This document shows, in pieces, positions 1 to 64,000 of a stretch of 64,000 nucleotides of DNA (the first letter of the stretch is position 1; the number at the start of each line of letters is the position of its first letter). Source of the DNA: Lampris incognitus (lineage: Eukaryota; Chordata; Actinopteri; Lampriformes; Lampridae); contig NC_079222.1 of the NCBI RefSeq assembly GCF_029633865.1, positions 30,748,936 through 30,812,935 on the forward strand, written 5' to 3'. The notes beneath the pieces were generated by a model that saw nothing but the letters and a program-made list of their open reading frames with translations, had not been told where the DNA came from and did no database searches. The position numbers and the translations under genes are program-made.

Positions 1-271
1 CATCCCATCGGTTTCAGGTTCTCAGCCCTTGTCCGTGAATGTCATTTTCCATACTGCTGTTCCACCCTCAAACTCCCAGGCCTCTAGTAGAGGACCCAAG
101 CTTGAGGAAGGCACACACCACCCGAAAAAGGATGAGAGGCAGATTTTATATATATATATATTTGTGTATGTGTGTGTGTGCACATATATATTATTTAAAT
201 GTTGAATAAGTGGAACAGTCAAGATAAAACTTCTTTTTTTTTCAGTTAATAATCACGCATTGACTCAGTCA

Positions 272-634
272 GGCGGCATGATGGCACAGTGGTTAGCGTG
301 GTCGCCTCACAGCAAGAAGGTCCTGGGTTCAAGCCGCAGGGTAGTCCAACCTTGGGGGTCATCCCGGGTCGTCCTCTGTGTGGAGTTTGCATGTTCTCCC
401 CGTGTCTGCATGGGTTTCCTCTGGGTGCTCCAGTTTCCTTCCACAGTCCAAAGACATGTAGGTCAGGTGAATCGCCATACTACATTGTGCTTAGGTGTGA
501 ATGTGTGGGCCCTGTGATGGACTGGCGGCCTGCCCAGGGTGTCTCCCCATCTGCCGCCCAATGACTGCTGGGATAGGCTCCAGCATCCCCATGACCCTGA
601 GAGCAGGATAGGCGATTTGAATAATGGATGGATG
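272..634 (+). mobile_element. tRNA-derived SINE, family A, full length
   Basis: The head resembles a tRNA gene, with an A-box-like stretch (TGGCACAGTGG) and a B-box-like stretch (GGTTCAAGCC). A body of about 300 bp shared with five other copies in the window follows, and the element ends in a short TGGA-type repeat (ATGGATGGATGG). It lies outside any recognised gene. Several short open frames inside it are incidental. Confidence 0.85.
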
Positions 635-1649
635 GGCGACCCAGTCAGCAATTTTTCTGCCATGACAGCTCACGTTCTTTTGCTGCTGCTCCTGTATTGC
701 TTTTATTCTTAAATATATACTGGTTCTGCATACGCATTCATTCATATTTCTAACTCCAGTGGGGTGAAGTAGGGCAACCTTCTTTTCTCGCCGGTTACTG
801 AGGTGAATTGTAGTATTGAAGCGCCATCGATGACGGCTTTTGATAGTCGTCGTGCACACACTTAACTTCAGTCATAGAGTTGACTGAACTAGCTCAGATC
901 TGCTGTTCTGAAACCAAAAACTCTTGAGTTTGACAGTTCAGAGTTAGTCAACCCAGGGTGCAGGTTTAAACCCAGAGCTTGTCAAACCTGCTTTCTGAAA
1001 GAGGCATGTGGAAACAGGGATTAAACCCAGGATCCTTTCATAGGAGAATAAGCTCACTGTCCACATAGGAGAGAGAGAAATATCAGACCTAACCCTTCAT
1101 CATGAATATTAATCTGGCAACTGGTGATAGAGTTTCTAAATTAACTACGTCGTCCCTGCTAGGGAAAAAAATGGCAGATTTGAGCTGACTGGGAAGTGTT
1201 AATTTGAACGAATGAGAAGGGAGGAAAATGGAGCACAAGGCAAATAGAGGAAAGATGTTAAAATATAATTCGGGTTAAAATGACAGTGACTTGCAAGACT
1301 TATATGGGCAGAGTGAAAGAGTGGGTGTGAAATATTAAAAGAGAGGAGGAGAGCAGCGTTGATGGATCTGACATAGACAACCATGTGCCAAGAATGTGCA
1401 AGTTTTTCTTCCAGCCAGTGAATAAAATACTTTATTAATCCGTTGATTAATTTCACTGGTTGGTTTGTCCTGTTTGGTGGGAGGTGTGATAATGAGTTTT
1501 ACAAAAATGTTGCACAAAAATATCTATAAAAAAAAAGTCTGTACATGATACCCAATGGCATTTTAATGACGCCTTGGTTAAAAAAAAAAAAGGGAGCTAC
1601 GGTACAGCCATAGAAAATTACCACCGTGTTTCTTGTTTTTATTTTTTTT
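635..1649. other. intergenic stretch, nothing recognised
   Basis: No reading frame here resembles a known protein and no splice-framed exon was found. Around 880-1040 there are short repeated words (GTCAACCCAGG, GTCAAACC) that may belong to a decayed non-autonomous DNA transposon, but no ends can be defined. Confidence 0.4.
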
Positions 1650-1688
1650 CTTCTTCTTCTTCTTCTTCTTCTTCTTCTTCTTTTTCTT
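1650..1688. repeat. (TTC)n microsatellite
   Basis: About 13 uninterrupted TTC units next to a T-rich run. It is a simple repeat with no coding content. Confidence 0.9.
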
Positions 1689-2639
1689 TCACATAACTAT
1701 ACAAACACTACAAACATATAACCACTGCAGAATTTGTATGGGAACACTTTAAGAACTCTTTATACACCGCAGTATTTCTTTATTGTAATACCAGCGTATT
1801 TCTGTTGTTTGTTATTATTTACAGCATACTGTAGTATTTCTATAAATACTACTTCTAGTATTTCTTATTACTTACATTATACTGTAAGTGATAAGAAATA
1901 CCAGAAATATGTTGGTCATTTGTATAGTACTACCCATAGTTTTTCAATAGTAATGTGACGTAAAACCCACAGGAATTTTTTTTTTTATTATTGTTTTTTC
2001 TAAAGTCCATTTTTGTATGAGGTCCTTTCTTCACATCAGTCTCATTGTAGGGACAGTAGGAGGTCATCTACAAATGTCCTTTATGTGATCTATTTACACT
2101 GCCATGGCCATGTCATTCCCACATATAAACCAAACTTCTACTTTAAATCCCTTTTTTATGGTTTATATTTTCATAAAGATTTAATGATCTCATATGAAGA
2201 GCTATATTTCATGTTGCATAAATAGCTACCTTAATGTTTACTGTAATACCCAGGGTTGAGAGTGGGAGGACATGACGGGCAATGTTTGGTTAAGGTGGGA
2301 ACTACGGGTGTGGATGTAAAGGAAACTCTCATGGCTCTCTGCTTGTCCTGAAACTCATTTGCTTTCATTGAAATGTGTTTATTTCCCCCACTTTAATGGA
2401 CATTTGTCATTTGCATGCTTCCAACAAAAAATTTTTGCAAGTAGGTTTCCTTTTCAGTATATAAGTCAAATTGTGGTCTGGCTGAATATCAACATGAGCG
2501 AGGGACATATTCCCCAAGGCTAAAGAGACGGTTTGCATTATGTAAAATTTTTCTTTACATGACATAATCCACGACAACATTTCAAGATGGGGTGCAAAAC
2601 AAAACAAAAAACAAAAACAAAAACAAGGGAACAAAATAA
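1689..2639. other. AT-rich intergenic stretch, nothing recognised
   Basis: AT-rich DNA with no coding signature or recognisable repeat ends. The short open frames have no recognisable domains. Confidence 0.4.
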
Positions 2640-4092
2640 CAGTACAGTGGGGCAGCTTAGCATAAAAATTGTGCATTTTGTGATAAAAGCGGCAAACTTG
2701 GTCCATATGTAGCTTAATATACGTATTTAGAAGAAATTTGGATATGGAGCCATTGAAAATTAACCCCGTAGTGGCCATGGCAGGCATGGACGTTATTAGA
2801 TCGCTTTTAGCGGGGCTGTGGCCTCCCTAAATTTCATATCAGCCATTATGACAAGACAGGAGGATGTTACTGTTCCAGAGATACCAATGTTGAAAAAACT
2901 AAGTTCCCAGTCCCTTTTGAGACATTATTCATCTGTACACTATGTATAGACATCTATACCTAAACACTCCTCTATTCATCTATACACTCTGTATAGACAT
3001 CTATACCTAAACACTCCTCTATTCATCTATACACTCTGTATAGACATCTATACCTAAACACTCCTCTATTCATCTATACACTATGTATGGACATCTATAC
3101 CTAAACACTCCTCTATTCATTGATACACTATGTATAGACATCTATACCTAAACACTCCTCTATTCATCTATACACTATGTATAGACATTTATACCTAAAC
3201 ACTCCTCTATTCATCTATACACTATGTATGGACATCTATACCTAAACACTCCTCTATTCATCTATACACTATGTATGGACATCTATACCTAAACACTCCT
3301 CTATTCATCTATACACTATGTATAGACATTTATTCCTAAACACTCCTGTATTAATATATACACTATGTATAGACATCTATACCTAAACACTCCTCTATTC
3401 ATCTATACACTATGTATAGACATATATACCTAAACACTCCTCTATTCATCTATACACTATGTATGGACATCTATACCTAAACACTCCTCTATTCATCTAT
3501 ACACTCTGTATAGACATCTATACCTAAACACCCCTCTGTTCATCTATACACTCTGTATAGACATCTATACCTAAACACTCCTCTATTCATCTATACACTC
3601 TGTATAGACATCTATACCTAAACACTCCTCTTCTGTTGGGCATTGTTTAGAACCAGCGATTGCAAGAAACAATACACAATTCATTACTTCAACAGTGTTC
3701 ATTGTTTGTTTTTTTATTTTTTATTTTTATTTACAAAAGCAACTTCTTATCCACTTAGCTTTTTCAACATGCATTGGTGACATCCGATATGTAAAATGGC
3801 ATATCTCTGGTTCTAGTTGGACCAGAACCATAATACTGGTATCTCTGGAAAGGCAACATCCTCCTGTCTTGTCATAATGGCTGATATGAAATTTAGGGAG
3901 GGCACAGCCCTGCTAAAAGCGATCTAATAACGCCCATGCCTGCCATGGCCACTACGGGGTTAATTTTCAGTGGCTTCACATCCACATTTCTTCTAAATAT
4001 ACTAAGCTACATATGTACCAAGTTTGGCGCTTTTATCACAAAAGGCACAATCCTTATGAATATTGGAGCTCAGCTGCCCCACTGGTAGGACT
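2640..4092. mobile_element. foldback-type element with long inverted arms around a minisatellite
   Basis: The segment at about 2640-2895 reappears inverted at about 3835-4092 with roughly 90 percent identity by eye. Shared landmarks are a motif at the outer ends (CAGTGGGGCAGCT) and inner words such as TAAAAGCGATCTAATAACG. The arms, about 250 bp each, enclose about 950 bp that is mostly a 47-bp tandem repeat. No transposase frame is present, so any mobility would depend on another element. It ends about 0.7 kb upstream of the anxa3 start codon, so it may sit in or near that promoter. Confidence 0.7.
2928..3631. repeat. 47-bp minisatellite, about 15 units
   Basis: The tandem unit carries the words CTATACACTATGTATAGAC and CTAAACACTCCTCTATTCAT. 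The spacing between successive CTCTGTA landmarks (2987 and 3034) is exactly 47. Units differ by a few substitutions (CTCTGTA or CTATGTA, ATGGACA or ATAGACA), so the array is not freshly homogenised. It fills the core of the foldback element. There are no spacers between units, which excludes a CRISPR array. Confidence 0.9.
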
Positions 4093-4753
4093 GCTGTACG
4101 TTACGATCCACATCAGTCCAGCGGAGGTGAGGAGGAGTTTACGGAAACGCCTCTGAAATTTCACTTCCTACTGTGTGTGGGGGGGGGGGCGTTACGACCC
4201 GTAAAGACAAGGTGTGGCGAGTTTACAAAGACGACTTCTGAAATAGTCACCTCCGAAGTCACCTCCGTTATTTCACCCGGTAAGCCGAAAAGACGCTTTG
4301 CTGTGGTTAATTTGCCCTCTTCTGCGTGCTTGCTGGCATCTGTGGCCTTTCTTTTTTAATATTCGGTTTTTGATCGTTTGGTGTAAGAAATAACAACTGC
4401 ACACGTCGCTGGTTTCAGTTTAGGTTTAACAGAGACGCCCTGTGTCGAATTATCCAGTAAGGCCACCACGAGTGTGACAGGATATTTGTCTAGTGGTTTT
4501 ATACAGGATGTGAAGTGGTCCGTCTACTGGTTTTGTATAGGATGTGAAGTGGTCCGTCTAGGGGACCTGATCCCACGGGCAGTCGGCCCGTGAGGTAGAG
4601 GCGGTGGGTCAAATCTGCGAGAGCATCCCGCGGAGACACGCGAGTGATAGGGATGCTAAGTAGGGACGACATAAGAATCCAGTGTTAGTACTTGACGATT
4701 TGTTCAGGCGTCACCTGATTATAATTCAATTTCATTATGCTTCTGTTCCTCAG
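4093..4753 (+). promoter_or_regulatory. anxa3 upstream region, possible promoter and untranslated first exon
   Basis: This stretch lies between the foldback element and the first coding exon of anxa3. A donor-like site (CCCGGTAAGC, about 4276-4285) could end an untranslated exon, and an acceptor-like site (CTGTTCCTCAG) ends at 4753, directly before the exon holding the ATG. A 35-bp word ending AAGTGGTCCGTCTA is tandemly repeated at about 4492-4562. A 7-bp stem (CACGGGC/GCCCGTG) lies near 4574-4592. No TATA box is convincing. The assignment rests on position only. Confidence 0.3.
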
Positions 4754-4776
4754 TTTGGGATTGAACCCCCGGAAAA

Positions 4777-5029
4777 ATGTCTGTTTGGGTGAGTGATTAT
4801 GTATTCAGTAGTTATCACATGGTGACAGTATGAATGCAGTTTAGTTTTATAGCCCATCTGATGTTCAATATATCATTTTTCATGTATAGATAAGATAATG
4901 TACATCATGTCGTGTCTTCTTATGATGTAGGATGACTTGGATTTGCTTTTAGACACTCCCAATTCACTGGCTGTAACAGTAAGTTGCACATACTTATGGG
5001 TTACAGTGGGGTTTTCAAATGTGTTCGTG

Positions 5030-5101
<72 letters not shown>

Positions 5102-8100
5102 TGATTGTGTTGCATGACCCTATTTGATAAAATCAATCTTCTGAACAGGAGGATTTTTAGCCCCATGGACACTGACATTGTGTAGATTACAGTGAAACCT
5201 ATGACTGACCTAGTCCCTATATTCTGATTTAAACTGGGCTCATTTCTAATAAATCAAATTCCAACAAAGTGAAATTATTTTGCTAGTGACTAACTATTAC
5301 TACCTCTTCAAGATCTTGCAGAGATTGTTAGTTGTAGATTTATGATAAGGGCGTTCAGGTAGCATAGCGGTTTATTCCGCTGCCTACCAACACGGGGATC
5401 GCCGGTTCGAATCCCTGTGTTACCTCCGGCTTGGTCAGATGTCCCTTCAGACGTAATTGCCCGTGTCTGCGGGTAGGGAGCCGGATTTGGGTATGTGTTC
5501 TAGTTGCTGCACTTGCACCTCCTCTGGTCGGTCGGGGCACCTGTTCAGGGGGGAGTGGAAATTGGGAGAATAGCCTGACCCTCCCATGCACGACATGCCC
5601 CTGGTGAAACTCCTCACTGTCAGGTGAAAAGAAGCAGCTGGCGACTCCACATGTATCGGAGGAAGCATGTGGTAGTCTGCAGCCCTCTCCGGATCGGCAG
5701 AGGGGGTGGAGCAGCGACCGGAAAGGCTCGGAAGAGCAGGGTAATTGGCCGGGTACAGCTGGGGAGAAAAAGGAGGGGAAAAAAACAAGAACAAAAACAA
5801 AAACAAAAAACAACTCATGATATTCCAGCACAACTGAAAGTCTCAACAGCAACAGCAGAATTTCAAAAAAGTTCCGTAGTCAGGATGAATTTCGAACAGC
5901 AAATTAAATTAACTAAATTAGTATTTTTGCTTGTAAAGAAATTTAATAACAGATATAAAATTTCCCTATACAACACCAAATAGATATCATGAACAGAAAA
6001 AAAGACATCAACAAATTCATAGGTATTATATGACTTGAAATCTAGATCAACTTTTATGATTATCTATGTCTTTATCATGATGAGTGCCTGTTTCTGGCTT
6101 CCACAGTCCAGTGCAAGAGGAACTGTAAAGGATAAGGCAAATTTTAAGGTGGCAGATGACGTTGCAGCATTAAGGGAGGCCATAGAGGGCATTGGTAAGT
6201 TCAGTGAAAACTTCCCTTCACCAATCTAACTCATTTTCATAAACATATGGAAAAAATATAATCATTCAAAGCAAGTAAATGCATTTCAGTGGGTGAATTG
6301 TGGTGTAGTGTGAGTGGAGGGAGTTGCGTGGACCTACGGCTGTATAGTATTGGGAACCTATATGTACAGACATGCTCAGATTTGTTGGTACCCTTACAAA
6401 TCATTCAAATAAAGCTTCATTCCTCCTGAAAAGGGGTGAAATTAAAATCTATTTTGTCATATATTCCTGCATGCCTTTGGTATGACATAGAATAAAGCAA
6501 ATAAGCTGTGAAAGGAGGTCAATTATTGCTTATTATACAAAGATATTCTACATTATCCTGGACACCTTTGTTAGCACCCCTTGGAAAAGATATTAAATAA
6601 TTGGATTATAGAGATATTTCAAAGTAATTCTTTTTTTTTTATTAGCATCACACGTCTCCAATCTTGTAATTGCTCATTCAGCCTATTTAAATGGAGAAAA
6701 GTAGTCACTATGCTGTCTGGTATCATTGTGTGCACCACACTGGACATGGACCAGAGAAAGCAAAGGAGACAGTTGTCTGAGGAGCTCAGAAAGAACATAA
6801 TAGACAAGCATGGTAAAGGTCCTAAACACCACCATGCCTCCACAGGTATGTCCTCTGAACCAACCGCCTTTCCACTCTTCATCCTCTTCATAGCTGCCCT
6901 CACTTCATCCTTGCTAATCCACCGCACTTCCTGATTCACTATCCCCACATCATCCAACCTTCTCTCTCTCTCATGTTCTTTATTCATCAGCCCCTCCAAG
7001 TACTCCTCCCACCTTCTCAACATAGTCTCCTCACTTGTCAGTACATTTCTATCTCTATCTTTCATTGCCCTAACCTGCTGCACATCCTTCCCAGCTCGGT
7101 CCCTCTGTCTAGCCAATCAGTACTACTCTTTTTCTCCTTCCTCATACAACTCACCATACACCTTTTCTTTTGCCTTCGCCACCTCTTTCTTGATCTTAAG
7201 CTGCATCTCCTTGTACTCCTGTCTACTTTCTTCATCTCTCTGACTAACCCACTTCATCTTTGCCAACCTCTTCCTCTGGAAACTTTGCTGCACTTCCTCA
7301 TTCCACCATCAAGTCTCCTTGTCTTCCTTCCTCTGTCCTGATGACACACCAAGTACCTTCCTAGCTATCTCCCTCACTATTTCTGCAGTGGTTGCCCAGC
7401 CATCGGCCAACTCTTCACTACCACCCAGTGCCTGTCTTAACTCCTCACTGAACTCCACACAACAGTCTTCCTTCTTCAAGTTCCACCATTTCATCCTTGG
7501 CTCTGCCTTCACTCTCTTCCCCTTCTTGGTCTCCAGAGTCATCCTACACACCACCATCCGATGCTGCCTAGCTACGTTCTCCCCTGTCACCACCTTGCAG
7601 TCGCCAATCTCTTTTAGATTGCACCTCCTGCATAAGATATAGTCCACCTGTGTGCACTTTCCTCCACTCTTATACATCACCCTGTGTTCTTCCCTCTTCT
7701 TGAAATATGTATTCACCACAGCCATTTCTATCTTCTTCACAAAATCCACCACCATCTGTCCTTCCACATTCCTCTCCTTGACACAATACCTACCCATCAC
7801 CTCCTTATAACTTCCATTCCCTTCACCAGTGTGCACCTTGAGGTTTGCTCTAATCACCACTCTCTTCTCCTTGGGTACACTCTCCACCACTTCTTCCAAC
7901 TCACTCCAGAATTCTTCTCTGTCTTCCATCTCACACCCAACTTGCGGGGCATATGCTGACAACATTCATCATCACACCTTCGATTCCCAGCTTCATGCTC
8001 ATCACTCTATCTGACGCTCTCTTCACCTCCAACATACTCTTGACATACTCTTCCTTCAGAATTACCCCTACCCCACTTTGCACCATGGTAGAACAGTTTG

Positions 8101-10125
8101 AACCCACCTCTGATGCTCCTGGCCTTACTCCCCTTCCACCTGGTCTCTTGCACACACAGTATATCTACCTTCCTTCTCTCCATCATATCAGCCATCTCTC
8201 TTCCTTTACCAGTCATAGTGCCAACATTCAAAGTTCCAACTCTCACCTCCACACTCCTACCCTTCCTCCTCTCCTGCTGCCCCTGGACATGCCTTCCCCC
8301 CTCTCCTTCTCCTTTGCCCAACAGTAGCATAGTTTCCACCGGCACCCTGCTGGCCAGCAGTATCTGTGGCGGCCGTTGTTAACCCGGGCCTCAACAGATC
8401 AGGTATGGAAACTTGATTTATGATCCACATATCTGATTAGGCAAACGTTTTACGCTGGATGCCCTCTCTGACCCAACTCTCCCCATTTATCTGGCCTTGG
8501 GACCGGCACTAAGAATGCACTGGCTTGTGCATCCCCAGTGGCTGGGTTGGGTCCTCCAATAGGATAACAACCCAAAACACAGAGCTAAAAGCACCCAAGA
8601 ATGGATAAGAACAAACCATTGGGCTATTCTGAAGTGGCCTTCTATGAGTCCTGATCTGAATGCTATCGAACATCTTTGGAAAGAGCTGAAACTTGCAGTC
8701 TGGAAAAGGCACCCATCAAACCTGAGACAGCTTCAGCAGTTTGCTCAGGAAGAGTGGGCTAAAATACCTGTTAACAGGTGTAGAAGTATCATTGAGAGCT
8801 TCAGAAAATGTTTGATCGTAGTGATTGCCTCTAAAGGTTGTGCTACACAATATTTGGTTAAGGGTCTCATCATTTTTGGTCCATGCCATTTTCATTTGTT
8901 TTATTATTTACAATATCATATTGAATAGAAAATTAAAAGCAAAGTATATGAAATAAACACTGGTGGATGTCAACTACTTTTGTCAGTTTCAAGTTATTTC
9001 AGAGAAAATTGTGCATTCTTCGTTTTTTGTGGAGGAGCACCAACAAATGTGTCCAGGCTATTGTAGAATATCTGTGTAGAATAAGCAATAATTCATCTCT
9101 TTTCACAGCTTCTTTGTTTTATTCCATGACATGCCAAAGCCATGCAAGTACACATGACAAAATAACTTCTAATTTCATCACTTTTCAGGTGGAATGAAAC
9201 ATTTCAATGAGCTGTAAGGGGATCATGTCTGTATTGTGTGTTGTTGGTAAATGTGTTTATTGTGTTTTATTCTTTTTCAGGTACCACAGAAACTACCTTA
9301 ATTGAAGTGCTTGCACAAAGAAGCAATGCTCAGCGTCAGCTTATTGCTAATGCCTACCAGAAGGCAACAGGAAGGGTACATGGACAAACATTTATCCAAG
9401 TTTACTTTCATTCTTTAATTAGTATTGGATATTGGATGAAGACAAACATGTCTTCATCCAATGAATGTGGAGAAGTTTCTATAGAATAGAAATGTGGAGA
9501 AGTTTCCATAGAATAATGGTGCTTTCCAACCTTTTTCTTCCACTGTTTGCCAGACATTAATAGCTGACCTGGAGGGTGATACCCGCGGAGACTTTGAGGA
9601 TGTGCTTGTTGCCTTGGTAACACCTCCTGCTGTTTATGACTGCCGAGAGGTCATTAAAGCCATCAAGGTGAAATTTGTTGAATGAAGTTTAAGATAAATG
9701 TTTCAAATTTTTATCCTTGACTGAGTAGGATGCAAATATACTTGCATGTACACCTTTTCAGCAAACTTGTGTAACATCAGCACATTAGTGCTAACTTATC
9801 CTAAGTGTGCAAGACATAGTGTATTTGCCTGTGTGTATCCCATAGTAGCTTTACTTGTTTAATGGAGTAAGAAGATGGATGATATGCAAGTAACATTATT
9901 TGTGGGTGGCGCAGTGGTTAGCGCAGTCGCCTGACAGCAAGAAGGTCCTGGGTTCGAGCCCTGGGGTAGTCCAACCTTGGGGTCGTCCCAGGCCGTCCTC
10001 TGTGTGGAGTTCCCATGTTCTCCCCATGTCTGCGTGGGTTTCCTCCGGGTGCTCCGGTTTCCTCCCACAGTCCAAAGACATGTAGGTCAGGTGAATCGGC
10101 CATACTGAATTGCCCCTAGGTATGG

Positions 10126-10196
<71 letters not shown>

Positions 10197-13100
10197 CCCT
10201 GTAATGGACTGGCGGCCTGTCCAGGGTCTCTCCCCGCCTGCCGCCCAATGACTGTTGGGATAGGTTCCAGCATCCCCCGTGACCCTGAGAGCAGGATAAG
10301 CAGTTTGGATAATGGGTGGATGATTTCAGTAGATAAGGATCTGTTGTGCAACGAGGGTAAAAAAAACCTCACCAGATTTGTTGTCTGTTTCTTACACAGG
10401 GTGCTGGTACTACAGAAAGTACTCTGACTGAAATATTTGCCTCCAGATCAAACAGACAGATAAATGCCCTCTCTGGGGCATACCTGGCAGGTCAGCATGT
10501 CCACTGCTTTCTTCACTGCTCAGTGTACATTAGTACTATGTTAAAAGATGTTGTGCATGTAGTTGTGTGTGCCTGTGCCAGTGCATAACTCTGACAGCAA
10601 TACGATTTTTACAAATTTGTTTTACAATCATGTTCTTTTTTATTTTATACCAGAAACCGGGAAGTCACTTAGTCATGATCTGCAGTCGGAGGTATCTGGA
10701 GACTATGGCAAAACTCTGCTAATCTTGATTGAGGTACAACAATAAACATTTGGGTGGGGCTGCTGATATACTGGGATATACTGATATACTGTGATATTTT
10801 GAGGGATTGCAAAACATTGCTAACCATTTCCAAAATCATATATTTCTTAATACATCTGTGAACATTTCTATCAGAAAAACTTTCCAAGTACCTTTATTGC
10901 TGCTCAGCTTGGCAAAAAAATGATTGTAATTCTCCTGAGAGCAATTTTTTGTATTTTTTCTCGAACTAATAACGGGAGTGAACAACACTGAAGTATGTTC
11001 CCCCAAATCGTTGAATTGGTAATACAGTAATTTGTCTTTGAAAGGCCAAGATTTGAGAAACAGACACATATTCTCTACAGAAGCAGTGTGCAACATGGGC
11101 TGGTGTAGGTGGAGAGAGCTAGCAGCATGTGGCTAGTTAGCAAGAGCCCCGGGATAGCCGATTAGCTCAGAGTCGACAGACAACGAGATGCGGATTTCCC
11201 CACTGTTACTTTATTTCTATCATACACACATCGACCATACAACGCCAGGTCTCCACGACGCTATGTTCAGCGATCATACATGAAGAATAAAACATAGAAA
11301 TTATAACCTGCACCAACTTGTTACGGTGAGAGCTCCCCCTTGTGGACGTCGGTCGAAGCAGCACTGAGAACGGCTCTACTCTAGCGCGTCAAAACAAAAC
11401 AAAAGGAGGAGCCACCCTGTGGCGCTATTTGGTATTGCAGCACTACTATATATTTACCGGACTGTTACAACCGTTAACAAATACCTCCAACCTGTTTGTG
11501 TGGCAATAACGTTTCTTGAATCTTGAACCTTTTCACAATTTTGCGGTGTCGCTTGTTTTTTGTTTTTTTTTTCTTCTTCAAATTGTGACAGTAACATTTC
11601 TAAATGACAACCAACTGCCACTGAATGCTGAATGAAAGTGGAAGAAAGAATGCAGCCATGTTGTTATTGGTATCTGTGTCACAGCTGTGCCGTCTCCTCG
11701 CAGGGCAAGAGGGATGAGAGCACCAACGTGGACAGCGCCAAAGCAAAGGCAGACGCCAAGGTATGATCAGCTCCTGTGATTGTACACTTTGTAATCAGGG
11801 CTACATGCAGGTGTAGGTGTTGTCTCCACCTCACTCTCACCATGAGTATAGAGAACGGCCATCTGTCATCCTAAATGTTTTTCTAATCACACATTTTACA
11901 GCCTCGTGCTAAGATCGCGGTGTACCCTGGGTGTTGCCAACATAGCACAGTCATGGCTTGCCGAAACAATTTCATGGGCTGACGTGAAAACGAAGGTGTA
12001 GAAGGCAAATCAATTCATGTCTGAAGGCTTTATCTGTTTGTCAGTTTTGTTTTTTTTTTAATGTTAGATTTATCTAAGTTGCTCCCTTCTGTGAGTGTAT
12101 GACCTGATGTTGGGTAATTGTCAAGGAAACTCGATTGTTTTGAATTTGTGGACTTGGCCTCATTGATTTGTGGGCCTTTAGCACGCCCACGTCCACAAAT
12201 AACAGGCGTCACTAGTTGGGCCATGTTTTGCACAAGTCTGTGATGTCCGTGTGCAGTATTTCAAAACCCTCCCCGGTTACCGCCCTAAACTTTCTGAGTT
12301 CTTGGGAAGTGAGTCAGACGAGCCTGTTCTCATTTATCATGAGAAATTAATATGATGCGCCTCTTTTTAAGTCGTCTGTGACAGTGTGATTTTTGATTTA
12401 CTTCAATTCATTTTTCAGTTTGTGTCATGCATTAATCTGCGGATATGCTTGCACCCCTCCTTCCCACCACTTTCTCCTGACACAGGCCCTGTATGAAGCA
12501 GGGGAGAAGAAGTGGGGGACCGATGAGAGCAAGTTTATTGACATCCTGTGTCACAGGAGTGTTCCCCAGCTGAGACAGAGTGAGCAGACCTTTTCTCACC
12601 GTCCCTTTCTGTAGACCCCATCGTATTCAAGAGAAAATTCCGCAGTTAATCCCTCTAGTTGTGATAAAATATTGTTTTAAATTCCTCCGTAGCCCTTGTG
12701 GAGTACAAGAGTATAAGCAAGAAGACTCTGCAGGAAAGCATTGAGAGTGAGATGTCTGGAAACCTGGAGGAGCTACTGGTGGCCATCGGTAAGATGAAAT
12801 GTGCTGCAATAGAGTTTGGTTTATAACTCATAAAAGGGTTTTTTGTTTTTCCCCCCCTCTGCATTACACTGTATATGCAGCAGGAGATCTTGCAAATATT
12901 AACTCAGGAAAACAACATTAAAGTCTCTTTCACGTCAGTCAAGCTTTTTTTTTCTCTAATTCTTGCACCTCTCACCAGTCAAGTGTGTCAAGAGCACCCC
13001 TGCGTACCTGGCAGAGAGACTTTACAAGAGCATGAAGGTAAGTTGTGTTCCTGTTTGTCGAACGCTTGTTGAAGCCCACAGTACACAATTCCACCAGTTG

Positions 13101-14747
13101 TTCGCTAATGAAAAATCCTCATATTTGCTGCATCCTGCATCCCATTCAGCCACAGCAGACTTTCCTATTGGTCTCTAGCAGTGTGGAAGGGAATGTTAAG
13201 CCACTATACTTACCGCTGTTGTTCTGACGGTGTACACAACATGGAGAGAAATGTGTCACTGGTCTTCTGCATAACAGTGCTAGAACAACAGATAAAGTCA
13301 AACTACGTCAACAGAAACACTGCCATTGTAAATGTCTTCTCTTTTTCTTTTTTTTTCTTTTTTGGTTTGTTTGCTACAGTGCTGCTGCAATATATTCTTA
13401 AAATTTTTTTTTTTTTGTTTGTTAAAAGAAACACTTAATGGTAGGGAAAGTGCTCAACAAATAAGGAGCAAAATAATCCAGTATATTATATATACACTAC
13501 CGTTCAAAAGTTTGGGATCACCCAAACAATTTCGTGTTTTCCATGAAAAGTCACACTTATTCACCACCATATGTTGTGAAATGAATAGAAAATAGAGTCA
13601 AGACATTGACAAGGTTAGAAATAATGATTTGTATTTGAAATAAGATTTTTTTTACATCAAACTTTGCTTTCGTCAAAGAATCCTCCATTTGCAGCAATTA
13701 CAGCATTGCAGACCTTTGGCATTCTAGCTGTTAATTTGTTGAGGTAATCTGGAGAAATTGCACCCCACGCTTCCAGAAGCAGCTCCCACAAGTTGGATTG
13801 GTTGGATGGGCACTTCTTTGAGCAGATTGAGTTTCTGGAGCATCACATTTGTGGGGTCAATTAAACGCTCAAAATGGCCAGAAAAAGAGAACTTTCATCT
13901 GAAACTCGACAGTCTATTCTTGTTCTTAGAAATGAAGGCTATTCCATGCGAGAAATTGCTAAGAAATTGAAGATTTCCTACACCGGTGTGTACTACTCCC
14001 TTCAGAGGACAGCACAAACAGGCTCTAACAGGTACTATTTAATGAAGATGCCAGTTGGGGACCTGTGAGGCGTCTGTTTCTCAAACTAGAGACTCTAATG
14101 TACTTATCTTCTTGCTCAGTTGTGCAACGCGGCCTCCCACTTCTTTTTCTACTCTGGTTAGAGCCTGTTTGTGCTGTCCTCTGAAGGGAGTAGTACACAC
14201 CGGTGTAGGAAATCTTCAATTTCTTAGCAATTTCTCGCATGGAATAGCCTTCATTTCTAAGAACAAGAATAGACTGTCGAGTTTCAGATGAAAGTTCTCT
14301 TTTTCTGGCCATTTTGAGCGTTTAATTGACCCCACAAATGTGATGCTCCAGAAACTCAATCTGCTCAAAGAAGTGCCCATCCAACCAATCCAACTTGTGG
14401 GAGCTGCTTCTGGAAGCGTGGGGTGCAATTTCTCCAGATTACCTCAACAAATTAACAGCTAGAATGCCAAAGGTCTGCAATGCTGTAATTGCTGCAAATG
14501 GAGGATTCTTTGACGAAAGCAAAGTTTGATGTAAAAAAAATCTTATTTCAAATACAAATCATTATTTCTAACCTTGTCAATGTCTTGACTCTATTTTCTA
14601 TTCATTTCACAACATATGGTGGTGAATAAGTGTGACTTTTCATGGAAAACACGAAATTGTTTGGGTGATCCCAAACTTTTGAACGGTAGTGTATATACAC
14701 AAAGCAGAAGAAACCTTGAGCAGGAAATATTTCCTCTACCAATGATC

Positions 14748-14778
<31 letters not shown>

Positions 14779-15294
14779 TTATTATTAAAATCTTTGTAGT
14801 TGGAACGTAGGAAAGACATGAATTGAGACCTGATCTGAGTAGTTACCAGGGTGGTTGCCTTAGTGCACCTTATCTTTCTTTTGAGTTGATTTAACAGCAA
14901 CTTTTGTCACTTTTTTTGCTTTCCACCATCTGGCCTTTTTTCTTTTTTTCCAGGGTATGGGGACCACAGAGTCCACACTGACAAGAATACTGGTTAGCCG
15001 CTCAGAAGTTGACTTGCTAGATATCAGAGCCGAGTACAAAAAGCTATTTGGCTGCTCTCTCCACTCCCAACTAGAGGTATGCACACCCACATTCTCACAA
15101 AAAATTCAGTTTCACTTGCTTTTCCTCTCATTTTATTAATATTTGGTATCATTACTAATCAAAAGATTGTCTACTTTGCGTTAATGAAACTTAAGTGATG
15201 TACTTCTCTCTTCTTGTCTTTTGTGTCCACATAGTCTGAAGTCTCAGGTAGCTATGGTCAAACCCTGAGGATTCTCTGTGGTGGAGACGACTAA
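4777..15294 (+). CDS. anxa3: annexin A3-like, calcium-dependent phospholipid-binding protein, 12 coding exons
   Basis: Coding exons: 4777-4788, 6107-6194, 9281-9375, 9554-9667, 10400-10490, 10654-10733, 11704-11760, 12486-12579, 12693-12788, 12979-13037, 14954-15076, 15235-15294. All junctions are GT-AG and keep frame, giving 322 aa; human ANXA3 has 323. The first exon encodes only MSVW, matching the short annexin A3 head, which is why the start is placed here. Four annexin repeats are visible with type II calcium sites intact: GIGTTE at 32-37 capped by D74, GAGTTE at 104-109 capped by E146, KWGTDE at 188-193 capped by E230, and GMGTTE at 263-268 capped by E305. Linker words GKRDES and [12 protein letters not shown] and the end CGGDD point to A3 rather than A4 or A5. 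Annexins bind acidic phospholipids on the cytoplasmic side of membranes when calcium rises. The gene converges on rcl1. Assignment to A3 rather than another teleost annexin is from remembered family sequences. Confidence 0.93.
5031..5096. repeat. (CA)n microsatellite
   Basis: About 33 near-perfect CA units inside anxa3 intron 1. Confidence 0.95.
5349..5812 (+). mobile_element. tRNA-derived SINE, family B, sense in anxa3 intron 1
   Basis: The tRNA-like head includes AGCATAGCGGT and a B box (GGTTCGAATCC). A body of about 350 bp ends in AATTGGCCGGGTACAGCTGG and an A-rich tail. This family is the most abundant repeat of the window, with 11 nearly complete copies. Here it points the same way as anxa3. 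Confidence 0.9.
6366..9065 (+). mobile_element. Tc1-like DNA transposon, middle part replaced by LINE sequence
   Basis: Two parts of one Tc1-like transposon lie in anxa3 intron 2. The left part (about 6366-6820) has an end carrying ATTTGTTGGTACC and the transposase start ([16 protein letters not shown]). The right part (about 8556-9065) encodes the C-terminal transposase ([15 protein letters not shown], the last acidic residue of the DDE triad) and ends with the inverted counterpart of the ATTTGTTGGT end. The middle of the transposase, including the first DDE residues, is missing and 1.7 kb of LINE DNA occupies its place. It cannot encode an active enzyme. Confidence 0.8.
6824..8552 (-). pseudogene. 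LINE retrotransposon fragment, RTE-like: endonuclease plus start of reverse transcriptase
   Basis: Read on the minus strand, an untranslated 5' region near 8552 is followed by an apurinic-type endonuclease domain ([35 protein letters not shown], about 8300-7560). A basic linker follows and then the start of reverse transcriptase ([14 protein letters not shown] near 6840), where it stops. Frameshifts split the frame. The 3' half, with the catalytic YxDD region and tail, is absent. That is odd, because LINEs normally lose the 5' side. Both ends lie at a GGTCCT word (6818-6823 and 8550-8555). Confidence 0.8.
9903..10323 (+). mobile_element. SINE family A with internal (TG)n expansion, in anxa3 intron 4
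   Basis: The head is TGGCGCAGTGGTTAGCGC with B box GGTTCGAGCCC, followed by the common family A body and a GGATAATGGGTGGATG tail. A pure TG run at about 10127-10193 lies at the place where other copies carry a short TG run, so the microsatellite grew inside the SINE. It is sense to anxa3 and ends 76 bp before exon 5. Confidence 0.88.
11104..11470. mobile_element. possible solo LTR in anxa3 intron 6
   Basis: This GC-richer patch of about 370 bp starts with TGTAGGTGG and ends with CTGTTACA, the TG...CA form of long terminal repeats. It contains a GAATAAAAC poly(A)-like word near 11285. No second copy exists in the window and no clear target duplication is visible, so this is tentative. Confidence 0.3.
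13495..14691. mobile_element. palindromic (foldback) Tc1 derivative, copy 1, in anxa3 intron 10
   Basis: The element is 1197 bp, flanked by TA. Arms at 13495-14031 and 14157-14691 are inverted copies with no mismatch that I could find, around a spacer of about 125 bp. The outer ends begin CACTACCGTTCAAAAG. Each arm encodes the same Tc1 transposase N-terminal helix-turn-helix region ([30 protein letters not shown]); the right arm plus spacer continues to [16 protein letters not shown]. The catalytic domain is missing, so it is non-autonomous. Its transcript would fold into a hairpin of about 530 bp. Confidence 0.92.
14697..14748 (+). repeat. 52-bp exact copy of anxa3 3' UTR sequence inside the intron
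   Basis: Positions 14697-14748 are identical to 15336-15387 in the anxa3 3' UTR (landmarks AAGCAGAAGAAACC and AGGAAATATTTCCT). The copy begins 6 bases after the end of the foldback element and runs into a (TA)n tract. Confidence 0.95.
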
Positions 15295-15820
15295 CCTCCA
15301 GTCTTGGATGAAGTCGTTCATTGAAGCTTCACCCAACACAAAGCAGAAGAAACCTTGAGCAGGAAATATTTCCTCTACCAATGATCAGTAGTTCATATTT
15401 CAAGTACTTCCCTCCTAATGCTTTAACTTGGCTTTGACAAGTTGGGTCCAGCTACAAAATCAGTGACCACCAAAGAAAACCAAATGATAAAACTCCACTA
15501 CAGTTAAGAAGGCATCAGTGTTCAGAGTTTGGCGGTTTCCTCTCTATGAGTCTTTGGATGTTGGGACCTATTCAATAATTGAAATGGCCTTGTGTTTTGA
15601 ATACGAGGGTGCCGCTGAATGTTTCAGTAACCTGGGTGAATGGTGGGGTTTGTACTCCGCGATGACGATAGCCATCATCATTCAACTAATGCACATTTCA
15701 TTAATCACTAGTATTTTACCCTCACGCATACTGTAATACTTTGTATGATGATAACCCAGACGTGAAGCTGGTTGATATCTTCTGTTGTTTACAAAATAAA
15801 GTTATTTTAATTCAAAAGCA
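15295..15820 (+). promoter_or_regulatory. anxa3 3' UTR with poly(A) signal
   Basis: Non-coding sequence follows the TAA at 15292-15294. A canonical AATAAA lies at 15795-15800, so cleavage is expected at about 15815-15830. That is within about 60 bases of the rcl1 stop codon on the other strand. Confidence 0.75.
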
Positions 15821-15872
15821 TTGTGAAACAAAAAAAGAGTCAATGTTATGCTGGTAATGTAAAAAAATAATC

Positions 15873-15878
15873 TTTATT
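15873..15878 (-). promoter_or_regulatory. rcl1 poly(A) signal overlapping its stop codon
   Basis: On the minus strand AATAAA spans 15878-15873 and includes the TAA stop (15876-15874). A weaker ATTAAA lies further on at 15811-15806, inside the anxa3 3' UTR. Use of the first gives an extremely short 3' UTR; use of the second makes the two mRNAs overlap. Confidence 0.55.
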
Positions 15879-18800
15879 TGATGGCTTTATTAATGTTGCT
15901 GTAACCTACTCCTACACAAGTCATCAAGACTTTGTCTCCACCCTTCCTCTCATCTTCTGAAGGCTTCTGTGTCTCTATCTTGAACATGACCTGGAAGAAA
16001 TCTTGGATATGTCTGAGGAACTCAATCCTGGAGAGACAAGATGTGCAGGGAAAAGAAAAAGAATAAACAGTGAGAAAAATATAGTGACTAACAAAGAAAA
16101 AAAGAGGCAATGATTTTTTTTTAAAATCATACAGTGTTAATGGATGGTAGATCAAAACCATTTGTTGTATAAGAACCTGGTCTATGAGAACCTTTTGTCA
16201 GTTAACTGACAAAAAAATTAAAGTACAACAAAACATGACCCATCTACAACTATTGGGGGCAGGAAACACACCCATAAAGTACAAAACGATATATAAAAGG
16301 TGTCGCCTACAGCAGAGACCTGTGTATTTTGGGTTCTAATATTTAGGGATAATAAACTGACTTGACTTGATTCGGCCCTGTCAATCCATGTCATATCATC
16401 GAAGGCCACCCCCCCCTTTTTTTTCTCCCCAACTGTACCTGGCCAATCACCCCGCTCTCCGAGCCATCCCGGTCACTGCTCCATCCCCTCTGCCAATCCA
16501 GGGAGGGCTGCAGACTACCACATGTCTCCTCCGATACATGTGGAGTCACCAGCCGCTTTTTTTCACCTGACAGTGTGGAGTTTCGCCAGGGGGACATAAC
16601 ACGTGGGAGGATCACGCCATTCCCCCCAGTTCCGCCTCCTCCTCCCCAAACAGGCACCCCGACTGACCAGAGGAGGCGCTAGTGCTGCGACCAGGACACA
16701 TACCCACACCCGGCTTCCCGCAGACACAGCCAATTGTGTCTGTAGAGATGCCCAACCAAGCTGGAGGTAACGTGGGGAATTGAACCAGCGTTCCCCGTGT
16801 TGGTAGACAACCGACTAGACCGCTATGCTACCTGGACGCCCCCTCCATGTCATATTATTGAAGGCCGTGTCTAACCTGTCCGGCATGCATACGACCTGAA
16901 TCCCTTCAGCCATAATGCTATCAAATCAAACCATTATGTAATGACAACTTACATAATGATAAGGGCAGGTACAAGACTGCAAAAATGCAACAGTTTAAAC
17001 AAATTATCAAAGTTTCCTGGACTTCTTAGGGTTTAACATGAATTTACTGCAGAGCCATGTTACATTCATCCATGCACACCCATTAGGCACCCGACTGCAG
17101 TCAAGGACATCTGATTTTGCCAGATGAGGAGGGGTGTATTGCGATGGCACTGCCAATCTTCAGTTATCATAGTACTGTACTTGAGAGGGACACAGCACCG
17201 GTACCATGATAACTGAAAATGGACAGTTCACAGTCCATAGGCCAACTCCACTTTATTTACACTAATACCAAAAACAGCTTAACAAAGCACAATTGTTCAA
17301 CATTGTTTAAACATGGAATACATTTCGATGGAAGAATGGGAGCCAGCTGCCCCGCTTGATTTCTCCACTGGCGAGCTGTGTCACAATAAAAATGTCAGTT
17401 CCGATAATGTACAAAACACATGCTCGTGTACTGAAGCACAGCAGGCCGGGATTGTAAGAAAACATGAGAAACTGTGGCTAAAGTTGATGAAGAATAACAC
17501 AGACTGGGATTTTTGTTTGTTTTTCCATCCCTGTTTATTTGACCAGTGCTTCCTGCCCAGCAGTGGAAAGAGAACTTTGGAACACTGTTCACTGCCAGTA
17601 GAGGAGCTGTACAAGAATAAACAGCATCTGGGGAACTCTGTATTTTTATTTTTATTTGTGAAAGTAGCCCGTCCATAGAGAATGGTTAATAAGGGACCGT
17701 TTCTTGCAGTGGAACAGGGTGTTGGACCAACACGGACGAGTGTGTATATATTCATGATGGTCTTACGTGTATGGAGAGAGGGGTCCGAGCAGCACCTTGG
17801 ACACGTCTTGTGGGCCCAGGATCATGAGGAGCAGTGCAAGGCTCTGATTGGTCGAATCGACACAACCACCCTAAAAGAGCAAAGGGAGAAGAGAGAGAGA
17901 CCATGTGCATCAGTGACAAAAACAACACAAAAATATGTCACTTTATCAAAGGCACTCAATTACCCCATGAGAGGGGATCAATATCTTCCGTACAGATAAC
18001 CACATACGATCTGAAAAACACACCAGCGTTCTGCGAGAGGGGTCTTGGCTGGAGGTTATCATATCCTTTTAGGTCTGAACTTGAAATCGGGCTACAAAGT
18101 CCCTTTCCTCACCAACCTAAACCATACTGCTACAACCGATAAATAGGGACTTGTAAAGAAAGAAAGATACCAGACAAACCACTATTTTGAGTCCTGAGCC
18201 AACGTTAGCAAAATTATGAAACACCTTTTCTTTTAATTACATTAAATTAATTACATTTAATTACAATTATTTTATTACAACTTCACAAACATGAACCGTC
18301 TGATCCCACTTTAAGTCAAGTGTTAATGCTCCATTTTGAATTAAAGGGATGGTTTTGTGTATGTGCAATCAGTACTGATGAGTAATTTAGACTGAAGCAA
18401 CAAAGTCCTCACTGTGTACTGTATTAACAGAGAAACTGGTGCTGTCCTGCTCAGAGTCTTCCCCACAGCACCTACATGTACCAGAATGCATTGCATGAAA
18501 ACCTCTACTACATCATCATCCATAAAATCCTCTGCGCTAGTGTTGTGGGATGTCGTCTACACCATCGGACACGCAGTTTAATCAAAAGAATGAGGATGTG
18601 TTACTGAACAGCATCTTTAGAGTATATCAGAGAATTAGAAACCCTGCTAGGTTGTAGTTTTTCTGGCCACCAGCTGATATCACGATACATTGAGTAAATA
18701 AAAATCTCTATATAACAGCAGCATGTTAACTTGCTATTACAAATAATTATTTACAAATGTGTGTGTCATGGCTGTTTCTGGTGCTTAAATGTATGTGTGT

Positions 18801-21800
18801 CATTCAGGGGGAACAGGGTAGCTCCACGACAAACAAACAATGAACTTGTGAAATAAATCAGCCCAACCTCAGATAAGAAAGTAGATAAATTTACCTCCAA
18901 AATGATGTAATTGTTCTCAGTAAAACATGCTGCTTTGCCTACGACATGTACAGAATCACGTTCACGTTCTACGTGTGATAACTTTTTGCTCTGCATTGTG
19001 TGTTTGAAAGGAGTCATTTAACTGGTGCTTGTGGTTGTACCCCCCCCCCCCAAGTATATCATTGGGCGAGTGGGTGTGGTGCTGAGTTAGCCTAACTGGC
19101 GAAGACTCACACCAGAGCCACAGAGAGAGCTGAGGAATGCGGTAGGGATGCACAGCCTCAGCTCTCTCCCTGACCAGAATTTTAGTAGGGGTTTATTTTC
19201 AGTCTTTTAATGGTTTTAACATTTGCATTTTAATCAACTTTCTATTTAAATTAACAGGCTGTTGTTGCCCATTTTTTAACATTTTTTGTTTATATCTTAT
19301 ACTTTTACATTTTAAATTCTTAAATTAATTTAATTCATTTTTCTTTCATCACCTTATTTTAATTGTTTTTATCGTAATACTTGTTTTATCGGCTTTAATT
19401 CTGTATGTTTTAATTATGCTCTTGTGATTTTATCCTGACTGTGTTTTACCTTGTTCTGTGGAGCGGATCTGGAATTATAGCCTATATTTTTATTGTATTT
19501 TGTTGTTTTATCTTGACTATGTGCATTATTTTATCCTGTTGTGTAAGGCACCTTGTAACGTTGTTTAGAAAGGTACGATATATATCAAGTTTATTATTTA
19601 CTTAGCACTGGTTTTGCTCTTAGATGCTTGTTTAGATGTACTTATGACCTCTGATGACTCGTAGTTCTCCTGATTTCCTATGTTAAATGCACTTATTTTA
19701 AGTCGCTTTGGATAAAAGTGTCGGCTAAATGACTGTAACGTAATGTAATGTCTTTATGCATGCTCAATAATTCAGGTAAGAAAATCAACGAAAGTTGAAT
19801 CAGCTCATCTGGATACATTTACTGACAGATGGCAGATCTGTCAATAAATGTTGCATCCAGATGAACTGATTCAACTTTCTTTTATTATTAGCACTGACCA
19901 TCTCTGTTGGTGTCTGTCTTTGCCGGGGACTCCCAGTCGTGGTGCAGATTTGCCACAATCATGTATCAACCGCTACTTTGTTGCCTGACTCCATTACAAA
20001 TCCTCTGAGCAATACATTCAAAATAATATTCAGCACTGTAAATAAAAGAATGAAGCTCTTACTGTGCTGGCTTGACTGCGTTGTGTGGGATGACATGAAT
20101 TCTTGAAGAACGACCTAAAAATGACCTGTTGTTTTCCCCATGTACAACTAGAAATTATCCTCTTCCGAGCCGCCCCGATCGCTGCTCCACCCCTTCTGTC
20201 GATCCAGGGTGGGCTGCAGACTACCACATGCCTCCTCTGGTGGAGGAGGAGGCACATGTGGAGGCACATGTGGAGTCGCCAGTTGCTTCTTTTCACCTGA
20301 CAGTGAGGAGTTTCACCAGGAGGACGGAGCACATGGGAGGATCACGCTATTCCCTCGAGTTCCCCCTCCCCCCCAAACAGGCACCCCAACTAACCAGATG
20401 AGGCGCTAGTGCGACCAGGACACATACCCACATCCGGCTTCCCACCCACAGACACAAACAATTGTGTCTGTAGGGACACCCGACCAAGCTGGAGATAACA
20501 CAGGGAATTGAACCAGTGATCCCCATGTTGGTAGGCAACAGAATAGACCGCCCCGCCACCCGGACGCCTGAATTTTGCTTGTTTTTCTTTTTAAATCCAA
20601 GTTAATACTCCCCATTCAATGAATACACTGAAAGCTTTTGTCAAAATAATTAATCTGACAATATAAAAATGTAGAGACTGTGCACACTGACGTCACAATT
20701 TTCTTCTGCCCTGTGAAGCGAACTCTCAAAAGTACACAGATAGCATGCTTATTAAGGTTTTGGTAACAAGATGCCCCAGTGGCATTTCCTCACCTTTGGC
20801 CACTGCATCTGTCATCAATGACCTCTAATGTTCAATATGTACTGACTACTCCCACAACTCGAAACACACCAATCACTGATGTCATTTCTGCCATCTCCTT
20901 TCTAATGTTTTTCTGACTAGCCCACCTCCCTCCTCCATGTTCCTTCCTTCCTACGAACCATTATCATGCTCTCCAGCCTTCTGTCACAACATCAAGCATC
21001 TTTCCCTGCCTTCCCTTTTAGCCTTTCATCCATCTGAGATATTAAAGAGGACAGAGGTTCAGTGACTCTCCACATACTGACACCACAGGTACAACTATAG
21101 TAACTATGCACCTACCGCTATCGGGAAGATTAAAGCTCGAAATATACCCCACAATAGTGCCGGACAATAATGGAAAATATCAAGATAACCGCAAAAAGTT
21201 CACACAGTATAAAGAGGTATCACAATATCTGCTTACATGGGCACGGATACCATATTTAAGAATCAAACTGAGGTTTATCACTTTGAACTGTTTGGTTAAG
21301 TATAACATCAAACCAAATCTAGCTTTCAAATAATAATCCATCACATATTTCAGATCTCCTTTTGGGAGACGTTTTAGGTAAAGAATTATCATTATCATTA
21401 ATTCAGACAACAAAAGTGTTCATTACAATGATGCAATCTTAATCTAAGAGTAATGTGAGACGGTCTGATGGATTAAACAAGGTCAGCTTCTGACAGTGTA
21501 TGTACGTCTAGTGTTGTCAATTACGAATGTGGCCCCATTTTGGTCCCTTAAAAAGCAGCAAGCCATTGGGACAGCTGGTCAGCAGGAATATGATTCAATT
21601 AGATAATTATATAAATGAAACAATGTCAACATTGTCTTCTGACGTTAACAATGCAGGGATTATTTTAACTGCATTCCTTCTCATCAAGTTTAAATAAATG
21701 ACATCCGCTGCCCAATTGCACCATCTAACTGCAGCAATTTTTCACGACTTCAACCGTTTTGTTTTTTGAAACCAACTTGGCAACTTTCATTAGTAATTTT

Positions 21801-24800
21801 TTGCCAACTCAAAAATTAAACATAAAAGAAACAAAGCTATTTTAATGAACTTAACAACCTCAGCACATTTAAACAGTTGAGCCCCAGCAACAATTTCACA
21901 TTTGACAATAGTTTTAAATCACAAAATTACCAAAAGATTTCGTTTATAATGGTTTGACGAATCAGTTAATTCTCCTTATGAATAATGATGAAAACCAAGC
22001 CTAAAATGAAGAAGAAATGCGACAGAAACCTTCAATAAAGAATATGACCATCAAAAAAAAAAAAAAGAAAAGAAATTCTGCCAGCGAATTAGACTGGGTA
22101 TGTCGACTAATCGTCTCTTTCTAGAGAGCTAGTGTGATTTTTCATTTGTTGCTTTGCAGAGAAAAAAATTAATGCTGCCAACTATAGAACTGAAACGTAA
22201 TCGTAGACCCCATTTTTCTGTGTGCTCCAGGTCAAACTTACAACAGTGTTCCTGGTAGAATAAATGAGATGTTCTTTTAAATGCAGATATAGTATTATTA
22301 TTATATAGTATAGCAGTATTTTCCCCTCACCTCATCAAACAGCTTCGATCCAACTCCTGCTGTCCTGCCCCACTGATTTCAGCTCTGCCCACAGAGGAGA
22401 TATTTCAACCGGTTACGACGTCCCAAGAGGATCCTGCCAGCAACGAACCTGCCACTAAGATTTCTGGAAAAGTCCCCAAAAATCCACACAACAAAAGTGC
22501 ACGCCATAATCTAACCGATTCCCTCACTGACCGATTCACTGTACCCAACACAATTCTCTTCCATCGATACTACTACATACACTACTTCATTACAAGGTTG
22601 AGTACATGCAGATCTTAAAGGTTGATTAGAGTAGGATCAGATCACTGAAAATATAACTTGATTCCTGGGAAATTCAAGTGCAATATCAGAGAGAGTGTCC
22701 CTGTCCACGGCAAATGTCCTTTCCAAATGACATACTCACAGTGTAGCTTTGGGTTTTTTTACTACGATTACTAGTAATGTACTGATTAACCATAAAACAA
22801 ACAAACACATACACACAGAAGGGAGCCTGCGTCCCCAAGTCAGACTCTGGCCTCCTGACTCTCCTTTCTCGGATTCAAACATTAACAATCTTACCAACGG
22901 GGTCGAGCGTCCATCTCTCTCTGGTGTTGTCCTTTCTCTAATTCACACCAGTGACAAAAAAGTTACCCGGCCGTCCTGCCTAAGTAGGACATTACCAGTA
23001 ACCATCCGTAAAATGCTGTTAAATCATTGGATGAGGCTGGTAAATGTACCTGCTCCAACAGCCATTTGAACAATTTACATTAAAGTGATAGATAAAAAAA
23101 AAATCAAAAAATGATCAAGTTTCGACTCTACCACACTCCATGGCTGCTGAACAGAAACGTTAGTCCCCACCCTGCTGCCTCGACTTAGAGCGGACATACA
23201 ACAATATTCCTCTTTCAGAGCTAATCAGCACCCCCTTGCCCGGCTAACTGGACTCACATGGCACTTATGAGAGAAGGGTGAGAGGCAGAACCTTGTTTAG
23301 TCTTTATCTTCCTGCATGTTTTCGACGACATAGATGTCGAATGTGCATCTTATCATTGTGTTATTACTCTTATGAGACACACTGCATGGGCACAGTATCA
23401 CCAATCCTGGTCTTACTTTTGTAGAATCGACACTCGGTACTTCTTCATCGCTTGTTTCACTGCTGATTTCTCAGTGCCTCTCACCACAAATGTCGAGGTT
23501 TTGTTGGAAAGATCAACATAACAGATTCATGAGTGCAGTGACCTGGAGCTCACATCCACAGAACATCCTCGCAAAGCATATATAAGAAATACACGCCTAC
23601 CTATTATGCAGGAGGAATAAATACAAGCTTCTGAAAACATATTGAACTTTTCTGAAGCTTCAAGGGCATTGCAAAGGTCACAGGCCAGTTTTAAGTCTGA
23701 CTGTAAAATCTTCTCAACAAAGTTTGACAGTGTCACCAAGACAAAATTGTGATGGTATGCTAGTGTAACGACTATGAATGAGTAGACTCGCTAGCCGGTT
23801 GGCTAACAGGTCAGACCCTTTAGTCGACTGGTTAACATAGTCGCCCGTGGTGTGGGAGACCCGGGTTTGCTTCCCGGATGCCCCCTGAATTCGCTACATT
23901 GGTGTCAGAAGTGGGATAGTTAGACCGTGAGGCCGTCGGAAGCACGTGTGCCCAGAGGCGTGAGGGAACTGATATGGGGACGCGCTTCCTGAAGAAGGGG
24001 GCAGCCGGGAACCGCCGCCACAGCCGGGACATGAACGCGGGCCTCCCGTGGCCATTACACTGTTCAATATTAAATATACAATTTAAGTTAAGTGTTGCTG
24101 GCAAAACAAAATAAACTGTAATGACAATATGGGAAATATGTAGTTAAATACAAGCTTCCTGATTAGTCTGGAGTAAGGCCTTTCCCAATTTTTGTTAAGA
24201 AGCCCTATGGTAATTTCAGCCAACACTAACAAATTTAAATATAGCATCAAGCAGCAATGGGCGGGGTCCAAGCACTAAGCACAATGTACTTTAATAGGTA
24301 AGCTTAGTGACAACTCCTGAACATGTGTCTCAAATTTCAGGTTGATATCTCAACACGTTCCTGAGTTATTGCAACATTTTTGAAAATTAGCTGCTTTGAT
24401 TTAATTGATTGGCTTGTGTAATCGAAACCATATGGAATATCAAAAATCTGAAAAGATTACTTTTTCTGGCTTGGTCTAGAGATGGTCTGTACCAAATATG
24501 GTGACAACTGAGCTTTGTAGGAGGAGTAACGAAAAAACAGATTTGGACAAAATTCAGAATGGCGGAAAATCTATCAAAAGGTGTCTCCAATTAATATGAC
24601 CTTCAGAAGACTCTGAAAACATGCTACATGCATAAATTGTCACAAGGTTGGCAAGTGTGAATTGGATGCATTGGAATTTGAACATACGACCTTTAGATGG
24701 ATGGATGGATGCCCAGAGAAGGTGACTTGCTGACTGCGCCACTGGAAATACATGCCTTTCCACACCTTCTTTAAACTCGGGGCAATGACTTCACAGTTGC

Positions 24801-26556
24801 CAGACAAGGGTAATTTTGTCTGTTTAATTTTTAAAAATTCACAACTCATTCTGAAACAAAAAATAAAAATCTCACACCATTCTGCTGGTTTCAGGTGTAT
24901 TTTCAAATACTTTGGTGAAGTTTGACTGAACATTTGGCAAAATAGAAAATGTTGTACATACAGTACTAGAGACAGTAAGACACTGAATGTCACTGCAGAC
25001 TCAGCGTTTGACATATCTGAGCACCATTTGAAACGTGATATCGAGCATCTGCACAATCTCTGTGTCAATTTTGGTAGCATTCGAATGAAGACTTGTCCGG
25101 CAGCCTGTCCAGGGTGTCTCCCCGCCTGCTGCCCAATGACTGCTGGGGTAGGCTCCAGCATCCCGCGACCCTGGTTGGGATAAGTGGCTTGGATAATGGA
25201 TGGATGGATGATTTTAAATATTTTGGAAAATATAGAGTGACGGACTTCTGAGTTGACCATAGGTTGCAGTGATGCAAACTTTTGTCACACGTCAGTGGAT
25301 GTGCTGAAAACATTTCAACTCTGTAGGATGTACGGGTGATTTTTTTTTTTTCATATTTTGAAGTTTAGCATGTGAAATGTCTAGAAATTTAAATTTGTCA
25401 TAATAAACCAGGCCCACTTTAATCACTTATAATTAAATTTTACGCACACCGACTGAGCCCATTGACCATCATGGAGCATGCAACATTTTAAGTTAGTCAG
25501 CAATTGGTTTAGGAGTTATGACTATTTGCTTGCTATAGCGCCACCTATGGATGGATTTACATGAAACTGGGTAGGCTTGAGCCTAATGGCATGTACGTGA
25601 GGGCTCTCAAGATTGGTGATGATTGCGGTCCGTGGTGGTGTAGCAGTCTAAGCATCGGCTTTGTGTCGAGGTAGTTGCCCACTGAGGACCGGGGTTCGTG
25701 CCCCGGGCTTGTCAGATCCGACTATGGCCAGACTCGATGAAGCAGCAATCACTGGCAACGCTGTCTTCGGGTGGGAGGCGGAGTTGGCTTGTGTTCGTCA
25801 CATGAATGCGTCTCTGTGTGTGTCGGAAAAAGCAGTGGTTCGGCCTGGATTCGCCTTGTCACGAAAGTGGGGAAGCGTCTCCTTCGAGACTGCCGGCCGT
25901 AGAGATGCAGTTGGCGAACGCATGCTGTACGAGGGTGGGTGTTTGAACTAAAATAGGGATAAGAAATAAATTTATAGAAAAGCTTGGTGATGATTGGACA
26001 TTGCAATCAGGAGTTATAGCTCATTATATCAATAGAGGCCACGCCCATCGCACATTTTATTGGGTTATTGCGGCCACATCGTTTAACATAGTAATTTTCT
26101 TTACATAACTCTTAAAACATCTTGATCAGAAGATACCGTGTACCAAATTTCAAGCGTATCAACAGCACCATCTAAGAAGAGAGATTTTAAAGGTTTCAGA
26201 GAAATTAAAAAGGGAAGAAAATCTCTTGACACAAGTGGGTGCGGCTTATATGGCTAGCTTCATCTGGACCAACAGAATCCAGGAAAAAAATAATTTTGTT
26301 TGTTGATTTATGCTTCAAAAGCTGTAGGCCAAAACACAAAGTTTGTTGTTATAACCCTATGTTATAACCACTATCTGGTCAATCTGTATATTTTTTTATT
26401 GTCTGAGTTATGAGTGAGATTTCCAGCCTATCTGCCAAGTTTGGGAAGCGTAGCTGTCACAGTTTCCCGAGACCCAGATACTTTTAGGGCAGAAGAAGAA
26501 GTAGAAGAATAATCCTAACAGATACAATAGGGTTGCAGCAGCAGTGTGTGCCCCCC

Positions 26557-26648
<92 letters not shown>

Positions 26649-29600
26649 TAAGGGGAAGAAAGTGTTTTGTTTGACAGACAAAAGAAGGCAGAGAAAGCCC
26701 ATTGCATTATTCTCTGGCTCTGCTTTTGTCAGCAATATTATCATCTAACACTGCTTTTCTGCCTATAAATCAAAATGTGAAAGACAAAGGGCTGTGTCCT
26801 CCAACATGGAGAAAGTCTTATTTCTCAACAGTACATCAAACTCAATACAGCTGGAACAGTTGTCACAACTACAACTCGAACGTTTTCTCAAGGATGGTAA
26901 ACATCAAGACATACAATTATTCCACCCCTGCTTTTCATGAGTGTGTTGCCCCTCATCCCATACAAGCCGTTTTGAGAGGAGAGATTCTAAAAGACCACAA
27001 AAGAGGGTTGGCCGGATTGGAAAGGCCCTTTCTATTCTTCGTAACTCCTCTGCCCTGCCCCGAGACAGTTTTCTCTCAGATTCCAGACCGGAGTTGTTGT
27101 TTACCCGCATTCCCTGGCAATGACCAAGGGCATCAGGTCTGTGGCTGTTTACATGCCATGATCCAGCCAAACACCAACTGGCTTTAGCTGACTTAGAGTG
27201 TGTGTGTCCATTTGTAACAGGATTTCCTCAAATTTTCTTCTTCTTCTTTTTTTTAAGGGGATGACGGAAGCCTCTGCAATAGTCTGCTACTGTATTACAT
27301 TTTGGAAACTGACCTTCAGAGACATACCTCTTGATAGTGACTTCAGAAAACAAGGTACATTTTCCTGCACATGAAGCCACCACCCTAAACAATCACCAAC
27401 CTTTTAGCCACAGCTGGGTAGTGAAACATGGAGTAATATGTTGGATTACAACGGACATTTGTCCATAGGAGTTTTAAAGCAGCAGCCTGTAACATTTCTC
27501 CATCAATAAAACATGACTTTATCCATCCAGACATGGAGTCAGGTTACATAATACTAGCTGATATTTGCAATGGTCGGAGACATTCCACAGTCTCCTTATA
27601 CCGCTGTTGACATTTATCGGTCAGGTCATGCCTGCTGGCACAAGAAAAATATTGAAATGTGATGCCGATGTAGTCATGCTCCTGTCTGAGAGACATAGAT
27701 ATCAGTGTAACTGCAGACCAGTGTGATAATGTAGTCTGATGAAGTTAAGACTGCTTGCATTAGCTCTGGGTCCGGATCACCTTTTCTATGAGGGTGCAGA
27801 CTATCTACTGGTGAGCTGGTAGTACACGAGCCACAATAGCTGCTACATCTTGTTTGTAGTCTGAGAAAAGCAGCTACAACAGGTCTATTTCTCTGCCTCC
27901 TACATCTAACCATGTCAGAATGCCCCCCCCCTTTTCTCCCCAATTGTATCCAGCCAATTACCCCTCTCTTCCGAACCGTCCTGGTTGCTGCGGCACCCCC
28001 TCTGCCAATCTGGGGAGGGCTGCAGACTACCACATGCCACCTCCAATACATTTGGTCAGTGAAGAGTTTCGCCAGGGCGACGTAGCACGTGGGAGGATCA
28101 CGCTATCCCCCCCCCCCCCAGTTCACCCTCCCCCCCAAACAGGTGCCCCGACCGTCCAGAGGAGACGCTAGTGCAGCGACCAGGACACATGCACATCCGG
28201 CTTCCCACCCACAGACACGGCCAACTGTGTCTATAGGGACACCCAACCAAGCTGGAGGTAACACGGGGATTCAAACCGGTGATCCCCGTGTTGGTAGGCA
28301 ACGGAATAGACCGCCATGCTACCCGGACAGACGCCTTAGTACTGTACTTTCTGAAGATAAAAGAGAATGTCACCAATTTTTGGACATGTAATTGACAATC
28401 TATATATTGAGTATTGTTATAAGTTACTTATATAAGGGAGAAGCAACTCACATTATTTTGAGGTAAGTGACGAATAACAAGTAATGTATTACTTCTCTTG
28501 GTCGCAGACAGAAAACACTGAGAGAAAAAACATAATACAAGACCGGTCTCAAAGCAAAAACCCATTGGACGTGTCTGATGCACACGTTTTGAGGTGCACC
28601 AATTGTTTCAAATTGCCAAACACGCACCAAATGTGTTATTTGATCTGTCAAACTTCCTTTATACGCCTACTCCCAGGGTTCCCACATTTTTTAAGGAATA
28701 TTTTCCAGGACCTTTGCTTTGGTATATACATGACAATTGTTGCTCACAGAAGGTCATATTATTCATTATTAACTATGATTGGAAGCCTCAACTGTCTCTA
28801 AATGGATGGTGTAACTTTTAGCTGGTCACTGAACATACCCCCCAAATTTCAAGCACTAAAGTACAACCTCAACTGCTAAAAATATGGCTGAAAATATGCA
28901 ATCTTGGCCAAACATTCCTCTAAGAATATGCCATTACCGCAGGTAAAAATATAATTCTGACCCTAATAAGATCACCCTAATAAGATTTACAGGATATGAG
29001 ATCAATTTTATAATTTTCCAGATTTTCAAGTATGCATTGGAAACCTGTACTCTGCACTTGACCCAATTTTGGAGCATCAACAGTGGGCCCAGCGACCACA
29101 ACACAGCAGTTTTTTGGGGTTTCTGCTACCGCAAATTACTTGTTTTGGAGGTCTGTGAATCACCAAAGGAGTGTCTAATGAAGCATTTCAAACAACATGT
29201 CAATTATTGCTCTCAGCGTTGCAGGTCGGTCATAGCTTATAATGCTTGTTATTTGCATCTTTATGGTACCAACCCTGTATATCTCCTCCAAAAGCAGCTT
29301 GGCACAGTTTCTGCCTAAGTCCTCCGGCAGCACGGGGTCCCCCTGTCCCTTGGGTGTGGACGACATCTCAGCGCTGAGGAAGCACCCCTGCAGTGTCTCT
29401 GCTACTAATGTCAGACCGAAGCCTGGAGACCTGGGGTTAAGACAGGGAATTTTTCTAGTAGCACGTAAATGATTCAATCGTCACTTAAATACTTTATCTA
29501 TTATCTAATAGTTATGCTGACAGAGAGCAGCCTGAGCGTTTAAAAAGGTCAAAGGCATTTGACAGTATTTTTGACTGTAGGAAAGGTCAAATAGTTTTGA

Positions 29601-32600
29601 GTACTGAAGAAAGTGGTTAATTTTGATTATATATGACAGTATGACAGTGCTCACTTTCCGGAGCTGGTCCCTTTCATGTGATCAGTGTAAATGTAGATAT
29701 CTGGAATGAAATTGTTGAGGATGCTTCTGGCTGATTCCACAATCCGGCTGGCCATCTGGGGGGAAACTCGCACCGAGTATCTGGGTTTTAAAGGTCAAGA
29801 AGCTTGACAGATCATAAAAGCATAGTTGCATGTAAATTAAGAAAACCTGCAGAGTAATCTGTCTGCTGGTTGGTCTGTATATTAGATAGAGATATCCACC
29901 TTTTATATACATATACACTACCGTTCAAAAGTTTGGGATCACCCAAACAATTTCGTGTTTTCCATGAAAAGTCACACTTATTCACCACCATATGTTGTGA
30001 AATGAATAGAAAATAGAGTCAAGACATTGACAAGGTTAGAAATAATGATTTGTATTTGAAATAAGATTTTTTTTGCATCAAACTTTGCTTTCGTCAAAGA
30101 ATCCTCCATTTGCAGCAATTACAGCATTGCAGACCTTTGGCATTCTAGCTGTTAATTTGTTGAGGTAATCTGGAGAAATTGCACCCCACGCTTCCAGAAG
30201 CAGCTCCCACAAGTTGGATTGGTTGGATGGGCACTTCTTTGAGCAGATTGAGTTTCTGGAGCATCACATTTGTGGGGTCAATTAAACGCTCAAAATGGCC
30301 AGAAAAAGAGAACTTTCATCTGAAACTCGACAGTCTATTCTTGTTCTTAGAAATGAAGGCTATTCCATGCGAGAAATTGCTAAGAAATTGAAGATTTCCT
30401 ACACCGGTGTGTACTACTCCCTTCAGAGGACAGCACAAACAGGCTCTAACAGGTACTATTTAATGAAGATGCCAGTTGGGGACCTGTGAGGCGTCTGTTT
30501 CTCAAACTAGAGACTCTAATGTACTTATCTTCTTGCTCAGTTGTGCAACGCGGCCTCCCACTTCTTTTTCTACTCTGGTTAGAGCCTGTTTGTGCTGTCC
30601 TCTGAAGGGAGTAGTACACACCGGTGTAGGAAATCTTCAATTTCTTAGCAATTTCTCGCATGGAATAGCCTTCATTTCTAAGAACAAGAATAGACTGTCG
30701 AGTTTCAGATGAAAGTTCTCTTTTTCTGGCCATTTTGAGCGTTTAATTGACCCCACAAATGTGATGCTCCAGAAACTCAATCTGCTCAAAGAAGTGCCCA
30801 TCCAACCAATCCAACTTGTGGGAGCTGCTTCTGGAAGTGTGGGGTGCAATTTCTCCAGATTACCTCAACAAATTAACAGCTAGAATGCCAAAGGTCTGCA
30901 ATGCTGTAATTGCTGCAAATGGAGGATTCTTTGACGAAAGCAAAGTTTGATGTAAAAAAAATCTTATTTCAAATACAAATCATTATTTCTAACCTTGTCA
31001 ATGTCTTGACTCTATTTTCTATTCATTTCACAACATATGGTGGTGAATAAGTGTGACTTTTCATGGAAAACACAAAATTGTTTGGGTGATCCCAAACTTT
31101 TGAACGGTAGTGTATATATTTTAACTGCCATCTCATTCTGTGGTGTATCTTATCATCATCCAACATTAAAAAATTAGTTCCCAGTTGAGCACAGTAAAAA
31201 TCCCAAACTCATATTAAGTCAAGGGTAAATATTCAAACGTATTAGAGGGGATTTCTGTTTGAGCATAGGTAAGAGAGACAGCTAAATTTAGTTGCATAAT
31301 ACAATACTTAACTTCTTGAAGGAGCAACAGCTAATCTATTTTTCCCATTTAACAATGTCATTTCACTTAGGTCTAAAAAGGCACAAAAAATGATTCATTA
31401 GTGCTATAACTTACTATTTACAAAGCTAATGGACCGCAAATTCAAGTCTGGTGCAAAATGGCTGCCGTGGATCACACAGATGGGTGCTACATATTGGTGG
31501 TGGTTGAGGTGAGTTGAGAAGCGCTTTGGGTGTCTAGATAAAGCGCAATATAAATGTCATCCATTATTATTATTTTTATTATTATTATAAAAGAGAGTAG
31601 AAATTTAACAATGAAGCCCAGCGTTGGATTTGAACTTATTCACTTCAGTGCTGTATACAGTATTGGAGGATGAATATTATAATTGATGAAAAGCTTGACA
31701 AGGATACGCTACTCCTCTGATCCGCTTTATCTTGCCTGCATCAGTAAGCTGGACTGGCCGGATGGTCCTACGAACAGGACAGGTAAAGACTACTTCTCCT
31801 CCTCCATCAGGGGCCATCCCTCTCTTCACCACCTGGGAGCAGCAGCAATGGATAGAAAGAGAGAAAAAAGTACATAAGTTCGGGAGTGACTTAGACGGCG
31901 GTCGTAGAAATACAACATGCCACTGTTAGTAGCAAAATTAAGCTTTTTTTAAAAAGAAAATTAAAAGTTTAAAAACCTTATTTGTAGCATTTTATAAAAG
32001 TTTGCATTCTGCTTCTGAATAAGCTACTTGTTTGCAAAACATTCCTCACCTTAAGATCCATACCCTCCCCTTCAATGCCAAATTTTTTCATCACAGGGAG
32101 GGCTGCAGACTTTAGCAAGTCAACCTGAAAAGAAAAAAATCAAGATATGTAACAAGTGCTGCTCCTGGTTGAGTAACACGGATTTAGAAAAATGAGGAAA
32201 AGTTAGATGAAAAAAAAAGTGACTGGTTTGGTCAACTGAATATGTATGTATAAATCTCATGTGTCTACTACTACTACTACTACCACTACTATTAATACTA
32301 CTTTCGGCTGCTCCTGTTAGGGGTCGCCACAGCGGATCATCCATTTCCATCTCTTCCTGTCCTCTGCATCTTCCTCTGTCACACCAGTCACCTGCATGTC
32401 CTCCCTCACCACATCCATAAACCTCCTCTTTGGCCTTCCTCTTTTCCTCTTGCCTGGCAGCTCCATATTCAGCATCCTTCTCCCAATATACCCAGCACCT
32501 CTCCTGCACACATGTCCAAACCATCTCAGTCTTGCCTCTCTTGCTTTGTCTCCAAACCGTCCAGCCTGAGCTGTCCTCTCTAATATACTCGTTCCTAATC

Positions 32601-35600
32601 CTGTCCTTCTTCGTCACTCCCAATGAAATATAAACAATGAAGTATAAATCTCATGTGTAAGATGGTGAATAAGCTATGCCAGAGTTTCCCCTGGAAATTT
32701 TCTAATAGTGGGTGTTGGAGTTTGACCTTGCATGACACAAATTATGATTCATAGACTATCGCCAGTGGCTTTTTCTATGACTTTTTTGCTATTTCTCAGT
32801 ACCGATTTAGCTTAATTTTCATAACATTACATATCATATATAGATCTGCCACTGAACAGGTCTGTTTTATAATGATAAACAGAGACTTTATTTCAAATAC
32901 TGTATGAGCCATTCTACTCCCAACAACTTCCCCCCCTCCCCCTTTCTCCTCAATTGTACTTAGCCAATTACCCCATTCTTCCGAGCCATCCCGGTCGCTG
33001 CTCCACCCCCTCCGCTGAGCCGGGGGGGGGGGGGCTGTAGACTACCACATGTCTCCTCCAATACATGTGGAATCGCCAACCGCTTCTTTTTTTCACCTGA
33101 CAGTGAGGAGTTTCACCAGGGGGACGTAGCATGTGGCAGGATCACGTTATTCCCCCATTTCCCTCCCCTTCGAACAGGCGCCCCGACCGACCAGAGGAGG
33201 CACTAGTGCAGCGACCAGGACACATCCAGCTACCCACGCGCAGACACAGCTAATTGTGCCTGTAGTGACACCCGACCAAGCCAGAGGTAACACGGGGATT
33301 CGAACTGGAGTTCCCCGTGTTCGTAGGCAACGGAATAGACCGCTATGCTACCCCGACACCCTTCTCTCAACAACTTTTGAAAGCTAGATTTTCTACTTCT
33401 CCATTTGAAGCTACTGATTGTTGAAACTGCACTCGCCAGGTACATCGATAACAATATAGCAAGCTGACTGATAAGAAAGCTAGTCAGCGGAGGTAAATGT
33501 AAACATACTGTGATAAACTGTTACATGCACACACAATGGAAATGTTAAAGCCCCGCCATAACGGTTTATCCCACTGCTACTATGTTTTATAAACTGGTAA
33601 TCTCAAACGTTTTCTTAGAGACGAATGCTGTTTCATTACCATCGATCACTGACTATAATAACACAATAATGATTTAGCTCATTTTTAATTCATGAAAGCT
33701 TTTGCTTCTGAAAGTGTTTGCATTTTTAAAAAAGCTGTGCATAGGAAGTAAGGCGTTTTACTTCAGTCAGCAGTGATTGTTCGACCACAGAGGATAGGTT
33801 GAAATTCCTCTATCATAGCCCAAGCAGAGAGAAGTTCAACTTAGTCCAACAAAATCACATATAAACACAAGATAGTGATGGACATTTATTTAGATAAGGA
33901 GCAGTGACTGGTCCACAAGGGAGGATGAGGCAGAACGCCCTCTCTGGCGGACCAGCCAGAGATACGCATCAAGGATAGCCAACTAGCAAAAGATAGTAAT
34001 CTAATGCCTGGGGTCCCGACACCAATGGGGGGGTCGCGAGACATTTTTCAGAATGTATGAAATACAATTTAAAAACGATTTAATAATAGCTAACCATAAT
34101 TGCTACGAAAGGTAAAAATTGTATTTAAATTTCAAATAATACTATGCAAATAAAAAATATCATCAGCCTGCTGATTTTCTTTGTCCCCATGCTACCCCTG
34201 AGGTGATTACGATAGATTAGGGACAGCATCAGTTGAGGTCCTTTGTCGTGCCAAAGGAAATATTGTGACATGTGCACATAGCTACCTCGTCAGGGCTGCC
34301 CCCATCACCTCTTTTATTCACTACAGCCATTGAACCCCTGTCCATATTTCTAAAAGTATTCTCATTGATTAAGGGCATTTGTCGTTGGGGTATTGACCAT
34401 CGTTTGTCCTTATATGCAGATGACATATTATTATATGTCACTGGCCGTGTTACCTATGTACCAGAAATATTAGATGTATTGACAAACTTTGGCGCTTCTC
34501 TGGATATAAATTAAATTTCACAAAGAGCGACTGTTTTCCGCTTAACAATTCGGCATTAATGATCAACCAAGGCGAACTTCCTTTTTATTTTTCTAAAACT
34601 AGCTTTACATACCTGGGTATAAAAACCACTCGTTCCATTAAATCTCTACATCAAGAGAATTTTACAACCCTGGTGCAAAGAGTGAGATCGGACCTTCAGA
34701 GAAGGATGTTTATTCCTTAATCTTTAACTGGCAAGAGTTCAATGTGTGAAAATGAATGTTTTGCCCTGACTTCTTTATCTTTTTTATGTGTTTGCCTCTT
34801 TTTTTGCCCAAATCTGTTTTCCTCTCAGTTGACAGCTTGATCTCAACCTTTATATGGAGGAGCTGCATTCCACGTATAAACAAATCTCTGCTTCAGAGAA
34901 ATAGGTCAAAAGGGGGCTTATCGCATCCAAACATTGTTTTATTACTGGGCAGCAAACATCCAAAACATCCTTTTTTGGCTATATCATCCAGACATGGACT
35001 GGTGCTGTATGGAGGCTGATTCTACTCAGTTTGAGGCTTTTGTTTGCGCCTCCTTACCTTCAACCCCCCCCCCCCCCCCGACATACCTCTAGCCCCATTG
35101 TCATATCCACGCTTAAAATTTGGACACTCTTCTGAATAAACAAAAAATAAACAATTGGACAGCATTTTAAATTTCGAATTTCTCCCTCTTGGGTCCATTT
35201 GTAATAATCATTTATTCCTCCTTGCAAAGCTGGATGCTATTTTTGGGCAGTGGACCAGAAGTGGACTAAAATATTTTAATGGCCTTCATATTGATGGTAC
35301 CTTTGCTAGTTTTGAGACCCTATCTGCTAAATCTAACCTGCTGGGCTAAAACCTTTTTTTTTATATTTTCAAATACGCCAATTCTTAAAAACCCATAACC
35401 CACAATTTCCAATATAACCACCCAAATCTGGCATGGACACACTCCTTGAAACTCCTGTCATGCCTAGAGGATTTATCTCATGGAGCTGTAACCAAGTTAT
35501 ATATTTCAAAGACCATAATCTTAGCAATAAGTGCACCTGGGAGAAAGAGTTGGGTACAGAGCTTGATGACGACTGGTTGGAGAGGGCTGTTGCACGTGTT

Positions 35601-38600
35601 AACTCCTCTTCCTTCTGTTCCCGTCTGAGTTTAATCCATTTTAAGGTTATATATTGAATTTATCTCTCTAAATTTAAACTTTCAAAATTTTACCCTGAAG
35701 TAGATGACAAATGTGACTACTGTGCACAATCCCTAGCTGACCAAAGACACATGTTCTGGTTATACCCTAAATTGACAAGTTTCGGGTCATCCTTTTTTTA
35801 AATAATTTCTGAAGTGGAATTGAGGTCCTACCTGGTTTAGGGATAGGTATTTTTGGAGTGCCAGACTTAGTTGAAAACTTCACATCGATGCAGCTAAATG
35901 TTATTGCTTTTATTTCTCTTCTTGCTCGCAGAAGGATACAGGAAGTCCCCGGCACCCCCTTCATCATCATCCCTGATAGAGAACACGATGATGTTCCTTA
36001 AACTTGATACAATTCAATTTGCCTTATCCAGGTCAGCTCAGAAATGCTACTCTACCTGGCAGCCCCTCTTATTTATTTTTTTTCAAAGATTGGCCGCCTT
36101 TATTGGCTAGTGATAGCAGAGAGAGAGAGTTAGGAAAGGCAGGAGAGGGGATGACATGCAGCAAGGGGCCCAGGCCGCTGCGGTAAGGACTAAGCCTTAT
36201 GTGGTACACGCTCTACCATGTGAGCCACCGGGGCACCCCTACCTCTTATCTTATTTTGATCATCTGACACTGCTTCCCTATGATTAAGACCACTTGTATT
36301 ATTTGTATTGTATTTTTATGCATGCTCAATAATCCAGGTAAGAACATCAAAGAAAGTTGAATCAGTTCATCTGGACACAATGTACAACAATGTACATCTA
36401 TCACCACCTTACAATGCCTTGACCGCAAACATTCCCAAATCCTCTATGAATCGTACCCATGGCCACTGAAACTCTAGTTAAAGGTCACACCCATATTTGC
36501 ATATGAAACTGGTCGTTGATGTCGGTTGTTATGCAACTGTATTGTTTATAAGGGTGGGGATACCTGCAGTCAGTTTAGACTAAAGAGGTCACTTTGATGA
36601 GTGATTAAATGTTTCTCTCAATAAACGTGTCCACATGAACTGATTCAACTTTCTTTGATATTTGTTTTACATGTCTTAATTTTAATTGGATGCTGTGTAT
36701 CAGTGTAGACTGCTATACTCATGGCATATGGGATATATTTTTCTCCAATCACTTAAATGTATGACATCATAACGTCATAACATCATCTGACCTGGAGGCC
36801 ACACTGGTTAAACTGACAAGCGATCGAACCTCAAAGATAACGTTTCATTCCAAGACGCTGGCTGAGTTCTGAACTTCAGTTGAGAGGGAATATCCACAGC
36901 TATCCAATGCTGCAGTGGACGTACTGATCTACCTACTTATATGAAAGGACTTTCTCAGCACAGATATGCATTAAAAATAAGTACAGATTGTGACTGAACA
37001 TGGAGGATGATCTCAGAGTGGCCGTCTCCAAAATCAAACCCAGACTAGACTTATTTTGCTCCAAGCATAGTGTCCACCCATCTCATCAGGTAAGTTTAAC
37101 GTTAACTAATTAAATTAATATTATGGTTGTTAGGCTATTGTGTTCTTTTTTGGGGGGGTCCCCCCTTTTTCTTCAAATTTACTTGGCCAATTACCCCACT
37201 CTTCCGAGCTGTCCCGGTTACTGCTCCACCCCATCTGCCGATCCGGGGAGGGCTGTAGACTACCAGATGCCTCCTCCGATACATGTGGACTCGCCAGCTG
37301 CTTCTTTTCACCTGACAGTGAGGAGTTTCGCCAGGGAGAGGTACCGCATGGGAGGATCACGCTACCCCCCCCCCCCAGGTCCCCCTTCTCCCCGAACAGG
37401 CACCCCGACCGACCAGAGGAGGTGCTAGTGCAGTGACCAGGACACATACCCACATCCAGCTTCCCACCAGCAGACACGGCCAATTGTGTGTGGGGACACC
37501 CGATCAAGCCGGAGGTAACATGGGGATTCGAACTGGCGATCCCAGTGTTGACAGGCAACAGAATAGAACGCTATGCTACCCGGACACCCTGCTATTGTGT
37601 GCTTTTGTGTTGTCATTATACCTGTGTTTAAATAGACTTGGCCTATTAGTGCGTGCGTGCACAAACGTTTGTATGCTTCAACCACCTCCAAGGATAGTGG
37701 GCGTCGCGAGTCTCGGCACCGTTATTTTGGGGGCTGGGGGCTGAAAAGTTTGGGAACCTATGATCTAATGGGCAACGGAAATCTTCAAGATTGCCACTTT
37801 AGACTGGTCGATAAATCTTTACCAGAGTTCATGCCTCTCTGTGATTTCCATGACTTTTCCAAAACCTTTCCAATTTTTTTTTGTAACTTTTTCAATGGCC
37901 TGGAAATTGTATTTTCAAATTTACTGACATTTCCAGGTTTTTAATGACTGTATGAACCATGAAAATGGATATCACCACCAGATGATGAAAGGGGGAGCAG
38001 TATGGACAGGTCAGTAAAGACCCAAAGTCATCTTCAATCATATTCAACTAGTCAAAATCACATTTATAGAAATGACTTAGAAGGCTGAATCTAAGTGTAT
38101 CACATAGTCATGTTTATCTAGCATACCAACAGTAACAGTGTGTGTTATGTTGTAAAATCTTGCTTAAATTAATGATAAACAAGACCACAGCAGTTCGGCG
38201 GACCCTACTAGCACAACAGTGGGCAGCTATATCGTATGTCGTGTATTGTACTGATTGTAAAGCCCTTTGGGACTACCTTGTGATTTTGGTCTATACAAAT
38301 AAACTTGACTTAGGGCTGGGAAACAGTTCAATATGATCATTTATCATCTTTCAATGGTATTGTGTCGGGATGACATTTAGATTTTGTGGTATTGTGATAC
38401 ACAATTGTGTAGTTTAAAACGGCTTTGTGACTGTCTGTGAAAGGTCCTATATAAATAAACTTTACTTACTCAATCATATGTTACAGATAAGTCACAGAAA
38501 TGCATTTTGAATGATCTGGGTGGCACACAGCTCTGTAGCAGGGCGGATAAGTGACTGAGGTGTGCACATCTGGATAAAAGCATGACAATGGGTAAATGGG

Positions 38601-41600
38601 GGTTTTAGAGCATGCTGATTTCAAAAATAGCAGGAACCACAACATCACGCCAACGCCCGGTTCAAAATGGCCACCATAAAACACATTTTTGCCAATAAAT
38701 CAGCCATAAACACTGTGATTGCTACGATTAAAAAGACTATACCTAGGTTTTTGGGGTTAACAAATACAATAAAACACATGTTGAATCAGTTAAGGTACAT
38801 CTTCTTGCCAAAAATGTTAAAAAAAAATCAAAATGGCCACCATTAAATACTTTTTCGACTATCAATAAGCAGTATAAACAGAACTTACCGTGATAAAATG
38901 CCTATACTTAGATTTTGTGTGTTTTCTCTAGTGCTTTCTCAAACATACTTTTTTTTCAACCTCTAAACTTGTTTGCATATTCAGTCCTTGTACCTAGCAG
39001 GTAGGTTGATCTGCCTTCCAGAACGTGTGGTGTGACATTGTGACCTTGGATAAAGTCTGTCTGGTATGACCTGCTTTGGACTGTGAGTAACCGCCATGTC
39101 TGCTGACTGCTCAGCCTCAAGTTCAGCACGATGTTGCTCCATCAACCGTTCTACTTGTGCTGCATGTTGAAAATTAAGCTCCTGCTTCATCTGCACAATT
39201 TGCTGACCATACATCTCATCTAACTCTGCCCTAAGAACCTCAAGCTTCTGGGTAGATTCCCTCTCTATCCTTTGGAGTGTGTCCATCTCAGACATGCTAC
39301 CCTGGTGACAACGTTTCTGCAGGTCTTCTACTGTGTCCATGAGTTGCATGATCTCATTAGAGGACATTCGCTCCTTCTGTCTGGAGGTCATAAGTTCACT
39401 CTTGCAGCTTTCCAACTCAATTTGCCCTTTCTCCAAGTCCAATCTCCAACTAACCAACTCACCCTTACAGCTCTCTAAATCACCTTTGGTGCTATCCATC
39501 TCATCCAGGCATCTTTCAAGCTCCAGCCCCTTAGAGGTCATTCGCTGGTGGAGGTCATTCACGTTTCTTAAAGGACTCCAGCTCATCTTCCAGCTGGGTA
39601 AGAGAGCAGTCATGTTCTCTTACCCAGCTCTCTTACCCAGCAGTCATGTTCTCTTACCCAATCGCAATCACATTATCTTACCCAATCGCAGTATTTATGG
39701 CTGATTTATTGGCAAAAACGTGTTTTATGGTGGCCATCTAGAATTTTTAATTTTTGGCGCCAACCGTTGGAGTGACGTCGTGGTTCCCGCTATTTTTGAA
39801 ATCAGCATACTCTAAAACCCCCATCCCCCATTCATCCGCTCCGCTACTGTGTAGAACACAGCCAAAGATATGGGACCCAATGTGTGATGTACTTTCATAA
39901 GCCAGGACACATTTTCAGATTGAGAGTACAGTCACTGGACGTGCAATATAATTTCAAGGTATGCCTATGTGTAGTTAAATCATTAGTGGGGGGGTGGGTG
40001 GGAGGGTAATATTGATGGCCCATTACTCATGTCATGTGGATGGGCTGCCCACTTATGGCTACAGTTGGGGAAACACTGTATCCAAACCTCACTTGTTCCA
40101 ACCTAGCATTCATGATATCATTAACAAAAGTCTATACAAGCCAAAGCCCCCACCTCCCCTCCCATAACTGGTCATTTCAGAGTATGAAAGTACACATTAA
40201 CATATTTTGAAATGCAGTTGTACTTCTTCAAGTTGTCTACACTAGTAGTTTCTTTACCATGTTGACATGCATGAGGGAGAATTTATGTTCTCACCGAGGG
40301 ATCCGTAGGGTCATTGGTCACTCCCTTCAGTGTCGCCTTCAAGGGACTTTTCATAAATGGTGCCAGCAACAGCAAGGCCTCCAGATAATATCCAATGGAA
40401 CGTTGTGGGTTACAGTCATGGTCTACAACACCTCCATACAACAAGCCAGGCTGGTAAAATAAAGAAGTGCCTTATGGAGACAGAAAATAAAAATAGTAAT
40501 TGAATTGCATTCTCTGTAGTACATTCGAGTTTATATAAACGTGTTATAAAACCTAATATAAAAATATAAACCAATTCAACAAAATAGTAGTTATAAATCA
40601 AACTATGCCAAAACCATCAAAATGCTTCTTCTTGTCTTAAACTCGTGGGATTTAGTCCAGGTCTGCATGAGCTTTTCCCCAAGTATTATGCATTGGGGAG
40701 GCTTAAGTTCTAGTCTTAGATGTGTCTGTACCATACCCCTCCTCATACAGCAACACCAATAAGACCTAAGTTACAATGATTTTATAATATTCTGAAAACT
40801 ACAAAACAGAAAATAAAAACAACATTATTGCTATGTGAAATCCTACCATACGACCACATGGGTTTCATTCATAAAAACCAAGGGGGCTCCTTGTAAGGAG
40901 TGACTGGCAGTCTATAAACTGTATTTCACCCAGCCAGCATGCGTGGCCTAATAACTTAACCCGCAATGATCTTTATCTGACTGCCGAAAAGCAAAACGAC
41001 TAAAAACTTAACAAGTCTTGCGATAACACAAACTTATGTGTTAACGAACCAAGATGCATTAAAAAAAATCACCTGTTTGGTTAATCTCTATTCTGGTGCC
41101 ATTCGTCACTTTGTCCAAGAGCCTGATGAAGCTGGCTTCAAAATCTGCAGAAAACAGAAAATACAGTTTGCAACGTTAATTCATGCTGCTCCGTGACGTA
41201 GGCTGATGTCGTTTTAAAACTCAACTTTTGGGGTGCGCACACGCGCGCGCGCCCAGCCTCGCGTAGCAGAGCCATTTAACGCCGTTGACCGTCGGAGGCA
41301 CAGATTCAAAGCACATTACAGCCAATACATAACAAAGGGGATAGTTTTGAATGGTTATCCCGCATCTAAAGGACTAGGCGTAAACGCGCGACTAACTGCG
41401 TAACAGCTAGCATTAGCTCTAATGCTAACCAGCTGAGACTGCGCCGCCACATGTGACGATGTTTTGGTGCTTACCGCGAAGCCCCGGGTTGTCGTCTTTG
41501 GATCTAATATTTTTTATCTTAACCCTTTTCCCACTTAGGGTAGACAACACTAGTCTCTGTCTGAAGAAATTGCATCCGTCGTATTCGAGTCCCTGATAAG

Positions 41601-41604
41601 CCAT
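15874..41604 (-). CDS. rcl1: RNA 3'-terminal phosphate cyclase-like protein, ribosome biogenesis factor, 9 exons
   Basis: Minus-strand exons in order: 41604-41475, 41144-41073, 40470-40295, 32124-32050, 31832-31708, 29780-29655, 29430-29274, 17870-17767, 16027-15874. They join in frame to 372 aa; human RCL1 has 373. The start ATG lies in a strong context (ACCATGG). Visible family signatures are GCNFFRQRLVLSTLSGK near the N-terminus, QPGLLYGG, RGMAPDGGGEVVF at 155-167, RSPGFGLTLVAET and VLPEDLGRNCAKLLLEEIYR in the second half, and GGDKVLMTCVGVGYSN near the end. RCL1 is related to RtcA cyclases but is not known to cyclise RNA. It binds Bms1 and works with the U3 snoRNP in early 18S rRNA processing in the nucleolus. 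The donor after exon 7 (AGG|GTTGGT) is weak, but the junction gives the expected YRGGCVD. Intron 7 is 11.4 kb and intron 3 is 8.2 kb, both loaded with repeats. Confidence 0.96.
16409..16843 (-). mobile_element. SINE family B, sense in rcl1 intron 8, with target duplication
   Basis: A full copy read on the minus strand. The flanks TCCATGTCATAT (16386-16397) and TCCATGTCATAT (16846-16857) extend to about 22 bp with two mismatches, a target-site duplication that fixes the ends. Confidence 0.9.
16868..17766. other. rcl1 intron 8, unique part
   Basis: No exon or known repeat was recognised. An open frame on the plus strand at 17313-17678 has no domain and overlaps no splice-framed exon. Confidence 0.4.
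17871..19259. other. rcl1 intron 7, distal part, nothing recognised
   Basis: AT-rich intron sequence with no coding signal beyond chance frames. A C run lies at 19041-19050. Confidence 0.4.
19260..19750 (+). mobile_element. 3' ends of two non-LTR retroelements, back to back
   Basis: One tail-like block (GTAAGGCACCTTGTAACG, near 19543-19560) is followed by a second (AAGTCGCTTTGGATAAAAG, about 19700-19718, then CTAAATGACTGTAACG). Such blocks are the 3' ends of L2/CR1-type LINEs and of SINEs that borrow them in fishes. No coding part is left. Confidence 0.5.
19751..19883. mobile_element. minimal palindromic Penelope-like terminal repeat
   Basis: An inverted repeat with outer word AAAGTTGAATCAG and inner word CTGACAGAT/ATCTGTCA, preceded by the family's end sequence (TTTATGCATGCTCAATAA). 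It is a strongly shortened member of PLE family 1, with no coding part. Confidence 0.6.
20131..20570 (-). mobile_element. SINE family B, sense in rcl1 intron 7
   Basis: The minus-strand copy runs from its tRNA-like head (20570) to a reduced A-rich tail. It has a local duplication in the middle (AGGCACATGTGG repeated at about 20250-20275). Confidence 0.85.
20571..23759. other. rcl1 intron 7, 3.2 kb without recognised features
   Basis: AT-rich intron DNA. I looked for splice-framed exons on both strands and for repeat ends and found none that I could support. Confidence 0.4.
23760..24061. mobile_element. GC-rich composite repeat with short inverted ends
   Basis: A sharply bounded GC-rich block in an AT-rich intron. 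It begins AGTGTAACG and ends with the inverse of AGTGTAATGG. It contains a B-box-like word (GACCCGGGTTTGC) and a motif (ATTGGTGTCAGAAGTGGGA) that resembles the primer-binding region of some LTR retrotransposons. It could be an LTR-element fragment or a SINE-like composite. There is only one copy here. Confidence 0.35.
25097..25211 (+). mobile_element. SINE family A, 3' fragment
   Basis: Only the last 115 bp or so of family A (GCCTGTCCAGGGTGTCTC through GGATAATGGATGGATGG). The 5' truncation is typical of retrotransposition. It is antisense to rcl1. Confidence 0.8.
25628..25960 (+). mobile_element. tRNA-derived SINE, family C
   Basis: The head contains TGTAGCAGTCTAAGC and a B box (GGGTTCGTGCCCC), followed by a unique body and a tail (GATAAGAAATAAATTT). 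It is the only copy in the window and is antisense to rcl1. Confidence 0.65.
26563..26645. repeat. (CA)n microsatellite
   Basis: About 41 perfect CA units preceded by a C run. The open frames of Cys-Val or Thr-His repeats crossing it are artefacts. Confidence 0.95.
26646..27921. other. rcl1 intron 7, nothing recognised
   Basis: No exon or repeat could be supported. A 161-codon plus-strand frame at 26702-27187 shows no domain and reads through repetitive flank. Confidence 0.35.
27922..28335 (-). mobile_element. SINE family B, sense in rcl1 intron 7
   Basis: A minus-strand copy with the B-box region read as GGTTTGAATCC and a deletion of about 30 bp in the central part (near 28050), compared with other copies. 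Confidence 0.85.
28336..29273. other. rcl1 intron 7, proximal part
   Basis: Intron sequence leading to the exon 7 donor. Nothing recognised. Confidence 0.4.
29916..31112. mobile_element. palindromic (foldback) Tc1 derivative, copy 2, in rcl1 intron 5
   Basis: It has the same length (1197 bp) and structure as the copy at 13495-14691. I found three differences: A to G near 30075, C to T near 30837 and G to A near 31074. Each breaks a base pair of the palindrome that copy 1 keeps, so copy 1 is closer to the parent. It is flanked by TA. Confidence 0.92.
31440..31590 (+). mobile_element. 3' tail of an L2/CR1-type LINE
   Basis: The word GAAGCGCTTTGGGTGTCTAG, then AAGCGCAATATAAATGTCAT and a (TTA)n run, is the usual 3' end of such LINEs in fish. 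Nothing coding remains. Confidence 0.5.
32265..32641 (-). mobile_element. 5'-truncated RTE-type LINE, C-terminal end of the polyprotein, with 17-bp target duplication
   Basis: The minus strand encodes the reverse transcriptase C-terminus (VCRRGAGYIGRRMLNMELPG, KRKRGRPKRRFMDVV, ending RCGDP) and a short 3' end (GGAGCAGCCGAAAG) with an AGT-type tail. The word GTATAAATCTCATGTGT occurs on both sides (32248-32264 and 32642-32658), which defines the insertion. It lies in rcl1 intron 3, 141 bp from exon 4, in the sense direction. Confidence 0.88.
32929..33363 (-). mobile_element. SINE family B, sense in rcl1 intron 3
   Basis: A minus-strand full copy, with a G run near 33023-33034 and the B-box region GTTCGAATCC-like at about 33297. 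Confidence 0.85.
33364..34274. other. rcl1 intron 3, nothing recognised
   Basis: Intron DNA without supported features. Confidence 0.35.
34275..36316 (+). pseudogene. degraded L1-type LINE reverse transcriptase
   Basis: Plus-strand frames broken by many stops and shifts read as one protein: PPSPLLFTTAIEPLSIF, the catalytic block LYADDILLYVTG (34410-34445), FKYLGI-like words, then a thumb region (SVDSLISTFIWRSCIPRINK, RSKGGLSHPNI) and a cysteine-rich C-terminal part (DDKCDYCAQSLADQRHMFW near 35704-35760). It lacks the 5' half. A SINE interrupts it at 36076-36240 and a PLE palindrome follows it. It is antisense to rcl1. Confidence 0.85.
36076..36240 (-). mobile_element. tRNA-derived SINE, family D, inserted in the L1 remnant
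   Basis: Read on the minus strand the head is GGTGGCTCACATGGTAGAGC (tRNA-like A box), and the element ends with CCAATAAAGGCGG and an A-rich tail. The flanks CCTCTTAT(T/C)TTATTTT on both sides look like a target duplication. Confidence 0.65.
36317..36660. mobile_element. palindromic PLE family 1 copy
   Basis: The outer inverted ends AAAGTTGAATCAGTTCAT / ATGAACTGATTCAACTTT bracket about 300 bp of Penelope-like terminal-repeat sequence (GTGGGGATACCTGCAGTCAG). The ribozyme-like core is degenerate here (CTAAAGA). Confidence 0.7.
37150..37590 (-). mobile_element. SINE family B, sense in rcl1 intron 3, with target duplication
   Basis: A minus-strand full copy flanked by GCTATTGTGT at 37134-37143 and 37591-37600. 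The duplication extends to 16 bp with one mismatch. Confidence 0.9.
37607..38529. other. rcl1 intron 3, mostly unrecognised, with a LINE-like tail
   Basis: At about 38255-38310 the words TTGTAAAGCCCTTTGGGAC and CTATACAAATAAACTTGAC resemble 3' tails of fish retroelements. A second weaker one lies near 38420-38465. Nothing else is supported. Confidence 0.4.
38530..39856. mobile_element. inverted-repeat element carrying a captured coiled-coil gene fragment
   Basis: Left arm about 38530-38720 and right arm about 39690-39856 are inverted copies, with shared words TGGGGGTTTTAGAG, TGCTGATTTCAAAAATAGC, GGCCACCATAAAACAC and TTGCCAATAAATCAGCCATA. A degenerate direct repeat of the left arm follows at about 38840-38940. 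Between the arms lies a long minus-strand open frame. No transposase is visible. The outer ends are not sharply defined. Confidence 0.6.
38981..39660 (-). pseudogene. intronless coiled-coil fragment, AKAP9-like retrocopy
   Basis: A 210-codon open frame runs from 39613 to 38981 on the minus strand. Upstream, in another frame, coiled-coil coding continues (LTQLEDELESFKKRE), so a frameshift near 39550 broke it. The protein is a heptad-rich coiled coil (DLESCKGELVSWRLDLEKG, TVEDLQKRCHQG). Its segment ELDEMYGQQIVQMKQEL closely resembles a stretch I remember from vertebrate AKAP9, a Golgi and centrosome scaffold. The C-terminal word TTRSGRQINLPARYKD instead looks like the end of an LTR-element polyprotein. 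No introns are visible. The AKAP9 link needs a database search. Confidence 0.5.
39857..40294. other. rcl1 intron 3, 5' end
   Basis: Sequence between the coiled-coil element and the exon 3 donor. Nothing recognised. Confidence 0.4.
40471..41072. other. rcl1 intron 2
   Basis: A short intron without recognised repeats. Confidence 0.4.
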
Positions 41605-56721
<15,117 letters not shown>

Positions 56722-57119
56722 AAGAGCCTTTGGGGCAGTTATCCTACCTAGTGCAATTAATCAAGTGTATTTGGTCCAGAGATTTGAAAATAAGGAAGTG
56801 AGGGAAACATATTTAGGTAGAAATATTCAAATACAGATGTAGGTGCTACACTGTGTGCAAAGTTGGAGAAATGTTCTGCAAGATGTATGAGCACTGGAAC
56901 CTGAAGGTAAATGATGGAACACGTTCAACTCGAGCTAGACCATGATCCTCTGAAGACATGATGGACTGATGGACCCCCCCCCCCCGTCTTCTCATCTCTC
57001 GTTTGGTTTGCTGTTGCCCCACTGTACTGAAAAGGAAGCATTTTTATTCTTGGTTGCAAAATACCTTCTCTCCTCGAGCTCAAGGCCAGTCCAACCTTCG
57101 TAAACATGCTTACATCCCA
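56722..57119 (+). promoter_or_regulatory. proximal ak3 3' flank / 3' UTR
   Basis: Sequence after the TGA at 56719-56721. No AATAAA occurs in the first 400 bases. The nearest convincing one is at 58875-58880, beyond the PLE block, with ATTAAA at about 60393. The end of the ak3 mRNA therefore cannot be fixed; it may include PLE sequence. Confidence 0.4.
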
Positions 57120-57562
57120 GAAGGTATACCCCAACTTTATAAACAGCACAGTTGCATAGCAACCAAAACCAACGATCGGTTTCATATGCAAATTACCATT
57201 ACCATTACCTAGAGTTACAATGGCCATGTGCTATTCACTAAGGATTGGGGAATAGCATTCTAAAATGGCCATTGATATACTCTTAGACTCCCCCCACCCG
57301 GTTCAGGGATGGTCATTCCCTCTTCACATAGATGGCCTCTTTGACTCCCCACTTGATGTGGACGATGTGTTGTCGGTGGAATGTGGTACGTCCTGAGATT
57401 TAATTGTAACCCAGGTGTCATCCACAAATCTGAACCAGTGGCTAAGGTGGTGTCCCTGGGCAGGACATCAGAGCCCTCTTTTCCACTTCCTCCATATACA
57501 AGTTGGCCAGTGCAGGTGAGACTGGGGAACCCATAGCACACCCATGCTTCTGCCTATATATA

Positions 57563-57743
57563 TCCAAAGGAGTTGAATCAAGTGCAATTGGACTTGGTAT
57601 ACTTGGTCTAGAAAGGCACGAACTGAGGAAGCCTCTTGGATGAGAGGCGAAACGTCTTCACGGATATATACCAAGTCCAGTTGCACTTGATTCAACTCCT
57701 TTGGATAACCATGACCTGGATGAATGACAACAATCACAGACAT
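57563..57743 (+). mobile_element. PLE family 2 palindrome nested in the family 1 element, with target duplication
   Basis: Outer words AAAGGAGTTGAATCAAGTGC and its complement frame the insert. GCCTATATATA occurs at 57552-57562 and again at 57744-57754, which marks an 11-bp target duplication and shows that family 2 moved after family 1. Confidence 0.8.
57623..57664 (+). ncRNA. hammerhead-ribozyme-like fold, PLE family 2
   Basis: CTGAGGA (57623-57629) fits the core CUGANGA. One extra A follows, then a perfect 6-bp stem II (57631-57636 with 57643-57648, loop TGGATG), then GAAAC from 57649. Stem III is short (CGT/ACG, loop CTTC) and the position that should be U before the cleavage site is G, so activity is doubtful. 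Stem I could form from GGACTTGGTATA upstream and its complement downstream. Confidence 0.35.
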
Positions 57744-58136
57744 GCCTATATATAGTACTGCCCCCTGTATGTGAAGTACATGGACTGAAGACAAAGCTTC
57801 AGGAGCAGAAACACTTGGTCAGTGTTAAGGGTGGTACTTTTGCTAAGGGTCGGGTCAACCTGTAATCATCGGGACTACCCTCCACTGCTTCATCAACAGG
57901 AACACACACGAAGAGAGACACAACATCGTAAGAGACTATTGTTCCATCCGCCTCCATAATGCTGTCCCTCACCTTATCCACAATGATTGCACCTATTCCC
58001 CAACCCTCTGTGAACAGTACACATGGCCACCGTAACTCTAGTTAATGCTCACAGCAATTTGTATATGAAACCGACCGTTGGTTTCGGTCGCACATGTGCT
58101 GTGTATAAGAGTGGGGATACCCGCAGTCAGCTGAGA

Positions 58137-58186
58137 CTGATGAAGTCACTTAGATGAGTGATGAAACGTTTCTCCCACTGAACGTT
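58137..58186 (+). ncRNA. hammerhead-ribozyme-like fold, PLE family 1, best preserved copy
   Basis: CTGATGA (58137-58143) matches the canonical core. One extra A is followed by stem II (58145-58150 with 58157-58162, loop TAGATG, closed by a G-U pair), GAA (58163-58165), then stem III with A at 58166 pairing T at 58185 (ACGTT/AACGT) and T at 58186 in the cleavage-site position. Stem I is weak: two pairs, an internal loop, then GCAG/CTGC. Other copies at 46 kb, 49 kb and 53 kb keep core and stem II but vary in stem III. Hammerhead motifs are known from PLEs of other organisms. Confidence 0.45.
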
Positions 58187-58262
58187 TTGATGACCTGCTT
58201 CCACTTTCTGGGTTTTTCTCGCCTGGACTGTCGAGCGTGCATCAAGACACTAGCTGATGTGT

Positions 58263-59308
58263 GGCTACAATGGTCTCTTTGTTCAGCTCAACCTCCCCCT
58301 TAGTCAGCATAGATTTAGGGCATAAGCACTGTCAATTATGAAGACGCCTGTTATTATCTTGACTATGAATTATAGAGGAGGTACCTTTGCCCCGTGGCAC
58401 TAGTGTGGTGGATTTACTTCATGCACAGCGATGATCAAAGGCCCGCTTGTTGTGATTTTCATTTCTTTCTGCTTGCAGGGTGTTTGGTGATATTACTCAG
58501 TATGTTTTATTAGTCCGGCATTGTTCATTCCGACGTGCCTTTTCAAAGCCAGTCTGTGTCGCTGAATAACACTTAACAAAACCAGATCTCACACCACAGA
58601 CCGTCAAGGCCAGCTTCTCAGATGTTATAAAGCAAGATTGTGCGTTTTTCCTTCATCTGTAACACCTCAAATGAAGCTAACCTGAATTAACTGGAGCTAA
58701 ATTGTTAAAAATTTTGTCAGGGGACATTTTACTGTACTATCATAAAAAGAAAAACTCTCATTAGACTTCATTTGTCTTTCAATAAGCACACCAGGATAGA
58801 CTTGGTTTGATCCAAGCGTTGAAGTTTCCGTCCACAGTGTCACACTTGCGTTCTCTAAGTAAACTTGCAAGAAAAATAAAAATCTTGTGTGTTATTGACA
58901 TTATTTAGGTTGGGTGCAGTCTATGTGCAGTGGCCCTACTAGGGCTATTTCCTGTTAATATCTTGCAGTGTGCACATTTATTCTAAAGGAAACCGTGCCT
59001 TAGTGAAGAGATTTGTCGTAACTCTGTTTTGCATTCAAGTGCCTGTTGTTTAACATTAAGACAGCAGTCCAGTGACACAAAATGTACTGTACAAACTTTG
59101 CCTTTGTAAGAATCTCTAAACCGACCACGCTGATTGTAAGTGAATTTGTAACTGAATGATTTAAGAGTCCTTTACTGTCACATGAAACTGGGCATTTGTG
59201 AGTTTTGGGTTTGAATTTTTCAAGTGACAAATCTGACCGACACTCAATCTAACAAAATTGTAAAGAAAGCTACGCAGCTAATACGCGAGCGTCCCAACAC
59301 TGAGGTTA
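58263..59308. other. downstream flank with poly(A) candidate
   Basis: Mostly unrecognised. AATAAA at 58875-58880, followed by a TGTGTGTTATTG stretch, could be the distal ak3 poly(A) site. Confidence 0.35.
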
Positions 59309-59765
59309 TTGGGGGCGTCCGTGGGGCGTGGCGGTCTATTCCGTTGCCTGCTAGCACGGGGATCGCCGGTTCGAATCTCCGTGTTACCTCCAGCTTGGTC
59401 GGGCATCCCTACAGACATAGTCGGCCATGTCTGGGTGGGATGCCGGATGTGGGTATGTGTCCTGGTCGCTGCACTAGCGCCTCCTCTGGTCGGTCAGGGC
59501 ACCTGTTCAGGGGGGAGGAGGAACTGGGGGCAATAGCGTGATCCTCCCACGCGCTACGTCCCCCTGGCGAAACTCCTCACTGTCAGGTGAAAAGAAGCGG
59601 CTGGCGACTCCACATGTAGCGGAGGAGGCATGTGGTAGTCTGCAGCCTCTCCCCGGATCGGCAGAGGGGGTGGAGCAGCGACCAGGACAGCTCGGAAGAG
59701 TGGAGTAATTGGCTGGATACAATGGGGGGGGGGGTAAAAGGGGGAAACAAAAATCAAAAACAAAA
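59309..59765 (+). mobile_element. SINE family B, full length
   Basis: Head GGCGTGGCGGTCTATTCCG with B box GGTTCGAATC, ending near a G run and an A-rich tail. The flanks form a perfect 12-bp inverted pair (CAACACTGAGGT at 59295-59306, ACCTCAGTGTTG at 59767-59778) rather than a direct duplication. Confidence 0.9.
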
Positions 59766-60529
59766 CACCTCAGTGTTGCCTCTGTCCTGGCCGGGCAGCA
59801 AAAAGGAGCACAACTGGCACTGCCCCTGGGCGGGGAGCCAGCAGGGCTAATGTGCCCCGGCATTGTAAACAGTGCCTCTTCCAGGTAGTGGGGCAGCTGC
59901 AGGTATATCTTGGGGAAATGGCGTGAGTCTCCAGAAATGTCCTAGATAAACCTACAGCTGGCAGGTGAACAGGACAAGTCAGCAGCTCCATGTGTGTGGG
60001 AGGAGTCTTGGTGCAATTGTGGGACCTTTAGGAGGACAGGGATTTGGACATGTGAAATTAGGATGAAAAAGGGAGAGAGAAAAAAGTAACAAGCAATTTA
60101 GAATATTTTTCATGCCTTTCCATTTTGTCAAGCGCTACCTGTCTTGAGAAAATGTCTAAATATATTTTGTGGTGACATGTTTTAGAAGAGACAGCTGAAT
60201 GAATGAGAAATTCAACCTGATGCAACTAAGGGCCTTTATCAGTCTGTATGAGATATATCGGACCTTGAGGAAATGTATATTTATACCCATCATGTCCAGT
60301 TGGATTTACACCCTGTTAAACAAGTCCTGTCTAATATTGTTCTGTAGTCATTTTAGCTCATCACACAACTTTGTGTAATGTTTGATCGTTCCATTAAATT
60401 GTACATTGCATTTTCAAATGTGTTGAATACTGTCTTTTGTGGGCATCCTCTCTTCACAAAGAGTCACAACTGTCTCGAGCAACCTGTCTGATACCGAGAT
60501 AATGCTTTTAAAAACACCATTTCACCGGC
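59766..60529. other. downstream flank, nothing recognised
   Basis: No supported gene or repeat. Confidence 0.35.
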
Positions 60530-60790
60530 ATCAGGGTGGCGTGGCGGTCGATTCCATTGCCTACCAACATGGGGATCGCCGGTTCGAATCCCCGTGTTTC
60601 CTCCGGCTTGGTCGGGTGTGCCTACAGACACAATTGGCCGTGTCTGCGGGTGGGAAGCCGGATGTGGGTATGTGTCCTGGTCGCTGCACTAGCGCCTCCT
60701 CTGGTCCGTCGGGACGGCTAGGAAGAGTGGGGTAATTGGCCAAGTATAATTGGAGAGAAAAAGCGGGGAACCCCCCCCAAAAAAAAAAAC
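60530..60790 (+). mobile_element. SINE family B with large internal deletion
   Basis: The 5' 180 bases are present up to CCTCCTCTGGTCCGTCGGG; the sequence then jumps to the 3' end (GACGGCTAGGAAGAGTGG), losing about 200 bp. The flanking words AACACCATTT (60511-60520) and ACACCATTTT after the tail look like a target duplication. Confidence 0.85.
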
Positions 60791-60856
60791 AACACCATTT
60801 TACAGGTTATCTGATGGTATTCATTTCAAAATTAAGACACATCTAAAAAGTTTACC

Positions 60857-61740
60857 ATTCATTTCTTTTAATTTCACTGATTTCCTCAGAAACATACTTG
60901 CCTCTAAAACATACAATTAAGGATACATTGATGCCATTTGTCAGTAGTTGTTACAGGCCAAACATGTTAGATAACGTTAGCTAAATATCAAACATTGGCC
61001 AAATATATTTATTGTAAATCACCAAGAACTGGGAAGATTTGACACAACGTAAACATTTTTGTTTAATGTTTGATTTTATTATAGTGTGGAACATTAATGT
61101 AGCCCAGTGTCTCGATGCAGACTCAATAACCCAGGTGAGGAAATCCCAGAAAGTTGAATCAGTTTATGTCTAGATGAACTGACTGAACTATCTGCCCAGT
61201 GTGACTTTTCAGGTATAAGCTTAATGCTAAAGCCCAAGGACTGTTTTTTCATCCTTCACACAAAAATATGTACTACTCATACTGCCAGTTGAAAACTGGA
61301 AAATACTGAAGTATTATATTTTAATTCAGGTGGAGGGGTGAGAAAAACAACTATGTACAGCCAAAAGGGTCAAGTACAACTGTAGAAACCCCAACTACTG
61401 TGTTGCATACAAGACTCAGCGTTTTCGGTTTGGATTTTTCAAAGCCATCCAGAATGCCGAATTTCTCCACAAGAGGGCACTGTTACATAACCTCACACAA
61501 ACAGGAACAACTTTTGGATCCGTGGAAACATAAAATCTGGGTGAAAATAATTTTTAAACCGATCTGCTCCTTTTAAAAAGATCTGGGTATTTTTCGGTGA
61601 AAATCGGTAAAAACCGAAAACGCTGAGCCTTGTGCATAGTTGAGTAATCACAGCAAAATTGTTGAACTTGTACAAAGTTAACAGTTGTTCAATGCCACCT
61701 TGATTTAGCCTTAGTATATTCATTGATGAAAATGTTTTTT
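60857..61740. other. downstream flank with a PLE end fragment
   Basis: At about 61112-61195 a degenerate PLE family 1 end occurs (GACTCAATAACCCAGGTGAG, AAAGTTGAATCAG and inverse). Nothing else is supported. Confidence 0.45.
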
Positions 61741-61742
61741 CT

Positions 61743-62169
61743 TCTTCCCCCCCCCTCTTCCCCCCCCGTAATATATCTGGCCAATTACCCCACTCTTCCG
61801 AGCCATCCCGGTCGCTGCTCCTCCCCCTCTGCCGATCCGGGGAGGGCTGCCAGACTACCACATGCCTCCTCTGATACATGTGGAGTCACCAGCCCCTTCT
61901 TTTCACCTGACAGTGAAGAGTTTAGCCAGGGGGACGTAGCACGTGGGAGGATCACGCTATTCCCCTAGTCCCCCCCCCCCTCCGAACAGGCACCCTGACC
62001 GACTAGAGGAGGCGCTAGTGCAGCGACCAGGACACATACCCACATCCGGCTTCCCAAACACAGATACGGCCAGTTGTGTCTGTAGGGACGCCCGATCAAG
62101 CTGGAGGTAACGTGGGGATTCAAACTGGCAATCCCCATGTTGGTAGGCGATGGAATAGACCGCCACGCC
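61743..62169 (-). mobile_element. SINE family B with target duplication
   Basis: A minus-strand copy flanked by AAATGTTTTTTCT at 61730-61742 and 62170-62182. Confidence 0.9.
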
Positions 62170-62182
62170 AAATGTTTTTTCT

Positions 62183-63272
62183 ATGTACAGATATATCATC
62201 CTGTCCCACAGTTAGCCTTGCTGATATGCCCAGGCTACAAGCGGGCAATGTCAAATTTTGAAAACAGTAATCAGATGAATAATGTGGATGGGCTCGAGCA
62301 TTAAGAATGCACCACACAGCAACTATAATTCAAAACCATGTGTATTTTAATGCAACATGAGAAGATATTTCACACTCTGCAATATAAATCTTACTGACAT
62401 CCTGTGCAGCAGATTTTCACAATGACTTCAGTATTCAAGCTGTAGCGCTCAACAAAGGGGACACGATCAAAGGTACAGTAGCGTTAAAACCCCCCGATAA
62501 AACTGAGCTCCTTGAAAACTGTTCATGAACAGTCAGGAAACACCATAACAGGACAAGCAAAACAACGTAGGATAGAATCTCAGTAAAACAAAAATGCAAA
62601 CAACTTAAAAACAAACGAGCAGGATTTGTGGAAGGTGATTTACTTGTTGATTGGCTGTGAGAAAACCCAAAAACGACAATCACAAAAGGAAGCAATATGA
62701 TATCACCAACACTGAAAACAAGTGCTTCAAAAATATCAACCCTACTTCTTGAAAGACAGATTATATAAAGTGCATGACACATTCAAACACACAGCTCTTG
62801 TCTGCATAGAAAAATAACAGTCTCGTTGTGAAGAGCTCGGCCTTTTCCCCCTCCAAACCGGTGCTCTGTACCTCTTACTCAAGCGCTGATTTCAGAATCA
62901 GGACCTTTAACCGGCACATCGCATCCAGCCATTCTGACACTTGTAAAAAGGAAATTGGCCGCTTTTGATTTGAGTTTGACTTTTCTTTCTGCTCTGTGCA
63001 GAGGAACGCCAAAAGAGCCATCTAAAAAGAGCAAGTCACCGTCTGCTCTGATGTAAATATCTTATCATCTGTGCTAAAGGTGGTTATTCAACTTGCAGCC
63101 TGAAACATGAGGGCTGCCGTACACTTTTCTGTGTTTAGACCACTGTGAAATAAAAGCAAGGCAGTTTAAAACTCACAGGCTTACCACCCATAGAAAACAT
63201 AAAAAAATTAAAATCAATCAGAAGTCTGCCACCTTACCCCATTACACCATGTGCCCTATATCCAGACAGTAT
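62183..63272. other. 3' end of the window, possible 3' UTR of a minus-strand neighbour
   Basis: No coding exon recognised. On the minus strand an ATTAAA lies near 62350-62345. In human the gene downstream of AK3 is CDC37L1 in the opposite direction, so a UTR here is possible. I saw nothing in the sequence that names the gene. Confidence 0.2.
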
Positions 63273-63320
63273 ACTACTACTACTACCACTACCACTACTA
63301 TTAGTAGTACTTTCGGCTGC
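63273..63320 (-). mobile_element. 48-bp RTE LINE micro-insertion with 12-bp target duplication
   Basis: On the minus strand it holds only the last bases of the RTE 3' end (GCAGCCGAAAG) and an AGT-type tail. TCCAGACAGTAT occurs at 63261-63272 and again at 63321-63332. It is the same 3' end as the LINE at 32265-32641. Confidence 0.85.
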
Positions 63321-63332
63321 TCCAGACAGTAT

Positions 63333-64000
63333 CTCATCATCATCATCATCATCAGTTCCGTAACCTATGGAGGTCGTAGGAGCACAGCTGATGCCTCAAC
63401 AAGAGGTTGAGTCATCACTGTGCTTCAGTAGGGGGAGTACCTGGTGGTCCCTATCTCCTCTCCAGGTATGGATGGCCTTTGGTTCACAGAGGAACTCATC
63501 CGCCCTCTGACAGGTTTTGTTTTTAGTCCTGCTGGGTGTCCACACACCTTCCTCACAACAACCCAAGGGTTGAAGTTGGGGGTGCCGGTTTAGTCACTGA
63601 CGACCAGACGGTTGCAGTTTAACATCATACCCAGGACACTATCTAAATATGAATTATTCACATGTGAGGGTGCCTCAAATCAAAATGGTATCCTATCCAC
63701 TCACAATACGCTGATCTTACATCTCATAAAATGCAAAGTGCCATCTTGCCAAATGGGTAACTTTGCCTTAGGGTAAATTCTAAATAATGAATTCCCTCTT
63801 ACAAGCATACTCGCTCTACATTAGGGAACTAGTAACAGCATGCAGTGTTTTTATTTCCTTTGGAATCTCAATATTTCAAGGCTGTATTAGTGAGCAAATA
63901 AACCATCTACCAACTATTGTTCTTCTTTTGCAACACCGAAGTGTTTCTTTTGGAAAAAAAATTTTTTTTTTAAATCAGTACACATTAGTGCACAGTAAAA
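63333..64000. other. possible LINE 3' remnant and unrecognised DNA
   Basis: An ATC repeat (63337-63352) is followed by about 250 bp (TTCCGTAACCTATGGAGGTC onward) that looks like the 3' part of a non-LTR element on the minus strand with an ATG-type tail. The rest up to 64000 is AT-rich and unrecognised. Confidence 0.3.

Follow-up and report, generated by a model that had tools for sequence, protein, structure and literature searches.

Copies of the motif and their chance expectation

Do the repeats in a 64,000-nucleotide stretch of the Lampris incognitus genome (NC_079222.1, positions 30,748,936 to 30,812,935; called the window below) carry a hammerhead ribozyme, and where would the RNA be cut? 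In our reading, the window very probably holds worn copies of two related repeats, each with a minimal type I hammerhead. Family 1 would be the terminal repeat (pLTR) of a Penelope-like element (PLE), and family 2 is most likely another PLE terminal repeat, as the shared motif suggests. Judged from their sequence, they are unremarkable examples of a ribozyme type described before, a find that is real but expected, with a predicted cut site that is corrected here.

A sequence scan of the window identified a motif with the order CTGANGA, one extra base, a 6-bp stem II, a 6-nt loop (TRGATG) and GAAAC. The motif is intact in six copies from the two families: 58137 (+), 49698 (+), 46073 (−) and 53210 (−) in family 1, and 57623 (+) and 44386 (−) in family 2 (Table 1). 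Stem II is GTCACT/AGTGAT with a G-U closing pair and the loop TAGATG in family 1, and GCCTCT/AGAGGC with the loop TGGATG in family 2. The core is broken in two further family-1 copies, 49428 (−; CTGAATT) and 36580 (+; CTAAAGA...TAAAT), leaving 6 of 8 copies intact. The latter lies in the family-1 repeat 36409-36662, which was detected by BLAST of the window against itself; the same search showed that the family-1 piece 57122-57246 stops short of the motif, and returned several short family-1 tail pieces besides.

An earlier, sequence-only reading of this DNA had already listed the six copies with an intact motif, and overlooked the one at 36580. Its copy at 49434 corresponds to the motif at 49428, which is without the core, and the inverted family-2 copy that it placed near 44393 does exist, with its motif at 44386.

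Table 1. Coordinates of the predicted hammerhead copies, their proposed stems and the probable PLE remnants in the window
Feature	Position	Strand	Description
Family-1 minimal hammerhead (predicted)	58137..58170	+	CTGATGA, extra A, GTCACT/AGTGAT, loop TAGATG, GAAAC, GUU; predicted cut 3' of 58170
Stem I 5' strand (GAGA) of the 58137 copy	58133..58136	+	pairs with TCTC 58171-58174
Stem I 3' strand (TCTC) of the 58137 copy	58171..58174	+	immediately past the predicted cut
Stem III of the sequence-only reading, with T58186	58166..58186	+	ACGTT 58166-58170 / AACGT 58181-58185; letters present, unsupported as a working stem III
Family-1 hammerhead (predicted)	49698..49731	+	intact core, H17 = U; sense, between two adenylate kinase exons
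Family-1 hammerhead (predicted)	46040..46073	-	CTGAAGA and GAAAC retained; cleavage triplet GCA breaks the 15.1-16.1 pair
Family-1 hammerhead (predicted)	53177..53210	-	state as in the 46073 copy: core retained, GCA breaks the 15.1-16.1 pair
Family-1 copy, core broken (CTGAATT)	49395..49428	-	one stem II mismatch; predicted 7-bp stem I (one G-U)
Family-1 copy, core broken (CTAAAGA, TAAAT)	36580..36613	+	
Family-2 hammerhead (predicted)	57623..57656	+	CTGAGGA, extra A, GCCTCT/AGAGGC, loop TGGATG, GAAACGUC; predicted cut 3' of 57656; stem I GAA/UUC
Family-2 hammerhead (predicted)	44353..44386	-	core as in the 57623 copy; stem I with 2 of 3 pairs (AAA/UUC)
Family-1 terminal repeat (probable pLTR)	45990..46230	-	adjoins coding remnants 47462-46184
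Two ORF remnants (47462-47085, 46531-46184)	46184..47462	-	taken to be PLE by a known motif; no Pfam family
Degraded reverse transcriptase/endonuclease, probably of a PLE	57245..58041	-	'GCAMGSPVSPALANLYMEE', 'FVDDTW', 'VKEAIYVKRE'; RT pieces (GSPVSP, FVDD) and endonuclease end

A structured scan of the window (CTGANGA, 0-1 base, a stem of 5-8 bp with G-U allowed, a loop of 4-8 and GAAA) matched just the six intact copies; when the window was dinucleotide-shuffled 400 times, 5 of the shuffles held any structured match (0.0125 loci on average, never more than one). The loose pattern CTGANGA..GAAA with no stem, found 13 times against 4.5 expected and equally often in 1 of 100 shuffles, is less telling than the structured motif. 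Because copies inside one family are not independent, two families is the meaningful count. A covariance model built from the eight copies recovers those eight, as it must, and two weak extras with E of 0.11 and 2.5. The former, at 57514-57559 (+) with 16.6 bits, is likely a chance match.

Probable Penelope-like element setting

The probable family-1 pLTR at 45990-46230, which holds the 46073 motif, adjoins two ORF remnants, which we take to be a PLE reverse transcriptase (RT)/endonuclease, one terminal stretch being presumably the end of a GIY-YIG endonuclease. In the degraded remnant at 57245-58041, one piece has a weak match to RVT_1 (19.0 bits against a cutoff of 29.6; E 0.0012). This remnant is flanked by inverted family-1 pieces, 57122-57246 (−) and 58002-58209 (+), and BLAST places a family-2 piece (about 57567-57745), with the 57623 motif, nested inside it. 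Pfam and PDB searches with the ORF fragments returned no PLE family, the matches being a weak one to DUF7237 (E 0.15) and three PDB entries (E 0.12 to 1.8). The PLE setting proposed earlier for family 1 is probable, with repeats beside putative RT/endonuclease remnants, an RVT_1 match below cutoff and an endonuclease end recognised by its motif. For family 2, no coding region was found in the window.

Pfam models ADK and ADK_lid matched above cutoff at adenylate kinase exons near 42.5 and 49.2 kb (+), and just below cutoff at 55.0 kb; a likely last exon, with a known motif, is at 56.6-56.7 kb (+). The copies at 44-53 kb sit between the exons of this gene (42494-56720, +), with 49698 (+) in sense, and the 57623 and 58137 copies are about 0.9-1.4 kb beyond its last stop. 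Two family-1 repeats, 49347-49529 and 49597-49779, are placed head to head, 67 nt apart and 86% complementary, which explains an Rfam match to MIR821 (70.3 bits, gathering score 249). The long hairpin that these repeats would make could bury the sense motif at 49698.

The 44386 and 57623 copies of family 2 are alike until about 86 nt beyond the predicted cut (44353 to 44267), while BLAST matches among family-1 copies stop sooner, about 43-50 nt beyond it. In PAc, the Poseidon PLE of the green anole Anolis carolinensis published in 2024, internal RT starts are located at 111-118 of the ORF, as given in the available part of that paper (PMC11167929), and by our count these lie 82-89 nt past the PAc cut. 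Given the closeness of the two distances, the shared end of the family-2 copies may be a PLE 'tail'.

Pairing of stem II

The pairing of stem II is retained despite sequence change between the families, as had been claimed before: 47 of 48 cells are paired over the eight aligned copies, and 2 of 6 pairs are altered on both sides between families with pairing preserved. In the eight-copy alignment, pair 18-33 is UA in six copies and CG in two, pair 20-31 is AU in five, UA in two and broken in one, and pair 17-34 is GU in six and GC in two. The covariation score of stem II, which represents a single contrast between families and not many events, was matched by none of 500 shuffles and none of six slid versions. 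Two doubly changed pairs, as seen here, were also reached in 118 of 500 shuffles, and three further pair types in 352 of 500. Within family 1, stems I and II have no covariation beyond the shuffles; when stem I was allowed a 2-nt bulge in this family, one pair was changed on both sides and the whole was no better than shuffles.

In single-sequence folding by RNAfold, stem II forms in both family-2 copies and in the 58137, 49698 and 36580 copies, and partly in 49428, and the minimum is without stem II for 46073 (a 59-nt stretch) and 53210. The loop-II hexamer URGAUG is common to both families, and the stem beneath it has been rewritten by paired changes. One speculative and rather unlikely explanation is that the hexamer is a docking or protein-recognition site, which would let the PLE protein or a partner hammerhead activate a ribozyme that is unable to close stem III on its own.

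Predicted cleavage site and stem I

In order to locate the cut, we looked for a stem I of 3 bp at 41 offsets, counted from the first G of GAAAC (4 to 44), in nine rows, namely the eight window copies and the published PAc sequence. A cut directly after GAAACGUN, GAAACGU(C/U), gives 26 of 27 Watson-Crick pairs, and the runner-up among the 41 offsets gives 18 of 27; random triplets pair 3/3 in 1.7%. Stem I reads AGA/UCU in all six family-1 copies, GAA/UUC in 57623 and CCU/AGG in PAc, and in 44386 it reads AAA/UUC with 2 of 3 pairs. Judged by stem I, the predicted cut falls 3' of 58170 in the 58137 copy of family 1 and 3' of 57656 in the 57623 copy of family 2. The likely cut is therefore 16 bases upstream of 58186, the site proposed first, and the weakness of stem I noted in that proposal comes from the misplaced cut. 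With the cut set 3' of 58170, stem I of the 58137 copy is GAGA/UCUC.

Together with the CUGANGA/GAAA core in 6 of 8 copies and the kept pairing of stem II, this stem I supports the hammerhead reading. The core, U16.1 and an allowed H17 are all retained in 4 of 8 copies (58137, 49698, 57623 and 44386). U16.1 and H17 are present in 6 of 8 (GUU, GUU, GUU, GUC, GUC and CUC), and the 46073 and 53210 copies have GCA instead.

Cleavage 3' of 58186 would presuppose a hammerhead of type I whose stem III has 5 bp (ACGTT/AACGT). The letters of this stem, its A-U closing pair and T58186 are indeed present in the 58137 copy; over six family-1 copies 22 of 30 cells are paired (73.3%, against at most 56.7% for slid versions), and RNAfold of 58120-58190 yields a hairpin that contains the stem. 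However, this hairpin also sequesters the core GAAA, 225 of 500 shuffles reach the same percentage of pairing, and covariation scores higher when the stem is slid by 2. Of the 6 family-1 copies, 4 retain the A-U closing pair and 2 have lost it, and a canonical full stem III followed by stem I was not found, the 58137 copy being without a 3-bp stem I there. A cut at 58186 corresponds to offset 24, and among the offsets tested the 58137 copy has 3/3 pairs solely at 8 and 44. Offset 24 is also outside the best eight over the nine rows and so has at most 11 of 27 pairs, although 58186 had been claimed for the 58137 copy only. We regard this alternative as very improbable and retain the cut after GAAACGU(C/U).

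Reduced stem III and a possible double hammerhead

With the cut placed after GAAACGU(C/U), just A, C, G, U and H17 stand between GAA and the predicted cut. ACGU is contiguous in 4 of 8 copies. Being contiguous and without a loop, it can not pair within one copy, so cleavage would need a dimer or the protein of the element. ACGU is also self-complementary, which allows a 4-bp stem III to form between two copies, and such an ACGU/ACGU stem would be the geometry expected of a double hammerhead.

The mechanism we propose is as follows. Stem II and the CUGANGA/GAAA core would fold within one RNA, with stem III reduced to the contiguous, self-complementary A15.1-C15.2-G16.2-U16.1, and the scissile bond after GAAACGU(U/C) would be flanked by a stem I of few pairs, AGA/UCU in the first family and GAA/UUC in the second. 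The hammerheads of tandem pLTRs, or of two RNAs, may then form a double hammerhead with a common ACGU/ACGU stem III, or alternatively the protein of the element may aid RNA folding. A multi-unit transcript would in this way be cut near the pLTR/ORF boundary.

In none of the five RNAs tried is the energy minimum a monomer hammerhead (stems I and II) or a double hammerhead, and in all of them the double fold is well short of the best dimer fold. For example, the nearest-neighbour energies of 57623, in which tertiary contacts are outside the model, are -15.9 kcal/mol for the double hammerhead, -17.4 for two monomer hammerheads and -28.3 for the best dimer fold. Among the five RNAs, the double fold is better than two monomer hammerheads in PAc alone (-15.5 vs -15.0 kcal/mol).

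Comparison with known hammerheads

Minimal PLE hammerheads were reportedly described by Cervera and De la Pena in 2014 and by Lunse et al. in 2017, and the latter are said to have found about 150,000 variants with diminished stem III. An extra base right after A9 is found in the hammerhead of Chrysanthemum chlorotic mottle viroid, which belongs to a viroid RNA and not to a retroelement.

The closest known system is the hammerhead of PAc. In the part of the paper available, PAc RNA contains CUGAGGA-U-GCCUGC-CAUAGAU-GUGGGC-GAAACGUC^AGG, in a layout of our own (PMC11167929). Like the window copies, it combines CUGANGA, one extra base and a 6-bp stem II (by RNAfold in PAc), and it ends with the GAAACGUC of family 2, has no stem III and has a 3-bp stem I directly past the cut. 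Since PAc carries an extra U at the same place (PMC11167929), the extra base after the core is not new, although it had been regarded as marking a variant. UAGAUG is also found at loop II of PAc, but its last G is paired in the predicted fold, unlike in the window copies. The letters of stems I and II differ, the PAc loop has 7 nt against 6 in the window copies, and in PAc the ORF start codon is within the motif. Cleavage of PAc RNA is protein-dependent, whereas in the window copies cleavage is a prediction.

According to the same portion of that paper, C3G or G8C abolishes cleavage of PAc RNA and the double change partly restores it; RNA cleavage takes place only with the protein present, and endonuclease mutants still support it (PMC11167929). 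Insertion of PAc in vitro is reported there to be independent of the ribozyme, with no effect of ribozyme mutation, and no RNA-seq reads start or end at the cut site in the sections at hand (PMC11167929). The last two results would fit a hairpin that is no working ribozyme, kept in the repeat by shared descent and perhaps serving PLE reverse transcription by binding protein or as a template element, and so would the loss of the core or U16.1 in 4 of 8 window copies. However, the diverged families have kept the letters of a hammerhead, namely the core flanking stem II, the ACGU that precedes the cut and a complementary stem I, which leaves such an explanation with a slim chance. A review of 2020, in the passages available, called the role of hammerheads in PLEs unknown (PMC7761336).

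The hammerhead reading we prefer also agrees with wider descriptions. In the available passages of two reviews, PLE pLTRs carry minimal type I hammerheads without helix III, which may act as dimers (PMC6155905, PMC7761336), and the window copies are like them in being of type I, in probable PLE terminal repeats and with a reduced or absent helix III. They also resemble the retrozyme hammerheads of amphibians (axolotl and other salamanders) in the short helix III; in the part of that source available, retrozymes are efficient only as dimers, and their hammerheads are in short tandem repeats of non-autonomous elements (PMC7229834), against probable PLE terminal repeats here. A text search of a paper library with six 16-mers of the motif gave no match.

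Two repeat families are added to those with a predicted PLE-type minimal hammerhead, and the place to assay for cleavage is corrected to the position right after GAAACGU(C/U), with the RNA as a dimer or with protein.

Database models

The expectation that ordinary models may miss the motif is right for Rfam 15, which overlooks such hammerheads: a search of the window at E ≤ 5 gave 23 matches, none of them a hammerhead, and with the limit relaxed to E ≤ 10 none was returned from the sequence around 58137 or around 57623. Rfam did give weak matches to sR3 and sR17 at 58126-58183 (19.3 and 16.7 bits), as a C/D-box snoRNA-like repeat (UGAUGA ... CUGA) might. However, these scores are far under the gathering scores (41 and 36), and the UGAUGA that they use, located where stem II ends (AGUGAUGAAAC), is missing from family 2 (AGAGGCGAAAC), whose stretch has no snoRNA match in Rfam. 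We judged the sR3 and sR17 matches to be chance. The probability of a snoRNA-like origin is close to nil in our estimate, and the minimal hammerhead is kept as the reading of both families.

Scans of viral contigs and of genome contigs gave one match in a viral contig and one in an uncultured bacterium. Neither has CTGANGA ahead of the matched part, and both were judged to be chance matches.

Other features in the window

A type-P1 twister ribozyme match is located at 8473-8550 (−), with 38.2 bits (below the gathering score of 67.2) and E 8.9e-5, in what looks like the 5' region of an RTE-type LINE. A review, in the passages available, places truncated twisters at the 5' ends of RTE elements (PMC7761336). 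Matches to mir-1298 and mir-1252 at 19781-19888 are below their gathering scores. Since they coincide with family-1 tail pieces in inverted arrangement (19790-19831 and 19836-19880), genuine microRNAs are unlikely there. Nearby, a UnaL2-type LINE 3' end was matched at 19684-19738 (+) with 45.4 bits, below the gathering score of 55. A clear mir-101 precursor is found at 17151-17225 (−), with 86.6 bits against a gathering score of 60.
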